Shown here piece after piece: positions 1 through 64,000 of a stretch of 64,000 nucleotides of DNA. The stretch's first letter is position 1. Each line of letters starts with the position of its first letter. Location of the stretch: NCBI GenBank assembly GCA_934307695.1, contig CAKRCS010000010.1, positions 1-64,000 on the forward strand, given 5' to 3'. Source of the stretch: an uncultured Agathobacter sp. (lineage in GTDB: Bacteria > Bacillota > Clostridia > Lachnospirales > Lachnospiraceae). Under the pieces are notes generated by a model. The model made no database searches, was not told the origin of the DNA, and saw only the letters and a list, made by a program, of their open reading frames with translations. The position numbers were made by a program, and so were the translations under genes.

Positions 1-43
1 TTTAGTACATCCAAGTGCTGAAACCCTTGATTTTCCTGCATTC

Positions 44-1669
44 TTACTTATCAATAGACTTCATTGTCGGGAACAGCAACACATCCCTGATTGCCGGTGA
101 ATCGGTCAGCAGCATGACAAGTCTGTCGATGCCATATCCGATACCACCTGTTGGCGGCATACCGATCTCAAGTGCGTTGAGGAAGTCCTCATCGGTATGC
201 TCTGCCTCGTCGTCGCCTGCGGCAGCATTGGCATCCTGCTGGGCGAAACGCTCACGCTGGTCGATCGGATCGTTAAGCTCGGAGTATGCGTTACACATCT
301 CCCAGCCGTTGCAGAACAGCTCGAAGCGCTCTACCTTGGTCGGATCGGACGGCTTCTTCTTGGTCAGCGGAGAAATCTCGATCGGGTGATCCATAACGAA
401 GGTCGGCTGAACAAGGTTGTGCTCCACATATTCCTCGAAGAAGAGGTTTAAGATGTCGCCCTTCTTGTGGCGCTCCTCGTACTCAATGCCCTTTTCCTTT
501 GCGAGAGCCTTAGCGGCTGCATCGTCCGGCACCTGTGCCGGATCGTCGAAATCGATACCTGCATACTTCTTGACAGCCTCTGTCATGGTGATGCGCTCAA
601 ACGGCTTGCCAAAGTCAATCTCGATTCCGTTGTAGGTGATCACGGATGATCCGTTTACTTTTTCTGCAAGGTATTTGAACATGGACTCTGTCAGCTCCAT
701 CATACCGTAGTAATCGGTATATGCCTGATACAGCTCCATAAGGGTAAATTCCGGGTTGTGACGGGTATCAACACCCTCGTTACGATATACTCGTCCGATC
801 TCGAACACGCGCTCAAGTCCGCCAACGATCAGTCGCTTTAAGTAAAGTTCAAGCGAAATACGAAGCTTCACGTCTTCATTCAATGCGTTGTAATGTGTCT
901 CAAAAGGTCTTGCTGCAGCACCGCCCGCGTTGGAAACAAGGGTAGGTGTCTCAACCTCGATGAAGTCTCTTCCTGCAAGGAAGTTACGGATCTCACGGAC
1001 AATCTGGGAGCGCTTGATAAATACGTTCTTGCTGTCCTCGTTCATGATAAGGTCAACGTATCTCTGACGGTAACGCGCATCGGTATCAGTCAGTCCGTGG
1101 AACTTCTCCGGAAGCACCTGAAGGCTCTTTGTAAGGAGTGTAAGCTCCTCTGCATGGATAGAGATCTCGCCCGTTTTTGTGCGGAACGCATATCCCTTTA
1201 CGCCAAAAATATCACCGATGTCAGACTTTTTGAAATCTGCGTAGGCATCCTCGCCGATCGCATCGCGTGCGACGTACACCTGGATCTTGCCCTTTAAGTC
1301 CTGAATGTTGCAGAAAGAAGCCTTACCCATTACGCGCTTGAACATCATACGTCCGGCAATGCTTACCGTGATCGGGGATGCATCCATGATCGCACGTCTC
1401 TCGTTGTAATCATTGTTAAGCACTTCCTTTGCTGCTGCCTCGTCAAGCCCCTCTACGGCCGGGGTAACGCGGCCTGCAAGAAGCGTATTCTCATGATCGA
1501 TATAGTTCTGCCTAACTTCATCTGAATGGTGTGTCACATCATACTTTGTGATCACAAATGGATCTTTGCCATTCTCCTGCAATGTCTGCAGCTTTTCACG
1601 GCGAACCTTCAAAAGCTGGTTTGCATCCTGCTGTCCGCCATTGTTCTGTGTATTCGTATTCTCTGCCAA
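44..1669 (-). CDS. lysS: Lysyl-tRNA synthetase, class II
   Basis: This enzyme charges tRNA-Lys with lysine in the cytosol. The 541-residue product has an N-terminal OB-fold for anticodon binding (about residues 100-190). A class II catalytic core follows, with motif 2 (FEIGRVYRNEGVDTRHNPEF) and motif 3 (GIGYGIDRLVMLLTD near the C-terminus). An alanine/acid-rich stretch lies just before motif 3 (AQQDANAAAGDDEAE). The length is slightly above the usual 490-510 because of an N-terminal Asn/Gln-rich extension. It sits 12 bp behind greA, so the two are very likely one transcript from the consensus promoter ahead of greA. The assignment is secure from the motifs. Confidence 0.98.
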   Translation of the reverse strand: MAENTNTQNNGGQQDANQLLKVRREKLQTLQENGKDPFVITKYDVTHHSDEVRQNYIDHENTLLAGRVTPAVEGLDEAAAKEVLNNDYNERRAIMDASPITVSIAGRMMFKRVMGKASFCNIQDLKGKIQVYVARDAIGEDAYADFKKSDIGDIFGVKGYAFRTKTGEISIHAEELTLLTKSLQVLPEKFHGLTDTDARYRQRYVDLIMNEDSKNVFIKRSQIVREIRNFLAGRDFIEVETPTLVSNAGGAAARPFETHYNALNEDVKLRISLELYLKRLIVGGLERVFEIGRVYRNEGVDTRHNPEFTLMELYQAYTDYYGMMELTESMFKYLAEKVNGSSVITYNGIEIDFGKPFERITMTEAVKKYAGIDFDDPAQVPDDAAAKALAKEKGIEYEERHKKGDILNLFFEEYVEHNLVQPTFVMDHPIEISPLTKKKPSDPTKVERFELFCNGWEMCNAYSELNDPIDQRERFAQQDANAAAGDDEAEHTDEDFLNALEIGMPPTGGIGYGIDRLVMLLTDSPAIRDVLLFPTMKSIDK

Positions 1670-1681
1670 TTTTTCTTCCTC

Positions 1682-2167
1682 TTATTCTTCTACGGATCTC
1701 TGGATCTCAAGTACCTTGTAGGTAAGTTCTCCAGCCTGTGTCTCAACGGTAACGGTATCTCCGACCTTCTTTCCGATCAGCGCTTTTCCGACCGGTGACT
1801 CGTTGGAGATCTTGCCCTTTAAGCTGTTTGCCTCGGTAGAGCCAACGATCTTGTACTCAAGCTCCTCGTCGAACTCGCAGTCTAAGATCTTGATCTTGCA
1901 GCCGATGCTGATCTTCTCAAGGTCAACCTCTTCCTCAACAACAACCTCAGCGTTCTTTAAGATCTTCTCGATCTGCTCGATACGAGCCTCAATGTCGCGC
2001 TGTTCATCCTTTGCTGCATCGTACTCTGCGTTCTCGGAAAGGTCGCCCTGCTCGCGGGCTTCCTTGATCTTCTGGGAAACCTCTTTACGCTTTACAACCT
2101 TTAATTCCTCTAATTCATCCTCAAGTTTTTTGAGACCTTCATAGGTCAAAATGTTTTTCTTATCCAT
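1682..2167 (-). CDS. greA: Transcription elongation factor GreA
   Basis: GreA binds the secondary channel of RNA polymerase and stimulates cleavage of backtracked transcripts. The 161-residue protein has the family layout. An N-terminal antiparallel coiled coil (about residues 8-75) carries the acidic tip [17 protein letters not shown]-terminal FKBP-like domain follows, with [16 protein letters not shown]. It is first in a two-gene unit with lysS, directly behind a consensus housekeeping promoter. Length and motif order match the family exactly. Confidence 0.98.
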
Positions 2168-2243
2168 GTTTTCTACCCTTCTCTTTATTTTTTAACATTT
2201 GCTTTGTGATGTCACTATATAATACGCCTAATTTAACTATGGT

Positions 2244-2272
2244 ATTATAGCGGATCGTCAACCTACTGTCAA
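2244..2272 (-). promoter_or_regulatory. Consensus sigma-A promoter for greA-lysS
   Basis: Read on the minus strand, a perfect TTGACA (-35), a 17-bp spacer and a perfect TATAAT (-10) lie about 77 bp upstream of the greA start and downstream of the dusB stop. This separates greA-lysS from the dusB transcript. Confidence 0.85.
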
Positions 2273-2313
2273 GTAGCGCTTTGTCACGCTTCGGATGGCA
2301 TCCGATCGTTCCT

Positions 2314-3306
2314 CTAAAATACCTCACCGTCCACCCAGCGCGTCAACAGCTCCTCAAGCGCGCTGTATGACTCGACTCCGTTGATCAGCTCGCGCAGTCT
2401 CGCGGAGTTCGGATACCCCGCAGTATACCAGGCGGCGTGCTTCCGGATCTCGCGGATACCGATATATTCGCCCTTGTACGCTTCCATCATCTGTGCATGG
2501 CGCAGGATCATCGCTGCCACCTCGTCGATCGATGGCTTTGCAAGTGGCTGTCCCGTCTCGAAAAAGTGCAATACCTGTTTGAAGATCCACGGGTTTCCCT
2601 GCGCGCCTCGCCCGATCATAAAGCCGTCGCATCCGGTCTGCTCCTGCATCGCGATCACATCCTCGGCACACAGCAGATCGCCGTTTCCGATCACCGGGAT
2701 ATGGACGCTTTCCTTGACCTTGCGGATGATCTCCCAGTCTGCCTTTCCGGAGTAAAACTGCTCGCGGGTGCGCCCGTGTACTGCGACTGCCGCCGCACCG
2801 GATTCCTGTGCTGCCTTCGCCATTTCCACGGCATTGACATGGTTTTCATCGAAGCCCTTGCGGATCTTTACCGTGACCGGCTTTTGGATCGCACGGACGG
2901 TTTTTTCGATGATCTTTCCGGCAAGCAGCGGATTTTTCATCAGGGCGGAGCCCTCGCCGTTGTTTACGATCTTCGGAACGGGGCAGCCCATGTTGATATC
3001 TAAGATGTCGAACGGGCGCTCCTCTATCTGTTTTGCGACCTCCGCGATCACATCCGGCTCGCTGCCAAACAGCTGCAAGGACACCGGCGGCTCCTTCGGA
3101 TCGATCGTGAGAAGTGCCTGCGTATTGCGGTTTTTGTACATGATTGCTTTCGCGCTGACCATCTCCATGCACAGCAGTCCCGCGCCCTGCTCCTTGCATA
3201 GTAAACGAAATGGCAGGTCGGTTACTCCTGCCATAGGTGCTAATATTAAGTTGTTGGGTAAGGTTACGCTTCCGATCGTAAGCGGTTTTACAGTTGTCTG
3301 TCCCAT
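2314..3306 (-). CDS. dusB: tRNA-dihydrouridine synthase (DusB type)
   Basis: This is an FMN-dependent reductase that converts specific tRNA uridines to dihydrouridine. The 330-residue protein starts with the TIM-barrel signature LILAPMAGVTDLPFR. It has the catalytic cysteine in DINMGCPVPKI (about residue 108), followed by NNGEGSALM and VHGRTREQFYSGKADW, all hallmarks of the Dus family. It lies 10 bp after coaX and probably ends the birA-DUF6145-coaX-dusB transcript. The exact target uridine cannot be read from the sequence; DusB is chosen from the Firmicute context. Confidence 0.95.
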   Translation of the reverse strand: MGQTTVKPLTIGSVTLPNNLILAPMAGVTDLPFRLLCKEQGAGLLCMEMVSAKAIMYKNRNTQALLTIDPKEPPVSLQLFGSEPDVIAEVAKQIEERPFDILDINMGCPVPKIVNNGEGSALMKNPLLAGKIIEKTVRAIQKPVTVKIRKGFDENHVNAVEMAKAAQESGAAAVAVHGRTREQFYSGKADWEIIRKVKESVHIPVIGNGDLLCAEDVIAMQEQTGCDGFMIGRGAQGNPWIFKQVLHFFETGQPLAKPSIDEVAAMILRHAQMMEAYKGEYIGIREIRKHAAWYTAGYPNSARLRELINGVESYSALEELLTRWVDGEVF

Positions 3307-3316
3307 CTTTCACTTT

Positions 3317-4093
3317 CTATTTTATGGTGCGATTCTTTTTATATACGAGGAAAATTCCTTTTAGGGTAAGATTTGGATCGTACACGTCCACATAGCTTGT
3401 CTCGTTTGCGATAATACGTCCCAGACCTCCGGTTACAACGACCTTCGCGTCCGGCCGTCCCATCTCTTCCTTCGCACGCTTGATGATATATTCGGTCTGA
3501 CCGATCTGTCCGTACACAAGTCCGGACTGCATGCTGCTGATCGTGTCTTTTCCGAGCACGTTTTCCGGCTTCTTGATCTCGATCTCCGGCAGCTTTGCGG
3601 CGTCCTCCCACAATGCTTTCGCAGAGATACGGATGCCCGGTGCGGTCACTCCGCCCAAAAATGCGCCGTTTTCGTCCACATAGTCGTATGTAGTTGCCGT
3701 TCCAAAGTCGATGACGATGACCGGCCCGCCGTACAGCTCATATCCGGCTACCGCATCTACGATACGGTCGGCACCAATCTGCTGCGGATTCGGGGTCACG
3801 ATCCTGATTCCGGTCTTAACGCCTGCCTCCACGATGATCGGCTTGATGTTAAAATACTTGATCAATGCGCCCTCCAGCGAATGCATGACATTCGGCACAA
3901 CGGAGCAGATGATCGCATCCTCCACGTCCTTCGGGCTTAAGCTGTTTTTCTCTAACAGGTTGCTGATGAGCATTCCGTATTCATCGGAGGTTCTTGGGAT
4001 CTTGGTTGTGATGCGAAAAAACGCAACGATCTCCTCCTTTTCAAACACGCCACAGGTAATGTTGGTATTGCCCACATCAATTGTAAGTATCAT
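3317..4093 (-). CDS. coaX: Type III pantothenate kinase
   Basis: This enzyme phosphorylates pantothenate, the first step of coenzyme A synthesis. The start is placed at the Met of [17 protein letters not shown] because an AGGAGGAAT site sits just upstream; an upstream in-frame Met would overlap the previous gene by about 50 bp. The 258-residue product has the ASKHA-fold phosphate motif DVGNTN at its N-terminus, [17 protein letters not shown], and the second nucleotide motif [13 protein letters not shown], all typical of type III enzymes. It is translationally close to the DUF6145-like gene (1 bp gap). Confidence 0.96.
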
Positions 4094-4094
4094 C

Positions 4095-4436
4095 TTATTC
4101 CTCCTCAAATCCCTCTCCAAGGAAACGGACCTTATAATATGTCTCAAGCGCTTCGAGCAGATCGCGTTTTTCGTTGCGGTACTGCTTGATCTTTAACACG
4201 CTTCCGATCTCATCATAGAAAAAGTCGCCCTCCTCGTAGGAAGTCTCAAACTCAAGATCTCCGTCCTCGTTAAACACCAGCTCAAGCATGCCACCCACAT
4301 CCTCGGTAAACATGACACAGAGGATCTGCAGCTCGTCCTTGATATACTCTGGCAGTTCATTAAAATTGCTGTTCAGATAATATTTCTGTTTGTATGCGTT
4401 TGCCGCGCAGAGCACGACCTTGTCCTCGTTATACAT
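4095..4436 (-). CDS. Small acidic protein, DUF6145-like
   Basis: This is a 113-residue acidic cytosolic protein with no signal peptide or membrane segment. I believe it belongs to a Lachnospiraceae family (DUF6145) found between birA and coaX, but this is from memory of the family and its context. It has runs of Glu/Asp and aromatic residues ([12 protein letters not shown]). It overlaps the end of birA by 8 bp and stops 1 bp before coaX, so it is cotranscribed with both. No function is known to me. Confidence 0.85.
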
Positions 4437-5406
4437 ATCCGTATATTCCTCTCACGGAGACCTCTCCGCTCGACACCAGTTTTCTTGATTCCCAGGTGTC
4501 CACGATCAGTTCCCCTCTCTTTGTTATTCCGATTGCCTTGCCCTCGAACGGCTCTTTCGGATCAAGAATGCGCACCTGCTTCTGGATATTTACCAAAAGT
4601 GCATTGTAATCCTTCATCAGCCCTTCCAGATCCTCCGTCTGCAGGAAAATAGCGTAGCCTGCTTCAAACCGCTCCAGAAAACGCGCGATCAGATCGGCTC
4701 GGTGTATGTGCTTGCCGCTCTCTAAGAGAAGTGAGCTTGCCGTCTCCCGGATCTCCTCCGGAAAACTCTCGTTATGCACATTGATCCCGATTCCGATCAC
4801 AATGTGGTTGATATAGTCAAACTGGGCACTCATTTCTGTCAAAATGCCACAGACCTTTTTGCCGTTTATCACAATGTCGTTCGGCCATTTGATCTTTGCC
4901 TCTGCACCTGTGACATCCGAGATCGCCTGCGCAGTCGCAAGTGCAGTCACAAGTGTGAGCATGGATGCGTTGTTCGGGTTGATGTCCGGCTTTAGCAAAA
5001 GCGTCATAAAAATCCCGATTCCCGCCGGGGAGTCCCAGCTTCTGCCACGTCTGCCGCGACCTGCGATCTGCCGGTCGGCAACTACGAGCGTTCCACTTGG
5101 ATAGCCCTGCTCCGCAAGCTCTTTTGCCTTGGTGTTGGTCGAATCGATCTCGTCAAAGCAGAACAGCTCCTGCCCAGCCCATTCGGTATGGAGCAGGCTT
5201 TTGATCTCTGCCTCGTTCATGACATCCGGTGCAGACACAAGGTGATAACCTTTATTCGGAACCGCCTCGATCTCATAACCCATATCCTTTAATTGATTGA
5301 TTGCTTTCCATATTGCAGTTCTCGATACGCCGAACTTATTGCAAAGCTCCTGCCCGGAGACATAGCCATCGGATTCACGCAACATGGCAAGGATTTCCGC
5401 CTTCAT
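4429..5406 (-). CDS. birA: Biotin-[acetyl-CoA-carboxylase] ligase / biotin repressor BirA
   Basis: This bifunctional enzyme attaches biotin to carboxyl carrier protein and can repress biotin genes. The 325-residue protein has an N-terminal winged helix-turn-helix (about residues 5-55, SGQELCNKFGVSRTAIWKAI). It also has the biotinoyl-AMP loop GRGRRGRSWDSPAGIG and KWPNDIVINGKKVCGILTEM, and ends in a small SH3-like domain. Because the DNA-binding domain is present it is a class II BirA. No biotin biosynthesis genes are in the window. It leads the small operon with the DUF6145-like gene, coaX and dusB. Confidence 0.96.
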   Translation of the reverse strand: MKAEILAMLRESDGYVSGQELCNKFGVSRTAIWKAINQLKDMGYEIEAVPNKGYHLVSAPDVMNEAEIKSLLHTEWAGQELFCFDEIDSTNTKAKELAEQGYPSGTLVVADRQIAGRGRRGRSWDSPAGIGIFMTLLLKPDINPNNASMLTLVTALATAQAISDVTGAEAKIKWPNDIVINGKKVCGILTEMSAQFDYINHIVIGIGINVHNESFPEEIRETASSLLLESGKHIHRADLIARFLERFEAGYAIFLQTEDLEGLMKDYNALLVNIQKQVRILDPKEPFEGKAIGITKRGELIVDTWESRKLVSSGEVSVRGIYGYV

Positions 5407-5429
5407 AATGGTTCTCCTTTGCCCACTTT

Positions 5430-6416
5430 CTATTCGAGCGTCGCTTTCATGATTGCCTTGATCGAATGCATACGGTTCTCTGCCTCGTCAAAGACAACCG
5501 AACGCTCGCTCTCAAATACTTCATCTGTCACCTCAAGCTCGGACAGGCCAAATTTCTCGTAAACCTGTCTGCCGATCGTGGTCTTAAGATCATGGAATGC
5601 CGGCAGGCAGTGCATAAAGATCGCGCTGTCCTTCGCAAGGGCAAACGCCTCTTTGTTTACCTGATACGGCTTCAGATCGTTGATGCGCTCTGCCCATACC
5701 TCCTCAGGCTCGCCCATGGATACCCAGACATCGGTGTAGATAACATCTGCATCTTTTGTTGCCTCGGCAACATCTTCGGTCAGGGTAATAGATGCTCCGG
5801 TCTCCGCTGCGATTTTCCGGCAGTAGGAAACAAGCTCATCATTCGGGAAATACTTTTTGTTGGTACATGCCACAAAATCCATGCCAAGCTTTGCACAGGT
5901 TACCATCAGGGAATTGCCCATATTGTAACGGGCATCACCCATGTATACAAACTTCACACCCTCAAGGCGTCCAAGCTTTTCGGTGATCGTAAGCATATCC
6001 GCGATCATCTGTGTCGGGTGGAACTCGTTGGTCAGACCATTCCAGACCGGAACCCCTGCGTATTCTGCAAGCTCCTCCACGATCTCCTGTCCGTATCCGC
6101 GGTACTCAATTCCGTCATACATACGTCCGAGCACGCGCGCGGTATCCGCGATGCTCTCCTTCTTGCCGATCTGTGAGCCGCTCGGATCAAGATAGGTGAC
6201 ATGCATGCCGAGATCATGTGCTGCAACTTCAAAGGAACAGCGGGTCCGCGTGCTGGTCTTTTCAAAGATCAAAGCAATGTTTTTGCCCTTTAACGTATCA
6301 TGAGCAATGCCCTGCTTCTTCTGCCTCTTCAATTCTCCCGCCAGCGTGATCAGATATCGGATCTCATCCGGCGTATAGTCCATCAATTTTAAAAAGCTGC
6401 GCCCTTTCAGTTCCAT
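5430..6416 (-). CDS. argF: Ornithine carbamoyltransferase
   Basis: This enzyme makes citrulline from ornithine and carbamoyl phosphate in arginine synthesis. The 328-residue protein has the carbamoyl-phosphate motif STRTRCSF near residue 57 and the ornithine-binding/catalytic motif HCLPAFHD near residue 269. It also carries the Pro-Thr-Gln-like segment FHPTQMIAD. It has its own promoter and lies 23 bp ahead of birA, so readthrough into the birA operon is possible. The anabolic form is favoured because no arginine deiminase genes are adjacent. Confidence 0.96.
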
Positions 6417-6495
6417 ATTACTTCCTCCTCAATTCGGATCCTTTGCGTATTGCCGCCTGCGCTGGAAAAAGCACTTTGCGGCTTAGAATGAAGTC

Positions 6496-6524
6496 ATTGT
6501 ACTCCATTTACTGGAAGAAAACAA
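6496..6524 (-). promoter_or_regulatory. Sigma-A promoter for argF
   Basis: The minus strand reads TTGTTT, 17-bp spacer, TACAAT, about 80 bp upstream of argF and just past the terminator of the preceding gene. I did not find a clear ArgR box. Confidence 0.6.
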
Positions 6525-6527
6525 GAA

Positions 6528-6553
6528 AAAAGGGCTGTATCACACAGCCCTTT
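6528..6553 (-). terminator. Rho-independent terminator of the SleB-type hydrolase gene
   Basis: The stem AAAGGGCTGT / ACAGCCCTTT with a 5-6 nt loop is followed on the minus strand by TTTTCTTGTTTT, 27 bp past the stop codon. Confidence 0.85.
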
Positions 6554-6579
6554 ATCCATTTTCCGCTTTTGGGAATCAT

Positions 6580-8064
6580 TTAATCGTAAAAAACATTGTC
6601 GCCGATAACAAGTCCTGATATTCCGCTATATACGGAATTGAAGTTTGTCAGTCCTCCGGTATTGTCATCGCCTGCCATCGCAGCCTTTGCAGCCTTGATC
6701 GCTTTCTTGCCCGGTCCCTTCTTAAGCCATTTTTCAAGCTTTCCGCTGGTTGCCGGCGGGAACTGTCCCTTCTGATGGATAACATCATAAATGGTATCCG
6801 GATAATGGCTGCTGTCCACGCGGTTCATAACGACCGCACCGACCGCAAGAAGCGCATCATAGCTCTGTCCGTTTGCCTCGCACTCAATGATCGCCGCAAG
6901 GAGTGTAACATCATCTACCTCTGAGGCAAGCTTGCATGCCTTCTTAGAAGAACCGGAAGAACTCTTTGCCGCTTTTTTTGCTGCTTCCGCTGCAGCAATC
7001 TCCTCAAGCGTCATGCCTTTTCCGGTCTTTAAGCCTACTTCTGCATAATCGGCGCTCACATAGCAGGTTGCTCCGTTATAAGAAACTGCTACCCAGCCGT
7101 CAACTGCCTCTGCGCTTGTATCAACCGTGATCTTTTCGCCTTTGTCCAGCTTCTTTGCGACAGATCCGTCAAGGCTTGCTTCCTTGCGCACACGGAGTCC
7201 GTCGATCGTGCTGACTGCAACTGTTTCACAGGTTGCTTTTGCATAATTCAATGCGTCTGTGCCAAATACGCACATGTCGTTCTTGACATATCCTTCGAGG
7301 TTTCCGGAAGAAATCTTTGTCCAGGTCTCCCCGCGCTCGATAATGGTTGCACGGTCGCCCTTAGAAAGCTTACCAACGATATCCGCGTCCTCAGATGCAG
7401 ACTCACGGACGTTCAATGCGTTCTTGACATCTGCCATAAGGTAGTTCGTCCACTCAATCTCCTCTGCGGTAAGCGCCTGTGGTCTTTCGTTTACAGTCTC
7501 CTGCATATATGCAACCGGCTCCTCGGAAAAAGCATCATCTGTGCTTTCTCCCGGCTGTGCTGCGGTATCGGTATTGTTGGAAGTTGTCTCTGCCTGCGCC
7601 GCATCGTCATCGGCTGCGGTGGTTGCATCACTGTCTTCGGCAGTATCTGTATCTCCGTTTGCTCCGGCGTTGTCTGTGTCGGCGTTGGCATTCTCTTCGG
7701 TGGCATCGGTATCTGCCTCTGCCTCTGCCTGTGCCGCGTCGGTGCCCTCAGTAGTGTCTGCTTCTGCCTCGCTGCTCTCGGTGGCTGTCTCCACGACCGT
7801 ATCCGTCATCATTGCTGCCACGCGCTCTGTCTCGCCGGCTTCGATCGTAACCATTGCGTCTAATTCTTCTGCTGTAAGAAGTTCAATGTCCTGAAATGTT
7901 CCTGCGACACCGGCGGTAATACTCTCGTTCAGAGAATCTGATGCAGAAGCATTACTTGCGGTAACTGCATCTTGCTTATCATCCGTATGCGCTGCTGTGA
8001 TAGAAATCGCAATAACAAGTGCAAGCATCATTGCGCTTCCTGCCACAATCATTTTCTTATTCAT
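6580..8064 (-). CDS. Secreted SleB-family cell wall hydrolase with two SH3 domains
   Basis: This is a predicted extracellular peptidoglycan hydrolase. The start is placed at MNKKMIVAG because GGAGGATTCT precedes it; an in-frame ATG four codons earlier overlaps that ribosome site. The 494-residue product has a signal peptide (about residues 1-29) and a long low-complexity Ala/Asp/Glu/Thr linker (about 95-180). Two bacterial SH3 domains follow (about 205-340, containing ALNVRESASEDADIVGKL and DGLRVRKEASLDGSVAKKL). The C-terminal Hydrolase_2 domain has AAIIECEANGQSYDALLAVG and VVMNRVDSSHYPDTIYDVI. The Hydrolase_2 domain is that of spore-cortex SleB, but the SH3 architecture is also common in vegetative hydrolases. 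Confidence 0.92.
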   Translation of the reverse strand: MNKKMIVAGSAMMLALVIAISITAAHTDDKQDAVTASNASASDSLNESITAGVAGTFQDIELLTAEELDAMVTIEAGETERVAAMMTDTVVETATESSEAEADTTEGTDAAQAEAEADTDATEENANADTDNAGANGDTDTAEDSDATTAADDDAAQAETTSNNTDTAAQPGESTDDAFSEEPVAYMQETVNERPQALTAEEIEWTNYLMADVKNALNVRESASEDADIVGKLSKGDRATIIERGETWTKISSGNLEGYVKNDMCVFGTDALNYAKATCETVAVSTIDGLRVRKEASLDGSVAKKLDKGEKITVDTSAEAVDGWVAVSYNGATCYVSADYAEVGLKTGKGMTLEEIAAAEAAKKAAKSSSGSSKKACKLASEVDDVTLLAAIIECEANGQSYDALLAVGAVVMNRVDSSHYPDTIYDVIHQKGQFPPATSGKLEKWLKKGPGKKAIKAAKAAMAGDDNTGGLTNFNSVYSGISGLVIGDNVFYD

Positions 8065-8252
8065 AGAATCCTCCATACGTTATATGCAACATTTATTTTA
8101 TATGTCATATCTTTAATATTATATTTCAAATGTTACATATTTATTACGTTTTGTTACGCGCATATTCTAGCATAGGGTTATGGATTTGTCAAATCTTGCC
8201 TCGGACTTTCGTAAAAACGCTTAATTTTAGTGGCTTTTCACGCTGTAAAGCC

Positions 8253-8289
8253 GCTGCAAAAACAAATCGATTTTCATTGATTTTGCAGC
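8253..8289 (-). terminator. Possible terminator/hairpin after the small membrane protein gene
   Basis: GCTGCAAAA and TTTTGCAGC form an inverted repeat just past the stop at 8298; a second short hairpin follows at about 8232-8252. Neither has a strong T-tract, so this is tentative. Confidence 0.4.
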
Positions 8290-8297
8290 CGTCTTTG

Positions 8298-8606
8298 TTA
8301 TGGAAAAAGTTCCTGCAATACCGCCGAGATGAGTTGATTCTGTTCTTCCGACTCCTCTTCCCTGTCATCCAAAGCCGCGCGTTTGACCCGCTGTGCCTGT
8401 CCGGCGGTATCCTTAGAGTCCGCATCGTCCTCCTCAAGTATTACACGCAGGTAGTCCTCCACCGATTTGACCACCGCGTCTATTTTCTTATTTGCCTTAT
8501 TTATCTTATGTAATTGTACCAACAGCAAAACAATCGCCACTGCCATTCCGACAATAAGCAGATCCTCTCTGCCGTTTTGCATCAGCTCACTGATCAGTTC
8601 TTCCAT
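8298..8606 (-). CDS. Small single-span membrane protein, unknown function
   Basis: This is a 102-residue protein with one hydrophobic segment (about residues 15-35, LLIVGMAVAIVLLLVQLHKI). A Lys-rich amphipathic region and a highly charged, acidic C-terminal tail (EEDDADSKD, DDREEESEEQ) follow. The start has a good ribosome site (GGAAAGGAG). It lies alone between the hydrolase gene and divergent murG. I do not recognise a family. The charge pattern suggests an N-out, C-in membrane anchor with a helical cytosolic tail. Confidence 0.75.
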   Translation of the reverse strand: MEELISELMQNGREDLLIVGMAVAIVLLLVQLHKINKANKKIDAVVKSVEDYLRVILEEDDADSKDTAGQAQRVKRAALDDREEESEEQNQLISAVLQELFP

Positions 8607-8812
8607 ATTGTGCGCTCCTTTCCATTCATTTTGTTTCGCGGGATGATGATCCCCTGCCTTCTAATTATAAACGGATTGTCCGCTCCGCAAAAGTGGACAG
8701 CGCCCTCTTTTCGCCGCAAGTTTCGACACAATGCTACAAAGCTTCGGCGCATCCCGGTTCGCCTTTTTAATGCGCTGCTTCTGCCTTGCGAAATTTGCGA
8801 AATCTTTGTTTC

Positions 8813-8840
8813 TTGACTTTTCATCTTTGGAGTATAATAT
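8813..8840 (+). promoter_or_regulatory. Probable promoter for murG
   Basis: TTGACT and TAATAT are 16 bp apart, ending about 37 bp before the murG start. An overlapping TATAAT at 8833 would give only a 14-bp spacer. Confidence 0.5.
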
Positions 8841-8876
8841 AGAAGAGACCGATTGTTTTGAAGAAAGGATACTACT

Positions 8877-9944
8877 ATGAAGAAGATTGTTATGACCGGA
8901 GGCGGAACGGCAGGTCATGTTACTCCAAACATCGCTCTGATGCCGGCGCTCAAGGATGCCGGTTATGAAATTACATATATTGGTTCTTATCAGGGAATGG
9001 AAAAGGGGCTGATCGAAGCCCAGAACATTCCATATTATGGAATCTCATCCGGAAAGCTCCGGCGCTACTTTGACCTGAAGAATTTTACAGATCCTTTTAA
9101 GGTTCTCAAAGGCTTCGGGGAGGCGATACGTCTTATGCACAAGTTAAAGCCGGACATCGTTTTTTCCAAGGGCGGCTTCGTTTCCGTTCCGGTTGTACTC
9201 GCCGCAAAATATTGTCACGTTCCTGCGATCATCCACGAATCTGACATCACGCCCGGTCTTGCCAACAAAATTGCGATCCGCGGTGCGAGAAAGGTATGCT
9301 GCAATTTCCCGGAAACGATGAAATATCTGCCGGATGGCAAAGCAGTTCTGACCGGATCGCCAATCCGTCAGGAGCTGTTCCACGGAAACGCTGCGGCTGC
9401 AAGAAAGCTCTGCCATATTTCTGACGACGGCAAGCCTGTGCTTCTGATCATTGGTGGCAGCAGCGGTTCAAAGGTAATCAACGATGCTGTCCGTCAGGTT
9501 CTCCCACAGCTTTTGGAACGGTTTAACGTCATCCATTTATGCGGAAAGGGCAATCTTGACACATCCCTCAATGGTCGTGTGGGATATACACAGATGGAAT
9601 ATGCCAGCGAGGAGCTTCCGGATATTTTTGCTCTGGCAGATCTTGTAATCTCAAGAGCCGGTGCCAATTCCATTTGCGAGCTTTTGGCGCTGCATAAGCC
9701 AAATATCCTGATTCCGCTCTCTGCCGCTGCAAGCAGGGGCGACCAGATTTTAAATGCAAATTCCTTTAAAAAGCAGGGATTTTCCTATGTCCTTGAGGAA
9801 GAGAGCCTGACCGGAGACATTCTGTTGGACGCAGTGCGGGATGTATACGCGAATCGCGTTTCTTATCGCAAAGCAATGGAGGAAAGTGGACAGATGGATT
9901 CCATCGGAGCCATCGTAGATCTGATCAAAAAGGAAAGTAAATAA
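8877..9944 (+). CDS. murG: UDP-GlcNAc:undecaprenyl-PP-MurNAc-pentapeptide GlcNAc transferase
   Basis: MurG makes lipid II from lipid I on the inner face of the membrane. The 355-residue GT28 glycosyltransferase has the N-terminal glycine loop TGGGTAGHVTPNIAL and the second glycine motif LIIGGSSGSKVIN. The UDP-GlcNAc site ISRAGANSICELLALHKPNILIPL is also present. It is monocistronic here, outside the division and cell wall cluster where murG usually sits. A second murG elsewhere in the genome is therefore possible. Confidence 0.95.
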   Translation: MKKIVMTGGGTAGHVTPNIALMPALKDAGYEITYIGSYQGMEKGLIEAQNIPYYGISSGKLRRYFDLKNFTDPFKVLKGFGEAIRLMHKLKPDIVFSKGGFVSVPVVLAAKYCHVPAIIHESDITPGLANKIAIRGARKVCCNFPETMKYLPDGKAVLTGSPIRQELFHGNAAAARKLCHISDDGKPVLLIIGGSSGSKVINDAVRQVLPQLLERFNVIHLCGKGNLDTSLNGRVGYTQMEYASEELPDIFALADLVISRAGANSICELLALHKPNILIPLSAAASRGDQILNANSFKKQGFSYVLEEESLTGDILLDAVRDVYANRVSYRKAMEESGQMDSIGAIVDLIKKESK

Positions 9945-9958
9945 TGCTTATTTGTCAC

Positions 9959-9990
9959 ACGCCTATGTCAGCTTATGCCGGCATAGGCGT
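9959..9990. terminator. Bidirectional terminator between murG and the HIT gene
   Basis: ACGCCTATG and CATAGGCGT form a 9-bp stem separated by about 14 nt, with T-rich flank after it on the plus strand. It lies between two convergent genes (stops at 9944 and 10009). Confidence 0.75.
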
Positions 9991-10008
9991 TCTTTATGAA
10001 ATGATCTT

Positions 10009-10425
10009 TTAGAACTTCATAGCCTTGCAGATATCTGCAAATTCTTCACCTGAGAACTCTTTATGCCCCCAGCTTACATCTTCCGGTCTGTTATCCGCGT
10101 TGTATCTTGGAATCAGATGTACATGGAAGTGGAAAACCGTCTGTCCGGCTGTCTCCCCGTTGTTCTGTACAATATTATATCCATCACAGCCTAAAACCGA
10201 AGTCTCATGCTTGATCACCTTCTGTGCAAGAATCGCTGCTCTTGAAAGCACATCCGGATCGATCTCGTAAATATTCGCATAGTGCTGCTTCGGCAGGATC
10301 AGGGCATGGCCTTTCGTTGCCGGATCTGCATCTAGGATCACATTAAAATCCTCGTCCTCATAAATCGAATTTGTTGGGATGTCTCCGTTTGCCAGTTTGC
10401 AAAAAATACAATCGTCTTTTCTCAT
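10009..10425 (-). CDS. HIT family nucleotide-binding protein (HinT-like)
   Basis: This is a 138-residue histidine-triad protein, a hydrolase or transferase of nucleoside phosphoramidates and dinucleotides. The diagnostic motif HFHVHLIPRY is complete (about residues 99-108). The N-terminal DCIFCKLANGDIPTNSIYED is the family's usual opening, with CxxC zinc-site residues CIFC. Length matches HinT/Hit proteins. It is monocistronic and convergent with murG. The biological substrate cannot be inferred. Confidence 0.95.
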   Translation of the reverse strand: MRKDDCIFCKLANGDIPTNSIYEDEDFNVILDADPATKGHALILPKQHYANIYEIDPDVLSRAAILAQKVIKHETSVLGCDGYNIVQNNGETAGQTVFHFHVHLIPRYNADNRPEDVSWGHKEFSGEEFADICKAMKF

Positions 10426-10500
10426 TCTATATGTTCTCCTTTAAATTTTATCATTGCCAATACATCTACAGAATGCTACACTTTGTTTTGGAGGATAATT

Positions 10501-11142
10501 ATGTTAAAAAATCAGGACTATGAGCTTCTATTGCATGAAATTAAAAACGCTGTATGCGTCATAAGCTGCTCATTGCAGCTCATCGAGCGAAGTCACCCGG
10601 AGGTTTTGGACTATGCCTTCTGGCAGGATACCTCTTCCGACCTGACCAGTCTTCGCACACTCTTAATCGATGTAGCCAATGCGCAGCTCTGCTCTCATCC
10701 AAAGAAGGAAATTGTCAACATCCCAGACTTTCTCCAGGAGGTTAAGTCCGCATGCCCTGCTGCCAGCACTTCCGGTCATCCACTCATCATCGACATTGAG
10801 GATGGACTGCTGGAGGGCTGCTTTGACCCCGCCCGCGTTCAAAGCGCTCTCCTTAAGCTGCTTGATAATGCCTTCGATGCTCTTTACGAGGACGGCGTTG
10901 TGCTTCTGCGTGCTTACTCGCAGGATAACGGCATTGTATTTCAGGTAAAAGATAATGGACACGGAATCGCAAAAGACGCACTTCCTCAGATATTCCAACC
11001 GTTTTTTAGTTCCAAGAGTGGGAAAAACGGGCTTGGACTCCCTCTCTCCAAAGCGATTGCGGAAGGTCACGGCGGCACGCTCTCCATTGAGTCGGAACTT
11101 GCCAAAGGTACCACGATTACGATTTTCCTGCCATCCAATTAG
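10501..11142 (+). CDS. Small soluble sensor-less histidine kinase
   Basis: The start is placed at MLKNQDYELL because GGAGGATAATT immediately precedes it. The 213-residue protein has an H-box (LLHEIKNAVCVI, about residues 10-21) followed directly by a full HATPase domain. The N box is LLKLLDNAFDAL, G1 is VKDNGHGIA, the F region is FQPFFSSKSGKNGLG, and G2 is GLGLPLSKAIAEGHGG. It lacks a sensor domain and membrane segments, resembling sporulation or nitrogen-type soluble kinases. No response regulator is adjacent. Its stop abuts the stop of the convergent downstream gene with no spacer. Confidence 0.9.
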   Translation: MLKNQDYELLLHEIKNAVCVISCSLQLIERSHPEVLDYAFWQDTSSDLTSLRTLLIDVANAQLCSHPKKEIVNIPDFLQEVKSACPAASTSGHPLIIDIEDGLLEGCFDPARVQSALLKLLDNAFDALYEDGVVLLRAYSQDNGIVFQVKDNGHGIAKDALPQIFQPFFSSKSGKNGLGLPLSKAIAEGHGGTLSIESELAKGTTITIFLPSN

Positions 11143-12135
11143 TTATGCCAGTGGGAAGATCTGATCCAGCATCCGCAAGGTTTTAAAATTACCCTTTGCA
11201 GACATCTCACCGGTCATAAATGCTCGCTGGAAGGTCATCCGTCCATCCACAATGGAACGCATAACCTCCTCCGGAAGCTTCGCATACACATCGATATTTT
11301 CTTCCTGTCCATAATGGATCGTCAGTTCTTTATCTGCCACCGCAATATAAAGCGGTTTTGCCATTCCCTCAATCTGGAAAGAATAGCTTGCATGAAAGTC
11401 CTCCTGCCCCATAAACCGAGATTGCAGATCCTCGATAAACGGAACTTCCTCTGATTTCTGCTCCTGTCCAAGCAGATCCTTGAACATGGAAGCCAGCTCC
11501 TCAATATCTTCCTTCTGTTTCTTGACATAGCTGTCATCCGATACGTATTCCGACAGCTGCTCGCTCTCCTGCGGAGTAAGATTCAACTGCTGCGTGCGCA
11601 AAACGCTCTGCTTGATCGCAAGATTACTTGTCGGCAGGCTCTTCATCTTCTGTGAGATCGTGCGATACAGGTTCTCTGCCTTTTTCTCTATGATGAGGTT
11701 ATAATCCTTATTCATCTCAAATGCCACAAGATCATCCACATATCCGCAAAAGCCCGCGCACGGCAGCCCTCCCAAGATCTCCCACGCATTCATCAGTGTA
11801 AGCTCGCCCTCGCGCTCGCCGTAGGTCGTTGACATAACGATCGGCTGCATATAGGTGGTGCTGATTTTTTCCTTGTCTCCATACAGCCAGCACGCATCCA
11901 GAAACTGCTGCATATATCCGCCGATCCCCAGCCACTCCACGGTTGTCGCAAGAATAATGCCCTCCGCTTCCTTAAAGGTCTGCGGAAGTGTCGCAATCTC
12001 GTTCTTGTGCTCGTAAATGTTGTAGCGCTTCACCTCCACGCGAAGCTCCCTGAGCACCTCTTCCATCTTATTTAAAACGTAAAGCGTCGGATCGTCCAGC
12101 AATCCTCTGCCGCCATAATAGATATTGATGTTCAT
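11143..12135 (-). CDS. Flavodoxin-like/NADPH-FMN-reductase-type protein fused to an SCP2 domain
   Basis: The 330-residue protein begins with a flavodoxin-like Rossmann domain (about residues 1-165, NINIYYGGRG, ATTVEWLGIGGYMQQFLDACW, IVMSTTYGEREG) that could bind FMN. A helical linker follows (about 190-225). The C-terminal part (about 235-330, FQIEGMAKPLYIAVADKELT and a DGRMTFQRAFMTGEMSAKGNF segment) looks like an SCP2 sterol-carrier fold. Such a fusion would pair a flavin domain with a lipophilic-ligand pocket; the substrate is unknown. It is monocistronic, with GGAG upstream. Confidence 0.8.
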   Translation of the reverse strand: MNINIYYGGRGLLDDPTLYVLNKMEEVLRELRVEVKRYNIYEHKNEIATLPQTFKEAEGIILATTVEWLGIGGYMQQFLDACWLYGDKEKISTTYMQPIVMSTTYGEREGELTLMNAWEILGGLPCAGFCGYVDDLVAFEMNKDYNLIIEKKAENLYRTISQKMKSLPTSNLAIKQSVLRTQQLNLTPQESEQLSEYVSDDSYVKKQKEDIEELASMFKDLLGQEQKSEEVPFIEDLQSRFMGQEDFHASYSFQIEGMAKPLYIAVADKELTIHYGQEENIDVYAKLPEEVMRSIVDGRMTFQRAFMTGEMSAKGNFKTLRMLDQIFPLA

Positions 12136-12187
12136 CGCATTTTCTCCAAATCAGATTTTGTCTATAACTGTGTATTAACCCTACAAT

Positions 12188-12853
12188 TTAAGTATATGGA
12201 TATTCCGTATCCAAATCAATAGCTTTCGGTCTTGGACGGTATAAAATAATACTGAGGGCAAAACCGGTCACCAGCCCTCCAAGATGGCTCCAGTTGTCAA
12301 CTCCGGCAGTGCTGATCCCATAGTACAGACACAGGGCGATCATAAACATCATTCCACGCGTCGTCAGCGACTCATACTTGCCCTTATGCCGGATCACAAC
12401 CCACAAGAGACCTCCGATCACCGCAAAAATCGCACCGGATGCACCTGCCGAAACCGCATAATCGTTGCTGCGGCACATCTGCTCATAAGAGATAAAATTG
12501 CTGCCGATCGCCGCAACGAGATACAGCAGCAGATACTTTCCGTGTCCGAGCGCCTCCTCCAGAAAATGTCCCGCGCTTCCAAGCCCGATCATATTGTTAA
12601 ACAGATGCTCGAAACCAAAGTGCATGAATGCAGCCGTAAAAAATCTCCAATATTCCCCATCCTCATAGATTGCCGGAGGGTAGGACGCTCCATGCCGGTA
12701 CATAAACTCTGCATTCTGCGTATCTCCCATTATCTCAAGCACCACAAAAACGAGGATGTTCGCTGCGATCAGCGTGATTGTTACCCAGTTGGCGCGAAAG
12801 ATCTCAAGGTATTTACTTTTTGTGTCCGGTACGTTTTCAAAATTCTGATCCAT
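12188..12853 (-). CDS. Rhomboid family intramembrane serine protease
   Basis: The 221-residue membrane protein has about six hydrophobic segments. It carries the rhomboid signatures FMHFGFEHLFNNMIGL (oxyanion His/Asn region), GASGAIFAVIGG (catalytic Ser) and NWSHLGGLVTGF (catalytic His). It should cleave membrane-spanning substrates within the bilayer. The ATG lies only 8 nt beyond a perfect TATAAT with no ribosome-binding site, so the mRNA may be leaderless. The next in-frame Met falls inside the first membrane segment, which supports this start. Confidence 0.93.
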   Translation of the reverse strand: MDQNFENVPDTKSKYLEIFRANWVTITLIAANILVFVVLEIMGDTQNAEFMYRHGASYPPAIYEDGEYWRFFTAAFMHFGFEHLFNNMIGLGSAGHFLEEALGHGKYLLLYLVAAIGSNFISYEQMCRSNDYAVSAGASGAIFAVIGGLLWVVIRHKGKYESLTTRGMMFMIALCLYYGISTAGVDNWSHLGGLVTGFALSIILYRPRPKAIDLDTEYPYT

Positions 12854-12861
12854 AATATCGT

Positions 12862-12890
12862 ATTATAGAGGCTTTCGGTCGGAAATGCAA
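12862..12890 (-). promoter_or_regulatory. Promoter positioned for a leaderless rhomboid mRNA
   Basis: The minus strand reads TTGCAT, 17-bp spacer, TATAAT. Only 8 nt separate the -10 box from the ATG, which places the expected transcription start at or within a base or two of the start codon. Confidence 0.65.
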
Positions 12891-12901
12891 TGTTTCCGAT
12901 G

Positions 12902-14203
12902 TCACACAAAACGATATTTTACATCCGCGAAACGAACGATGTCATTTGTTTTCAGCTGCGTTTCCTGCTTGTAGGACAGCGGTTCATCATTTACAAATGT
13001 GCCGTTTGTCGAATTGAGATCTTCTAAGTAGTATTCCTCCTCCCGGTACTCGATCCGCGCATGTATACGGCTTATGGTATCCTTGGCGATCTTTATGTCC
13101 GATTCCTCGCTCTGTCCCACCTGCACAGTCTTTTCCCCCAGACGGATGTTGTCAAAATGCTCGTAGCCCTCATAGAGCAGCAGCCCTTCCGGATGTTCCC
13201 TGTAATCCGTCAGGCAGATCGTCGGATGTATCTGCGCATGCACATTTACTGATGCTGCCTCCTCCACGTCATCTTCCGGTCTTACAACAAGCCAGTCCTC
13301 CTTCGGTTGATCCGCTTTCATCTTCTGTTTCCATTCGTCCCAGATCTTTAGCATCTTAGAAAAAATCTGCTTGCATTTTGATGTGGTTACAGACTGCGCA
13401 GCCGGCTTTCCCCCCATTGTCTCTTCCTTGATTCCATTCGCCGGTTTCCACTGCTTCTTTATCTCATTCCTCTGTTTCCTCGTTTCACTCGTTGGCTCAC
13501 ATCGTTTCTCCGTCTCATTTGCCAACATCCACTGTTTCTCCGTCTTGTTCAATGATTCCCGCAACATCATGCCCGACTCTCCGCTGTTTATAGTATAACT
13601 GTCCGGCGTCATCGTTTGAGATTCACTTTCTTTCATATAAGTATTATGACTTTGTGGCTCGGATACCGCAAAAATCGCATCCCGGATGTCCTTGATGCGA
13701 TATCCTTCCTGAAGCGTCCGCTCATAGATCTCATACGCAAGCCGTACCGCCTGTGCATCCTTGTGATCAATCTTCGTAAGCAGATATTCCATCAAAGCAC
13801 AAAATCCTTGCGCCACCTCGCCCTCCGCTCCCGGCAAAGCCGTAAAAACGATTTCCTGCGTATGATTTACAATGTAGATAAGCTCCGGTTCTAATTGCAG
13901 GCAGGAGGTGTATATCAGATGCTGCTCCAATATTTCCATCTGTGCACACACACTGCATAAAATCTGTTTTAAAAAGGCTTCCCCCAGCGGCTTGATCCTG
14001 CAAAAGGTGTCCAGCGACTGCTTTCCGGATATGTCATACCAATACCACACGCCACCATCCACATAACACTTTTCCATGGGAAGCAGCCCCGAAAGCTTCT
14101 GCTTCTGTAACATCTGCTCATCGAAAGCTGCCACATTTTCAGCCTTTATCTTCATATAGCTGCCGGACAATGTCCGTTCAAAAAGTATCCGATCCTGTTC
14201 CAT
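12902..14203 (-). CDS. FHA-domain protein with N-terminal DUF6382-type region (Tad locus)
   Basis: This 433-residue cytosolic protein has an N-terminal globular domain (about residues 1-190) that I associate with DUF6382. A charged, Lys/Glu-rich linker with repeated ETEKR/NEIKKQWKPAN-like phrases follows (about 215-265). A C-terminal FHA domain (about 350-433) has GQSEESDIKI, the Ser-Arg-Ile-His core SRIHARIE, and DLNSTNGTFVNDE. FHA domains bind phosphothreonine, so a Ser/Thr kinase partner is expected; one is encoded at 26153. It is the last gene of the tad operon and overlaps the preceding pseudopilin gene by 26 bp. Confidence 0.85.
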   Translation of the reverse strand: MEQDRILFERTLSGSYMKIKAENVAAFDEQMLQKQKLSGLLPMEKCYVDGGVWYWYDISGKQSLDTFCRIKPLGEAFLKQILCSVCAQMEILEQHLIYTSCLQLEPELIYIVNHTQEIVFTALPGAEGEVAQGFCALMEYLLTKIDHKDAQAVRLAYEIYERTLQEGYRIKDIRDAIFAVSEPQSHNTYMKESESQTMTPDSYTINSGESGMMLRESLNKTEKQWMLANETEKRCEPTSETRKQRNEIKKQWKPANGIKEETMGGKPAAQSVTTSKCKQIFSKMLKIWDEWKQKMKADQPKEDWLVVRPEDDVEEAASVNVHAQIHPTICLTDYREHPEGLLLYEGYEHFDNIRLGEKTVQVGQSEESDIKIAKDTISRIHARIEYREEEYYLEDLNSTNGTFVNDEPLSYKQETQLKTNDIVRFADVKYRFV

Positions 14204-14399
14204 CTATCCATCCCCCTACAAATTCATCTCTGTAAAATACCTCAACGATCCATGCGTCATCCTTATAATATCCGGTCACATCCTCTTTACTCTCCTGATA
14301 GAAAAGCACCGCTGTCCGCATTGCGAAGGCAAATGTAAAAAGTAACAGCGGAATCGTAAGCGCAGCCTCGATCGTATAGCTTCCTTTTAAAAAATTCAT
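14178..14399 (-). CDS. Short TadE-like pseudopilin
   Basis: This is a 73-residue protein beginning MNFLKGSYTIEAALTIPLLL. The Gly-Ser-x-T-x-E followed by a hydrophobic stretch is the prepilin-peptidase-processed N-terminus of TadE-like minor pilins; processing would occur after Gly6. A short acidic C-terminal tail follows. Its start overlaps the stop of the preceding peptidase gene as ATGA. The longer open frame in which it lies is mostly a shadow of that peptidase gene, so I take this internal start. It is probably a minor component of the Flp pilus. Confidence 0.75.
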   Translation of the reverse strand: MNFLKGSYTIEAALTIPLLLFTFAFAMRTAVLFYQESKEDVTGYYKDDAWIVEVFYRDEFVGGWIDGTGSDTF

Positions 14400-14827
14400 A
14401 CCTCTATCCCTCTTATACAAAGAACCCCCGCCAATAAAAACGGGACAAATGGTATCTCGAATCGGGCACTTTTTCGCAGGATAACATATAGGAACAGTGC
14501 AACAATGCTCAGCCCTGTCATCGCCAGCCACATCGCTCCAAACAACTCCGAAGCGCTGATGCAACAGCCGGTTGCCAGCAGTACCCATGCATCCCCGAAT
14601 CCAATCTGCTCTTTCGTCGCATAGACAAGCACTATGCAGATAATCCCAGGAATAAGTGCCAGTAAAAAATCCTTCCACGCAGCTCCCGCCGCAATGCGCA
14701 GTATACTTCCACATACCCCACACGCCACGGTCACGATCAAAGAAATCTCCTTCCGCCGCATATCCATAATGCTGTTTCCCGTTAATCCCATGATCGCTAT
14801 GATCCATCTTGCTAATTCTATCTGCAT
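14396..14827 (-). CDS. Second A24-type prepilin peptidase-like membrane protein
   Basis: This 143-residue protein has about four hydrophobic segments. It includes the peptidase-type aspartate regions DMRRKEIS (first Asp) and GFGDAWVL (GxGD). It resembles TadV/CpaA prepilin peptidases, and a second family member is encoded at 21869 at the other end of the operon. Presence of both aspartates suggests it is active. It ends in an ATGA overlap with the small TadE-like gene. It has a good ribosome site (AAGGGG). Confidence 0.8.
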   Translation of the reverse strand: MQIELARWIIAIMGLTGNSIMDMRRKEISLIVTVACGVCGSILRIAAGAAWKDFLLALIPGIICIVLVYATKEQIGFGDAWVLLATGCCISASELFGAMWLAMTGLSIVALFLYVILRKSARFEIPFVPFLLAGVLCIRGIEV

Positions 14828-14847
14828 ATTTCAGATCCCCTTATCTT

Positions 14848-15705
14848 CTATTCTTTTGCACACTTAGAGCACGGACGTTTATCCGTTACTTCCTCCCGTA
14901 GCAGGACGGTAATCGTCCGCTTTAATCCACTGCACTGCAAGCTGTTGTGAAAACAGTCTCCGTAGTCCGTGACATACCAGTGTTTACTGCCTGTATTTTT
15001 TGCCACGCACCGCTCACACTCGTAGTATTTATATCCATTTTTATTCCGCAAATCCTCTATTTCAGCAGGTTTTATCTCCCGGATGCTAAGATCGAGATAT
15101 GTACATTTTTTTGTCACATGATATACCGTTCCCGTCTCTGTAACATACACATACGCCTTTTCTTCCCCCGCAGAGCTGCTCCCGATCCACTTCCTGCATT
15201 TGATCTCCTGATGTACCGGGACTTCATGTATAAGGAAAAAGGGAATTGGAAGCGGAATACTATAATCAGCAGATAACGTATAATACTCCTCGTTTTGGCT
15301 TGAACCAGAGATTGCAAGCAGGGCATCGGCACCATTCAGGCATGTCGAGGCGGTTTCCGATTCTCTCAATTTTGTCAGGAAAAGTCCTTCTGCCACCGAC
15401 AGACCGGCCAGTTCTTTCCCGGAAGTATGCCCCATTGCCGCCGCCCGTCTGCCCGCGTAATTGAGTGCTGCATACACCTCTGTTTCCACCGCCAGCACCC
15501 GGAAAAAGCAAAGAATAAATGCCAGAAAAGCGGCGGTAAACGGAATGACGCACGCGGCTTCCAAGGTAAATGATCCTCTTTTTGATCTTCGGCAGATGCG
15601 TAGGGGTGTCTCTTTCGCGTCTTGTTTGGACATTGTTTTGTTTGCGCTTTTGGGGAGAGATTTATAATTCATGCTATTTAAAGGTATATGAACACAAAGA
15701 GACAC
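14848..15705 (-). CDS. TadE-like pseudopilin with Cys-rich C-terminal domain
   Basis: This is a 285-residue protein. A basic leader precedes KRGSFTLEAACVIPFTAAFLAFI (about residues 43-65), the typical TadE N-terminal processing site and membrane helix. The C-terminal third contains paired cysteines in two similar units (VTKKCTYLDLS...YECERCVA and FHNSLQCSGLKRTI...PCSKCAKE), suggesting a surface-exposed disulphide or metal-binding domain. The start is uncertain: the frame opens with GTG two bases after the previous stop, and ATGs at 15672 and 15633 lack a ribosome site. The start region lies inside a large RNA hairpin. Confidence 0.78.
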   Translation of the reverse strand: MSLCVHIPLNSMNYKSLPKSANKTMSKQDAKETPLRICRRSKRGSFTLEAACVIPFTAAFLAFILCFFRVLAVETEVYAALNYAGRRAAAMGHTSGKELAGLSVAEGLFLTKLRESETASTCLNGADALLAISGSSQNEEYYTLSADYSIPLPIPFFLIHEVPVHQEIKCRKWIGSSSAGEEKAYVYVTETGTVYHVTKKCTYLDLSIREIKPAEIEDLRNKNGYKYYECERCVAKNTGSKHWYVTDYGDCFHNSLQCSGLKRTITVLLREEVTDKRPCSKCAKE

Positions 15706-15714
15706 CCCTACACA
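15597..15714 (-). repeat. 19-bp inverted repeat bracketing the TadE start region
   Basis: TGTGTAGGGGTGTCTCTTT at 15714-15696 (minus strand) pairs with 15615-15597 along 19 bp with a single G-U wobble, across a loop of about 80 nt. The 5' arm covers the stop codon of the upstream gene and the GTG start; the 3' arm lies in early codons of the TadE-like gene. Confidence 0.85.
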
Positions 15715-17426
15715 CCTGCCTTTCGATATGAAAATGATTGCTGCACGGGTATGGTAAACGCCCGCTTCTTATTTCGCGTGAGCTGTTCCATCCCCGTAAA
15801 AATGGTATGGGAGCTGTAATTCATCGCAATTTCCGCATCGATCACCAAGTGATCCATGCAAAAATCCTCAAATCCTTCCTTGCTGCGGATCACATGCTCC
15901 TGAATATTCATTGCACGGTAACTGACCTTCTGTGCCTGCATCATCAGTAAAAAACCAAGATAATGCTGGTAGGACAGCCCGTTTTGACAGTTTGTGGCTG
16001 TTCCGAAGGAAGTGAAAACGCTTCCCAGACGCAATAGATCCGAAGTCCACTGTGTACTGTTTTTAATAATTGCAATCTTGTCCCCGGACAGGAGCGCCCT
16101 TACATCCAGCACACTTTCCGCAAGCGCCCATGCCGCAAGCAATCCGCATTTGACCGCATATATGATGCCGGGATTTGCTGTGACCCCCGCAAGCGATAGT
16201 GCAACCGAGTACGCCAATTCCTGTTTGGATGCGTCGGCTGCCAGGTACGCCAGATTCGCTGCTTCCCGCACGGCAAGCAGCCGCTGCACCGTCTCGCTTA
16301 AGTTGCTCTGATCCTTCTCGTTTCCGCAAAGCAGATACTCCAGTTCATAGGCAAGCGTCCCGGCTGCCTCCCCGCTTGTATAGCAGGCAAAGTGATCCAA
16401 AAGATACTCCGTAAAAAGCAAGGTGTCCGTTGCATCGGTCAGGATTGGCTCCAGCCCGATTCCTGTGTATTTCTCCCTTTTTGACACGGCATCCGACCAG
16501 TCTTCTTTCATATTAGAAATAGCTTTTGCATCCTTAAGCACAAGCGAAAGCGTCCCCTGATGCCAAAGATTCTTTATGATTCCCAGAGGATTTTCCGCCG
16601 GTTCGATCGCACGTTCCCCAGCCTCTGTTCCCGCCTTTTTCTCTGCGTTTTTCTCTGCTTTCTTGTCTGCTTTCTTGTCTGCTTTCTTCGTTGCTTTCGC
16701 CTTTTTTGCTGCTTCTTGTGCTTTCTTTCTCTCCTCTTCCTCCTTCTTCGCTTTTTCTTCCTCCAGCCGCCTGGCTTCCGCGATCGCATTGTCCGCTCCT
16801 GCAAGAGCTGTGTCATCGGGTTTGTCCGAAATATCCATGCCGGAAAGCTGCTGATACTCGGCAGCCAGCTTCTCGATTGCCTGCTGCCCGATCGTATTGC
16901 GCATATAGTCCGAGATTGTTTTTATGTACGCCTTTCCATCCTCGTCAGTCAGCATACGGTATGCCACAAACTCTGCACCTTTTGTGTCCATGCGTAAATG
17001 GTTTGTCCCTCTCATAAACCCTCTCTGACTTAGACTTTCCTTGGAAAGGTCTGCCGCGTAATACTCCCATGACACGAAAGGCTCCTGTTCTTCGGTCATA
17101 CCGTTATCCAGCGCCAATATCTTGTATTTCTCCCAAAGCGGGCTGCAATAATTTGAAAAGACCGACTCCACTACTAAGGAAGTGTTCATCTGTGCTACCC
17201 GGCGGAGCTGCTGCTGATGTGCAGCCTCCAACAGCACAAATAGAAACGAAGCAACCAGCATTATACTTAGCGCCGCAAATACGGTCATACTTCCTCTTAC
17301 ATTTCCGGAATTATACCTTGCCTTTTTGTGTTCTATTTCTTTTTTAATTCCCGTCTTTCCGGTTTCCCGTCTCATCTCATCGGTTTTGCATTCCTCCCGC
17401 TTTCCTTCTGTCCCACGCATTCTCAT
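15708..17426 (-). CDS. DUF5702-type membrane-anchored Tad-locus protein
   Basis: This is a 572-residue protein. A charged N-terminal leader (about 40 residues) precedes RGSMTVFAALSIMLVASFLFVLLE, a pseudopilin-like hydrophobic segment. A long predicted extracellular region follows. It has a strongly charged Glu/Lys/Ala coiled-coil insert (about residues 220-275, rich in EEEKAKKEEEERKKAQEA). I associate it with DUF5702, a Firmicute Tad-locus family. Its start overlaps the Flp pilin stop as ATGA, so translation is coupled. It may be a tip or adhesin-like minor pilin; function is inferred from context only. Confidence 0.8.
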   Translation of the reverse strand: MRMRGTEGKREECKTDEMRRETGKTGIKKEIEHKKARYNSGNVRGSMTVFAALSIMLVASFLFVLLEAAHQQQLRRVAQMNTSLVVESVFSNYCSPLWEKYKILALDNGMTEEQEPFVSWEYYAADLSKESLSQRGFMRGTNHLRMDTKGAEFVAYRMLTDEDGKAYIKTISDYMRNTIGQQAIEKLAAEYQQLSGMDISDKPDDTALAGADNAIAEARRLEEEKAKKEEEERKKAQEAAKKAKATKKADKKADKKAEKNAEKKAGTEAGERAIEPAENPLGIIKNLWHQGTLSLVLKDAKAISNMKEDWSDAVSKREKYTGIGLEPILTDATDTLLFTEYLLDHFACYTSGEAAGTLAYELEYLLCGNEKDQSNLSETVQRLLAVREAANLAYLAADASKQELAYSVALSLAGVTANPGIIYAVKCGLLAAWALAESVLDVRALLSGDKIAIIKNSTQWTSDLLRLGSVFTSFGTATNCQNGLSYQHYLGFLLMMQAQKVSYRAMNIQEHVIRSKEGFEDFCMDHLVIDAEIAMNYSSHTIFTGMEQLTRNKKRAFTIPVQQSFSYRKAGV

Positions 17427-17596
17427 TGATAGATCTTCCCTGCCTGGTCCGTGATGGACTGGAAAATATCTGACACAAGTGATGTGAGTCTCTTCTTAAA
17501 AATCAGAACCAGACCGATCAGAACCACCAAAATTAAGATCAGTTCTACTACTCCGATCCCGTCCTCTTCCATGATAAAATTCTTAAATCCAAACAT
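17423..17596 (-). CDS. Flp-type (type IVb) major pilin, Flp1-like
   Basis: This short 57-residue gene begins MFGFKNFIMEEDGIGVVELI. The Gly-x-x-x-x-Glu context (GIGVVELILILVVLIGLVLI) is the class IVb prepilin cleavage and polymerisation segment, followed by KKRLTSLVSDIFQSITDQ. It matches the Flp1-like pilin family of Firmicute tad loci. A ribosome site (AGGAGAAAAT) lies just upstream. It sits between tadC (12 bp away) and the DUF5702 gene (ATGA overlap). As the likely main pilus subunit it would be expected at high level. Confidence 0.88.
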   Translation of the reverse strand: MFGFKNFIMEEDGIGVVELILILVVLIGLVLIFKKRLTSLVSDIFQSITDQAGKIYQ

Positions 17597-17608
17597 AATT
17601 TTCTCCTT

Positions 17609-18826
17609 TTACATTTTAAATCCAGTAATTGCAGGAATCATTGTGATCGCCATCACGATTCCGAGCATCAGGCTCATCGGCAGTAAAAGCTTTGTGGAGG
17701 CTTCCTCCCCCAGCTTCTTTGCAAACATCCTCCGCTCCGCAAATGCACGCTCCGATTCCTGTTCCAGCAGCATACAAAGTCCGCTGTTTCCCTTTTGTAA
17801 ATTGTTGATCAGCAGCCGGACAAACCGGTGATAGGGTGCCATTTTGATCCGATCCGCAAATCTCTGGTATGCCATCTTCTCGCTTTCGCCATCGCAGATC
17901 TCTCTCCAGGTCTTTGCCATCTCCTCAAATGCCGGCATTTCGGTGGTTGTATTTTTATGCCTATTATTGATATATTGCGCGGAAATTATATTCCAAGCCT
18001 GCTTGATTGTCATTCCTGCGCCCACAAGAACGTTAAATTTGCTCACCATCTCCGGGTAATCCAGCATCAGCTTTTTCTCATACCTTTTTTGGGCATCCCG
18101 CTGTCTGCTCTTTTGCACAAGCGGGAAAAGAAAGACTAAGAACACCTCTAACAGGATGACTTTAAGGACGAGGTGCTGCTTTTTCTCGCTCCAGAGAAGA
18201 TCCACCCCATCTATGCGGTCCGGCAGCGACAGGTACTCTGCGTCCTCCAGCGACTGCTGCTCCTCCACATACCTGTCGATCTGCTTTATCAATCGTTCTG
18301 CTCCTTCGAGCTCCCTCGGATATGCCTGAAACGAAAATCCATAGATTTCCTGCTCCGGTCCGCAGCTAAGTTCCACCTCCGCCTTGATCAAGGTTCCGTC
18401 AAGACTTAGCTTGTCATCCAAAAATGTGCCAGCATCGTCCAGACAGGTATAATCCGATAGATACCATTCTGCCTCAACTGCACCCTGCACATAGGTATCT
18501 GACATATTTACCTTTCCGCTGACATGATCGATGGTCTGCCCCTGCGCACAGAACGACTCGTCAATCTCACGCTTTGCCTGTACAAGTAGGTCTTTTCCCT
18601 CCTCTTCCGACAAAACCTGCTCTTCCACGGTAAGCGTGTAGCCGTAATCCTCCAGTACGCCATCCGCATCAACCACCAGATCAATCTCCCGGCTTCCGTC
18701 CCCATACATATTCCTTGGTATACTGCCTCCGTCTCCGATCTCATGGTCGCTGTACTCCATATAGAAAGCGCCTGCGATCAGCAGCACAAATACCACCAAT
18801 ATCTCCGCGATCTGTTTCTTTGTCAT
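17609..18826 (-). CDS. tadC: Tad pilus inner-membrane platform protein TadC-like
   Basis: This is a 405-residue membrane protein of the type II secretion F superfamily. It has an N-terminal anchor (about residues 7-23), an extracytoplasmic region of about 180 residues and a second hydrophobic segment. A GspF-like domain (about 265-400) follows, with the family pattern LMLDYPEMVSKFNVLVGAGMT and a C-terminal hydrophobic pair ending ITMIPAITGFKM. The large N-terminal extracytoplasmic insertion is longer than in proteobacterial TadC. AGGAGGAG precedes the ATG. Confidence 0.85.
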   Translation of the reverse strand: MTKKQIAEILVVFVLLIAGAFYMEYSDHEIGDGGSIPRNMYGDGSREIDLVVDADGVLEDYGYTLTVEEQVLSEEEGKDLLVQAKREIDESFCAQGQTIDHVSGKVNMSDTYVQGAVEAEWYLSDYTCLDDAGTFLDDKLSLDGTLIKAEVELSCGPEQEIYGFSFQAYPRELEGAERLIKQIDRYVEEQQSLEDAEYLSLPDRIDGVDLLWSEKKQHLVLKVILLEVFLVFLFPLVQKSRQRDAQKRYEKKLMLDYPEMVSKFNVLVGAGMTIKQAWNIISAQYINNRHKNTTTEMPAFEEMAKTWREICDGESEKMAYQRFADRIKMAPYHRFVRLLINNLQKGNSGLCMLLEQESERAFAERRMFAKKLGEEASTKLLLPMSLMLGIVMAITMIPAITGFKM

Positions 18827-18835
18827 GCACTCCTC

Positions 18836-19573
18836 CTATACACGGATTGCCATAATGCGTGCCGATAAAGCGATCGCCGCCGCATAGACCAGCAAACATC
18901 CCGTCATAAATACGATTCCGAACGCATTGTGGTACAGCGTATCCAGATAGTCGCCCATCCCGATCCGCAGATATGCAAGAATGAACAGCGGGATAACGTT
19001 CATGACCTTCTGCTCCAATTCCCTTGAAGCAACGGCAACCGCAATCTCCCGGCCTGTCTCCTGCCGCAGCCGGATATGCTCCGTGGTTGTCTCGATCATT
19101 TGCAGGAAATTGCCTCCACCTCTCTTTGCAAACGCGAACACCTCCGCAAAGCTCTCGATATCCTCGACACCGGATCTTGCACCGAAATCTGCCAGAAGCT
19201 TTTCCAGCGGGACACTCAGCGCAACGCTCCGGTTGATCTCTGCCAGCTCCCGGTACATATCGCACTGCTCGCCGTGCAGCATCCGGATCTCCTTTTGCGC
19301 CTCCCGCCATGCGTTCTCCATGGAATAGCCTCCATACAGGGAAGCGCTCACCGCGCGCATCGCGTCCAGAAACTCCTCTGCAAGCCGTTCCTCCCGCTTC
19401 TCCTGCTGCTGCCGCACCTGTTTCTTTGCTAAGACCACAACAACTGCCGGGAAGAAAAGCAGCGCCCATGGGCTATCATAGAACAGCCATGCCACGCATC
19501 CGGTGATTCCTGCCGCTTTTCCTATGACAACGGCGATGTCCCGCACAGACAATTTGTATTGCTGATAATTCAA
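18836..19573 (-). CDS. tadB: Tad pilus inner-membrane platform protein TadB-like
   Basis: This 245-residue F-superfamily protein has two N-terminal hydrophobic segments. The cytosolic GspF-type helical domain follows (LAEEFLDAMRAVSASLYGGYSMENAW, FAFAKRGGGNFLQMIETT), then C-terminal membrane segments. The start codon is TTG with a good GGAAAGGAG site, and the frame overlaps the tadA stop as TTGA. With TadC it should form the platform on which the TadA ATPase works. Confidence 0.88.
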   Translation of the reverse strand: MNYQQYKLSVRDIAVVIGKAAGITGCVAWLFYDSPWALLFFPAVVVVLAKKQVRQQQEKREERLAEEFLDAMRAVSASLYGGYSMENAWREAQKEIRMLHGEQCDMYRELAEINRSVALSVPLEKLLADFGARSGVEDIESFAEVFAFAKRGGGNFLQMIETTTEHIRLRQETGREIAVAVASRELEQKVMNVIPLFILAYLRIGMGDYLDTLYHNAFGIVFMTGCLLVYAAAIALSARIMAIRV

Positions 19574-20811
19574 ATCTGCTCCTTTCCATCCAAAGAGCCA
19601 TATCCGGCAGCCAGAAGTTTCCGGGTATCACTAAGCGGATTTTTCTTCTGCAGGCTGCCAAGGATCTTCCCATTCTCCATTCCGGTCTCCTCGAATACAT
19701 ACAGTGGATTAAGCAGGATCTCGCCATCCTCCAGCCCTGTCACCTCGGCAATCTCAAGGACTTTCCGGCTTTTGTCCCGGAGCCGTCCCAGATGGATGAT
19801 GATATCCACACCGGAAACGATCTGTCTGCGGATTGCACCAAGCGGCAGCTCCATTCCCATAAGAACCATCATCTCTAGCCGCGACAATATATCCCTGCTG
19901 GAATTGGCGTGTCCGGTCGAAAGGCTTCCGTCATGCCCGGTGTTAAATGCCTGCAGCATATCGAATGCCTCTGCCCCGCGGCACTCCCCAACAATGATCC
20001 GGTCGGGGCGCATACGAAGCGCTGTGCGGATCAGGTCATGTATGGTGATCGGCGCAACGCCTTCCGTGTTGGAATTGCGCGTCTCCAGGCGAACCAGATT
20101 ATCCACACCCTGTATCTGAAGCTCTGCGGAATCTTCAATTGTAATAATGCGTTCATCGGAGGGAATATACTGCGATAATGCATTTAGAAATGTTGTCTTC
20201 CCGGAACCCGTACCTCCGGAAATGATCATGCTGTAACGTGCCCTGACCAATATCTGTAATAGCTCTGCTGCATCCCTGCTGACCGCCCCCATTGCGATCA
20301 ACTGCTGCATGGTAAGCGGATTCTTCGGAAACTTGCGGATGGTGAGCGCCGATCCGTCGATCGAGATCGGGGCGAGCACCATGTTGACACGTGATCCATC
20401 CGCAAGGCGCGAATCCACGATCGGAGCAGACAGATTGATGACGCGGTTGTGCCTGGCAACGATCTGCTGGAGAATATCGACCAGCCGCTCCTCCGAGGAA
20501 AACTGCCCCGCCCACCGGTGTATGCGTCCACGCTTCTCATAGAATATCTGCTTAGGGCCATTGACCATGATCTCGGACACCTCCGGATCATCGACAAGCT
20601 CCTGTATGGCATCCAGCTTCCTAAGGGAATTAAACACCTGCTGCTCCAATCGTACCCGGTCCCGGATGGAAAGCATCCCATCCCTCGCAAATGCCATGCG
20701 TTCTTCCGTGATGATCGTCTCCAGCTCCTCATCATCAATCTCCCGCGACAGATCTAACCGTGCAAGCACCTTTTCACGGATGAGGAGCACATTCTTTTCA
20801 AATTCATCCAC
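19570..20811 (-). CDS. tadA: Tad pilus secretion ATPase TadA/CpaF
   Basis: This is a 413-residue type II/IV secretion hexameric ATPase. It has an N-terminal helical domain, Walker A ISGGTGSGKTTFLNAL (about residues 198-213), and an Asp box. Walker B and His-box regions follow (RIIVGECRGAEAFDMLQAFNTGHDGSLSTGHANS). It powers Flp pilus assembly from the cytosolic side of the membrane. The start codon is GTG, directly after the TadZ stop (TAA-GTG), which points to translational coupling. All catalytic motifs are intact. Confidence 0.95.
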   Translation of the reverse strand: MDEFEKNVLLIREKVLARLDLSREIDDEELETIITEERMAFARDGMLSIRDRVRLEQQVFNSLRKLDAIQELVDDPEVSEIMVNGPKQIFYEKRGRIHRWAGQFSSEERLVDILQQIVARHNRVINLSAPIVDSRLADGSRVNMVLAPISIDGSALTIRKFPKNPLTMQQLIAMGAVSRDAAELLQILVRARYSMIISGGTGSGKTTFLNALSQYIPSDERIITIEDSAELQIQGVDNLVRLETRNSNTEGVAPITIHDLIRTALRMRPDRIIVGECRGAEAFDMLQAFNTGHDGSLSTGHANSSRDILSRLEMMVLMGMELPLGAIRRQIVSGVDIIIHLGRLRDKSRKVLEIAEVTGLEDGEILLNPLYVFEETGMENGKILGSLQKKNPLSDTRKLLAAGYGSLDGKEQI

Positions 20812-21849
20812 TTATGCACGCGCCCCTTCTGCCGCAAACGGCTGCAGGAGCATCCGCCGGATCATATCGCCAAGCTCATTCCACTTCCACTGCTCCACGA
20901 TCCGCTCGCAGCTGGACGGCATCGTCATAAGTGGGATCTCCACTCTGGTCGTCCGCTCGGTAAGTGCCGCATACCCACGCCTGGAGACTTCTTCGTTAAA
21001 TTCATACTCCCGCCACTGGCACAGCCCGCCGCTTCTCGACAGCAGATACACGTTCTGGCAATGGTTTAGCACCTCAAAAAATCCGTGGAACCGCGAACCC
21101 ATATTTAGCAGAATGACCGCATAATCCAGTTCTTCCCCGATCATCTGCAACAGGCGCAGATACTTTCCGCCGTCCGCCTCCGACAGACATTCCGTATTTT
21201 CTGCCGGGTAGATATAATCGGCGTGATCCAGATGCCCGATACAGGAAAGCAGGCGGCTTTTGCTGTATTTGCCGCTCTCCGCCATCGAGAGCACCTCCTC
21301 GATCCCGCCTCTCGGCACCTGCTGTAACAGGTGCATGATCCCGCTGTTTTCCTGAATATCGAGAATAAGCACACGGCTCTTTTCCCCAAGAACGGAGGCA
21401 AGCGTCACCAGAAACGGAAGCTGATATTCGTTCTCCGCAAGCGAATAGATGGCAATACACCTTGTCTTAGGCACGATCTGCCCGCCGTCCGCAAGCAGCT
21501 TTACCTCGCTTCCGACCTCCTGCAATATGGCATCCACGATATTGTTTGCGCTCTGGTATTTCTCAACAAAGCGCACCCCATCCTCCATCCCCGGCTGCAT
21601 CTGTTTCTCTCGCATCTCATCAATCAGGCAGACAACCGGCTCCGTGCGCTCTTTTGCAAGCTGCTTTGCCTCCTCCGGACAGCCGGAGCACACGATAATG
21701 TCATACCGCCCGGCATCCTGCGCGATCTGCTGTGCGCTTGTAAAAAGATGCAGCTCAAACCGCTCCATTTCCTGCAAAAGCAGATGCCCGGACAGCCTGC
21801 TGCGGTAGTCATCATCATTGATATAGAGCGCCAATCTGACTCTTTGCAT
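20812..21849 (-). CDS. tadZ: TadZ/CpaE-like pilus localisation protein with degenerate P-loop
   Basis: The 345-residue protein has an N-terminal receiver-like domain (about residues 1-120, RVRLALYINDDDYRSRLSGHL, DIIVCSGC). A MinD/ParA-like domain follows. Where a Walker A loop is expected it reads CIAIYSLAENEYQLPFLVTL, with no Gly-Lys-Thr at all. The strand RVLILDIQENSGIMHLL keeps the ParA shape. TadZ from Eubacterium rectale is known to have an atypical ATPase domain and a stripped-down receiver domain, which fits, but here the ATP site looks lost. It has a strong ribosome site (AGGAGGTAATT) and lies second in the operon. Confidence 0.85.
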   Translation of the reverse strand: MQRVRLALYINDDDYRSRLSGHLLLQEMERFELHLFTSAQQIAQDAGRYDIIVCSGCPEEAKQLAKERTEPVVCLIDEMREKQMQPGMEDGVRFVEKYQSANNIVDAILQEVGSEVKLLADGGQIVPKTRCIAIYSLAENEYQLPFLVTLASVLGEKSRVLILDIQENSGIMHLLQQVPRGGIEEVLSMAESGKYSKSRLLSCIGHLDHADYIYPAENTECLSEADGGKYLRLLQMIGEELDYAVILLNMGSRFHGFFEVLNHCQNVYLLSRSGGLCQWREYEFNEEVSRRGYAALTERTTRVEIPLMTMPSSCERIVEQWKWNELGDMIRRMLLQPFAAEGARA

Positions 21850-21868
21850 AGCTTCTAATTACCTCCTC

Positions 21869-22408
21869 CTATAAACTTCCGCACGTTCCACTGATCAGCA
21901 CCGCAAGCATCCCCAATAATATTGCAAGCGAAAAATGGATCACATGATCCTTCGTGTCTCCGGACGGCAGATATTCCTGCCATTTTCCTCCCATCAGTCC
22001 CCAAATATAGCTGCCGCCCTCCAAAAGCCCACGGTACAAAGTCCCGTTTCTAAGCATTTTTCCAAGGGATAGTACAGCCCCGATCACAAAGGAGATCACC
22101 ATACACCAAACGATCTGTCTGAAATTCAAAAAACCACCGATCATGGAAAATAATTTGACATCACCCGCACCTATGGCGCGCATGCGATAAAAAAGATAAA
22201 GTACGATAACCGGAAAAGACATGTTCCTAAGAACGAGTATCATCTGCTGTACTCCGCCCTGAGCATAGCCGAGTACAAGCGCAAGCATCATGCCTGCTGC
22301 GATCAGCCGGTTACTGATCCGATAACACAAAAAATCCAGCACTACTGCCGACATTACAAGAAGCAGCAGCACCAGCCTTGACACTTCCAAAGCGTCCAAC
22401 TGCATCAC
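21869..22408 (-). CDS. tadV: Prepilin peptidase, A24 family (TadV/CpaA-like)
   Basis: The 179-residue membrane protein has about five hydrophobic segments. It carries the two catalytic aspartate contexts, VLDFLCYRISNRLI (first Asp near residue 24) and the GxGD motif IGAGDVKLFSMIGG. It should cleave the Gly-x leader of the Flp pilins. It opens the tad operon. The frame begins GTG-ATG and the AAGAGG site is very close to it; a TTG two codons later has better spacing, so the exact start is uncertain by a few codons. Confidence 0.9.
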   Translation of the reverse strand: MMQLDALEVSRLVLLLLVMSAVVLDFLCYRISNRLIAAGMMLALVLGYAQGGVQQMILVLRNMSFPVIVLYLFYRMRAIGAGDVKLFSMIGGFLNFRQIVWCMVISFVIGAVLSLGKMLRNGTLYRGLLEGGSYIWGLMGGKWQEYLPSGDTKDHVIHFSLAILLGMLAVLISGTCGSL

Positions 22409-22430
22409 CTCTTTTCGTGTTGTGAATCGA

Positions 22431-22460
22431 ATTATAGCAACGGGACTTCTATTTTGTCCA
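22431..22460 (-). promoter_or_regulatory. Promoter of the tad operon
   Basis: The minus strand reads TGGACA, 18-bp spacer, TATAAT, about 22 bp before the first tad gene. No other good promoter is apparent before 12902 except possibly that of the rhomboid gene, so the pilus locus is likely one transcript. Confidence 0.65.
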
Positions 22461-22583
22461 GCTTTTTTTGCTCAAAAAAGTTTTTTCAGAAGATTGTACC
22501 AAAATTGAACCGGAAAATTTTGTATAGAATTACAAAATCTTGCTTATAATTAGCATAAGGGAAAGAAGAAAGCAGGTGAACTT

Positions 22584-22799
22584 ATGAAACTTTTTAAGAG
22601 TACCCCTGTTACAGATGATGGCTACGCAGCCCTAAAGGACAATCTGATGCGAACCACGGACGAACTGCGCGTGGCATACGCAAATCTTGAGAACGTTGTT
22701 GAGCCTGACCTTATCGACTACTATATCTATCAGGCAAAGGCTGTCCAGATGCGCTACAAATTTTTGCTGGAATGCGTAAAAAAAATCGAGGGTGTCTGA
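22584..22799 (+). CDS. DUF2508 family small protein (YaaL-like)
   Basis: This is a 71-residue, mostly helical cytosolic protein beginning MKLFKSTPVTDDGYAALKDNL. It has the DUF2508 core ENVVEPDLIDYYIYQAKAVQMRYKFLLECVKKIE. In Bacillus the homologue YaaL sits beside recombination and sporulation genes; its function is unknown. Here it has its own promoter region with TATAAT at 22545 and a good ribosome site (AAGCAGGTGAA). It is convergent with the fliS-like gene, the two stops being 3 bp apart. Confidence 0.85.
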   Translation: MKLFKSTPVTDDGYAALKDNLMRTTDELRVAYANLENVVEPDLIDYYIYQAKAVQMRYKFLLECVKKIEGV

Positions 22800-22802
22800 C
22801 AC

Positions 22803-23279
22803 TCATGCCAGAAACCCCCGGTTACTATCCACGTTGGACAAATTTTCATTGAGCGAGGTGCGCCCGTATGTCATGCCGGCATAAACCTGCTGCGTATTGC
22901 GCATCAGCGGTTCGGAATCATCCGCCTTTGCCACCTCCTCAAAGCTTGTATACAATCGATGCATCACGAAGCCCGCTTCCTCAATGCCGTCCATCTTGTT
23001 CTCATAGACTGCGCGTGCCAGACAGTTCGTGCAATACATATAAAGACGATACAGATTTTGGGACAGGTTATAAGAAAAATTGAGTGCGTGTATCAGCTCG
23101 GCAAGCACATTTTGCGCTTTCCGCACCGCTTCCTTAAATGCCTCATGCTGCCCTGCACTATATGCCTCCCGCGCGTCCTTTTCGTATGCGAAATAGATGT
23201 CATAGATGATCACGATCATCTCGCCGCGGTTGCACTGGCTGAGCCTGCGGGTAAAGTCAAGTTTCAATTCCTTTTGCAT
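22803..23279 (-). CDS. fliS: FliS-family flagellin export chaperone
   Basis: The start is placed at MQKELKLDFTRRL because AAGGAGCAGGAT immediately precedes it; the longer frame would run into flagellin. The 158-residue helical protein has the FliS opening pattern TRRLSQCNRGEMIVIIYDI and helices through residue 120. A C-terminal tail unlike classical FliS follows (QQVYAGMTYGRTSLNENL). It lies 10 bp downstream of flagellin on the same strand, the expected position for the chaperone that holds flagellin unfolded before export. Confidence 0.82.
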   Translation of the reverse strand: MQKELKLDFTRRLSQCNRGEMIVIIYDIYFAYEKDAREAYSAGQHEAFKEAVRKAQNVLAELIHALNFSYNLSQNLYRLYMYCTNCLARAVYENKMDGIEEAGFVMHRLYTSFEEVAKADDSEPLMRNTQQVYAGMTYGRTSLNENLSNVDSNRGFLA

Positions 23280-23289
23280 ATCCTGCTCC

Positions 23290-24723
23290 TTACTGCAGAA
23301 GGGAAAGCACCGTCTGCGGAAGGTCGTTTGCCTGGGACAGTACCGATACGGATGCCTGCTCAAGCACGCTCGCCTGCGTATAGATCGTCATTTCCTCTGC
23401 CATATCGGTATCCAGCAGCGTTGAGTATGCGGAGGTCATATCCTCCGTCGTCTCTGCAAGGCTGTTTGACGCATATTCCAGACGGTTCTGGAACGCACCG
23501 ATGCGGGAACGTGTCTCGTTGAGCGTTGCGATTGCCTCATCGAGTGTCACCATTGCACGTTCCGGTCCCTGATAAGTCGTAAGCTCGATGGTATCCAGAT
23601 ACAGGCTCTCTGCAGAAGTCTCCGGAATACGGATATCCATCGTCTGATATTCATTGGCACCGACCTGGATCGTCATGCTTCCGATGTCTGTCACCTCAAG
23701 CTCGATCGTTCCGAGTCCGTCGGCGGAATCCGTTGCCGGGTTATAAGCGGAATTTACCAGAAAATCCATGGAAAATCCGCGTACATCTGTTACCGTGATC
23801 CGGTTTCCGTTTGCGGAAATGGTTGCTGTAGAAGAAAATCCGGCATCTGTTGCACTGTCGTTCGGGAATCCTGCCTGAGCATCTTTTCCATAGGTCTGGG
23901 CGATATAATTACCATCATCATCGACTTTTGCCCCGTCCATCGCATCTACACCGAGCGCCTTTGCAAGCTCCGGCGATACACACAGGTCGATCTCTCCCTG
24001 ACTGCCATAGAGCATGGAGGTAAGTGTAATGGAATCCGGTGTGGAGTTGTCCGTAAACTGGCAGCCTGCCACCTCAGCCGCATTGCGCAGCGTCTCGTAA
24101 AATGCCGCACTTGACATATCGGCTGTCACCTCGATCGTGGTCTTGTTGATCGTGATCGTGCCTGCCACAAGCGCGGATGTATCGAGCGTGCATTCTGCCG
24201 CTTTTGCCACATCGGTTACGGATACACTGTAAAATCCGGTCGTTACCGTGTCGCTTACCATGATACGGCTTACGCTCTTGCTGTCTGCGTACACGCGCAC
24301 ATCGGAAGATCCGTCAAGAAGCGACTTTGTATTGTATTCGGTATCCGCGGAAATACGGTCTACTTCCTTGGTAAGCTGATCGATCTCATCCTGGATGATC
24401 TTGCGGTCGCTTGTCGAATTGGTTCCGTTTGCTGCCTGAACGGAAAGCTCACGCATTCTCTGTAAAATGTTCGATACCTCGTTTAGCGCGCCATCCGCGA
24501 TCTGCAAGGTCGATACGGCATTGGAGGTGTTGTCCTTTGCCTGACCGAGTGCATCGATCTGCGCCTTCATTTTATTCGAAATTGCCATACCTGCCGGATT
24601 GTCCCCCGCAGAGTTGATCTTTAATCCGCTGGACAGACGCTCCATGGATGCTGCTAAGGAGTTTTCATTGCGGAGCAACTGTTTATTCGTGAGAACTGCT
24701 GACATATTCTGATTGATTTTCAT
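23290..24723 (-). CDS. Flagellin
   Basis: This is the 477-residue filament subunit. The N-terminal D0/D1 region is canonical (MKINQNMSAVLTNKQLLRNE, SLAASMERLSSGLKINSAGD, GMAISNKMKAQIDALGQA, LQRMRELSVQAANGTNS). The C-terminal D1/D0 is also canonical (LNETRSRIGAFQNRLEYASN, EEMTIYTQASVLEQASVSVL). A variable surface domain of about 200 residues lies between. It is transcribed from a sigma-28-like promoter and followed by the FliS-like chaperone. N- and C-terminal segments of this type are the ones sensed by TLR5 in gut bacteria (family knowledge). Confidence 0.98.
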   Translation of the reverse strand: MKINQNMSAVLTNKQLLRNENSLAASMERLSSGLKINSAGDNPAGMAISNKMKAQIDALGQAKDNTSNAVSTLQIADGALNEVSNILQRMRELSVQAANGTNSTSDRKIIQDEIDQLTKEVDRISADTEYNTKSLLDGSSDVRVYADSKSVSRIMVSDTVTTGFYSVSVTDVAKAAECTLDTSALVAGTITINKTTIEVTADMSSAAFYETLRNAAEVAGCQFTDNSTPDSITLTSMLYGSQGEIDLCVSPELAKALGVDAMDGAKVDDDGNYIAQTYGKDAQAGFPNDSATDAGFSSTATISANGNRITVTDVRGFSMDFLVNSAYNPATDSADGLGTIELEVTDIGSMTIQVGANEYQTMDIRIPETSAESLYLDTIELTTYQGPERAMVTLDEAIATLNETRSRIGAFQNRLEYASNSLAETTEDMTSAYSTLLDTDMAEEMTIYTQASVLEQASVSVLSQANDLPQTVLSLLQ

Positions 24724-24801
24724 AGCGGTTTTTTCCTTCCCAAAATCCTGTTATCCCGCATCCCTGCTTTCCAATCCGACAATCCTTGTCACCTATCTTT
24801 T

Positions 24802-24828
24802 ATATCGTCCGATTTTTGCGATTCTTAA
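24802..24828 (-). promoter_or_regulatory. Sigma-28 (SigD)-type promoter of flagellin
   Basis: The minus strand reads TTAA, 15-bp spacer, GACGATAT, close to the SigD consensus TAAA-N15-GCCGATAT, about 80 bp ahead of the flagellin start. Confidence 0.75.
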
Positions 24829-24847
24829 CCGCAGCGCAAAGTATAAT

Positions 24848-24876
24848 TTGCATTTCTGAGGGAACCGTATTATAAT
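24848..24876 (+). promoter_or_regulatory. Sigma-A promoter for the DUF1858 gene
   Basis: TTGCAT, 17-bp spacer, TATAAT, with the -10 box about 40 bp before the ATG and an AAAGGAGG ribosome site between. Confidence 0.8.
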
Positions 24877-24916
24877 AGCCACGTTAAAGCAGATCTATTT
24901 AAAGGAGGACAATATC

Positions 24917-25123
24917 ATGGCACAGGTTTCAAAGAGCACTATGATCGGTGAGTTACTCATGATCGATGAGAATGTTGCACCGATTCTTTTGAATATTGGT
25001 ATGCACTGCCTTGGATGCCCATCTTCCCAGATGGAGACCATTGAGGAGGCTGCAATGGTACACGGTATCGATGCAGATGATCTTGTAGAAGAGATCAACA
25101 CCTTCTTAGCACAGCAGGGCTAA
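24917..25123 (+). CDS. DUF1858 domain small protein
   Basis: This is a 68-residue protein composed of a single DUF1858 domain. It has the opening VSKSTMIGELL, the conserved HCLGCPSS cysteine pair (about residues 30-36), and the helix ETIEEAAMVHGIDADDLVEEIN. The CxxC-like motif (C-L-G-C) hints at redox or metal binding; related proteins are called hydrid cluster-associated in some clostridia. It is monocistronic with a strong promoter and terminator, so it is probably well expressed. Function is unknown. Confidence 0.93.
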   Translation: MAQVSKSTMIGELLMIDENVAPILLNIGMHCLGCPSSQMETIEEAAMVHGIDADDLVEEINTFLAQQG

Positions 25124-25157
25124 TCAATTTTCTCACTTTATATCCCTATAAAGGGAA

Positions 25158-25185
25158 AGCCGCCACACATTATCGTGTGACGGCT
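25158..25185. terminator. Bidirectional terminator after the DUF1858 gene and mecA
   Basis: AGCCGCCACAC / GTGTGACGGCT form an 11-bp stem with one mismatch and a 6-nt loop. TTTTTG follows on the plus strand, and an A-run precedes it that gives T residues on the minus strand. Confidence 0.85.
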
Positions 25186-25198
25186 TTTTGCTTTTCCG

Positions 25199-25978
25199 TT
25201 ATAACTGTGCAATCGTCTGTAACGCATTGCCCTTTACCAATAGCTTGCCGTGCTCCTCGAAAAAGGCGCCCACAGCCTCGGTATATGCCTTCTGGCTTGC
25301 ATATTCGGAGATGATATTGCATACCTTATTGAACTCCTGCGGCGTATGCTCGCTATTGTGGAGCATCAGGTAAAAACGGTTCTTCTGCACATTCTTGTAC
25401 AGGTCGTTCTCGCCCATATAATAGCCATTTAAGACTCCGGACAACCGGATGATCTGTTCCATATCGGAAAACTCGTACATCCTCGTAAGGTCAACCGGTT
25501 CAGCCGGTATCGACGGCTGCTCCCCGTTCTCCTCTGCTGTCCCATCGCTTTCCTTTGCTTCCTCCGCTGCGGCGTTCTGCTTTGCGCGCTCCTGACGGAT
25601 TTTCTCAAAAAGATCGAGAATGTCGTCCGCGCCCTGCCTGACGGCGGTATCGCCCATGACTGCGTCCTCCATATCATAGAAGGCTTCGTCCGGCTCGGAA
25701 AAACTGGAGAAGCGCGTATCAAGCTCCTCCGGATATTCAACTTTGGTGATCAATAATATAATCGACTCCGCAGAGGTTGGTATTGCCTCGACCATGAGCG
25801 GAATATCATTCACTTCAAATCCAAAATCGTGGTTTGCCTGCTGTATCATGTCACGGAAAAGCAACCTTGCCTTCTCAGAACCGTATGCCAGCTCACTGAG
25901 CCGGATCTGACGATTCTGCAGATCCTCTTTGGTAAGTGTACAACGGATCTGGTTCTCATTTACTTTTTCAATTTTCAT
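25199..25978 (-). CDS. mecA: Adaptor protein MecA
   Basis: MecA delivers substrates such as ComK to the ClpCP protease. The start is placed at MKIEKVNENQIRCTLT, the family's standard opening, with a ribosome site (AAAGGATGTG) just upstream. The 259-residue product has the N-terminal substrate-binding domain (about 1-80, RQIRLSELAYGSEKARLLFRD). An acidic central linker follows, then the C-terminal ClpC-binding domain (about 165-259). It is divergent from the Ser/Thr kinase gene and the two promoter regions abut. Confidence 0.93.
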   Translation of the reverse strand: MKIEKVNENQIRCTLTKEDLQNRQIRLSELAYGSEKARLLFRDMIQQANHDFGFEVNDIPLMVEAIPTSAESIILLITKVEYPEELDTRFSSFSEPDEAFYDMEDAVMGDTAVRQGADDILDLFEKIRQERAKQNAAAEEAKESDGTAEENGEQPSIPAEPVDLTRMYEFSDMEQIIRLSGVLNGYYMGENDLYKNVQKNRFYLMLHNSEHTPQEFNKVCNIISEYASQKAYTEAVGAFFEEHGKLLVKGNALQTIAQL

Positions 25979-26024
25979 GCAATCACATCCTTTTCTGAAA
26001 ATCTTCTGGTAAATTGTAAAACCT

Positions 26025-26053
26025 ATTATAATCAAATGATTCTTCGATGTAAA
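26025..26053 (-). promoter_or_regulatory. Promoter for mecA
   Basis: The minus strand reads TTTACA, 17-bp spacer, TATAAT, about 47 bp upstream of mecA. A stronger-looking TTGACA lies just upstream but is 25 bp from the -10 box, so it is not paired with it. Confidence 0.65.
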
Positions 26054-26087
26054 GTTGTCAACACATTAAAAATTTCTAAATTAGGAC

Positions 26088-26116
26088 TTGCCAAGTGTAA
26101 TTTTTTATGCTATAAA
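26088..26116 (+). promoter_or_regulatory. Promoter for the kinase/P-loop operon
   Basis: TTGCCA, 17-bp spacer, TATAAA, with the -10 box 36 bp before the kinase ATG and an AAAGGAG ribosome site between. Confidence 0.7.
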
Positions 26117-26152
26117 CATAGACACGAGATGCGCGACACTACAAAGGAGCGT

Positions 26153-27514
26153 ATGAACGACAATAACCAATCTATTTTGTCCGGCAAGTACGAGATTATC
26201 CGTACCTTGGGCAGTGGCTCTTACAGCACTGTTTATCTTGCCAGGCACCATGTTCTTGAGTTGGAACAGGCGATCAAGGTCATCCCCAAGGCCACAGCCG
26301 ATCAACTCTCTGTTTTAAGCGAGGCGAGACTTTTAAAGTCTATTCATCACCCCGGAATCCCAATGATCTATGATATTGAAGAGGATGACGATTCCTTCTA
26401 TCTGATCGAAGAATACATTCGCGGTGATTCTTTGGACACGTTTCTGCTTAATCAACCAATTATTTCCGGAAACTTATTTTTTTCATTCAGCCGGCAGTTG
26501 TGCGAGATTTTTATCTATCTTCACACGTTTATGCCAATTCCGATTTTGTATCAGGATTTAAAGCCCGAACACATTATAGTATGTGGAGATCGGCTCAAAT
26601 TAATCGATTTTGGTGTAACCGGCTACTCCGTTCATCCGGAAAAACGTATCAGACATTTCGGGAATGCACAGTTTTCCGCACCGGAGAACTTTTCAGGAGC
26701 AGATCTTTCAACTGCTGCAGACGTTTTTTCCTTAGGTAAGCTTATGCAGCTTCTGAGCGAATATGTTGATCCGTCTCTCCCCCGGAACATTTCCAGAATT
26801 ATCCAAAAATCCATTCATCCGGACCCGGCATTTCGATATGAAACGGTGGAAATGCTGTTGTCCGCGCTTGAAAAAGAGTTTTTAAACATTCGTTCGCAGC
26901 ATCTCGTCTCAAACATTGCAGTAATCGGAAGTCATCCCGGCTGCGGCTGTACGCACATAGCGATCTCGCTAGTGTCCGCGCTCAATCTGCTTGCACAGAA
27001 CTGTTTTTATATCGAGCGCAGCAGCCCCGGCAGCCTTTATAAGCTTTCCCTTGCGTATCCCAATATGCGGGAAAAAGATGGTTGCTTTTACTTACGTTGC
27101 TTTAAAGGATACCCAATGTATGGCGCAGGCATAACCATTTCCTACCCTTCGGGCGCGATACGCGTAACAGATTATGGCACAGCCTCTGCCGATCCGGCGA
27201 TCGAGCAGGCTGACCTGATCCTGTTCGTGTGTGATGGCGCTCCCTGGCGGAGGAAGGATGTCATTGAACAAAACAATTTTTTGCATACACATAAGGATAC
27301 CGTAAAAGTGATCGTAAACCACGGAGAGAAACGCGCTGCCAGCGCTCTGGCAAAAGCACTTGGGGTTTCCGTGTATCCATTTTTCCCAGATACGGATGCC
27401 TTTGGGATCACAAGAAAAAAGCGGGATTTCTTTCGCACACTGCTCGATCAGAAAGGACAACACACGCTATGCACAGCTATAAGAAGGCTTCGGCTTCTTC
27501 TGCATGGACGATAG
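26153..27514 (+). CDS. Ser/Thr protein kinase fused to a Lys-less P-loop domain
   Basis: The start is placed at MNDNNQSILSGKYEI because of AAAGGAGCGT just upstream and the promoter position. The 453-residue cytosolic protein has a full eukaryote-like kinase domain (about residues 10-255). It shows the G-loop LGSGSYSTVYLA, QAIKVIPK (Lys), the catalytic loop LYQDLKPEHIIV, IDFGVTGYS and SAPE. The catalytic-loop Asn is replaced by His (DLKPEH for DLKPEN). The C-terminal 190 residues resemble a ParA/MinD/TadZ-type P-loop domain, but the loop reads GSHPGCGCTHIAISL with no lysine. It overlaps the next gene by 46 bp. Its FHA-domain partner may be the tad-locus protein at 12902. Confidence 0.85.
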   Translation: MNDNNQSILSGKYEIIRTLGSGSYSTVYLARHHVLELEQAIKVIPKATADQLSVLSEARLLKSIHHPGIPMIYDIEEDDDSFYLIEEYIRGDSLDTFLLNQPIISGNLFFSFSRQLCEIFIYLHTFMPIPILYQDLKPEHIIVCGDRLKLIDFGVTGYSVHPEKRIRHFGNAQFSAPENFSGADLSTAADVFSLGKLMQLLSEYVDPSLPRNISRIIQKSIHPDPAFRYETVEMLLSALEKEFLNIRSQHLVSNIAVIGSHPGCGCTHIAISLVSALNLLAQNCFYIERSSPGSLYKLSLAYPNMREKDGCFYLRCFKGYPMYGAGITISYPSGAIRVTDYGTASADPAIEQADLILFVCDGAPWRRKDVIEQNNFLHTHKDTVKVIVNHGEKRAASALAKALGVSVYPFFPDTDAFGITRKKRDFFRTLLDQKGQHTLCTAIRRLRLLLHGR

Positions 27515-28080
27515 GCGTCTGCGGAACCGGACATGGAGCCGGAGCAACGCACGTTGCACTATCACTCTCTAATTATTTATGCAGTAAGCTCCGAAAAAAG
27601 ACAGCTTATGTGGAAAGAAATGGAAGCGGTCAGATCCTTGCATTGACCGGTGACGCACCATGCAGCTCTTTTCGCTATATGGATATCACCTGTTATCCGC
27701 TTTTGCGGCACGAAGATCTGCCCCGCGTTCTACAAAGCCGTTTTGCCTATATGGTCATTGACCTCGGTGTTCTTACAGCCGAGAGCTGTTGGGACTTCTA
27801 TCGTTGCGACATCAAGCTGGTCGTGGCAAGTGTCAGTCCGTGGAAGGTGCATCATTGGAAGGAATTGCAGGAAACGCTTCTATATAATATGAATACTTGT
27901 CAGGATCATGTGCTTTTACTGGGAAATTTAGGGATAAAAGAGACCGTAAAGCCACTTGGACAGCGTAACCGCATTCTCTCCCTTGCTGTACCGTACCTGC
28001 CAAATCCGTTTCGTTTGACCACAGCAGATTGTACCTTTTTTGAAGAAATGCTGGCAAAAACCGGAGTTAATATACCATGA
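27469..28080 (+). CDS. ParA/TadZ-like P-loop protein lacking the Walker lysine
   Basis: The 203-residue protein starts with WTIGVCGTGHGAGATHVALSLSNYL, aligned in form with the P-loop of the preceding kinase fusion (Gly-x-Gly-x-Thr-His). Next comes KKTAYVERNGSG and a Walker B-like FAYMVIDLGVL. It is shorter than ParA and has neither the deviant Walker lysine nor a DNA-binding tail. The 46-bp overlap with the kinase gene shows they are cotranslated, and the shared loop suggests they arose by duplication and may pair. No known family is assigned. Confidence 0.75.
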   Translation: MHSYKKASASSAWTIGVCGTGHGAGATHVALSLSNYLCSKLRKKTAYVERNGSGQILALTGDAPCSSFRYMDITCYPLLRHEDLPRVLQSRFAYMVIDLGVLTAESCWDFYRCDIKLVVASVSPWKVHHWKELQETLLYNMNTCQDHVLLLGNLGIKETVKPLGQRNRILSLAVPYLPNPFRLTTADCTFFEEMLAKTGVNIP

Positions 28081-28108
28081 ACCGTTGTGCCGGCAAAGAG
28101 GATGCAAC

Positions 28109-28255
28109 ATGAAAAATGAATCTTTCATGCAGCTTTTTATTGAACTTGCCCCACGTGAGCTGTGGGGAGCCATGTTATTACTGCCGCAAAGCGAAGCTGC
28201 TTTGGCGGTAAGCGAAGGTGAGGTGATGCGTCTATCCGATAACGGAGCAATTTAG
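28109..28255 (+). CDS. Possible 48-residue peptide, unknown
   Basis: A short frame begins MKNESFMQLFIELAPRELWG, 28 bp after the P-loop gene, with a weak AAAGAGG ribosome site. It has an amphipathic helix and an acidic C-terminal half and no recognised motif. Its position as third gene of the kinase unit, ahead of a terminator, is the main reason to list it. It may be non-coding. Confidence 0.4.
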   Translation: MKNESFMQLFIELAPRELWGAMLLLPQSEAALAVSEGEVMRLSDNGAI

Positions 28256-28406
28256 ATATTTTTAGTGTTAATCCTGCCTTTACAGGCAGAAGGTAAAATA
28301 ATTTAATCACAAAATTTAAAAAAGATTTCTTATTTTTTTCGGAGAAGGATTAGTGTCTTTATCCGTCATAAATAATAGGAAAAAAGAAAAAGATAAAAAA
28401 GAGCCC

Positions 28407-28434
28407 GGAACCGCCTGTTCTTACAGACGGTTCC
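28407..28434 (+). terminator. Terminator of the kinase/P-loop operon
   Basis: GGAACCGCCTGT / ACAGACGGTTCC form a 12-bp stem with one mismatch and a 4-nt loop, followed by GTTTTG. The 150 bp before it (28256-28406) is AT-rich and holds no gene I can support. Confidence 0.8.
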
Positions 28435-28447
28435 GTTTTGATACATA

Positions 28448-28476
28448 TTGAATCTTAAAATCCACAATGATATAAT
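28448..28476 (+). promoter_or_regulatory. Sigma-A promoter for the GH18 gene
   Basis: TTGAAT, 17-bp spacer, perfect TATAAT, followed by a 5' leader of about 70 nt before the ATG at 28554. Confidence 0.8.
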
Positions 28477-28553
28477 TCAATGAGCAAGCGCCCTTTGCCG
28501 TTGGCGGGTGGTGCATCAGGTATACACATTGACAAAGGGGGATTTTATCTTAC

Positions 28554-30269
28554 ATGAAGAAAAAAATAATGCCGGTTCTCATCGTTTTGCTGCTGATCGT
28601 GGTTGTTGCAGGAGGGCTGGCCATCTCATCTTATATCAAGAAATACACGCCGTCTACAGAGCGTGCCGATCTAAACGAATATTTTAACGCAGACTCCGAC
28701 GACATGGTAAGCATCGTCTTTAACCATGCCAGATCCGAGCAGCGCGCAAAGCAGATCAACGGTCATCTGTATCTGGATTACGGCTTTGTGCATGACTATT
28801 TGAATCCCCGTTTTTACTGGGATGAAAACGAAAATATCCTGTTCTACACAACTGCAGGCGATGTGATCTCTGCCGACGCGGAATCCTCTTCCTACCTTGT
28901 GACCAAGTCCTCCGTTGACTTCGGAAGCACAATCGTAAAGGCGACCGCCGGCTCTGCATGGGTCAACATTGATTTTGCACAGCAGTATTCCGACTTTACC
29001 TATACATATTATGATTCTCCATCCCGTATCGTCTTATACAACAAGTGGGGAACCGTCAATGTTGTCTCCGCTTCCAAGGATACCGTTATCCGTGAAAAGG
29101 GCGGCATCAAAAGCCCGATCCTGTGTGACCTCGCAAGTGATGTGCCGGTCACTGTTCTCGCGGAGGAGGAAAATTGGACAAAGGTTATGACCGACGACGG
29201 TATCATCGGCTATGTCCGCAACAAGTTCTTAAACGAAAAGACGACCGATACCCTCTCGCACGAGTTTACGGAGGAGACCTTTACCCACATTAAGAAGGAC
29301 TTTGAGATCTGCATGGCATGGCATCAGGTATTCAGCACGGATGCCAACGCCGACATTGCCTCCATCCTGTCCTCATCAAAGGGGATCAACGTGGTCTCCC
29401 CGACCTGGTTCTACCTCAACGACAACGAGGGAAACCTTTCCAATCTGGCAAGCCTCGACTATGTAAACTACTGCCACCAGCAGGGCGTTGAGGTGTGGGC
29501 GCTTTTCAGCAATCTTGAAAATACGGAGGTTGACACCACCTATGTGCTGACACACAGCTCCACCCGTCAGAATCTGGTCAATCAGATCGTATCCATGGCG
29601 ATCCAGTACAATCTCGACGGTGTGAATCTGGATTTTGAGGCTATGAACGGTCCGGCTGTCGGTGAGTCCTACATCCAGTTTGTCCGGGAGCTTTCCCTCA
29701 AATGTGCCAACAACGGAATCGTACTCTCCGTAGACAATTATGTACCGACCGATTACACCGCCTTTTACAACCGCGCGGAGCAGGCAAACTTCGCGGACTA
29801 TATCGTTATCATGGGATATGATGAGCATTACAGCGGTTCCGATGCCGGATCTGTTGCATCCTTAAGCTGGGTGAAGGAAGGCGTTGAGAATACCTTAAAG
29901 GAAGTTCCTTCCGACCAGATCATCCTCGGAATGCCATTCTATACGAGAGTGTGGTGTCTCACCCCACGTTCGGATGACTCCGACACCGAGATGATCTATG
30001 ACACGACCTCCGAGGCATACGGTATGAACGCCGCTGCAAGGCTGGTCGCTTCAAACGAAGCGGAAAAGGTCTGGCTGGAGGATTGCGGTCAGTTCTACGC
30101 CGAGTATGAGAAGAACGGATCGATCTACAAGATCTGGCTGGAGGACTCCTCCTCCATCGATGAGCGTCTCCGCCTGCTGGACAGCTATTCACTTGCCGGA
30201 GCCTCCTTCTGGAAGCTCGGACTTGAGAGCAGCGACATCTGGGATACCGTGATCAAATACATCAACTGA
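28554..30269 (+). CDS. Membrane-anchored GH18 glycosidase with SH3 domain
   Basis: This is a 571-residue extracytoplasmic enzyme. It has an N-terminal signal anchor (about residues 4-27), an amidase-N/copper-amine-oxidase-like stalk region (about 35-170) and a bacterial SH3 domain (about 175-230, KDTVIREKGGIKSPILCDL). The C-terminal GH18 barrel (about 245-571) has the catalytic motif LDGVNLDFEAMNG, where the final Glu is the proton donor, plus YIVIMGYDEHYSG. The architecture matches YaaH/YdhD-type spore or cell-wall glucosaminidases. It is convergent with the amidase gene at 30284. Confidence 0.92.
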   Translation: MKKKIMPVLIVLLLIVVVAGGLAISSYIKKYTPSTERADLNEYFNADSDDMVSIVFNHARSEQRAKQINGHLYLDYGFVHDYLNPRFYWDENENILFYTTAGDVISADAESSSYLVTKSSVDFGSTIVKATAGSAWVNIDFAQQYSDFTYTYYDSPSRIVLYNKWGTVNVVSASKDTVIREKGGIKSPILCDLASDVPVTVLAEEENWTKVMTDDGIIGYVRNKFLNEKTTDTLSHEFTEETFTHIKKDFEICMAWHQVFSTDANADIASILSSSKGINVVSPTWFYLNDNEGNLSNLASLDYVNYCHQQGVEVWALFSNLENTEVDTTYVLTHSSTRQNLVNQIVSMAIQYNLDGVNLDFEAMNGPAVGESYIQFVRELSLKCANNGIVLSVDNYVPTDYTAFYNRAEQANFADYIVIMGYDEHYSGSDAGSVASLSWVKEGVENTLKEVPSDQIILGMPFYTRVWCLTPRSDDSDTEMIYDTTSEAYGMNAAARLVASNEAEKVWLEDCGQFYAEYEKNGSIYKIWLEDSSSIDERLRLLDSYSLAGASFWKLGLESSDIWDTVIKYIN

Positions 30270-30283
30270 TCGCGTTCCAGGAT

Positions 30284-31000
30284 CTACATTTCTGCGGATG
30301 CCGTTTTGCTCTGTGCATCCTGCATATAATCACAGATTCCGAAATAGATTGCGCGGGCAACCTTGTTCTGGTACAGTTCCGTGGACAGAAGCTCCGCCTC
30401 CCGGTCATTACTTAAAAACCCACATTCTACGATAACCGTAGGTGTGGGTGTTTTTTTGAGCATATAATACTCGTTGTTCGCCTTTGTCTTTCTTGGGCTT
30501 TCCGGTGCCAGGATCTCATCGAGACTCTCCTGCATCGTCATTGCGATCTCCTTTCCCTCCGGTGATTCCGAATAGTAGAACACCTGCGGTCCACATACCG
30601 CGCCGTTGGAAAAACTGTTCTGGTGTACGCTGACCGCCATTACCGGATCAGCCTCCTCGATCACGTGTACGCGCGCGACCATATCCTCGCGCTTCTGGTT
30701 CGTGGCATTCTTGTCTGCCAATATCGCATCCGTATCCCGCGTCATTACTACCCTATAGCCTTTATTTTCAAGCATGGTGCGAAGTCTTAACGCGACCGCC
30801 AGATTGATGTCCTTTTCCAGCACACCATTCACCCCGACCTTGCCCGGATCGTTCGCCCCGTGTCCCGCATCGATCACGATGCAGGGCAGATTTTCCTCCT
30901 GCACGGCTTCGGCAGAAACAAAAGCTGCCCCACGCCTCGCCAGAAAAAACACCGACACGAGAAGCGTAAGGGCAACTGTTTTGGGAAATATATTTTTCAT
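30284..31000 (-). CDS. N-acetylmuramoyl-L-alanine amidase, Amidase_3 (CwlD-like)
   Basis: The 238-residue exported zinc amidase cleaves stem peptides from peptidoglycan. It has a signal peptide (about residues 1-30). The zinc-ligand motif IVIDAGHGANDPGKVG follows, then the second glutamate region EKDINLAVALRLRTML, SVHQNSF (third ligand His) and VIVECGFLSNDREAELL. Size and single-domain layout match CwlD, the sporulation amidase involved in muramic-lactam formation, but vegetative members look alike. No spore genes are adjacent. Confidence 0.92.
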   Translation of the reverse strand: MKNIFPKTVALTLLVSVFFLARRGAAFVSAEAVQEENLPCIVIDAGHGANDPGKVGVNGVLEKDINLAVALRLRTMLENKGYRVVMTRDTDAILADKNATNQKREDMVARVHVIEEADPVMAVSVHQNSFSNGAVCGPQVFYYSESPEGKEIAMTMQESLDEILAPESPRKTKANNEYYMLKKTPTPTVIVECGFLSNDREAELLSTELYQNKVARAIYFGICDYMQDAQSKTASAEM

Positions 31001-31060
31001 GGCTCACATCCATTTTCACTCACTTGAGACTAATGTATGCAAGTACCATCGGCTTTATGT

Positions 31061-34000
31061 TTATAAAAACTCCTGGATTGTCTTAAGGAAGCTCTCCGCG
31101 ATATGGTACAAACGGCTGGTCTGCACTTCGTACTGTGCTCCGGTTTGTTCATCCGCATTCTCTGCGGCAGCATCCATGGCAGAGGCTCCGGTTCTCCGGC
31201 TTGCAGTCTGACCGGTATAGTGATCCAGCGAAACATTGCTGACCTTTGCGACGCGCAGATCGATTTTCTCCGCGCGGTCATCTCCGAGCGCATCCGCAAG
31301 CATTCCAAGGTGATCGGACAGAAGCTGCCTCGTCTCCTCACTGTCGGTTGCAAGCATTCCGCTGATGCCGTCCTCCTTCGCCTCGAACGTCGCGGCGACT
31401 TTTCCGGTGACACTTCCGTGGAACAGGATATCAACCATGCCCTTTTCCTTCGTTCCGCGCACGATCTTAAGCGATACTCCCGTAACTCCCTCGCCGGTCT
31501 GTATCGGGATCATGTAGCTTTCCTCCTGTGCCTGCTTCGCACAGATCCCAAGCTGCGTATTCATCAGGCGCAGCGCCCGGATGTCGATGCTGCCCAGATG
31601 GTCATCCTCTATGATCATGGTGTCCATGACGTGCTCCGCAACATCCGCAAGAGCCTCCTGCGCATCCGCCATCTCGGTCGGGGACTTCACGCTCTCTCCG
31701 AACCGCTCAAGGATCAGCTCCTTCATCTGCGCGATCTGTTCCATTGACTGTGCCGTTGATCCCTTTGCCTTCCACAAGGTCTCAAACATCTTGTTGCGGT
31801 CGTTTAGCATCTGCTGCACCGCAAGCACGTTGCTGACGGTATTCGGAAGCTGTGCCTTATCCAGAAAATCATAGATTTCCTGCTCCGCCGCAACCGCTTC
31901 GCTGACCTGTTCCATCTGTCCCCGCAGATACTGCTGCTCTGCGGCCGCATCCTCCTGCGCCGCCTCGGAATTTGCCCGTGTGACGACTTCCTTCACCTGC
32001 TCCGGGCTCATGTTCTCGTAATCGGACTCTGCGAGCACCTTTGCCGCCTGCGGTGTCAGCTTCTCCGCCGCGTCATGCAGGCAGTTCGCGTGGTAAGCTG
32101 CCATGATCTGATCGTCGATCCGCTCATTTTTGGCAACATTATCCACGCCGGAGAACTGATCATCCACCTGATAATCCATAGAGCCTTTGTTTCCGGTACG
32201 CACAGCGGTAAGCAGCGAGCGCATGGTAATGTCGGTTCCCTGCTGCATCAGTGATCCGATCGCAGCTCCGTCCGTCTTTTCCACCTGCGCGATCAGGCGG
32301 TAGATTCCGATGTAGGAGCTTCGCTCCTCCTCGGAAATGTCGTTATTCTGCTCCAATTTCCACAGATATTTCTGGTAGCGCTCGGTGTCCTCGTCGCCAA
32401 GCCCGCTTTTTACATCCGCCGCAGTCTGGTTGAGCGTGTCCATATCCATATCAAGCGGATTGATCCCTTTTTGGATCATCTCCACCACAACCTTCGGAGT
32501 CAGGCTTGTAAATGCGCGGTTGACCGCCTCATCCTTCGCCTTGACGAGCGCGATATTTTCCGGCGTAAGCTCGGTATTGTTGTATGCTAAGATCCGCACT
32601 GCCCGGCGGTTTGCATCTGTCGTATCAAGTCCGAGATCTTTTAGTATATCGTCCACGTTGGCAAACGCCTTTTGGATGGAGTCGCCCATATCCTTGCGCG
32701 GGGCTGTCATGAGTGTCTCGTAGCTCTCATTCGCCTTGTCGAGCTTGTTTTTCAGCTCCATTCCCGCTTCGTGCAGGCTGTCAAGCGTATCCACTGTTTT
32801 CGGTCGGATCACATACGCCGGAGCCGTTTTTAAGTCATCTAAAACCTGACAGGTCTCCTTGAAAACAGCAACGTTTTCTTTAGTGTCAATGCCTTCGCTC
32901 TCCAAAAGTCTCTGATAGTAGCTGTCCTCCTGCCCTTTCAAGTCGTCCACCAGCTCTACAAGCGGCTTGGTATCGATGGAAATGCCTTTTTTCAGGAGTG
33001 CATAATTCGCCTCCGAGGTCATCGCCAGACGAATCTCCTCAAGCTGCCGCTTCGCCGTCAAAAAGGCAAGCCCCTGCTCCGAGAGGATCTGTTTGGCAGC
33101 CTCTGCCGTACCGGAATTGTTTTCCCCTGCGGCATCGTTTTCCCTTGCATGCTCGGCAGCCTTTAGGTTCTCTACCGTAAGCGGCTGATCCTTCGCAAGC
33201 ACATACGCGACATCCTCATCGGTCGCATCCTCCACGATCTTAGCACTCTCCTGCGCGCGGTCTCTTAATGACCAGCCATCGGCAAGCATCGCATCCATCG
33301 GGTGCGCTCCCTCCGATATGGCATCACACATTTTCTGGTAGATCGCGCCATCTACGCTGTTTTCATTCCATCCGGCAATCTGGTCGGAAACTGCCCGCAG
33401 ATCCTGTAAATATGTGAGATTGTCCGCAGTCAGCGGCAAGCCCTGCTCCAGCAAAAAGCGGCTGTCCTGCAAGGTCTGTTCATTTACCTCCAAGCCTGCG
33501 CTTTGGATGATCTGTGCGATCTGATCCTGCAGCTGTGCAAAATCAGCATCACTCATGCCTGCTTCTCCGCTGCGGCTCTCGCTGATACTGTACTCGGCGC
33601 GGTAGATATTGGCGATCGTTGGCGGCAGCGCATTTTTGATCAGGTAAGAAATGGCATCTGCGCCCAAGGGTGCAAGCTGTCCTGCCTTCTCCCCCGCGTC
33701 TGCCATGTCGTTTATGTTCTGCGCGGTCTGCGGAAGATCCTGCGCCATCAGCTGTGCCGCAATCTGCTGCGCCACCTCCACGCTTCCGGTGATCTCGGCA
33801 AGCTGCTCCTCGGACAATGTGTCCCCATACGCCGAGATATCCACGCCCGCCTTGGCGAGCGCCGCCTTGATCTTGTCTGTGACCGTGATGATCGTCTTTG
33901 TGTCGGTATCCGCAACGGAATAACCATCCTCCTGCATCTGCTTTAAGTCCGCTTCCGAGGTCGTGTTAGCAACAACTGCCATCTCGTTGCTGCGCTCTGC

Positions 34001-34264
34001 CGCAGAGGTATCATCCGCTGTCAACGTATCTGCTACGGTTTTGTCATGCTCTGCGGTTGGGCGTGAGTAGGTAGTCTGTGACATATCGACGGTCTCTGCC
34101 GCATGGATGCTCGTCTCGTCATCCTTTTTTACAGTGCCTGCCACATGGACTCCGCCGCTCTTGTCGGCTCCCTGTGCTATGTAATTCTCAATTCCCTTGG
34201 TATTTTCCTGCGTGTTGTGACTATATGATAAACTGTCCAAAAGCTTTGTCTGATCTACCTGCAT
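31061..34264 (-). CDS. 1067-residue DUF6240-type protein, probable flagellar regulon member
   Basis: This is a large hydrophilic protein with no signal peptide or membrane segment. It is mostly helical, with recurring phrases such as LPxTxxNIxx (DLPQTAQNIND, GLPLTADNLTYL, DQPLTVENLKAA, QLPNTVSNVLA) about 100-250 residues apart, suggesting divergent internal repeats. I associate it with DUF6240, a Lachnospiraceae family. The C-terminal 150 residues (VTGVSLKIVRGTKEKGMVDI, GKVAATFEAKEDGISGML) resemble the C-terminal domain of flagellar hook-length control proteins. A sigma-28-like promoter lies 70 bp upstream, and GAGGTGCGGT serves as ribosome site. The flagellar role is inference. Confidence 0.8.
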   Translation of the reverse strand: MQVDQTKLLDSLSYSHNTQENTKGIENYIAQGADKSGGVHVAGTVKKDDETSIHAAETVDMSQTTYSRPTAEHDKTVADTLTADDTSAAERSNEMAVVANTTSEADLKQMQEDGYSVADTDTKTIITVTDKIKAALAKAGVDISAYGDTLSEEQLAEITGSVEVAQQIAAQLMAQDLPQTAQNINDMADAGEKAGQLAPLGADAISYLIKNALPPTIANIYRAEYSISESRSGEAGMSDADFAQLQDQIAQIIQSAGLEVNEQTLQDSRFLLEQGLPLTADNLTYLQDLRAVSDQIAGWNENSVDGAIYQKMCDAISEGAHPMDAMLADGWSLRDRAQESAKIVEDATDEDVAYVLAKDQPLTVENLKAAEHARENDAAGENNSGTAEAAKQILSEQGLAFLTAKRQLEEIRLAMTSEANYALLKKGISIDTKPLVELVDDLKGQEDSYYQRLLESEGIDTKENVAVFKETCQVLDDLKTAPAYVIRPKTVDTLDSLHEAGMELKNKLDKANESYETLMTAPRKDMGDSIQKAFANVDDILKDLGLDTTDANRRAVRILAYNNTELTPENIALVKAKDEAVNRAFTSLTPKVVVEMIQKGINPLDMDMDTLNQTAADVKSGLGDEDTERYQKYLWKLEQNNDISEEERSSYIGIYRLIAQVEKTDGAAIGSLMQQGTDITMRSLLTAVRTGNKGSMDYQVDDQFSGVDNVAKNERIDDQIMAAYHANCLHDAAEKLTPQAAKVLAESDYENMSPEQVKEVVTRANSEAAQEDAAAEQQYLRGQMEQVSEAVAAEQEIYDFLDKAQLPNTVSNVLAVQQMLNDRNKMFETLWKAKGSTAQSMEQIAQMKELILERFGESVKSPTEMADAQEALADVAEHVMDTMIIEDDHLGSIDIRALRLMNTQLGICAKQAQEESYMIPIQTGEGVTGVSLKIVRGTKEKGMVDILFHGSVTGKVAATFEAKEDGISGMLATDSEETRQLLSDHLGMLADALGDDRAEKIDLRVAKVSNVSLDHYTGQTASRRTGASAMDAAAENADEQTGAQYEVQTSRLYHIAESFLKTIQEFL

Positions 34265-34336
34265 ACCGCACCTCGTTTCTATGTGACGGTTCGATGTCCC
34301 GCATATCTCCGGTGCCGAATCGTTACTCTATGGAAT

Positions 34337-34364
34337 ATATCGGCTCATCCGGTGCATAAATTAA
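34337..34364 (-). promoter_or_regulatory. Sigma-28-type promoter for the 1067-residue protein
   Basis: The minus strand reads TTAA, 16-bp spacer, GCCGATAT. The -10 element matches the SigD consensus perfectly and lies about 73 bp before the start codon. It ties this gene to late flagellar gene control. Confidence 0.72.
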
Positions 34365-34455
34365 GTTCCGGAGACATTCCTGTTAAATGGAAATGTGCCG
34401 GCTCTGCCGCTGCGCTTACTTTTGCGCTGTGTGAAGCAGTTTTTCCGGAAATTTC

Positions 34456-34484
34456 TTGCCTGGGTCTCCCCTTTGGGCTATATT
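34456..34484 (+). promoter_or_regulatory. Promoter for the DUF1287 gene
   Basis: TTGCCT, 17-bp spacer, TATATT. It leaves a 5' leader of about 120 nt before the ATG at 34613. The intergenic region 34265-34612 thus holds this promoter, the divergent sigma-28-like promoter and the leader hairpins, and no gene. Confidence 0.6.
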
Positions 34485-34490
34485 TAACTT

Positions 34491-34600
34491 ACATGCGGCA
34501 GGGAAAATTTGAAAATTTCTGCGGAATAAATTTATCATCCCCAGCAAATGGAGGGTTTCCGCCTGGGGCGGGGTGCTTTCAAAAAAGTGTAATTTGAGTG
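34491..34600 (+). promoter_or_regulatory. Structured 5' leader of the DUF1287 gene
   Basis: Two hairpins are visible. The first is GCAG...CTGC enclosing an AT-rich near-palindrome at about 34497-34521. The second is CCCCAG / CTGGGG at about 34540-34572. A GC-rich GGGGCGGGG run follows. It matches no riboswitch class I can name. Confidence 0.4.
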
Positions 34601-34612
34601 GAGGAAATGATT

Positions 34613-35287
34613 ATGAAAAAAAGTGCATCAAGAAAAAAGCTGATTGTTGCGGCGGTTATCGCAATTCTGATCGTTTTTGCGATCGTGCTTCTGTACCACT
34701 TCAACTATATCCCGCACCGCAAATATTCCGGTGAGCATTTCGGGATCACGCAGTACATCAGCGGCACAGACCGGGATGGAGACGGGATTGACGATCAGAC
34801 CGATCTGTTAAATTCGGTGCGCGCCTATCTGGATACAAAGCCTAAGTACAAAAGCAAATACTATACGTCCGGTTACCCGGATGATGAATACGGTGTCTGC
34901 ACGGATGTGGTAGCGTTTGGACTTCTTGGTGCCGGATACGATCTTCAGGAGCTGATGGATGCGGATATCACGCAGTCCCCGGAGGATTACGGAATTGAAA
35001 AACCGGATAAAAATATTGACTTCCGCCGCGTGGTCAACATGGCGGTCTATTTTAAAAAGTATGCCGTTTCGCTGACTACCGACACCAGTGAGATCGACCA
35101 GTGGCAGGGCGGCGATATTGTCGTGTGGAAACATCATGTGGGCGTTATCTCTGATATGCGCAATTCCAAGGGCGTGCCTTTCGTGCTGCACAACGGCTCC
35201 CCGTATCAGGCGGGATATGAGCAGGATGTGTTAGAAACGTATGGAGAGATCCTTGGTCATTACAGAATCTCTCCACTCTCTGAATAA
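34613..35287 (+). CDS. Membrane-anchored DUF1287 family protein
   Basis: The start is placed at MKKSASRKKLIVAAV because GGAGGAAATGATT precedes it; an in-frame GTG five codons earlier overlaps that site. The 224-residue protein has one N-terminal signal anchor (about residues 9-29). The extracellular domain has an EF-hand-like loop DRDGDGIDDQTD, the conserved cysteine in DEYGVCTDVVAFGLLGAGYD, and GGDIVVWKHHVGVISD. This Cys...His order is reminiscent of NlpC/P60-type folds, which suggests cell-wall or peptide hydrolysis, not demonstrated. It is monocistronic. Confidence 0.88.
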   Translation: MKKSASRKKLIVAAVIAILIVFAIVLLYHFNYIPHRKYSGEHFGITQYISGTDRDGDGIDDQTDLLNSVRAYLDTKPKYKSKYYTSGYPDDEYGVCTDVVAFGLLGAGYDLQELMDADITQSPEDYGIEKPDKNIDFRRVVNMAVYFKKYAVSLTTDTSEIDQWQGGDIVVWKHHVGVISDMRNSKGVPFVLHNGSPYQAGYEQDVLETYGEILGHYRISPLSE

Positions 35288-35346
35288 TAATTAACTGCGC
35301 TCCGGTCTTAGACTTATCCAGCTTCGGGATGCCGGGTAATGAAAAA

Positions 35347-35781
35347 TCACTTCATTTGCTGAATGCGCTTGTTCATCCTCTCTGCCTCTTTGCGGTAATA
35401 GCACATGAAAAGCGCCCGTAGGATAAATGCCACTCCAATCTGAATTGCCGCGATTATAATTCCCTGGAAAATAGATTGGGCACCACCCAGCCAGCCGACG
35501 GCATAAGCAACGATCGTGTAGACCACGCACCCGATTCCCATGTGGATCAGTACCCGGATCGGCATTGGCAGATTGTCTTTTTGGTATACGACAGATGGGA
35601 GTCCAAATCCCAAGCCTACCACAATACAGCCGGTAACCATCTTCGTAAACCGGTAATTATCCAAACTGAAATTCCCACCGTATGCAATATCAAAAACAAT
35701 TCCTGTCAGGCAAAAGATTGCCAGTGCAACTCCGATACTCATAACCGTAGCGCTGATCATGCTTTTCGTTATCTCTTTCAT
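35347..35781 (-). CDS. DUF3021 family membrane protein
   Basis: The start is placed at MKEITKSMISATV because of the GGAGGAGAAG site just upstream. The 144-residue protein has four hydrophobic segments (about residues 8-30, 45-65, 75-97, 105-125) and a basic C-terminal tail (RKEAERMNKRIQQMK). DUF3021 proteins are routinely encoded next to LytTR regulators, as here. The pair probably forms a membrane-coupled regulatory unit; the signal is unknown. Confidence 0.88.
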   Translation of the reverse strand: MKEITKSMISATVMSIGVALAIFCLTGIVFDIAYGGNFSLDNYRFTKMVTGCIVVGLGFGLPSVVYQKDNLPMPIRVLIHMGIGCVVYTIVAYAVGWLGGAQSIFQGIIIAAIQIGVAFILRALFMCYYRKEAERMNKRIQQMK

Positions 35782-35794
35782 CGTTCTTCTCCTC

Positions 35795-36232
35795 CTATAA
35801 GCCAAGATATTTTTTAAATTGTGGCAGATACCTTCTTGACACATAATCCTTGCATCCATTCTTCAATTTCAAAAGAAGGGTTCCGCTAAATCCGCTCTCA
35901 ACACTATCCATATAAGATAAGTTTACCAGTGTGGATTTTGATATCTGCATAAACTGCTTTCCCAACTGCTGCTCCAATTCATAGAGCCGCTTTCTCGATC
36001 GGTAACTTCGGTCTTTTCCGTAAATGACCGTATCCCCATTCTCCACCCTGACCATGTATATTTCCTTTGGCAGCAAAATAATGATATCCTTTTCATTCTG
36101 CAGGGCTGTGACCGGACTTTCGTTCAAGCTGAATCCATCGATCACACGCTGGATCTCGTCTGTCATCCTGTCCGTATAAATAATGGCGTATGGTTCTTTG
36201 TATTCCGTCGAAAGTGCTACACTTACTTTCAT
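35795..36232 (-). CDS. LytTR-domain DNA-binding regulator
   Basis: The start is placed at MKVSVALSTEYKEPYAI because AAAGGAGAATC precedes it. The 145-residue protein has a C-terminal LytTR domain (about residues 45-145). It includes KDIIILLPKEIYMVRVENGD, the LEQQLGKQFMQISKSTLVNL recognition region and GCKDYVSRRYLPQFKKYL. It lacks a receiver domain, so it is not a classical response regulator. It lies 13 bp ahead of the DUF3021 gene, a recurring operon in Firmicutes that often autoregulates. Confidence 0.92.
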   Translation of the reverse strand: MKVSVALSTEYKEPYAIIYTDRMTDEIQRVIDGFSLNESPVTALQNEKDIIILLPKEIYMVRVENGDTVIYGKDRSYRSRKRLYELEQQLGKQFMQISKSTLVNLSYMDSVESGFSGTLLLKLKNGCKDYVSRRYLPQFKKYLGL

Positions 36233-36332
36233 ATTTGATTCTCCTTTCGCTTCGTTGAGGACATCATACAATATCTTAACCGCCTTGTCTCACATTTCGC
36301 GATAAGTGGCAAAAAACAATAGGTAAACTGCA

Positions 36333-36360
36333 ACACCCCGAAGCTGACGCTCCGGGGTGT
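36333..36360 (-). terminator. Terminator between the XRE gene and the LytTR operon
   Basis: ACACCCCGAAGC / GCTCCGGGGTGT form a 12-bp stem with one mismatch and a 4-nt loop. The T-tract is weak. Confidence 0.65.
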
Positions 36361-36364
36361 AATA

Positions 36365-36412
36365 ATCTTGCTTATTATCTTGCTTACTATCTTGCGTATT
36401 ATCTTACTATTT
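36365..36412. repeat. 12-bp tandem repeat, four copies
   Basis: Four units of about 12 bp based on ATCTTGCTTATT run head to tail across the stop of the XRE gene. The first three differ at one or two positions and the fourth is more diverged. Confidence 0.8.
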
Positions 36413-37714
36413 AAATTTTTTCCGGAGATATACCAGAACAACCGCCAGACATTCGATGCCGTAAACGCCCCAGAAAATAGCGCGCCGGACTGCTGCGGTC
36501 TGCTCAGCCTCCTTTAGGTCTTGCTGGGTGCACACCGTGATCGGAAGGATCGTTCCGTCCTTTGCGGGATACCGGATGGTAACGACGTTTTTGTTGCGAG
36601 CCACATACTCGCAGACCACGTTGCCGTTCCTGTCCTCCAGCCTGCGCGTCAAAGCCTCCTCCTCGCTGATCTCGTTGCCATTCTGATCGTAATAGGTGCC
36701 TGCGCCGCTGTCCTCACTGGCAATCTCCACCGCATCCCCGTATGAGGTCGCTCCGTATTCATAATCCGCCGGAATATCCTGCTCCATATATTTGATGAAG
36801 CTGTCGTAATCCTCAAACGTCGTGCCTTTCATAAGGCTGAACGGTTCCGCGATCCAGATGGAAGTGGTAAGCTGTTCCGCCACAAATGTTACTGCCAACA
36901 GTGCGATCAGCACGATCGCGCAGCTGCGTTTCAGCTTATGGTTGTGCTGATAAGCCAAAAGCTCTTCCCCGGACAGCGTATATGTGCCTCTTTTTATAAG
37001 GGTTGCATTGAAAAAATACAACACGATGGCGTAGATCAGCAGACATACCGCCGCACCTACCGCGCCCCAAGCGAGCATACTGCCGGCTTCAAGCCCAAGG
37101 TTTGCGCCAACCAGAAGCAGCGGAGCGCAAAAACCGATAAAACCGATTGTCAATCCGATTGACTTCTGTGCCAGGCAGATAACTTTTCTCTTGTAACCGG
37201 AAAGCATCTCCTCATCCAGCCCTGCGTCCTCCACGCTTAAAAATGCCCGGTTTACGAATATTGCCTGACAGACTATGCTTGCGGCAAAAAAGAGCATTCC
37301 AAGGAAAAATCCCAACACCGCCTTTAAAAATGCCAGATTGCAGATCAGCGCAACGATCAGACCGACCGCCGAAACTCCCATCGCGATATAGAAGCAGTTC
37401 GTATACTGCGTCAGCGTGGACTTTAACAATCGCTGGCGCTGTTTTTCTGCCTTTGGCGTCGTCTCGTCTGCACTCTCTGATGCCTCGGCGCGCTCCGTCG
37501 GTGATTTCCGTTCCCCGCGGAGCAATTCGTCGCAGGTCACATCAAAGATTTCCGCAATGATCGGAATTACCGCCAGATCCGGTGCGCCGTCGTTTCGCTC
37601 CCACCGGCTGACCGTCTTGTCTGATACATTCAGGCGATCCGCCAACTCCTTCTGTGTCATGCCATTTGCTTTTCGTAATGCGGCAATAAAACCGCCGATC
37701 GTTTTCTTTTCCAT
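36407..37714 (-). CDS. XRE-family regulator with C-terminal membrane domain
   Basis: The start is placed at MEKKTIGGFIAALRK, 6 nt after GGAGGAGG. The 435-residue protein has an N-terminal Cro/C1-type helix-turn-helix (about residues 5-60, MTQKELADRLNVSDKTVSRW) and a charged linker (about 65-95). Five or six hydrophobic segments (about 100-290) and an extracytoplasmic region before a final span near the C-terminus (about 412-430) follow. This one-component, membrane-tethered regulator layout is common in Firmicutes near exporters or stress genes. The target is unknown; adjacent candidates are the LytTR/DUF3021 pair. Confidence 0.88.
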   Translation of the reverse strand: MEKKTIGGFIAALRKANGMTQKELADRLNVSDKTVSRWERNDGAPDLAVIPIIAEIFDVTCDELLRGERKSPTERAEASESADETTPKAEKQRQRLLKSTLTQYTNCFYIAMGVSAVGLIVALICNLAFLKAVLGFFLGMLFFAASIVCQAIFVNRAFLSVEDAGLDEEMLSGYKRKVICLAQKSIGLTIGFIGFCAPLLLVGANLGLEAGSMLAWGAVGAAVCLLIYAIVLYFFNATLIKRGTYTLSGEELLAYQHNHKLKRSCAIVLIALLAVTFVAEQLTTSIWIAEPFSLMKGTTFEDYDSFIKYMEQDIPADYEYGATSYGDAVEIASEDSGAGTYYDQNGNEISEEEALTRRLEDRNGNVVCEYVARNKNVVTIRYPAKDGTILPITVCTQQDLKEAEQTAAVRRAIFWGVYGIECLAVVLVYLRKKFK

Positions 37715-37858
37715 AGTCATCCTCCTCCCGGATATGCAAAGCTGCTTTTGTTTTCACCTTGATTCTACGTTTCCGAGGGTGAGAATACCACCCAAAAGAC
37801 TTGGAATCTCTCTCATATTCCGGGAATTACATATAAACAGCGAATCCACGCCACCCGA

Positions 37859-38167
37859 TCAGGCATCTTTTAGAAATTCTGTATGATAAATTACTTCCTT
37901 TCCAAGACTTTTTGCAAACGCAATCTCCTTCTTCACCTGCTCGCCAATATAGCCGTGAAGATCAACCACATAAACCGCATCTGCAAGTTCTATCTTTTTA
38001 AAATGTGCCGAATTTAGAGCTTTTATATCCTCTTCGCCAAGCTCCAATTTATCTTCATTATAAACACATTGCAGCACACACATATCATGCTTTGCCTCCA
38101 AATCAAACGCAATTCGTTTCATTTCTTCCGCAAATTTCATGCTTCCGCAGATCGTAGCTATTTTCAA
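37859..38167 (-). CDS. Nucleoside 2-deoxyribosyltransferase-like small protein
   Basis: This 102-residue Rossmann-like protein has TICGSMKFAEEMKRIAFDLE at its N-terminus and AVYVVDLHGYIGEQVKKEIAFA. This is the DxxGYxGxxVxxEI pattern of the nucleoside 2-deoxyribosyltransferase/TIR-like superfamily. In that family the final Glu is the nucleophile, and it is present here. The start codon is TTG with a strong GGAGGAGCAAC site. It could act in nucleotide salvage or sanitation; the substrate is not inferable. msrA lies 21 bp upstream on the same strand. Confidence 0.78.
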   Translation of the reverse strand: MKIATICGSMKFAEEMKRIAFDLEAKHDMCVLQCVYNEDKLELGEEDIKALNSAHFKKIELADAVYVVDLHGYIGEQVKKEIAFAKSLGKEVIYHTEFLKDA

Positions 38168-38188
38168 AGTTGCTCCTCCATAAGATTT

Positions 38189-38671
38189 TTATTTATGCCT
38201 GTATTTATTCAGTACCGCGTCCGGGATATGGCAATAGCTGCAATCCTCCGGGAATCGCTCCAGATGGTGCTGATGCTCCTCGGCGCTTCTGACATAATTG
38301 GTTAATGGCAGCACTTCTACGACAATTTTATCCCGATCTTCCCGCTGTTCGATAAAATTTCTGGCTTCTTCAAGATGCGCCGTAGATGTACTGTATATTC
38401 CGGTTCTATACTTTTTCCCGACATCAACACCCTGCTTGTTAAGACTGTACGGATCAATTATTTCAAAGAGATGCCCCATAAGGTCTGTGATCGTGGTTGC
38501 CTTTTCATCAAAGCTAACCTTCACGCATTCCGCGTATCCGTCATACTTACCATCCAGAGTGTTTGTTTTTCCGTTGGCTCTTCCTGCCTCTGTCATTTGA
38601 ACACCCGGCAGGCTATCAAAAAAGTGCTGCACGCCCCAAAGGCAGCCACCGGCTATGTATACTGTTTCCAT
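38189..38671 (-). CDS. msrA: Peptide-methionine (S)-S-oxide reductase MsrA
   Basis: This is a 160-residue repair enzyme for oxidised methionine. The catalytic cysteine lies in AGGCLWGVQHFFDSLPGV near residue 10; most relatives read GCFWG, so Leu replaces Phe in the active-site wall. Other family features are TNTLDGKYDGYAECVKVSFD, FFEIIDPYSLNKQGVDVGKKYRTGIY (with Leu for the initial Phe) and HQHHLERFPEDCSYCHIPD. It lies in a unit with the deoxyribosyltransferase-like gene. Confidence 0.95.
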   Translation of the reverse strand: METVYIAGGCLWGVQHFFDSLPGVQMTEAGRANGKTNTLDGKYDGYAECVKVSFDEKATTITDLMGHLFEIIDPYSLNKQGVDVGKKYRTGIYSTSTAHLEEARNFIEQREDRDKIVVEVLPLTNYVRSAEEHQHHLERFPEDCSYCHIPDAVLNKYRHK

Positions 38672-38710
38672 GTTTCTTCTATCCTCGTATCCTCATCAAA
38701 ACTAATAATC

Positions 38711-39304
38711 TCATACCATTACCTCCACATACATCATAACTGCATCCCTTACTCCAAGCCTAACTGCGTATTCAATCAATCTTGTCAGATTCTTTTCCTT
38801 GGAGGCCATATATTCTTTGATTGCAGTCTGATATAGCTGGATTTCATATTTTTTTCTGTCCTTGATCAAATCACAAATACATCTTTCCTTGTCATATACC
38901 TTAACCATATTTCCACTACTTGATGGAACCTCGCAAATTCCCATATCTATAATTTCTGCGTTGGCATAATGGACTTCTTTGTTTTTATTTTTGATATGCG
39001 AAGCGTTGTAACCAACAGGAACTGTAAAACAAATATGACTGTACTCTCTGTCAGTCAGACCATGTAGATACAAAGCAGTTTCTCCTGAGTAGATAATATT
39101 CTTGTTCCGCTCCTGAAGTACAAACAGCTCATCCAGCCACACATCCTCTAAAATGTAGATTCCATGCGCCACTTTTTCCATGCCATGCTCTCTGATGTAT
39201 TTTGAAACAGATGGCTTTGATACACCTGACTCAACTGCTTTAGATGTAATCAAATATCCGTTATCTTTTTCAATTAAGGCATCCAAAATATCAGATGTTG
39301 CCAT
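38711..39304 (-). CDS. AbiEi-like antitoxin-type protein, no toxin partner
   Basis: The 197-residue cytosolic protein has an N-terminal winged helix-turn-helix (about residues 1-50, SKAVESGVSKPSVSKYIREH). The AbiEi pattern follows: GIYILEDVWLDELFVLQERN, SGETALYLHGLTDREY and ICDLIKDRKK. In type IV toxin-antitoxin systems this protein represses its operon and counters the nucleotidyltransferase toxin AbiEii. No AbiEii-like gene is next to it on either side, so it is an orphan. It is monocistronic with an AAGGAG site. Confidence 0.85.
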   Translation of the reverse strand: MATSDILDALIEKDNGYLITSKAVESGVSKPSVSKYIREHGMEKVAHGIYILEDVWLDELFVLQERNKNIIYSGETALYLHGLTDREYSHICFTVPVGYNASHIKNKNKEVHYANAEIIDMGICEVPSSSGNMVKVYDKERCICDLIKDRKKYEIQLYQTAIKEYMASKEKNLTRLIEYAVRLGVRDAVMMYVEVMV

Positions 39305-39396
39305 AGCAGCTCTCCTTATAATTTTTACTTTTACGCTTAAATTTTAAATCTATTATGCGCAAAAGTAAATAATTTTATTCTATTTTTCAAAAATAA

Positions 39397-39429
39397 CCCC
39401 GGCAAGAACGTTATGTCATTCTTGCCAGG
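39397..39429 (-). terminator. Terminator of the methyltransferase-GNAT unit
   Basis: CCTGGCAAGAA / TTCTTGCCGGG on the minus strand form an 11-bp stem with about a 10-nt loop, followed by GGTTATTTTTG. Confidence 0.82.
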
Positions 39430-39439
39430 GTTCCCTGAT

Positions 39440-39985
39440 TTATAATACCAGCCTCATGTATACAAGCTCCTGCGCGCCGGAATACTTCGAGATAAATCCA
39501 AGCGGATTGCGCCCATACTCCACGAACCCAATGTTTTTGTACATATTGACCGCTCTCTCGTTATCTGCGACAACCTCCAGCTCCAGCTGCTTGTAGCCAG
39601 CATTTTTGGCGCATTGCACACAGGCGTTCATGATCTTTTTGCCGATGCCAAGTCCCCAGTATGCCTTTACGACATCAACGCCAAATTCCGCGCGGTGTCT
39701 GACTTTGTATTTATTGCCAACGGCAAAAACGCTTGCTGTGGCGACGATTTTGTCGTTTATGACAGCTAACAGCATTACTTCGTTATCGCTCTCGGCTACT
39801 TTCTGGAGATATTCGCTCTCGCCTTTTGCATCGAATTTATGCTCGTCCGGATAGGAACGCAGGTAATCCGACTCGCTGTGTGTCACCACGAACAGCTCCG
39901 ACATTGCAGGTCCATCTTCATAAACGGCATTTCGTATTATGCAGTCTTGTCCGTTTTTCAGGACTACTTTTTCTTTATATTGCAT
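39440..39985 (-). CDS. GNAT family N-acetyltransferase
   Basis: The 181-residue acetyltransferase has an N-terminal region IRNAVYEDGPAMSELF and core strand GVDVVKAYWGLGIGKKIMNA, which contains the acetyl-CoA pyrophosphate loop (Gly-Leu-Gly-Ile-Gly-Lys). NMYKNIGFVEYGRNPLGF follows. It resembles the RimI/PhnO-like branch that includes resistance acetyltransferases. It lies 22 bp downstream of the methyltransferase and shares its leader-controlled transcript, so it may belong to the same inducible response. The substrate is unknown. Confidence 0.88.
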   Translation of the reverse strand: MQYKEKVVLKNGQDCIIRNAVYEDGPAMSELFVVTHSESDYLRSYPDEHKFDAKGESEYLQKVAESDNEVMLLAVINDKIVATASVFAVGNKYKVRHRAEFGVDVVKAYWGLGIGKKIMNACVQCAKNAGYKQLELEVVADNERAVNMYKNIGFVEYGRNPLGFISKYSGAQELVYMRLVL

Positions 39986-40007
39986 TTTGTTCTCCTTCCG
40001 GCAAATT

Positions 40008-40772
40008 CTATTTTTGCTTGCGCAGCACCAATAAAAAGCGATGGATCTTTCCTTCCACGCAACCGTTTTGCTCTAAAATCTGTTGTGCATACAGCAATCT
40101 GTCTTTGCATTTATCCACAGAAAAGTCGGGAAATTCCCACTCTATAATATGCGCAAACCAGACAAGCGCACCTATATCGAAAAATTTGATCGGTCTGAAG
40201 CATTCCTGCGCATCCAGGATTTCAAAACCGGCACCGCAAAACTGTCTGCTTACAATGTCCAGATACTGTTCCGGAAATGGAAGCTCCGTTTTACCTAAGA
40301 GAAGTTCCACCAATTCACGGTCATTCTCAGCGCCTACCTGTTCGGTGATAAAAATTCCTCCGCCTTTCAAAACGCGATGTATTTCTTTGACATTAAAATC
40401 CCCATGACGATTGATGACAATGTCAAATTCAGAATCACTAAATGGCAACGAATCTCTTCCGTCGCCCGCACGGAAATCAATCCCAAGCGGCAGTAAGGTC
40501 TCTCTGCATAACTGAACATTTGGGGGATAGGCTTCGGTTGCACATGTCTTTTCATAAGGATGGCAGAGTGATAACAGAAATTCGCCGCCACCTGTGTCGA
40601 TGTCCAGCAATTTCATTTCCGGCTTTAGGTAATCCTGTATGATATGCTGATAGCTCCAAGGCAAGTCCGATTCCTCCGTATATCTCCCTTCGATATGCGA
40701 AAAGTCCCACCCGTGGATGTGTGCAATGCTTTCTTCTCTTTTCCAAATATTTATAAGTTCATTTTCTTTCAT
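40008..40772 (-). CDS. Class I SAM-dependent methyltransferase behind a leader peptide
   Basis: The start is placed at MKENELINIWKREES because AAAAAGGAGTAGC precedes it. The 254-residue protein has motif I LLDIDTGGGEFLLSLC (about residues 54-69) for S-adenosylmethionine, FRAGDGRDSLPFSDSEFDIV (motifs II-III) and HRVLKGGGIFITEQ. It has no zinc finger, so it is not a classic RlmA. The 160-nt upstream region encodes a 12-residue peptide overlapping a large hairpin, a design known from antibiotic-inducible genes. The substrate could be rRNA or a small molecule; this is not determined. Confidence 0.85.
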   Translation of the reverse strand: MKENELINIWKREESIAHIHGWDFSHIEGRYTEESDLPWSYQHIIQDYLKPEMKLLDIDTGGGEFLLSLCHPYEKTCATEAYPPNVQLCRETLLPLGIDFRAGDGRDSLPFSDSEFDIVINRHGDFNVKEIHRVLKGGGIFITEQVGAENDRELVELLLGKTELPFPEQYLDIVSRQFCGAGFEILDAQECFRPIKFFDIGALVWFAHIIEWEFPDFSVDKCKDRLLYAQQILEQNGCVEGKIHRFLLVLRKQK

Positions 40773-40816
40773 CGTAGCTACTCCTTTTTGAATGTTATTT
40801 TTATACATCAATTAAA

Positions 40817-40885
40817 GGTGCAGCCAACCTGACAACATCATAAAATAACCTCGATACAACCTGTTGCCAGATTTACAACTGCACC
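40817..40885 (-). promoter_or_regulatory. Attenuator-like hairpin overlapping the leader ORF
   Basis: On the minus strand GGTGCAG (40885-40879, inside leader codons 9-11) pairs with CTGCACC (40823-40817). An inner stem GGCAACA / TGTTGTC stacks within it. The segment CTACTC at 40891-40886 could instead pair with GAGTAG in the methyltransferase ribosome site (40783-40778). Confidence 0.65.
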
Positions 40886-40911
40886 GAGTAGTTACCTCGA
40901 ATAAGCCTCAT
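40873..40911 (-). CDS. Putative 12-residue regulatory leader peptide
   Basis: The minus strand encodes MRLIRGNYSVQL followed by TAA, with an AAAGGTGGTGA ribosome site upstream and a promoter whose start would lie about 20 nt before the ATG. The stop codon lies in the loop of the large hairpin. The Met-Arg-Leu opening equals the minimal macrolide-dependent arrest motif known from the ErmD leader. Its placement ahead of a methyltransferase makes drug-dependent stalling plausible, but that is inference. Confidence 0.62.
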   Translation of the reverse strand: MRLIRGNYSVQL

Positions 40912-40938
40912 CTTGTGAGTTCACCACCTTTCAAATTA

Positions 40939-40967
40939 TCTATATCAATATAGCATTTCTCCGCCAA
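40939..40967 (-). promoter_or_regulatory. Promoter for the leader peptide-methyltransferase-GNAT unit
   Basis: The minus strand reads TTGGCG, 17-bp spacer, TATAGA. It is 28 bp upstream of the leader ATG, leaving about 160 nt of transcribed leader before the methyltransferase. Confidence 0.65.
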
Positions 40968-41001
40968 GAAACGCTCCCCTTACCGCGCTATTTCCCAGCT
41001 C

Positions 41002-41394
41002 CTACAACCACCACTCCGGCGTAAGTTCGCCAAGCGTTACGACACGCTTGTTTTCGTAATCCATCATGATCTCGATATTGCGGTAATCCTCCGGCATCAA
41101 CTGCGTCATAAATTCGCGGCACGCTCCGCATGGCGGGATCGCTTTTCCATCACGATCGATCGCAATAACCCGCTTGATCGCATCCTCTCCATTTGTGATC
41201 ATGTTAAAAATCGCATTGCGCTCGGCGCATACACCCAGCGTACACGCGGTGTCAACGCAGACTCCAACATAGATGTTCCCTGATACGGATTCCACGGCTG
41301 CCGCAACACCGCCTGCTTCGATTATTTTTGAGACTTCTCTCGGTCTTAAGACCTTCTTCGCTGCGTTATATAGTTCATTCCATTTTTCGTTCAT
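41002..41394 (-). CDS. Cytidine deaminase-like protein
   Basis: The 130-residue zinc deaminase has the active-site motifs CAERNAIFNMI (zinc Cys and catalytic Glu) and PPCGACREFMTQL (two zinc Cys). The family opening is LYNAAKKVLRPREVSKIIEAGGVAAAVES in outline. It ends in LGELTPEWWL. This deaminates cytidine or a related nucleoside for salvage; some relatives act on blasticidin S, so the substrate is not certain. It is monocistronic with AGAGG upstream. Confidence 0.9.
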   Translation of the reverse strand: MNEKWNELYNAAKKVLRPREVSKIIEAGGVAAAVESVSGNIYVGVCVDTACTLGVCAERNAIFNMITNGEDAIKRVIAIDRDGKAIPPCGACREFMTQLMPEDYRNIEIMMDYENKRVVTLGELTPEWWL

Positions 41395-41460
41395 TCTTAA
41401 ATACCTCTTTGTAAAATTCCTTTACAACTTCATTCTGCCCTGCACAATCTCCTAAAGCAA

Positions 41461-41512
41461 AAAGCAGCGCCGGCTGAGGTTGTTTGTAAAACACCCCGGT
41501 TGACGCTGCTTT
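41461..41512 (-). terminator. Terminator of glgB
   Basis: AAAGCAGCG / CGCTGCTTT form a 9-bp outer stem with an inner partial stem (CCGG/CCGG), followed on the minus strand by TTTGCTTT, 32 bp past the glgB stop. Confidence 0.78.
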
Positions 41513-41543
41513 TACGCATATTCCGGTTTACCCGGAACTTTAT

Positions 41544-43448
41544 TTAAAACTTAAATACCGCTACGCCATACGCCGGAAGCGGGTAAGCCAAGGAGTATTT
41601 CCTGCCATCGCAAGGAATCTTCTCTGCCTTGTAGCTTGTCGGGCGTGCTTCGTCCTCGCCGCCGAATTTCTTGTCCTCACTGTTCAAAATCAGCTTATAG
41701 CTCTTTTTCTTCGGAACACCGACGCGGTACTCTAAACGCTCCACCGGAGTGAAGTTGATCACAAACAACAGATTGTTCTGACCATCCTTGCTCTTTCTCA
41801 CGAAGCTGAAAATACTTCTGTCGCAGTCGTCCGCATTGATCCACTCAAAGCCCGCCCAGGTAGTGTCCTGCTCGTACATACACGGATTGTTCTTGTAGAT
41901 ATGCAGCAGCTCCTTCATCCAGTCCTGAACCTTCTTGTGGTTCGGGTTCTCAAGGAGATACCAGTCCAGCTCTCTTGCCTCGCTCCACTCCTGCTCCTGC
42001 GCGAACTCCTGTCCCATGAACAGAAGCTTCTTGCCGGAATGTCCCATCATAAAGGCATATCCCGCCATCAGGTTCTTGAACTTATCCCCCTCAAGTCCCG
42101 GCATCTTGTTAAGCATGGAACATTTTAGATGAACGACCTCGTCATGGGAAAGTACCAAAATATACTTCTCGCTCTCGTTGTAGCTCATGGCAAACGTCAT
42201 CTTGTTGTGGTTATTCTTGCGGAAATATGGATCAAGCTTCATATAATCCAGGAAGTCATGCATCCATCCCATGTTCCACTTGTAGGAGAAGTTAAGACCA
42301 TCCTCCTCAACCTTGCCGGTCACCTTCGGCCATGCAGTCGATTCCTCCGCGATCATGACAGCGCCCGGATTTCTTCCGAGGATCAGCGTGTTGATATGCT
42401 TGAAAAACTCGATCGCTTCGAGGTTCTTGTTGCCGCCGTATTTGTTCGGAATCCACTGACCGTTTTCCTTGCCGTAATCCAGATAGAGCATCGATGCAAC
42501 TGCATCCACGCGAAGTCCGTCGATATGGTAATTCTCAACCCACATCAGCGCGCTTCCGATCAGGAAATTCTTAACCTCTGTGCGTGAGTAGTCAAAGATC
42601 TTCGTACCCCAGTCCGGATGCTCCCCCTTGCGCGGATCGGCATACTCGAAAAGTGCCGTGCCGTCAAACTCCGCAAGCCCGTGTGCATCCTTCGGAAAAT
42701 GCGCCGGTACCCAGTCCAAGATCACACCGATCTTGTTCTTGTGGCATTCGTTTACGAAGTATGCAAAATCCTTCGGTGTGCCGTAGCGGGAGGTCGGTGC
42801 GTAATATCCGGTAACCTGATAGCCCCAGGAACCATCAAACGGATACTCGGAAATTCCCATAAGCTCGATATGCGTGTAGCCCATCTCCTTCACATAGGAA
42901 ATCAGCGATTTTGCCAGCTCACGATATGTATAAAAGCCCTCATCCTCACGTCCCGGATGGCGCATCCATGATCCCGGATGTACCTCGTAGATCGACATCG
43001 GCTGCGCGTAAATATCTTCCTTTGCTGCCTCTGCGCGGGACTTCATCCACACAGAATCAGACCATCTAAAATGGCTGATATCAGTTACCACGGAAGCGGT
43101 TCCCGGTCGAAGCTCCGCATAGTTTGCGAACGGATCTGCCTTATACAGCTTTCTTCCGTCCGGCGTGTAGATCAGGAACTTGTAAAGAGCACCCTCTTTT
43201 ACCCCCGGAATGAAAAGCTCGTACACGCCCATGCTCTCCGGCTGTACGCGGTTCATCCGGTATTCGCTCTCGTTCCACTCGTTGAAGTCACCGATAACAG
43301 CTACACTTGCAGCATGTGGTGCCCATACATCAAAAATTACTCCTTTTTTTCCATCTACGGTTGCGGCATGTGCGCCCATCTTGCGGTAGATGTCATAGTG
43401 TGTCCCCTGTCCAAACAGGTAACAGTCCATCTCTGTAAAATTATTCAT
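41544..43448 (-). CDS. glgB: 1,4-alpha-glucan branching enzyme
   Basis: This enzyme introduces alpha-1,6 branches into glycogen. The 634-residue GH13 protein has an N-terminal CBM48 domain (about residues 30-120, VIFDVWAPHAASVAVIGDFN). The catalytic barrel has the conserved motifs DWVPAHFPKD, DGLRVDAVASMLYLDYG (nucleophile Asp), AEESTAWPKV (acid/base Glu) and LSHDEVVH. A C-terminal beta domain follows. No other glycogen gene is adjacent; it follows a TPR/AAA protein gene by 16 bp and is probably cotranscribed with it. Confidence 0.96.
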   Translation of the reverse strand: MNNFTEMDCYLFGQGTHYDIYRKMGAHAATVDGKKGVIFDVWAPHAASVAVIGDFNEWNESEYRMNRVQPESMGVYELFIPGVKEGALYKFLIYTPDGRKLYKADPFANYAELRPGTASVVTDISHFRWSDSVWMKSRAEAAKEDIYAQPMSIYEVHPGSWMRHPGREDEGFYTYRELAKSLISYVKEMGYTHIELMGISEYPFDGSWGYQVTGYYAPTSRYGTPKDFAYFVNECHKNKIGVILDWVPAHFPKDAHGLAEFDGTALFEYADPRKGEHPDWGTKIFDYSRTEVKNFLIGSALMWVENYHIDGLRVDAVASMLYLDYGKENGQWIPNKYGGNKNLEAIEFFKHINTLILGRNPGAVMIAEESTAWPKVTGKVEEDGLNFSYKWNMGWMHDFLDYMKLDPYFRKNNHNKMTFAMSYNESEKYILVLSHDEVVHLKCSMLNKMPGLEGDKFKNLMAGYAFMMGHSGKKLLFMGQEFAQEQEWSEARELDWYLLENPNHKKVQDWMKELLHIYKNNPCMYEQDTTWAGFEWINADDCDRSIFSFVRKSKDGQNNLLFVINFTPVERLEYRVGVPKKKSYKLILNSEDKKFGGEDEARPTSYKAEKIPCDGRKYSLAYPLPAYGVAVFKF

Positions 43449-43464
43449 TTACCCCTCCACCTTA

Positions 43465-45891
43465 CTACTTGAAATCCTTCTCTCTTAAGACGATGCAGTC
43501 ATCGTCGGTATATCTTGCAGCGGTCAGAATACTGATCGCCTTTTTGATTCCGCCATGTGCTTCACGGTCAATCGCCTCATCCACGATCTCTTTTACCTCG
43601 GTAAGTGTGGTTGCCTGATCCAGCCGCTGGATATTGCTGATGCGGTTGTAAAGCGCCAACACCGCCATCTCGTCGATCTCATATCCAAGCTCCTTGGCAT
43701 AAGATCTCGCAAAGGTTACCAGCTCATCATTGGTAAAGATCGGTACACTGACTCTCTCCGTGAACTTCTTGGCAAACCCGTCGTCCTGCATAAGAGCCTT
43801 ACGGATTCCTTTTGTTGTATCCTCAAGGATCACAAGCACGCCGCTGTCATCCTGTGCGAGCAGTAAAGATAATGTTACCGCAGATTCTCTTGAGAGATCC
43901 CCTGCGCGTTCGATGATCAGGCAGCCTCCGGAAACCTTGCGCAAGAGTGCCTGAATATCCTTTTTGTTGAGTGCCTGTGCATCGATTTTTCCGACCTTGC
44001 CATTCGGCCTGCCGCACTCCTTCTGGAGCACCTTGATGATGCTCGTTGCAAGCATGGTCTTTCCGCAGCCCTGTCCGCCCTGAATGATGATATTGCCGGT
44101 GGACGCCGTGCGGTCTTCCTTCAGATGCCGTACCGCATGTGTCAAAGCCTGGCACAACTGGCTCTCCATCCCCTTAACCGGGACAAAATAGGAGAAAATT
44201 GCCTTCTGTTCATTGGTAAGGTGATCGATCACCGTTTCTTCCGGTTCCTCGTCGTCAAGTCCAAGATCTTCCGGCATTGCAATCTTCGGAAGCTCCGGGA
44301 TTTCAGCAGGCGCATCCTGCGACGGTGTTGTTTCTTCTGCAGCCTGCGGAAGCTCCGGGATTTCGGCAGGCACATCCTGCGGCGGTATTGCTTCTTCCGC
44401 AGCCTGCGGAAGCTCTGGGATTTCGGCAGGCACATCCTGCGGCGGTATTGTTTCTTCCGCAATCTCCGGAAATTGCCCATCTTCGAATGTATCCTGTGTC
44501 GGCTCGTCCTCTGCCGGCTCGTCCTGTGGAGGCGCGAACCCGTCCTCCGCATCCTGTATCTGTTCGGCCGGGATCGGCACTACCGCTTCGCCCGGTGTGA
44601 TTTCTTCTGCGACCTCCTCTGTGTGAGAAACTGCGCGCTCTGTCTCTGCTGCCTCACCCGCATTGGAAAGATATTCCTTCTCCAAAAGCTCCTTCGGGCT
44701 GACGCCTGCGTCCAGCTGCGGAATCACGTCGTTCAGACGGTCCATGATGTCTCCGGCTTCCTGCAATGCACGCGCCTTTGCCGACTCAAGCCGTCTCTGC
44801 TCTGCATCCTGAAGTGCAGCCTCCGCAGCGCGCTTGGTCTTTTCCCATTCCTCAAGGACATCCTCTATTGTGATCTGTCCGGTGATCTGACGCTCAAGTT
44901 CGGTCTTTTCATTGACCACAAGGCTCATCTGTCCATCGTTCTCCTCACCGAGGAACTCCTGGAAATTAAGCTTGAGCGAACCGTCGATCTCCTCATCTGT
45001 CTCGATATGATTGTTTGCCGCCTCTTCCTGCTTCTGGAGCTGCAGATATGGGATGTTGTCACCAACGATTTTCTTGATATTGTCAATGGTATCGTTGACG
45101 GTCGTCTTCTCTGTTGCATCGATGATCTGCTGCATGCCCTTTGCGATCTCCTTCTGGAGATTGACGGTATTAAAACGCTCCGGCGAAATAGATACCTGCG
45201 GAATCTCGACCGGATCGTGTACATATTCCCCGGCACGCTTCATCTCATCTGCACCGATGGTCGTGATGCCTTCCTTTGCCAGACGGAACTTGCGGTACTT
45301 CTCCTCCTGTGCTCTGGTAAGCGGCTGGTAGAGCATCTTAAGCTCCAACGCGCGCTCCACATAAGGTCCGTCGCCAAACCAGAGAATCAGCTCATCACAT
45401 GCCTCCACGCACTTCTCGCTCTCGTTCGCCTGATGATAGAGGTTCGCAAGCTCGAATGCCCATTCCTCGGTATACTCTTTCTCTTTGAATTCTTCGAGAA
45501 TGTCGATCAGCTTGGAAATATCCGTGCCGCGTTCCTTCTCAATCTCGTAGCGCAGTACATACCGCAGATTGTCATGCGGTGCGATCTCCACAAACTCCTG
45601 ATAATACTCCTCCGCAGCATCGAAGTCCTTCATCTTGACTGCGACCTCTGCCAGACGGTAGATGATCATACGCCCGATCGGGGAACGGTCATACGCGCAG
45701 AGCAGGATCTCCTTGCTCTCCTCATAACGTCCGACCTTCTCGTAAATCTCTCCGACACGAACCAGCGCATTTACATTCTTGACCTTGTTCCAGCTGATGG
45801 AATCCGCAAGCTCCGCGGCTGCGGTGTAATTGCCCTCCGCACAAAGCGTTTTCATTTGATCTATTTTTAGATTGTATTCGTACTTATCCAA
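43465..45891 (-). CDS. TPR-AAA protein with Pro/Glu-rich repeat linker
   Basis: This is an 808-residue cytosolic protein. The N-terminal tetratricopeptide-like helical repeats (about residues 1-190) contain YEESKEILLCAYDRSP and AAEEYYQEFVEIAP. A central coiled coil (about 320-380) precedes an acidic proline-rich linker with three exact-length 20-residue repeats (IPELPQAAEEAIPPQDVPAE type, about 475-540). The C-terminal AAA domain of CbxX/CfxQ type has Walker A IIIQGGQGCGKTMLATSIIK (from about residue 602) and a sensor region. The start codon is TTG with GAGGTGG upstream. The function is unknown; coupling to glgB suggests a link to glycogen or storage. Confidence 0.85.
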   Translation of the reverse strand: MDKYEYNLKIDQMKTLCAEGNYTAAAELADSISWNKVKNVNALVRVGEIYEKVGRYEESKEILLCAYDRSPIGRMIIYRLAEVAVKMKDFDAAEEYYQEFVEIAPHDNLRYVLRYEIEKERGTDISKLIDILEEFKEKEYTEEWAFELANLYHQANESEKCVEACDELILWFGDGPYVERALELKMLYQPLTRAQEEKYRKFRLAKEGITTIGADEMKRAGEYVHDPVEIPQVSISPERFNTVNLQKEIAKGMQQIIDATEKTTVNDTIDNIKKIVGDNIPYLQLQKQEEAANNHIETDEEIDGSLKLNFQEFLGEENDGQMSLVVNEKTELERQITGQITIEDVLEEWEKTKRAAEAALQDAEQRRLESAKARALQEAGDIMDRLNDVIPQLDAGVSPKELLEKEYLSNAGEAAETERAVSHTEEVAEEITPGEAVVPIPAEQIQDAEDGFAPPQDEPAEDEPTQDTFEDGQFPEIAEETIPPQDVPAEIPELPQAAEEAIPPQDVPAEIPELPQAAEETTPSQDAPAEIPELPKIAMPEDLGLDDEEPEETVIDHLTNEQKAIFSYFVPVKGMESQLCQALTHAVRHLKEDRTASTGNIIIQGGQGCGKTMLATSIIKVLQKECGRPNGKVGKIDAQALNKKDIQALLRKVSGGCLIIERAGDLSRESAVTLSLLLAQDDSGVLVILEDTTKGIRKALMQDDGFAKKFTERVSVPIFTNDELVTFARSYAKELGYEIDEMAVLALYNRISNIQRLDQATTLTEVKEIVDEAIDREAHGGIKKAISILTAARYTDDDCIVLREKDFK
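44281..44460 (-). repeat. 60-bp in-frame tandem repeat, three copies
   Basis: Units at 44281-44340, 44341-44400 and 44401-44460 are exactly 60 bp. The second and third differ at about 2 positions, the first at about 8. A partial fourth begins at 44461. They encode the Pro/Glu linker repeats of the TPR-AAA protein. Confidence 0.93.
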
Positions 45892-45960
45892 TGAAGTCCA
45901 CCTCAGACTTTTTAATATGGTGTATCTCTCACCCGAAAAAGGGTATAGAAACCTATATTT

Positions 45961-45989
45961 AGTTTATCATACGCCCTATGTGTTGTCAA
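45961..45989 (-). promoter_or_regulatory. Promoter for the TPR-AAA/glgB unit
   Basis: The minus strand reads TTGACA, 17-bp spacer, TAAACT, about 70 bp before the TTG start. Confidence 0.7.
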
Positions 45990-46040
45990 AAAAATATGGG
46001 AAAAGAATTGCGAATGTTTTTGCAAATAGTAACGCAAAAG

Positions 46041-46081
46041 CACCAGAGCCTGTACCTTTAAAAAGGTCGCAAACTCTGGTG
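46041..46081 (-). terminator. Terminator of the AI-2E family transporter gene
   Basis: CACCAGAG / CTCTGGTG outer stem with an inner CCTTT/AAAGG stem, followed on the minus strand by CTTTTGCG, about 40 bp past the stop. Confidence 0.72.
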
Positions 46082-46119
46082 CCGGTTATTACTTGTTCTT
46101 GTTTATTTTTGTCAGGCTG

Positions 46120-47526
46120 TTATTTCTGCGCAGCCCCATCTTCCTGCTTTTCCTGTTTGGCCTCCGGCTTCTGCCCGTCTGCCGGTGCAGCGCCCTGTGC
46201 TTCTTCCTCCGCGAACTCGTCCAAAGGGGTGTAGCGCAGCGTGTTCGTGTCGAGATTTACGCCCCGCATTTTTACATAGTCAGAGGTTGGTGTCGGCAGC
46301 TTACGTCTCGCAAGTCCGTAGCGCACCAGCTTGCCTGCGATATAGTAGATAACCGCCATGATCGGTACGCCGAGGAGCATTCCGAAGAATCCCCAGATAC
46401 CGCCGAATACAAGGATCGCAAACATAACCCAGAATGAGGACAATCCGGTGGAGTCACCTAAGATCTTCGGTCCGATGATGTTGCCATCCACCTGCTGCAG
46501 CACGATGATGAAAATGAGCAGATACAGTGCATGCCACGGACTTTGGATCACTACCAGCAGCAATGCCGGGATCGCTCCGATAAACGGTCCGAAGAACGGG
46601 ATAATGTTCGTCACGCCGACAATAACTGCGACAAGGATCGGAGATGGTATATGCAGGATCAGGCATCCGACATAGCAGATTCCTCCGATGATCGCGGAAT
46701 CTATGATCTTTCCGGTTATGAAGCCACCGAAGATCGAGCTGGATTTGCGCACGGTATGCACGATGATGTTGCCTACGCGCGGGCGGAAAACCGCAAAAAC
46801 GATCTTTTTGCTCTGTCCCTGCAGCGTCTCCTGAATGGACATGACATACGCGGCTACAAACAGTCCGATGACAAAGTTGACAATGACCTTGACCACACTG
46901 ATCACACCGGTTGTGATCGATGCGATAGAGGACTGGATGAGCGGGAGCAGATCCTCCTGCGCCCAGGTCTCCACATAGTTTGTGGCGTTGATCAGCACAT
47001 CACTGAGCACAGCCGCAGCTTCACTATCGCCAAAATCACCTGCCTGGATAAAGCGCACCAGATTCTGTACCTGTCCCGGCAGCACTTCGATCAGCATTGC
47101 AATACTGCTGACTACCGATGGTGCGATCGCAGCAATAAACAGCACGATGATCAGAAGCAGTACCAGTATGGCGCAGGCGATTCCAAGACCTCTTGACAGC
47201 TTTCTCGCCCGGCTCTCCTTCTTCATCCTTTTTCCAAAGAAGCGGAAAAACGTCCGTTCCCAGAACTTCATGATAGGGTTGAGCAGATATGCAACCACAA
47301 GACCGATGATGATCGGCTGTGCCGCCTTCATAACCTTGTTCCACGCATCCGCAAAGCCCTCATATCTTTGAATGATAAAGAAAAACAGGATACACGCGGC
47401 TATGGTCACAAACACCATCAGCCCGATGCTGATATAAAAGCTCTTATGAAGTACGATCTTTTCACGGTCATCTTCCGTGATACGTTCGATCTGTGCACCT
47501 GTTTTTGGTTTTTTCGATTCCGACAA
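46120..47526 (-). CDS. AI-2E family transporter (PerM/YdiK-like)
   Basis: The 468-residue membrane protein has about eight hydrophobic segments. The family signatures are GLVVAYLLNPIMKFWERTFF near the N-terminus, GFITGKIIDSAIIGGICYVG and the C-terminal PFFGPFIGAIPALLL, GNIIGPKILGDSTGLSSFW. The C-terminal tail is acidic. Family members export small molecules or ions (some act as Na+/H+ antiporters); true AI-2 transport is rarely shown. The start is TTG with a GGAGGGCAAG site, and it follows the hydratase gene by 13 bp. Confidence 0.93.
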   Translation of the reverse strand: MSESKKPKTGAQIERITEDDREKIVLHKSFYISIGLMVFVTIAACILFFFIIQRYEGFADAWNKVMKAAQPIIIGLVVAYLLNPIMKFWERTFFRFFGKRMKKESRARKLSRGLGIACAILVLLLIIVLFIAAIAPSVVSSIAMLIEVLPGQVQNLVRFIQAGDFGDSEAAAVLSDVLINATNYVETWAQEDLLPLIQSSIASITTGVISVVKVIVNFVIGLFVAAYVMSIQETLQGQSKKIVFAVFRPRVGNIIVHTVRKSSSIFGGFITGKIIDSAIIGGICYVGCLILHIPSPILVAVIVGVTNIIPFFGPFIGAIPALLLVVIQSPWHALYLLIFIIVLQQVDGNIIGPKILGDSTGLSSFWVMFAILVFGGIWGFFGMLLGVPIMAVIYYIAGKLVRYGLARRKLPTPTSDYVKMRGVNLDTNTLRYTPLDEFAEEEAQGAAPADGQKPEAKQEKQEDGAAQK

Positions 47527-47539
47527 TCACTTGCCCTCC

Positions 47540-49843
47540 TTATCCGCGATAATAATTGATCAGGCAGCCCTTCAGGATAATCTCCTGTTCGTCCGGCGTA
47601 AGCGCACCCATCTTGAGGGTAAACGGCTCAAGCTTTCCTTCCTTCACAACGTATGCCGTAAATTCTGTCGCACCGTCTGCGATAGCCTTGCGGATATCCG
47701 GCAGGAACAGATAGTCTAAGTTCCTGAACGGAAGCTCACCCTCATCAATGATGAACGGAAGCATTCCCCAGTTGATAAGGTTGGAGCGGTAACGCTTTGT
47801 CGCATATTCATTTGCGATATTTGCCCAGCCGCCGAGTACCTTCTGGCAGGAAGCAGCCTGCTCACGCGCAGAGCCGTCGCCCGGCTTTACCGCGAAGATC
47901 GTGCTTCCGAAGCCGATATTGTCGCCGAGTCTGCCATCGTGGAAGTCCTTTTCCGGGAAAGCGGCTTTGATCGCCTGCATAACCGGGGCAACCTCCTCGA
48001 ATGCCTTGCCCGGACACTCATCTGCCTCTACTGCCTTCTGTGCCTTCTGGATCGCCTTTGCTCGTCCGACATACTCCGGATCTTTTCTGGACAATGCAAA
48101 CTCTGCAAGTCCAAGCGGGTTGGAGCGGAAGGACGAGGTCTCACCGGACGGGATCAGCTCATCGGTCGTGGTTACCGGATCGTGGATCTCGGATACAACC
48201 TTCAGTACAAGATTCTCCGGAAGCGCACTCATTGCCGGCCAGTCCTTGATGTTTGGTCCAAACTGGATCTCCTGATTTGGATCGGCTACACCGTGGCTGT
48301 CAAATACACGGTTCTCGTAGATCGTCTTGTCAAAGAAATACTTCGGCTTGGTGTAGTTGACATCCATATCGGTCGCTGCGGTAAGGTAGCCCTTGTTTGC
48401 TGCGGTTGCTGCGATGGAACGTGCGTCCATAAGCGCAACGGAGGATACCTGTCCGTTCTGTACCTTGGAGCCTTCGCGGTTCGGGAAGTTTCTTGTGGAG
48501 TGACGGATGGAGAAGGCATTGTTTGCCGGAGTATCTCCTGCTCCGAAGCACGGTCCGCAGAAAGCGGTCTTCACGATCGCGCCTGTCTCAAGAAGCTTTG
48601 CTACTGCGCCGTTCTTTACAAGCTCCATGTAGATCGGTGTGGATGCCGGATATACGCTGAGCGTAAATTCGTCTGAGCCGATGGAGGCTCCCTTTAAGAT
48701 GTCGGCAGCGTCACAGATATTTTCAAATCCACCTCCGGCACAGCCTGCAATGATACCCTGATCAACATAGAGTCTGCCGTTGTGTACCTTGCTCTTTAGA
48801 TCGAGCTTAACCTTGCCGTCGAAGCTGACTTCTGCGCGCTTCTCGCAGTCGTCGAGGATGTCGAGAAGGTTCGCGTTCAGCTCCTCGATCGTGTAGGTGT
48901 TGCTCGGATGGAACGGCATTGCGATCATTGGCTTGATCTCGCTGAGGTTGATCTCGATAAAGCTGTCATAGTAAGCAATCTCGCCCGGATTTAACTCCTC
49001 AAAGTCATCCTCTCTGCCGTGGATCTCATAAAATTCCTTTACCTTGTCGTCGGTTCTCCAGATGGAGGACAGGCAGGTGGTCTCTGTGGTCATTACGTCC
49101 ACACCGATTCTAAAGTCAACGCTTAAATTGGATACGCCCGGTCCGACAAACTCCATGACCTTGTTCTTTACAAAGCCCTTGTCGAATACCTCTCCGATGA
49201 TCGCAAGCGCAACGTCCTGCGGGCCTACGCCCTTCATCGGCTCTCCGGTCAGATATACGCCGACAACCTCCGGCATATCCACATCATAGGTCTTGTTCAA
49301 AAGCTGTTTTACAAGCTCCGGACCGCCCTCTCCGATCGCCATTGTACCGAGTGCGCCGTAGCGGGTGTGGGAATCGGATCCGAGGATCATCTTGCCGCCG
49401 CCTGCGAGCATCTCGCGCGCATACTGGTGGATGACTGCCTGATGAGGCGGTACATAGACTCCGCCATACTTCTTGGCACAGGTAAGTCCAAACATATGGT
49501 CATCCTCGTTGATCGTTCCGCCGACTGCACAAAGGCTGTTGTGGCAGTTGGTAAGCACATACGGGATCGGGAATCTCTCAAGTCCCGAAGCTCTTGCTGT
49601 CTGTATGATTCCAACAAAGGTAATATCATGTGAGGTCAGTTTGTCGAATTTGATCTGCAGCTTGTCCATGTTGCCGGATGTGTTGTGCGCTGCCAGAATA
49701 CCGTAAGCAATCGTATTTTTCTTTGCTTCTGCAGCGTTTACGTCCTTGCCCGTCCTGCTCTTTACAGCCGCTGGTGCTTCCGGTGACTGAATGACAACGT
49801 CCTTACCGTTGATAAGGTACGCGCCCTGTTCGTATAACTTCAT
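47540..49843 (-). CDS. Aconitase-family hydratase (YbhJ-like)
   Basis: The start is placed at [17 protein letters not shown] because AACGGAGGTAAACACA precedes it. The 767-residue protein has the iron-sulphur cysteine regions [14 protein letters not shown] and [19 protein letters not shown], followed by the Arg-rich signature [34 protein letters not shown] near residue 155 is also typical. It has the aconitase fold but differs from housekeeping AcnA and resembles the uncharacterised YbhJ group, so the substrate is unknown. It probably shares a transcript with the downstream AI-2E-type transporter. Confidence 0.88.
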
Positions 49844-49882
49844 TGTGTTTACCTCCGTTATGATCGTTATATTTTTGGGTAT

Positions 49883-49911
49883 AGTATATCGTTTGCGGTT
49901 ATTTTTATCAA
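49883..49911 (-). promoter_or_regulatory. Promoter for the hydratase gene
   Basis: The minus strand reads TTGATA, 17-bp spacer, TATACT, about 40 bp upstream of the ATG. Its -35 box overlaps the stop codon of the upstream histidine kinase gene. Confidence 0.75.
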
Positions 49912-51287
49912 GCAATTCCAAACGAAACCGTAATAATAAACAGGTCTCCGTCGATGGTCAGCGTAAATATGCCGCCCATCAGCTCGGTCAGGCTCTTTGT
50001 GATGGAAAGTCCAAGCCCGCTTCCCTCGGTCGTCCGGGAAGTCTCACCCCGGACAAAACGCTCGGTCAGAGCGCCGTTTGCCAGATCTCCCTGATAGACG
50101 TTCTTGGATATGTTCTTCATGGTAAAAACAGCTTTGTCCTTCTCCACGCCAAGTTCAACATAGACGCGCGTTTTTTCAAGCGCATATTTTGCCGCGTTGG
50201 TGTACAGATTCTCGATCGCGCGGTAGAGCTGCCGTCCATCAGCCCGGATGTAGACCGGATCGTGCGGAAGCTTCGTCACGATCGTCAGGTTTCTCGCCTC
50301 GAAACGCTCGTTGAACTCGCCGCCGGTCTGGCACAAAAGCTCCACAAAGTCGATACGCTGCATATCGAGCTTCACATTGCCGGAGCTGATCTTGGATGCC
50401 TCCACCAGATCCTCGGTAAGCTGCTTCAGCCGCTGGGATTTATCGTCCAGAATGCGGATGTACTTCTGCGCATTTTCGTTGTCGATCTCCTCCCGCTTTA
50501 GCAGGTCGACATAATTGACAATGGATGTGAGCGGTGTCTTGATGTCGTGCGACACGTTTGTGATGAGGTCAGCTTTCATGCGCTCGTTGCGGATGCTCTT
50601 TGCAAGTGCTTCGCTCATGCCGTCGCGGATGTGGTTGACCGCCTCCGCCATATTCTTCTCCGTCCCGTGAAACTCCTCCACCGCAAGTGTGGTGTCCAGT
50701 GCGCCGGCCGCGATCGCCTCGATCGCATCACAGATCTTCCGCTGCTCCCGCGCTTTTCTTGAGACCGGCTGATGCCGCTGCTGTGCCTCCATGCGCTCGG
50801 ATATTTTGGAATAAATGGTGTACAAAAGCGTTCTTGTATACAGTATATTTGCCTTGGAGCGGCGTATGATGCTTAAGTAAAATGTCAGAAAGATGATGTC
50901 AAACAGATATGCCAGCGTTCCGGCAGCCACTAAAAGTCCTGCCAGCTCAAACTGCTGCCCTCTCAGGCGGATCGTATAGCGCAGCAGCAGCCATATCACA
51001 ACAACGAATAGGACAACAAAAACATCACCGTACACCTTGTCGATCGGGTGAAAAAATACTTCTTTTTCATCCTCGTCCCGGTATCCGGATACATTTGTCA
51101 GGTAGGCGAGCGCGATAAACGTGCCGACCAGCCCGATGACGGACAACATGCTGAATGCCATCAGGTATTCCATCTCATGCGCCCGCACCAGCGTATCCAT
51201 CACAAACAGGCTGCAGATCACCATGATCATGAACATCTGATGCAAAACTGCTGCAAATAGCTTTCTCCCCAGCGTGTATTTCTTCAT
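49908..51287 (-). CDS. Membrane sensor histidine kinase
   Basis: The start is placed at [15 protein letters not shown], with GAGGCTTAATACT upstream. The 459-residue protein has four to five hydrophobic segments in the first 165 residues with only short external loops. A coiled linker leads to the H-box [20 protein letters not shown] (phospho-His), then N box [15 protein letters not shown] and G2 [20 protein letters not shown]. The G1 box is weak ([14 protein letters not shown]), as in the VanS-like group. It lies 4 bp after the response regulator gene. Lack of a large external domain suggests it senses within the membrane. Confidence 0.93.
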
Positions 51288-51291
51288 AGTA

Positions 51292-51981
51292 TTAAGCCTC
51301 GATCTTGTATCCGACTCCCCATACAACCTTTAGGTATCTTGGGTCTTTGGGATTGATTTCTATTTTCTCGCGGATGTGGCGGATATGTACGGCAACCGTG
51401 TTGTCTGCCCCAATCGCCTCCTCGTTCCAGATGCTCTCGTAGATCTGGTTGATCGAGAACACTTTGCCTTTGTTCTTGATAAGCAAGAGCAGAATGTTGT
51501 ACTCGATCGGTGTCAGCTTGACCTCCTCGCCGTCCACACATACCTTTTTCAGCGTATCATTGATGGTAAGTCCTCTGACCTCGTAGACCTCCTCCGCCGC
51601 TGCGTTCGCCTGATTGGAAAAGGTCGTATAGCGCCGGAGCTGGGATTTGACTCTCGCAACCAGCTCAAGCGGGTTGAATGGCTTGGTGATGTAATCGTCC
51701 GCGCCGACGTTCAAGCCGAGGATCTTGTCCGTATCCTCCGCCTTGGCGGACAGGATAATGATCGGGATGCTGCTCTCCTTGCGGATCTGCAGTGTAGCGC
51801 GCACGCCGTCTAGCTTCGGCATCATCACATCTATGATCATCAGATCGATCTTTTTCTCCTTCATCATGGCAACCGCCTGCTCGCCGTCATACGCCTTGCA
51901 GACCTCGTAGCCCTCCTGAAGCAGATAGATTTCGATCGCATCTACAATTTCTTTGTCGTCATCACATACTAAGATCGTCAC
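51292..51981 (-). CDS. OmpR-family response regulator
   Basis: The 229-residue two-domain protein has a receiver domain (about residues 1-118). It contains VCDDDKEIVDAIEIY (acidic pocket), MIIDVMMPKLDGV (phospho-Asp near residue 51) and AKAEDTDKILGLNVGADDYITKPF. A winged-helix DNA-binding domain (about 130-229, LTPIEYNILLLLIKNKGKVFSINQIYESIW, VAVHIRHIREKIE) follows. It starts with GTG behind AAGGAA and is coupled to the histidine kinase downstream. The regulated genes are not known; the coiled-coil protein gene upstream is a candidate partner. Confidence 0.95.
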   Translation of the reverse strand: MTILVCDDDKEIVDAIEIYLLQEGYEVCKAYDGEQAVAMMKEKKIDLMIIDVMMPKLDGVRATLQIRKESSIPIIILSAKAEDTDKILGLNVGADDYITKPFNPLELVARVKSQLRRYTTFSNQANAAAEEVYEVRGLTINDTLKKVCVDGEEVKLTPIEYNILLLLIKNKGKVFSINQIYESIWNEEAIGADNTVAVHIRHIREKIEINPKDPRYLKVVWGVGYKIEA

Positions 51982-51984
51982 GGT

Positions 51985-52740
51985 TTATTCCTTTCTGTGT
52001 GCATTGCCAAATGCCTTGCGGAAAAAGGACTTCTCCTCCTCCGGTGCATTCTTTGCCGGTTTGTTCTGGTTTGCTGTCTCTTCCTGCTTTGGTTCGTCCC
52101 CATCCGGTTCTTCCCCGGTGTCCTCTTTTTCTTCTGCAAGTCCGAGCTTTTCAAGATACTCTTTATTGACGCGAACCTCCGTTTTGCGGTTTGCGTAGAT
52201 GGATGCCTTATTTTCCGGCGTTTTTCCTTCTCTGCGCTCTTTTTCCTTCTCGATCTCGCGATTGCGGTCCTCGATAAGCTTTAGGTATTTATCGGTATCG
52301 ACGAGATCCTGAAGCTGGGATTTCAGCTCAAGCTGGTTCGTCTTTACAGTATGTTCTTCCTCCTTCAGCTTGCGGGCAAGCTCCTCGCAGATCGTCTCGA
52401 CTGCGCTTGATGCCATGCGCATGATCTCCTGCGTGTGGCTCAACGCTTCATCCGTATACATGACAGATGCCGCGTAGATGTCCTCCGCCTTGTGGTTGGC
52501 GTTGCGGATGATCTCCTCGCCGTGCTTCTGAAATTCGCGCTCCGCGTGATCCCTACTCTGTGTGGTAAGCTCGTACTCATCCATGATCGCGTACATGCCC
52601 TTGTTCAGCTCGGATAGCAGATCGACCATCTCCTGTTTGTCGACGATCACCTTGCCCGGCTGCCCGCTTACCGGTTCACTTTTGGATAGCATAACGTGCA
52701 GGCTTCGTAATACTTTTTCTACATTGTCTTGTGCACTCAT
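51985..52740 (-). CDS. Coiled-coil (DivIVA/ATP-synthase-B-like) protein
   Basis: The 251-residue hydrophilic protein has a long predicted coiled coil from about residue 35 to 175 (EYELTTQSRDHAEREFQKHG, IIRNANHKAEDIYAASVMYT, EEHTVKTNQLELKSQLQDL). A charged, Pro/Glu/Lys-rich tail ending SFFRKAFGNAHRKE follows. The middle helix resembles DivIVA/GpsB or ATP-synthase-b-type coiled coils. It precedes the response regulator by 3 bp. A scaffold or cell-envelope role is plausible but unproven. Confidence 0.75.
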   Translation of the reverse strand: MSAQDNVEKVLRSLHVMLSKSEPVSGQPGKVIVDKQEMVDLLSELNKGMYAIMDEYELTTQSRDHAEREFQKHGEEIIRNANHKAEDIYAASVMYTDEALSHTQEIMRMASSAVETICEELARKLKEEEHTVKTNQLELKSQLQDLVDTDKYLKLIEDRNREIEKEKERREGKTPENKASIYANRKTEVRVNKEYLEKLGLAEEKEDTGEEPDGDEPKQEETANQNKPAKNAPEEEKSFFRKAFGNAHRKE

Positions 52741-52761
52741 TTTTTTAACTCCTGATCGTTC

Positions 52762-53493
52762 TTAATCATGCCGTTCGTCCGCGTTGGTGTAGCATTCGCA
52801 AAAGCGCGCGGAAAATGACGGCTCTCTGCCTCCTGCGTATAGATGGGAGGTGTCCCCGAAGCCGCTGACGCGGAAGGATGCGATGCCTTCCCGCCGTTCT
52901 TCCGTGATCGCGGTCGTGACCGAGGTCGGCGCCGCGCAGAAATTATGCCACAGGATCATCGGTGATACATGTGCAAGATGACTGACCAGCACACATTCCA
53001 GTCCAAAATGGCAGAAGAATACCAGCGTGTCGTTGTTGGGCTTCTCCGCCCGGTAATAGTTGCCTTCCCGCACATATCCGTGCCCGGCGAGCAGTCCGTC
53101 GAGGCTTTTACATACCATGTCGTAGGTTTCTCTCACATGCCCCTGCCGCATGATCTCAGTGTCCGCCCATGTGTCTACGTCGTAATATTTCGGCTCTGTT
53201 GTCCAGTCCTGCGGGAGCCAGTCCCAGCAGACGGGTGACAGTGCTTCGCTGTCCGGACGGTAGATCTTTGGTGGAAATTCCTGCAGCCAGTCCATCGTCT
53301 CGGCGGTTCTTCCGAGCCTTTTTAGGGTGCAGGATGCGGTGTCCTGTGCTCGTCCGAGCGGGGACACATAGAAGTCCCTGACTTCGAGCCTGCAGATGCG
53401 GTCTGCGACCAGCTCGGCTTCTTTCCAGCCTGTTTCGGTTAATGTATCGTGTTCATAGTCCGGATCTCCATGCCGGACGATTACCAGTCTCAT
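52762..53493 (-). CDS. Histidine phosphatase family protein
   Basis: The 243-residue protein starts MRLVIVRHGDPDYEHDTLTETG, with the RHG catalytic motif, the second-Arg context DFYVSPLGRAQDTASCTLKRLG, and FFCHFGLECVLVSHL carrying the second His. These are the histidine-phosphatase superfamily residues (phosphoglycerate mutase-like fold). Substrates range from sugar phosphates to nucleotide precursors; none is suggested here. AGGAGGCACACT precedes the ATG. It lies 21 bp ahead of the coiled-coil gene. Confidence 0.92.
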   Translation of the reverse strand: MRLVIVRHGDPDYEHDTLTETGWKEAELVADRICRLEVRDFYVSPLGRAQDTASCTLKRLGRTAETMDWLQEFPPKIYRPDSEALSPVCWDWLPQDWTTEPKYYDVDTWADTEIMRQGHVRETYDMVCKSLDGLLAGHGYVREGNYYRAEKPNNDTLVFFCHFGLECVLVSHLAHVSPMILWHNFCAAPTSVTTAITEERREGIASFRVSGFGDTSHLYAGGREPSFSARFCECYTNADERHD

Positions 53494-53521
53494 AGTGTGC
53501 CTCCTGTTTCTAATCTATAAT

Positions 53522-54066
53522 GGTTGGCTGCGGGTTTATTTATATTGTATACATGATGCAGCGTATTTTGGTGCTGCTCCTTTTGGGAAAAAGCACCACC
53601 GCAAATTGCGAAATTCTAGTACAACCGTCCGGCGGTTTATTTATAAGTTCTGTCTTTTATAGGTTTGAGCACTCCAGCCCGGCGGTTCGCGGCAGAAAGA
53701 CTTGCAATTCGAGAACTTTTGTGTTCTTCTTGCGGGCGGATTTTGGGAAATGTGAGCATGCCCTTCATCTGTTTGAGCTAGCCGTGTTGCTATATAGAAA
53801 TCGTACATAGCGAGTTTTGAAGGGCATGCTCTAATATCAACTTCACAAAAACGCCCGCTTAGAAGAACTAAAAAGTTTGAGTGCAATCTTTCTGCCACGG
53901 ACAGTCGGGCGTGGAGTGTCAAAGCCAACAAAAGACACAACCCTATCACCGCCGGAACGGTTGAAAGAATTTCTGCAATTTTTGTGGAATCGCTTTTTCT
54001 AAAAGGAGCAGCGTCAAAATACGATTTCACGATGATAACTCGAGAATATAAATAAATCCCGCAACC
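53522..54066. repeat. 545-bp imperfect inverted repeat (foldback element or long-hairpin RNA)
   Basis: Two arms of about 245 bp are reverse complements over their whole length at very roughly 70-75% identity (estimated by eye). The outer ends match as GCGGGTTTATTTATATT (53530-53546) with 54062-54045. An inner block at 53561-53594 matches 54023-53992. The centre is the perfect 14-bp pair GAGCATGCCCTTCA (53754-53767) with 53831-53818 around a 50-nt loop. A 129-codon minus-strand frame (54030-53641) crosses nearly all of it but has no recognisable protein features. This fills the gene-free stretch between 53494 and the tRNA. Confidence 0.88.
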
Positions 54067-54109
54067 TCTAGTCTACAACAAAGGCAGGCGTTGCCTCCCG
54101 GATAATCAG

Positions 54110-54184
54110 TCGGGATAACAGGATTCGAACCTGCGACCTCACGGCCCCCAGCCGTGCGCTCTAACCAAACTGAGCCACATCCCG
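54110..54184 (-). tRNA. tRNA-Pro (anticodon GGG)
   Basis: The minus-strand sequence folds as a standard cloverleaf. The acceptor stem is CGGGATG/TATCCCG with discriminator A, and a D arm carries GGCTCAGTTTGGTTAGAGC. The anticodon stem is CACGG/CCGTG with loop CTGGGGG giving anticodon GGG, and the T arm is GCAGGTTCGAATCCTGT. CCA is not encoded. It lies between the 545-bp inverted repeat and the ATPase gene, on the edge of an accessory-looking segment. Confidence 0.96.
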
Positions 54185-54289
54185 ATAACCTGTCTGCATA
54201 GTGCAAACAGGATTGTATATTTCATAGAAAAACATAGCAGACATTCGGGAACATTGCAACCGGATGTGCGTATGGATTTTGCATCTTTT

Positions 54290-55636
54290 TTATAATCCAT
54301 CCAAGTTCAGGTTCACGATCAGTTTTCCTATTTTCTGCTCCTTCAAAAGATAGCTCATATAGATTGGAAGATATGTCACTGCTCCCTCCTGTTCTACATT
54401 AGCGGCAGAAAATACATAAGCCTTCTCGATATGATAATCAGGGATTTTCATAAAATTATCTAACGCTTTGTGTACCTTATAGGATTGCCCGGATTTTACC
54501 TCGATCGGAACAGCTTTTCCCCCGATCTCGATCAGCGCATCCAATTCCCCTATATTCTTCTTTTTGCAAAAATACGGTTCAAATCCATTCGCCGTTAATT
54601 GCTGCACAACTGCATTTTCAAAATGAGCGCCGTTATTTACTTCGCCATTCTTATTAATTAATTCTATTTTTGTTTCTGCCGGATATTCACTGGTAAGCAA
54701 TCCCGTGTCATTGGAAAAAAGCCGGAATACATTGCTGCTTTTACTTGCCTTAAGAGGAATGACCGGAGCCTCTACATTATAAACAGGCAGAACGACACCG
54801 GCATCTTTTAACCATAAAAAGCTGTTCTCATACCGGTCGAACTTCAACTCCTTATCCAGCATTGTAAAAACAAATTTCTTATTCTGTTTATTTAATTCTG
54901 CCGGAATGACATCGTATATGGATATCAGCTTCAGCTTCTTGTCCTCTCTCTCGTATTGGGAAAAATCCTCTTTGTACAACGCTACTATGTCTCTTTGTAC
55001 TTTATCAACCTCGCGGATATCCTTTGTAGCAATATAAGTTTTTACAGCATCCGGCATTCCACCGACAATAAGATATATAAAAAACAGTGATAATAATTTT
55101 TGATGTATAAATTCATCCACCGGCTGACAGGTTTCAAATTTCTCTTTTAGCATGTCTAGCGTTATATTCGATACGTTATTTGCCACCATAAACTCTTCAA
55201 AGTCCATAGGATACATCCTAAGAACCGTCAAATATCCAACCGGAACTGATGCAATTCCTTTAAGTTCCACCCCCAGCAGGGAACCGCTCATCACATATTT
55301 AAAGCTGCCTTCCTCTACAAGAAATTTTATCTTTGTCACTATTTCCGGACATTTTTGGATTTCATCAAAAAAGACTATCGTTTCCTGCGGTTTGCAGTCT
55401 TCCGGCATGATCATCTTCAATTTCACCAGAAAATCTTCCGCACTCATTTTTGCATTAAGGTAATCAACCATATCCGGCTGATCTATAAAATTGATTTCAA
55501 ACTTAGTGTATCCGCTTTTGGCAATTTCTTCCCTTATAAGCCAAGTTTTACCGATCTGCCTTGCGCCTATCACCAACAATGCCTTGTTAGAATTTTTCAT
55601 CCATTCTTCTATGGTGATTGAATCTTTTCTATACAT
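54290..55636 (-). CDS. AAA ATPase with DUF4143 domain
   Basis: The start is placed at MYRKDSITIEEWMKN because AAAAAGGAGGGCAGAG precedes it. The 448-residue cytosolic protein has Walker A VIGARQIGKTWLIREE (about residues 24-39) and Walker B ETIVFFDEIQKCPEI. A DUF4143 C-terminal part follows, with IGELDALIEIGGKAVPIEVKSGQ, the Asp...Glu-x-Lys pattern of a PD-(D/E)xK nuclease-like fold. These are typical accessory genes of unknown function. Four regularly spaced ACGGGGCAAA repeats lie in its promoter region. Confidence 0.92.
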   Translation of the reverse strand: MYRKDSITIEEWMKNSNKALLVIGARQIGKTWLIREEIAKSGYTKFEINFIDQPDMVDYLNAKMSAEDFLVKLKMIMPEDCKPQETIVFFDEIQKCPEIVTKIKFLVEEGSFKYVMSGSLLGVELKGIASVPVGYLTVLRMYPMDFEEFMVANNVSNITLDMLKEKFETCQPVDEFIHQKLLSLFFIYLIVGGMPDAVKTYIATKDIREVDKVQRDIVALYKEDFSQYEREDKKLKLISIYDVIPAELNKQNKKFVFTMLDKELKFDRYENSFLWLKDAGVVLPVYNVEAPVIPLKASKSSNVFRLFSNDTGLLTSEYPAETKIELINKNGEVNNGAHFENAVVQQLTANGFEPYFCKKKNIGELDALIEIGGKAVPIEVKSGQSYKVHKALDNFMKIPDYHIEKAYVFSAANVEQEGAVTYLPIYMSYLLKEQKIGKLIVNLNLDGL

Positions 55637-55667
55637 AATCTCTGCCCTCCTTTTTAACAATATATCT

Positions 55668-55783
55668 TTTGCCCCGTTTTTTCAACATAATTTATGTGAT
55701 TTTGCCCCGTTTTTTGTTGTTATTATAGATATTTTTGCCCCGTTTTTCTAAAATATTTCTTGTAGAACAATTCTTTGCCCCGA
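55668..55783 (-). repeat. Iteron-like direct repeats upstream of the ATPase gene
   Basis: The minus strand has AAAAACGGGGCAAAA three times, plus a shorter CGGGGCAAA at the upstream end. The GGGGC cores are at about 55671, 55704, 55738 and 55778 (spacings 33, 34 and 40 bp). The separating sequences are AT-rich and not alike. Confidence 0.88.
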
Positions 55784-55866
55784 AATTGCAATAAGAATAG
55801 CGCGGCATAAAGCAAAAAACAGATGAAAGTCTTTACACGCTTCCATCTGCTTCAATATACCTAATT

Positions 55867-56067
55867 TTATTTGACTGCCATATATAGCATCAAGGATAGC
55901 TCTATCTCATCTTCATCCATCATTCCAGTCTCTTTAAAACCTTTGTTCTTATATAAATTTAATGCATGAATATTGTCCATATTACAGGTTAATGTTACTT
56001 TGTCCGATGCTCCAAAGGGTTTCGTTTTAATGTACTCAATCGTCAGATCCAATGCAATACTTCCATA
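55867..56067 (-). pseudogene. C-terminal fragment of a GNAT acetyltransferase
   Basis: The open part encodes DLTIEYIKTKPFGASDKVTL, then CNMDNIHALNLYKNKGFKET and an acidic end, the last third of a GNAT domain (the ALNLYKNKGF motif binds acetyl-CoA). Similarity seems to start at YGSIALDL, immediately after a TAG at 56070-56068, and the N-terminal two thirds including the acetyl-CoA loop are missing. The fragment is therefore a remnant and not a functional enzyme. Confidence 0.7.
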
Positions 56068-56086
56068 CTAATAAGTTGTGAAATTC

Positions 56087-56200
56087 TTATCTGGTAAAAT
56101 TGCAAAAGCATAAAATCAAGAATGTAATTCTCATGACCTTGGCAACCGATTTATTCGCGTGCTTTTCATTCTGTACCAGAACTCCTCCCCGTTCTTCCAT
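56087..56200 (-). pseudogene. Truncated N-terminal piece of a membrane protein
   Basis: Behind a good GGGAGGTTAGATGAT site a frame reads MEERGGVLVQNEKHANKSVA, then KVMRITFLILCFCNFTR and stop: 37 residues ending in the first hydrophobic segment. This looks like the beginning of a sensor or methyl-accepting-type membrane protein cut short next to the GNAT fragment. Confidence 0.5.
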
Positions 56201-56604
56201 ATCATCTAACCTCCCATATAAATTTTAGGTGATTTATCACAATAATTACTCTATCGTTAATTGATTTCATTGTCTAGATACAGATAACTAACATGCATTA
56301 AATCGGTACCAAGATGCATGATAATTGAATTTTCTACAATACTGCGTCATTTTTATCTGTATATATCTTTCTGCACATTTTTCAGTGCAGGAGTTCCCCA
56401 AGCAACGGTTCTTACTTCTATCCAGAGGTACCTGTGGAGAAGCTGCGTTCCTATCGGAAGAAGCAGTAAATGTTATGGCATAGGCTCAGAAACTGTGATA
56501 AGCTGTATCTATGTGAAATAGAATTGTTAAAAACTTCTATCGGCTTTTCCGGTAAAAGTACAACACAGCAGACAAAAATAGACAGACATTAAGGGGAAAC
56601 AGAC
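56201..56604. other. Gene-poor, AT-rich gap with possible decayed coding sequence
   Basis: No complete gene is visible in these 404 bases. A plus-strand frame ending at about 56469 reads SYFYPEVPVEKLRSYRKKQ before a stop and looks like a protein C-terminus, but I cannot assign it. The stretch is consistent with the gene fragments just before it. Confidence 0.4.
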
Positions 56605-57600
56605 ATGTATACAGCATCCAAAGAAAGATATACAACTATGGAATACAACCGCTGCGGAAACAGCGGACTTCTCTTACCGAAAGTGTCACTGGGACTGTGG
56701 CATAATTTCGGAGATACGGCAAATTTTGAAAACATGAAAAAGCTTTGCTTTACCGCTTTTGATAACGGCATTACACAGTTTGACCTGGCAAATAATTATG
56801 GCCCGCTTCCGGGAAGCGCCGAGAAGAATTTCGGACTTATCTTAAAAGAGGCTTTGGGAGCATACAGGGATGAACTGATTATCACAACGAAAGCCGGATA
56901 TGACATGTGGGAGGGGCCTTACGGAAACTGGGGAAGCCGGAAATATCTTCTTGCCAGTCTGGATCAGAGCCTGAAACGTATGGGACTGGAATACGTGGAT
57001 ATTTTCTACCATCACAGAATGGATCCCGATACGCCGCTGGAAGAAACGATGGGTGCGCTGGCAAGCGCCGTACAGAGCGGTAAAGCAATCTATGTGGGAC
57101 TTTCCAACTACGATGGAGAAGCTTTAAAAAAAGCGGCAGCTATCCTGCAGGACATGCGTTGCCCGTTTGTAATTAACCAGAATAAATATTCTATTTTTGA
57201 CAGGACAGTGGAAAAGAATGGTTTGAAAAAAGCAACCGCCGAGCTGCAGAAGGGGCTGATTACATTCAGTCCACTTGAACAGGGACAACTCACGGACCGT
57301 TATCTCAACGGAATTCCGGAAGACAGCCGCATCCGGACAGACGGCAGATTTTTAAACGAAAGCTCGCTTAGTGAACACAGACTGGAGCAGATCCGAAGAC
57401 TGAACAATCTTGCCGGCGAGCGTGGAGAGAAGCTTGCGGATATGGCACTCGGCTGGCTCCTTTGGCACAAAGAAGTGACCAGTGTTTTGATCGGCGCATC
57501 CAATCCGCAGCAGATTTTGGACAACATAAAAGCTATTTCCTGCGCACCTTTTACGGAAGAAGAGCTAACGCTGATTGATGAAATTTCGGAAGCAAGATAA
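56605..57600 (+). CDS. Aldo/keto reductase (YghZ-like)
   Basis: The 331-residue TIM-barrel oxidoreductase uses NADPH to reduce aldehydes or ketones. The opening MEYNRCGNSGLLLPKVSLGL, the catalytic aspartate and tyrosine context FDLANNYGPLPGSAEKNFG, the catalytic His region IFYHHRMDPDTPLEETMGAL, and GLSNYDGEALKKA are characteristic of the AKR14/YghZ branch. This branch acts on glyceraldehyde-3-phosphate or methylglyoxal-type compounds. The cofactor end IGASNPQQILDNIKA is intact. An upstream AAGGGG site fits the first ATG. It stands alone in the accessory segment. Confidence 0.93.
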   Translation: MYTASKERYTTMEYNRCGNSGLLLPKVSLGLWHNFGDTANFENMKKLCFTAFDNGITQFDLANNYGPLPGSAEKNFGLILKEALGAYRDELIITTKAGYDMWEGPYGNWGSRKYLLASLDQSLKRMGLEYVDIFYHHRMDPDTPLEETMGALASAVQSGKAIYVGLSNYDGEALKKAAAILQDMRCPFVINQNKYSIFDRTVEKNGLKKATAELQKGLITFSPLEQGQLTDRYLNGIPEDSRIRTDGRFLNESSLSEHRLEQIRRLNNLAGERGEKLADMALGWLLWHKEVTSVLIGASNPQQILDNIKAISCAPFTEEELTLIDEISEAR

Positions 57601-57766
57601 GTTGGAATTGAGATTCATCTATTCCAAGGGGATTTAATAATAGTTATATTTTATTATCAACTTTGATTTCAAAAAAGTAAGGGACAAATAACATTCGAGA
57701 CTATGAAGAAAAGTCTGTAAATAATAATCTTCTATGATAATGATTGACACTTTATAAAGCAAAAAC

Positions 57767-57800
57767 AGCCATAACCCCAGTGTTTATCAGGGGCGTGGCT
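57767..57800 (-). terminator. Terminator of the alpha/beta hydrolase gene
   Basis: AGCCACGCCCC / GGGGTTATGGCT on the minus strand form a stem with an internal mismatch and about an 11-nt loop, then GTTTTTG. The hydrolase stop codon lies at the base of the stem. Confidence 0.78.
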
Positions 57801-58797
57801 AACCAACCCCGTTTTCTTCAAAAAATTTCTGGATTTTATCAAACGGGATCACATCCAGATTATCATAAAGATCTGTATGAACAGCCCCTGGAATTGTCAG
57901 CAGCTCTTTATTGGATGTGTACTTGCTGTCCTTAATCATATTTTCATAAGCATCTTTTCCAAAATAATAGCTGTGTGCTTTTTCTCCGTGAACAATAAGG
58001 ACTGCACTTCTGATTTCATTACTGTACTTTAATATTGGCTGATTCATAAATGACATGCAGCCGATACTATTCCAGCCATCATTCGAATTCAGGCTTCTTT
58101 TATGATAACATCTGCCTTTATAATACTCACTATAATCTTTTACGAAGAACGGTGCATCCTCCGGAACCGGAAGTGGAACACAACCACCGCCTCTGGAATA
58201 TTCGCCTTTACGATAATCTTCTGTTCTGAGAGCATTCAGTGACTGTTTCTTTGCATAACGTGCTTCTTCACTGTCCTCAGAATCAAAGTACCCATTCGCA
58301 TTTACCCTTGTCATATCATACATGGTAGATGCAACAGTTGCTTTTATTCTTGTATCCAGCGCAGCTGCGTTAAGAGCCATTCCACCCCAGCCACAGATTC
58401 CAATGATTCCTATTTTATCCGGATCCACATCTTCCTGAACAGAAAGGAAATCAACAGCAGCCATGAAATCTTCTGTATTAATATCCGGTGAAGCCATATA
58501 TCTTGGATTTCCACCACTTTCCCCCGTAAAAGATGGATCAAATGCAATCGTTAAATATCCTCTTTCCGCCATCGTCTGTGCATATAATCCGGAACACTGT
58601 TCTTTGACTGCACCAAACGGTCCGCTTACGGCAAGCGCAGGATATTTCCCAGATACATTTTTCGGCTTATACAAATCTGCGGCAAGTGTGATTCCATAGC
58701 GATTTACAAACATCACTTTCTTGTGATCTACTTTTTCACTCTGCGGAAAAGTTTTATCCCATTCCGATACCAGCTTTAGTTCTTCTGTTTTTAACAT
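57799..58797 (-). CDS. Alpha/beta hydrolase (YcjY/dienelactone hydrolase-like)
   Basis: The start is placed at MLKTEELKLVSEWDK, 9 nt after GGGAGG; earlier in-frame starts are inside the ribosome site or the operator. The 332-residue cytosolic protein has an oxyanion strand KYPALAVSGPFGAVKEQCSG. The nucleophile elbow region is IGIIGICGWGGMALNAAA, where Cys occupies the usual Ser position (Gly-x-Cys-x-Gly as GICGWGG), as in dienelactone hydrolase-type enzymes. VLIVHGEKAHSYYF and PGAVHTDLYD carry the His. It is divergent from a MerR regulator that very likely controls it. Confidence 0.88.
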   Translation of the reverse strand: MLKTEELKLVSEWDKTFPQSEKVDHKKVMFVNRYGITLAADLYKPKNVSGKYPALAVSGPFGAVKEQCSGLYAQTMAERGYLTIAFDPSFTGESGGNPRYMASPDINTEDFMAAVDFLSVQEDVDPDKIGIIGICGWGGMALNAAALDTRIKATVASTMYDMTRVNANGYFDSEDSEEARYAKKQSLNALRTEDYRKGEYSRGGGCVPLPVPEDAPFFVKDYSEYYKGRCYHKRSLNSNDGWNSIGCMSFMNQPILKYSNEIRSAVLIVHGEKAHSYYFGKDAYENMIKDSKYTSNKELLTIPGAVHTDLYDNLDVIPFDKIQKFFEENGVG

Positions 58798-58861
58798 ATT
58801 TAACATCCTCCCATATGCAAAATTTCTTGTAATTACACGAACAATCGTATATGATATAAAT

Positions 58862-58892
58862 ATCATACAACCTAAAGTTAACTTTAGGTCAA
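58862..58892 (-). promoter_or_regulatory. MerR-type operator-promoter with 19-bp spacer
   Basis: The minus strand reads TTGACC, 19-bp spacer, TATGAT, with the perfect 20-bp palindrome ACCTAAAGTTAACTTTAGGT (58870-58889) inside. Over-long 19-bp spacers with a central dyad are the signature of promoters twisted into activity by MerR proteins. Confidence 0.85.
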
Positions 58893-58916
58893 GCATAATT
58901 TTGAAAGAGGGTTTTT

Positions 58917-59354
58917 ATGTATACAATCGGTCAGGTTTCTGCAATGTTTGATCTTCCTGTTTCTACCTTAAGATATTATGACAAGGAAGGCTTTTTCCCT
59001 AATCTGGAACGAAAGGGAAATATCCGTTATTTCAGCGATAATGAATTGGAAGCGCTTCGTATCATTGAATGTCTGAAGAAATCCGGGCTTGAGATCAAAG
59101 ATATAAAGCAATTTTTTATCTGGGTATCTGAAGGCAGCTCCAGCTATGAAAAAAGGAAAGAATTATTTGAAGCCAGAAAATCAGCTGTTGAAACTGAAAT
59201 TCAGGAACTTCAAAAAACTCTCTCCCTCTTAAAATTCAAGTGCTGGTATTATGAAACAGCAATGAAAGATGGTAACGAAGCTACTATAAATGCCTTGCTG
59301 CCTGACAAGCTTCCTGAAAATATACAGAAACTATATGACAAAGGACATGAATGA
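58917..59354 (+). CDS. MerR family transcriptional regulator
   Basis: The 145-residue regulator begins YTIGQVSAMFDLPVSTLRYY, then DKEGFFPNLERKGNIRYFSD, the standard MerR winged helix-turn-helix (about residues 1-70). A long dimerisation helix (about 75-120, SYEKRKELFEARKSAVETEI) and a short C-terminal effector tail (about 120-145, CWYYETAMKDGNEA) follow. No metal-binding Cys pattern is present, so the signal is probably organic. It is divergent from the hydrolase gene across an 119-bp region containing a perfect dyad. Confidence 0.93.
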   Translation: MYTIGQVSAMFDLPVSTLRYYDKEGFFPNLERKGNIRYFSDNELEALRIIECLKKSGLEIKDIKQFFIWVSEGSSSYEKRKELFEARKSAVETEIQELQKTLSLLKFKCWYYETAMKDGNEATINALLPDKLPENIQKLYDKGHE

Positions 59355-59451
59355 TTTTTACAACGCAATCATTTCCGCCACGCTGAAAACTGATCCAGAA
59401 CAAATGATATATTTTGGTGAATACCCCCATCACAATATTCTTGTCCTCTAA
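59347..59451 (+). CDS. Possible 34-residue peptide overlapping the MerR stop
   Basis: A frame beginning MNDFYNAIISATLKTDPEQM overlaps the last codons of the regulator gene. It runs 34 residues to TAA, with no clear ribosome site and no recognised family. It is probably a remnant of a following gene cut off by rearrangement and not a working gene. Confidence 0.3.
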   Translation: MNDFYNAIISATLKTDPEQMIYFGEYPHHNILVL

Positions 59452-59506
59452 AATTTTTCATTTACTGTTTTTGATTCCACCGTCATATAAGACTTTAGAA
59501 GTGGTG

Positions 59507-60001
59507 CTACAGCTCCGTATATTCTGCTGCATTTCCATGCTTTTTAATCAAATCCATCAATTCATCCGCCTGCACCCAGATAGTCGCTGTGTTATCGTTT
59601 GGATGTACACCGATTTTTCCACCAATGAAACTTTTGTCCAGATAAAAATGTACCCGGCGCTCTACATCATTCAAAATTCCAAGCGGTGTAACCGCTCCGG
59701 GTATAAGTCCCATAACGGCAGACAATTCTTCCGGTGATGCAAAGGAAAGCGCACGCAGTCCATGCTGTTTACGAAACTCTTTCAGATCAACCCGCTTATC
59801 TCCCTTTACCGTAATCAGGTAATAATTTCGTTTCTTGTCGTCCCGAATGAACAAATTTTTTGCGTCGCATTCCGGATAAGGCAGATCAAGCGACTCCGCC
59901 TCCTCCATGTTGAACACGGCCTTGTGCTCGCTCACCTCATAAGCAATATTGTGTTCTGTAAGATATTGATAGGTTTCTGTCTTATTCATTGCGATACTCA
60001 T
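59507..60001 (-). CDS. YbaK/ProX-type aminoacyl-tRNA deacylase
   Basis: This 164-residue protein of the prolyl-tRNA synthetase-associated domain family hydrolyses mischarged aminoacyl-tRNA. It shows the family pattern: LTEHNIAYEVSEHKAVFNME, AKNLFIRDDKKRNYYLITV (with the conserved Lys), GLIPGAVTPLGILND and FYLDKSFIGGKIGVHPNDNT. These features match PrdX/ProXp-ala. Two in-frame starts (60001 and 59989) are possible and the ribosome site GGTGGA fits neither spacing well. It lies alone between the accessory segment and the hyp genes. Confidence 0.92.
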   Translation of the reverse strand: MSIAMNKTETYQYLTEHNIAYEVSEHKAVFNMEEAESLDLPYPECDAKNLFIRDDKKRNYYLITVKGDKRVDLKEFRKQHGLRALSFASPEELSAVMGLIPGAVTPLGILNDVERRVHFYLDKSFIGGKIGVHPNDNTATIWVQADELMDLIKKHGNAAEYTEL

Positions 60002-60079
60002 TCCACCGTAAATCCTGCTTTTGCAAAACTTGTTTGTCCAACTTGTACAAACAAGTGAATGCCGACTGCTGCACCTCTA

Positions 60080-61081
60080 TTAACAGATCCGCGGCAGTCC
60101 CTCTCCCTGCAATATGTCAAGGTTCCGCTTTCCGCCGATGCGGGTGCGGAGCACCAAACGCCCCTTTTCTGCCTCGGTCGCAGCTTCTTTTACCTCTCCG
60201 ATTGCGACTGCGTGCTCGCCATATCGGGATGCCCGGATCAGCTCAACTGCGCGCTCCGCATCCTCCGCGGCAACGATCGCGACCATTTTGCCTTCGTTAC
60301 CCATGTAAAGTGGATCAAGTCCGAGCAATCCGCAGAAGTCCCACACCTGCGCATCGACCGGAAGTGCTTCCTCCCGGATCTCGAACTGCAAGCCGCTGCT
60401 TACCGCAAGCTCCTTTAGCACGGTGGCAAGCCCGCCTCGTGTCACATCGCGGAAAACGTGCGCTTTTATCCCATTGGACAGCAGCGCCTGCACCATCTCT
60501 CCCAGCGGTGCGTTGTCGCTTCGGATCGTGTTAGTTATCTCCATGCGCTGGCTCAGGATTGCGGCATGGTGATCCCCGACATTGCCGGACACGATGATCA
60601 CATCACCCGGTCTGCTGTTACGCGCCTTTATATCCACCCCTTCCGGGACAAATCCGACTCCGGTTGTGTTGATATATACGCCTCCTGTGCCCTCGATCAC
60701 CTTCGTATCGCCTGCGACAACGATCACGCCCGCTTCTTTTGCGGTCTTTGCCATCGATGCGACGATCTTTTTCAGCTGGGCGATGTCTGCGCCCTCCTCC
60801 AGTATGAATCCGCAGGTGATATACTTCGGTGTCGCGCCCCGCATGAGAAGGTCGTTCACCGTTCCGCAGATGCACAAGCGCCCGATGTCGCCTCCCGGAA
60901 ATTCGAGCGGTGTTACCACAAAGCTGTCTGTGGTCATCGCGATCGTCGCGTTTCCCGGAATGACTGCTGCGTCCTCCATCTGCGAGAGCACTTCGTTGGA
61001 AAATGCCTGCTCAAATATCTCCGAAATCAATTCTCCTGTCGCACGGCCACCACTGCCATGCTCCATAACTATTTTGTTCAA
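60080..61081 (-). CDS. hypE: Hydrogenase maturation protein HypE
   Basis: HypE dehydrates a carbamoyl group on its C-terminal cysteine to give the cyanide ligand of [NiFe] hydrogenase. The start is placed at a TTG behind GGAGGGG, giving MNKIVMEHGSGGRATGEL; an upstream ATG at 61114 is possible. The 333-residue PurM/ThiL-fold protein has EHGSGGRA, MTTDSFVVTPLEFPGGDIG, VAGDTKVIEG, and the essential C-terminal PRIC (final Cys) where the ligand is built. It is last in hypC-hypD-hypE. Confidence 0.95.
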   Translation of the reverse strand: MNKIVMEHGSGGRATGELISEIFEQAFSNEVLSQMEDAAVIPGNATIAMTTDSFVVTPLEFPGGDIGRLCICGTVNDLLMRGATPKYITCGFILEEGADIAQLKKIVASMAKTAKEAGVIVVAGDTKVIEGTGGVYINTTGVGFVPEGVDIKARNSRPGDVIIVSGNVGDHHAAILSQRMEITNTIRSDNAPLGEMVQALLSNGIKAHVFRDVTRGGLATVLKELAVSSGLQFEIREEALPVDAQVWDFCGLLGLDPLYMGNEGKMVAIVAAEDAERAVELIRASRYGEHAVAIGEVKEAATEAEKGRLVLRTRIGGKRNLDILQGEGLPRIC

Positions 61082-61162
61082 AATACCCCTCCATCTTATA
61101 TCGTGATCTGCCAAACTGTCCGTTGCGTTCGCAGTATTACATACTTATTTTTAAGATTGCTG

Positions 61163-62203
61163 CTATCGGTTCTCGTATGCCTGAAAACAGCTTCCCTCGT
61201 AAGATACCATGCATGCGCCCTGCGGGTTCTGCGGATGGCAGACCTTCCCGAACAGCGGGCAGTCCACCGGACGCATATTTCCTTTTAAGATCTCGCCGCA
61301 GCAGCAGCCCTTGTTTTTCTTATGATCCTCGTCAAGTCCCATGCTTCCCGCGTCAAATTCCAGATATTCGTCGCGCAGGCGCAAGCCCGAATCTGCTATG
61401 GCGCCCATTCCGCGCCAGGTAGCTTCGCACGGTGTAAAATACTTCGCGAGCTTTTGCAGCGCGACGGCATTGCCCTCCGTCTCCACGACCGACGGATAAT
61501 AATTGCGGACACCCGCCTCATGGTTTACCGCCATCCGGACAAGTCCATAGATCGCGATCAGCAGCTCCGTATCCGCAAACCCGGACACCGCAAACGGGAT
61601 CTTGTACTTCTCCGCCAAGCCTTTGAAATATGCGCTTCCGGTTATCGCGCACACATGCCCCGGCGCGAGGAATCCATCGAGCTTTGCGCCGCTTGTGATC
61701 AGCCAGTCAACTGCTTTTGGCATGGTCTTGAGCGCGGTCAGAATGCGGATATTGCGCAAGCCGTTTTTCTGCGCCTCCTCTATCAAAAGCGTGTATACAG
61801 GCGCGGTTGTCTCGAAGCCCACCGCCGCAAAAACATAGTCCGTCTGTGGATGCTCCTTTGCGAGCGCGATCACGTCCATCGGTGAGTACACCATCGCAAC
61901 ATTGGCGCCCTCGCCTTTTGCCTCGCTCAGGCTCTGCTCACTTCCCGGAACACGGAGCAGATCCCCGAAGGATGCCACACAGGTGTCCGGTGTTTTCGCA
62001 AGCGCGATCAGCTTGTCTATGTATGCCGATGGTGTCACGCACACCGGGCAGCCCGGTCCGCTGATCAGCTCGATCTTCGGCGACAGGATATCGCGGATGC
62101 CGTATTTCGCGATCGCCGCCGTATGGCTCCCGCATATTTCCATGAACCGCAGCGGTTTTCCATCATATTCATTTAGATATGTGCTGATTTCTTCAATCGT
62201 CAT
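61163..62203 (-). CDS. hypD: Hydrogenase maturation protein HypD
   Basis: HypD carries an iron-sulphur cluster and, with HypC, assembles the Fe(CN)2CO centre. The 346-residue protein has the family motifs FMEICGSHTAAIAKYGI (near residue 21), ISGPGCPVCVTPSAYIDKL, VAVGFETTAPVYTLL and the C-terminal cysteine cluster GCCCGEILKGNMRPVDCPLF and VCHPQNPQGACMVSYEGSC. All expected cysteines are present. Its start overlaps the hypC stop as ATGA. Confidence 0.97.
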   Translation of the reverse strand: MTIEEISTYLNEYDGKPLRFMEICGSHTAAIAKYGIRDILSPKIELISGPGCPVCVTPSAYIDKLIALAKTPDTCVASFGDLLRVPGSEQSLSEAKGEGANVAMVYSPMDVIALAKEHPQTDYVFAAVGFETTAPVYTLLIEEAQKNGLRNIRILTALKTMPKAVDWLITSGAKLDGFLAPGHVCAITGSAYFKGLAEKYKIPFAVSGFADTELLIAIYGLVRMAVNHEAGVRNYYPSVVETEGNAVALQKLAKYFTPCEATWRGMGAIADSGLRLRDEYLEFDAGSMGLDEDHKKNKGCCCGEILKGNMRPVDCPLFGKVCHPQNPQGACMVSYEGSCFQAYENR

Positions 62204-62409
62204 GCCTCTAACCCGCTCATCAGATCGATGATCTCCTCTGCCTCACTCTGCTTCATCGTCTGGATCACGCAGCCTGCGTGGACGAGCACATAGTCTCCCA
62301 CCTCCGCCTTTACCAGCCCGATATATGCAGTTACCTGATTTCCGGAAAAATCCACCACTGCCTTGCCGTCCTCGATCGACAGCACTTTGCCCGGAATTGC
62401 TACACACAT
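62200..62409 (-). CDS. hypC: Hydrogenase maturation chaperone HypC
   Basis: This is a 69-residue chaperone that brings the Fe(CN)2CO group to the hydrogenase large subunit. It begins MCVAIPGKVLSIEDG with the required N-terminal Cys2. GLVKAEVGDYVLVHAGCVIQ is the HypC/HupF core. A strong AGGAGGTAGAATTTC site precedes it, and its stop overlaps the hypD start. The hydrogenase structural genes and hypA, hypB and hypF are not in the window, so the substrate enzyme lies elsewhere. Confidence 0.96.
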   Translation of the reverse strand: MCVAIPGKVLSIEDGKAVVDFSGNQVTAYIGLVKAEVGDYVLVHAGCVIQTMKQSEAEEIIDLMSGLEA

Positions 62410-62508
62410 GAAATTCTACCTCCTTTGGGGACGTTCCTTTTGGCACACAGAGCGCCCTTTGGCTCACAAAAATGTCTCTGGTTACTAATTTCCACCATCT
62501 CTTAAAAT

Positions 62509-62536
62509 AGTATAACACAACCGGCATGATGTGTAA
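62509..62536 (-). promoter_or_regulatory. Promoter for hypCDE
   Basis: The minus strand reads TTACAC, 16-bp spacer, TATACT, about 100 bp upstream of hypC. The leader between contains three CCAAAGG-like phrases and no gene. Confidence 0.5.
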
Positions 62537-62582
62537 TCCCTAAAGCCGAAGATGTTTACGCGCTCACTATTCTGTCTCCTTG

Positions 62583-63020
62583 CTATAAAGCCTTTACAAA
62601 GAGATATACATCCCTTCCCTTTTTGTTCGTGTAGACCGAATCTTCCTTCTCAAAGCCCAACGACTCGTGTAGCCTTATGCTCGCCGGGTTATCGACTCTG
62701 ACCTGCTGGAAGGCAACCGGATACTTTTTCGCCTGCGCAAGCTGCATTGCCTGCTGCATCGCCGCCCTTGCGTAGCCATGCTGCCGATACTCTTCAAATA
62801 CCTCTATTCCGATTGAAATTATAGAGTGCGAAAGCTCGTACAATGAAATCGTTCCTACAGCGGTGTCACCTTCCGCGATCGCAAACATTTCAAAATAGCG
62901 CCCCTGATACTGTGTGGTGTCCCACTCCAAGATGAGCCTTTTTGCCACATCGACAGGCACGTTCATCTTTGAGCAGATCGTCTCCTCATCCGATGCGTTG
63001 AATTTTCGTAATGTTATCAT
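62583..63020 (-). CDS. GNAT family N-acetyltransferase
   Basis: The 145-residue protein has a GNAT fold: an N-terminal ITLRKFNASDEETICSKMNV, the central strand IISIGIEVFEEYRQHGYARA (acetyl-CoA loop region, Arg-Gln-His-Gly-Tyr-Ala) and PVAFQQVRVDNPASIRLHES followed by LGFEKEDSVYTN. It is a complete small acetyltransferase of unknown substrate. AAGGGGGGCAAAG precedes the ATG, and it lies between hyp genes and a hydrolase without a close operon link. Confidence 0.9.
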   Translation of the reverse strand: MITLRKFNASDEETICSKMNVPVDVAKRLILEWDTTQYQGRYFEMFAIAEGDTAVGTISLYELSHSIISIGIEVFEEYRQHGYARAAMQQAMQLAQAKKYPVAFQQVRVDNPASIRLHESLGFEKEDSVYTNKKGRDVYLFVKAL

Positions 63021-63097
63021 GGGTTCTTTGCCCCCCTTACCAAAACCTTTTTCTTCATCAGTCCCATTTTATCACTTTTATGTAGATAAAGTAAAAT

Positions 63098-63132
63098 ACG
63101 GAACGTACCTCCCTAAAGGGTATACGCTCCGT
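63098..63132 (-). terminator. Terminator of the partial hydrolase gene
   Basis: ACGGAGCGTATA / TACGTTCCGT on the minus strand with an inner CCCTTTAGGG stem, followed by ATTTTACTTT, 23 bp past the stop at 63155. Confidence 0.85.
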
Positions 63133-63154
63133 GTCTTGTCAGATCATATAAAAT

Positions 63155-64000
63155 TTACGCTTCGCGCCATTCTTTTAGTGCAGCTGAAAGCCTTCTGTCA
63201 ATATCTTTTCTGGTGGCTTCGCACTCATTCGGATAATCCTTTGCGGCTTTGAATATAAATCGCAGCACAAATTTAAGTCCTACCGGCAACGCCTTGTGCA
63301 GCAGGGATTCCGGCAATACAAAATGGGTTCCGTGTTCATACACAAGCGGTACATACTCGCAGGTATGCGGGCACTCCTTCAGGCGCTTGTCCATTCGGCG
63401 GATATACTTTCCCGCTTCCCAGAAAGAGTCATCATCTGCTCCTACCAGAAACAGCCTTCCTTTTATATTCTCCACCTTGATCATTTCCTCTTCCGTATGC
63501 GCTCTTGCCTTCTCAGAATCGATAAACAGACAAGTGCTGCGCTCGATATCTCCGGAGCCTTTCGTCTCCTCCTCAATCTTCTGCCAGTATAGCGGATGCT
63601 CGTATACAAACGGCATGTACGCAAGCGGCTTTCCTTCCCAGGAAAGAGTGGACGCGCCCGGAACAGGCCATTCTTTGCATCCATCTTTTTCGCCCTGCTC
63701 GAAGCCCTGCCATACAAAATCACTTGGGGTAAGTCCGAACGTCAGTGTAATATCCGGGAAAAAAGATGCCGCAACAAGCGAGTCCATACCTGCCGTACTC
63801 ATTCCCATTATTCCGATCTTGCGGTTTCCGTTCTTCATCAGCCATTTAATCGCTGTTTCGACCCGTTCTAGCGGGTAATTTACATGACTATAATTTTTCT
63901 TTCCGGGAGACATGCAAAGGGCATTCACGCCATTTTTATGCAGCCACTTTGCGCCGCATTTTGCCATATAATCATTGGGATCATCTCCAAATAAACCAAT
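63155..64000 (-). CDS. Acyl-CoA thioester hydrolase / BAAT-like alpha/beta hydrolase, partial
   Basis: The frame stays open to the window edge, so the N-terminus is missing; the visible part is 281 residues. The nucleophile region GIMGMSTAGMDSLVAASFFP has Ser in a Gly-x-Ser-x-Ala-Gly context. A strand RLFLVGADDDSFWEAGKYIR and an active-site His in YEHGTHFVLPESLL follow. This order matches the C-terminal domain of the bile-acid-CoA:amino-acid transferase/acyl-CoA thioesterase family. It may act on an acyl thioester or ester; the substrate is unknown. Confidence 0.8.
   Translation of the reverse strand: MGLFGDDPNDYMAKCGAKWLHKNGVNALCMSPGKKNYSHVNYPLERVETAIKWLMKNGNRKIGIMGMSTAGMDSLVAASFFPDITLTFGLTPSDFVWQGFEQGEKDGCKEWPVPGASTLSWEGKPLAYMPFVYEHPLYWQKIEEETKGSGDIERSTCLFIDSEKARAHTEEEMIKVENIKGRLFLVGADDDSFWEAGKYIRRMDKRLKECPHTCEYVPLVYEHGTHFVLPESLLHKALPVGLKFVLRFIFKAAKDYPNECEATRKDIDRRLSAALKEWREA

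Follow-up and report, generated by a model that had tools for sequence, protein, structure and literature searches.

A probable ribosome-mediated attenuator with a short leader reading frame upstream of methyltransferase, exporter and radical-SAM genes in Bacillota

Architecture of the locus

The window analysed here, a stretch of 64,000 nucleotides from a contig of an uncultured Agathobacter sp., carries on its minus strand a short leader ORF, a nested hairpin and a ribosome site, followed by the genes for a class I SAM-dependent methyltransferase and a GNAT acetyltransferase (Table 1). The leader ORF, MRLIRGNYSVQL, has 12 codons, opens with an ATG at 40911 and ends with a TAA stop at 40875-40873. 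It lies 139 nt upstream of the methyltransferase start and overlaps the nested hairpin (40885-40817), whose outer arms are GGTGCAGTT (40885-40877) and GGCTGCACC (40825-40817) and whose inner stem is formed by TGGCAACA (40869-40862) and TGTTGTCA (40837-40830). The ribosome site AGGAGTAG comes 3' of this hairpin, ahead of the methyltransferase gene. The 145 nt from 40914 to 40770 fold with -39.5 kcal/mol (z = -3.33; 1 of 200 shuffles folds as well), and the minimum-energy fold includes pairing between CTACTC in the leader and GAGTAG in the ribosome site. A covariance model of relatives, which has the window as one of its 33 rows, matches it with 129.8 bits (E 6.8e-22); the matches span 40770-40914 and, with another run, 40798-40914.

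The original prediction had placed a leader peptide and attenuator between 40778 and 40967, preceded by a promoter and controlling a methyltransferase-acetyltransferase pair. Direct reading of the minus strand recovers the leader ORF with the ribosome-site-like GGTGG (40928-40924), the hairpin GGTGCAG/CTGCACC with the inner GGCAACA/TGTTGTC, and the methyltransferase gene (40772-40008) followed by the GNAT gene (39985-39440). The interval itself misses the final bases before the gene, the modelled element running from 40914 to about 40774, and at the leader no promoter is recovered by a consensus scan that requires agreement at 9 of 12 positions.

Table 1. Features of the leader element and of the adjoining genes in the window.
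Feature	Position	Strand	Basis
Whole putative attenuator element: leader ORF, switch helices, ribosome site	40774..40914	-	covariance-model matches
GGTGG, putative ribosome site of the leader ORF	40924..40928	-	sequence
Leader ORF MRLIRGNYSVQL and stop	40873..40911	-	sequence; in-frame start in relatives
Conserved CGA, leader codon 5, predicted A-site codon of the inducing stall	40897..40899	-	codon counts, folding model
Segment 1, CTCGGTGCAGTT, partner of segment 2 or segment 4	40877..40888	-	covariation
Inner stem, 5' arm	40862..40869	-	covariation
Segment 2, TGTATCGAG, pairs with segment 1 in the alternative helix	40850..40858	-	covariation
Inner stem, 3' arm	40830..40837	-	covariation
Segment 4, GGCTGCACC, pairs with segment 1 or the ribosome site (anti-SD)	40817..40825	-	covariation, co-change with the ribosome site
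Methyltransferase ribosome site AGGAGTAGCTAC, like segment 1	40774..40785	-	sequence; duplex energy
Class I SAM-dependent methyltransferase, 254 aa	40008..40772	-	Pfam Methyltransf_11, AlphaFold2 model, structure matches
GNAT acetyltransferase, adjoining, not a conserved partner	39440..39985	-	tblastn in 80 loci

The methyltransferase is assigned to Pfam Methyltransf_11 (42.6 bits), and its AlphaFold2 model has a pLDDT of 93.5. A clue to the substrate was sought in Pfam, in NCBIfam, in the PDB by sequence and profile and by structure comparison, and these gave the class I fold only; no NCBIfam equivalog exceeds its cutoff. Against the 23S rRNA G745 methyltransferase model, used as a test for the RlmA/TlrB family, the protein scores 19.5 bits where the cutoff is 303, and PADLOC gives only a partial mad2 match (33.1 bits). 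The GNAT gene recurs in locus L001 (96% identical, from nearly the same organism) and, as weak tblastn matches, in two more of 80 homologous loci with flanks of up to 3 kb, so that the proposed methyltransferase-acetyltransferase pair is not a conserved arrangement. Further along the window, positions 38711-39304 of the minus strand hold an AbiEi-type antitoxin-like gene (PADLOC AbiEi, E 2.2e-61).

Conservation of the element and of its reading frame

A single genome scan found 104 relatives of the methyltransferase, and 80 loci were kept. The original prediction had called for a search for the short ORF and hairpin upstream of homologous methyltransferases. Covariance models place the element there, in the same orientation, in 47 of the 80 loci, many of which were themselves model rows and many of which are also overlapped by weaker antisense matches. 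The outcome is mixed, for the other 33 have no covariance-model match upstream. Some of these are contigs with little upstream sequence (L030, L072), and among the 33 are also the close relatives L002 (87% identical) and L004 (77%), in which ORFs of 503 and 107 codons, respectively, stop 31 and 56 bases before the matched methyltransferase start. A Fusobacterium relative (63.6%) is likewise without the element by model, and phage records contain no relative at E 1e-5. Leaders ending in R-[GDI]-N-Y-S-V-Q or similar are found ahead of many methyltransferase homologues. At three loci (L124 6115-7119, L142 1501-1736 and L128) the element is followed by an interrupted or remnant methyltransferase gene, suggesting gene loss in some lineages.

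A pattern requiring C[G/C]A was used to choose 62 elements. In 61 of these a start codon is present in frame 2-6 codons upstream of the CGA, compared with 1 and 3 in the other two frames, and the model alignment gives an in-frame leader start in 133 of 136 elements. This conservation of frame suggests that the short upstream ORF is translated, as an attenuator of this kind would require. The conserved place is occupied by CGA in 113 of the 136 model-located elements and otherwise by codons for Leu (9), Pro (3) or Cys (2), by UGA (2) or by seven single others; it is codon 5 in 74 elements, codon 4 in 33, codon 3 in 16 and codon 6 in 10, with no start found in 3. CGA is the rarest arginine codon in 14 genes of the window (11 of 296). 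The codon that precedes this place, most often one for Lys, Ile or Met, varies freely at the third base only (1.25/0.66/0.09 bits), and the leader stop follows 7 to 21 codons past the CGA. In L012 and L051, UGA replaces CGA, leaving an ORF of 3-4 residues while the RNA is kept; in these variants the later leader codons therefore act only as RNA, and the leader codons NYSVQL seem to be mostly RNA-driven.

Two mutually exclusive helices

When 42 elements covering three gene types are aligned with MAFFT, helix 1:4 and the inner stem form in 98.9% of 713 cells, with two-sided change at 12 of 17 pairs. Among 96 model matches, whose alignment was fitted to the 1:4 structure, 97.3% of 1607 cells are paired and 204 cells are changed on both sides, compared with 56.3 in shuffles. 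Helix 1:2, which was built into none of the covariance models, is paired in 98.4% of 378 cells in the smaller alignment, with two-sided change at 4 of 9 pairs, and in 98.4% of 830 cells in the larger one, with 64 two-sided cells compared with 19.8 in shuffles; in both alignments none of 500 shuffles reaches its paired or its two-sided cells. By two other measures helix 1:2 does not rise above shuffles, namely the pair types among the 42 elements (422 of 500 as high) and the number of pairs with two-sided change among the 96 matches (103 of 500 as high). Sliding the partners by 1-3 columns drops the pairing of both helices in both alignments to 15-57%. The shuffle numbers are not probabilities, because the rows are related and many of them are model rows, and the 96-match helix statistics include the four weakest rows of alignment A6, antisense matches of a near-palindromic element that were dropped from the 136-, 109- and 123-element sets. 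Since both helices need segment 1, 1:2 and 1:4 cannot coexist, and the covariation thus supports the pair of mutually exclusive helices that ribosome-mediated translational attenuators require.

Pairing of segment 4 with the ribosome site

In sequence, the ribosome site is similar to segment 1. For much of the methyltransferase type it reads GGAGTAG or GGAGCAGTT; in the ABC type it reads GGAGTACAGTT and segment 1 reads AGTACAGTT. In the window, the duplex between the segment 4 region and the ribosome-site region amounts to -10.8 kcal/mol. Over the 123 of 136 elements that form the co-change permutation set, segment 4 pairs with its own ribosome site at a mean of -7.63 kcal/mol compared with -5.84 kcal/mol after permutation (0 of 2000 as low), whereas the leader codons pair with the ribosome site at a mean of -4.07 compared with -3.94 (318 of 2000 as low) and do not co-vary with it. 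Segment 4 is therefore taken as the anti-SD, because its own pairs beat the permuted ones while those of the leader codons do not. Within its own type the segment 4 duplex reaches -9.8 kcal/mol in the ABC-like group, which comprises ten elements including one of the radical-SAM type, and -7.4 kcal/mol in the methyltransferase type, compared with about -4.3 kcal/mol across types; among the methyltransferase elements alone, segment 4 pairs no more strongly with its own ribosome site than with a swapped one (mean rank 0.50). In silico, the ribosome site is sequestered in one of the two states, as an attenuator requires, although the closed form that the window adopts in its minimum-energy fold relies on pairing between leader and ribosome site instead of segment 4.

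Pairing of the leader codons with the ribosome site was also considered as the OFF state. It is good in clade 1 (160 of 188 cells, compared with 56 of 168 and 70 of 167 when slid, in 21 elements), and was dropped for want of co-variation across the set; the CTACTC:GAGTAG pairing named in the original prediction is present in the window's minimum-energy fold. After the 1:4 hairpin a T run is found in 4 of 74 elements (L031, L128, L145 and L148), the window not being among them, and L080 also looks T-run-like by eye. L145 (1501-1621, minus strand), of the MFS type, has eight T after helix 1:4.

Predicted position of the stall

The position at which a stalled ribosome would favour expression was modelled by masking the nucleotides under the ribosome and calculating the energy needed to open the ribosome site. 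Of 58 elements, drawn from a set of 65 leaders by leaving out those with long inserts or no clear ribosome site, 48 reach the minimum of this cost when the A site holds the CGA place and the footprint extends 15 nt downstream; the number is 47 for 16 nt and 40 for 14 nt, and with footprints of 12-13 or 17 nt the minimum moves by one codon. The shuffled control, with one shuffle for each of the 58 elements, gives a flat curve of about 2.0 throughout. A broader set holds 109 of the 136 elements, 13 without a recognised start and 14 with long inserts or short upstream sequence being left out; here the minimum falls at the CGA place in 80, and the median opening cost is 1.2 kcal/mol at this place, 3.1 without a ribosome and 4.6 two codons further on. 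The cost at the CGA place is below that two codons on in 106 of the 109 and below that without a ribosome in 88. Among distant loci (L155-L202), the minimum lies at the CGA place in 20 of 37, and the window's own optimum lies one codon earlier (2.4 kcal/mol at a P-site offset of -6, 5.4 at -3).

Distribution, downstream genes and mobile setting

At E 0.01, the family of genome G002 gave model matches in 30 of 397 genomes, its class in 11 of 391 and its phylum in 7 of 398, counts that include two matches judged false, both inside genes (L135 in the class sample and L140 in the phylum sample). At E 0.001, two further families gave matches in 5 of 32 and in 3 of 22 genomes, the order of G472 in 39 of 225 and the order of G1022 in 18 of 295. 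The samples partly overlap: a sample with 5 of 33 repeats the family with 5 of 32, the unclear genome G652 is counted in the class sample and in both of these family samples, and another sample consists of its centre genome only. Ten genomes picked via methyltransferase loci gave matches in eight. L133 is without a clear gene; L133, L135 and L140 are absent from alignments A1, A3 and A5, and L133 is present in A6.

Downstream of the elements at L081-L116, tblastn identifies the methyltransferase in 23 of 36 loci, of which L081-L088 repeat loci of the first scan, and the remaining 13 carry 10 ABC exporters and 3 radical-SAM proteins as judged from ORFs, L104 and L108 being assigned from the ORF start only. 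The 48 loci L155-L202, three of which repeat earlier ones, comprise 33 with the methyltransferase, 11 with an ABC exporter and 4 without assignment. An MFS exporter follows the element in L132, L137, L145 and L147, and a second radical-SAM family in L130. Pfam backs the methyltransferase, ABC, MFS and radical-SAM labels of those proteins that were compared with it. Within the flanking sequence inspected, a modifying enzyme or an exporter stands singly, each behind its own element. The radical-SAM/SPASM proteins of L115 and L116 are nearest to the YydG peptide-epimerase family, yet far below its cutoff. As judged from sequence matches, the element is common to many Clostridia and some lactobacilli, ahead of methyltransferase, pump and radical-SAM genes.

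Some copies lie in a mobile setting. Genome G242 carries two copies of element and methyltransferase, in L117 (7540-8346 and 8627-10102) and in L118; the protein of the L117 copy is 89% identical to that of the window, a MobA/MobL relaxase adjoins it and an integrase lies nearby. The ABC copy of L122 adjoins a relaxase and an integrase that are 41% and 69% identical, respectively, to those of L117, and this relaxase and integrase have no match in the window or in the other loci compared, except L107, which coincides with L122. The element also precedes a methyltransferase gene (39.5 bits) on a conjugative Lactiplantibacillus plasmid; 23 plasmid records share this stretch, of which this one was run through the covariance model, and 22 of the 23 are typed as mobilizable or conjugative.

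Proposed mechanism and alternatives

Based on the conserved frame, the exclusive helices, the co-change of segment 4, the optimum of the folding model and the recurrence before unrelated genes, we hypothesize that the element is probably a ribosome-mediated translational attenuator switched by an early stall in the leader. Segment 1, within the leader ORF, would have two alternative partners, segment 2 shortly after it and the more distal segment 4. When no stall occurs, the ribosome would clear the leader, helix 1:2 would form and segment 4 would cover the ribosome site (OFF). With codon 4 or 5, usually the rare CGA, in the A site, the footprint of an early stalled ribosome would stop just before GGTGCAGTT; the ribosome would then block 1:2, 1:4 would form and the ribosome site would be released (ON). 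The stall is presumed to occur, and its inducer would be a translation inhibitor that halts ribosomes within the first codons, such as a lincosamide-, pleuromutilin- or streptogramin A-like or similar compound, against which the downstream genes would confer resistance. The attenuator layout of a short leader ORF ahead of a methyltransferase gene, proposed originally for the window, is thus supported in silico and recurs in many relatives; the original observation is partly confirmed and its interpretation partly supported.

Part of this evidence could be read differently. An amino-acid or tRNA attenuator would use the rare CGA, a codon read by an inosine-bearing tRNA-Arg, to sense the supply of tRNA-Arg or arginine, and the prevalence of a codon otherwise so seldom used would fit; a single such codon is present, though, 23 of 136 elements have another in its place, and arginine or tRNA genes are not among the targets (methyltransferase, exporters, radical SAM), which makes this reading unlikely. 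Leaders of the MRLR or +X+ type, as in ErmD and MefA, arrest on macrolides at the last residue of R/K-X-R/K. The original prediction saw such an ErmD-like, macrolide-specific arrest in Met-Arg-Leu of the window leader (MRLIR), which would free the ribosome site via the leader-codon pairing present in the window's minimum-energy fold and in clade 1. Some relatives with MRIR or MRMR fit +X+, and the tlrB leader of Bacillus subtilis, MIIQFIRYR (PMC6851288), shares QFIR with the leaders of L016 and L023. Met-Arg-Leu itself is not conserved, other relatives reading MQMIR, MQFIR, MIFIR, MYLMR, MNKR, MTKR, MRKR and so on; the window's R-L-I-R lacks the +X+ motif, and Arg or Lys lies two residues before the conserved Arg in 15 of 65 leaders, a set that includes three mislocated by the pattern (L131, L134 and L136, perhaps also among the 58 footprint elements), so that +X+ is no feature of the family. 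As the UGA variants translate 3-4 residues only and the leader complementarity to the SD does not co-vary over 123 elements, this mechanism is improbable.

That the ORF is incidental to a riboswitch or other RNA-only element would agree with the pairing that constrains much of the leader's 3' half, and is made quite improbable by the in-frame starts (61 of 62, against 1 and 3), the codon-like variation before CGA and the lack of an Rfam match. Transcription attenuation, with 1:4 as an intrinsic terminator and 1:2 as antiterminator, would suit exclusive helices of the classic scheme and the T runs of L145, L148, L031 and L128, where 1:4 would become a terminator, against its ON role. The other 70 of 74 elements have no such T run, as a cplR-type terminator would demand, and the co-change of segment 4 and ribosome site would have no role, which renders this scheme very unlikely. 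Finally, the short ORF might encode a RiPP-like peptide substrate that is modified by the methyltransferase or radical-SAM enzyme and secreted by the exporter, a reading to which the affinity of two tested radical-SAM proteins with YydG-type peptide epimerases, below cutoff, would lend itself; with UGA at the CGA place in two elements, a stop 7 to 21 codons after CGA, and a separate element for modifying enzyme and for exporter in the flanks seen, it is extremely unlikely.

Returning to the translational attenuator, a broader proposal is possible and is made tentatively: a modular, partly mobile cassette would sense the position of the ribosome, through an early stall at a rare CGA or even at a stop codon, and not the peptide, and the genes of at least five unrelated families in Bacillota would form an unlinked, so far unrecognised protection regulon against one class of ribosome-targeting compounds. 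Attenuators betray what a gene defends against. Present both on chromosomes and on plasmids of Lactobacillaceae, the element offers a sequence handle for possible hidden inducible protection genes of gut and food bacteria, while a shared element makes the inducer of these genes directly testable with one reporter. If true, a position-only, rare-codon sensor would separate stall position from recognition of the nascent peptide in a natural system, and the regulon would contain a methyltransferase, pumps and radical-SAM enzymes of new function.

Relation to known systems

In erm-type attenuators such as those of ermC and ermB, a short leader ORF and exclusive helices keep the ribosome site hidden until a ribosome stalls in the leader. 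The present element is like them in leader ORF, exclusive helices and, in silico, hidden ribosome site. In contrast to ermC and ermB, its stall is predicted at codon 3/4 whatever the later peptide, its ribosome site resembles the leader segment, it precedes several unrelated genes, and the product is not of the Erm family.

The other systems are compared here as far as the available parts of the cited articles describe them. In Bacillus subtilis, tlrB (yxjB) encodes a methyltransferase controlled by translation attenuation with the leader MIIQFIRYR, at whose C-terminal RYR the ribosome stalls, and additionally by transcription attenuation with NusG pausing (PMC6851288). The element likewise places a methyltransferase behind a leader peptide, partly with the shared QFIR (MQFIR in L016 and L023), whereas its predicted stall is early and not C-terminal and the window's methyltransferase is far below the cutoff of the G745 model. 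The cplR leader, which controls an ABC-F gene, combines a very early stall at the uORF MR[I/M] with a hairpin that acts as a terminator and sequesters the ribosome site; for PLSA and nucleoside antibiotics, early stalls that require little of the sequence have been proposed at such uORFs (PMC10201436). The very early stall predicted here is like that of cplR and related ARE-ABCF leaders, whereas 70 of 74 elements lack a T run and the targets belong to families other than ABC-F. Because such stalls have been proposed for these drugs, the PLSA/nucleoside class may, by analogy and with low certainty, be the likeliest inducer. The uORFC-6-1 motif before hflX and HflXr with rli80 also join a conserved uORF to RNA structure ahead of a ribosome-rescue or resistance gene; their leaders carry an Arg-Leu-Arg motif and serve one main target gene, with transcription attenuation shown for hflXr (PMC8632094, PMC6310831), whereas the element has several target genes and no conserved Arg-Leu-Arg. 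The smtA motif, a Soda Lake RNA of more than 350 nt from Thioalkalivibrio only, is likewise a structured RNA before a class I SAM methyltransferase gene, and differs from the element by having no leader ORF described in the section on it (PMC11109978, section 14).

Rfam gives only a tRNA at gathering score in the window and, with E up to 0.5 allowed for six other loci, a single miRNA match that lies outside the element; the main texts of the open-licence literature searched, as far as they were available, contain no description of the element. Its kind is known, then, while the family, the positional sensor and the spread over unrelated genes appear to be new.
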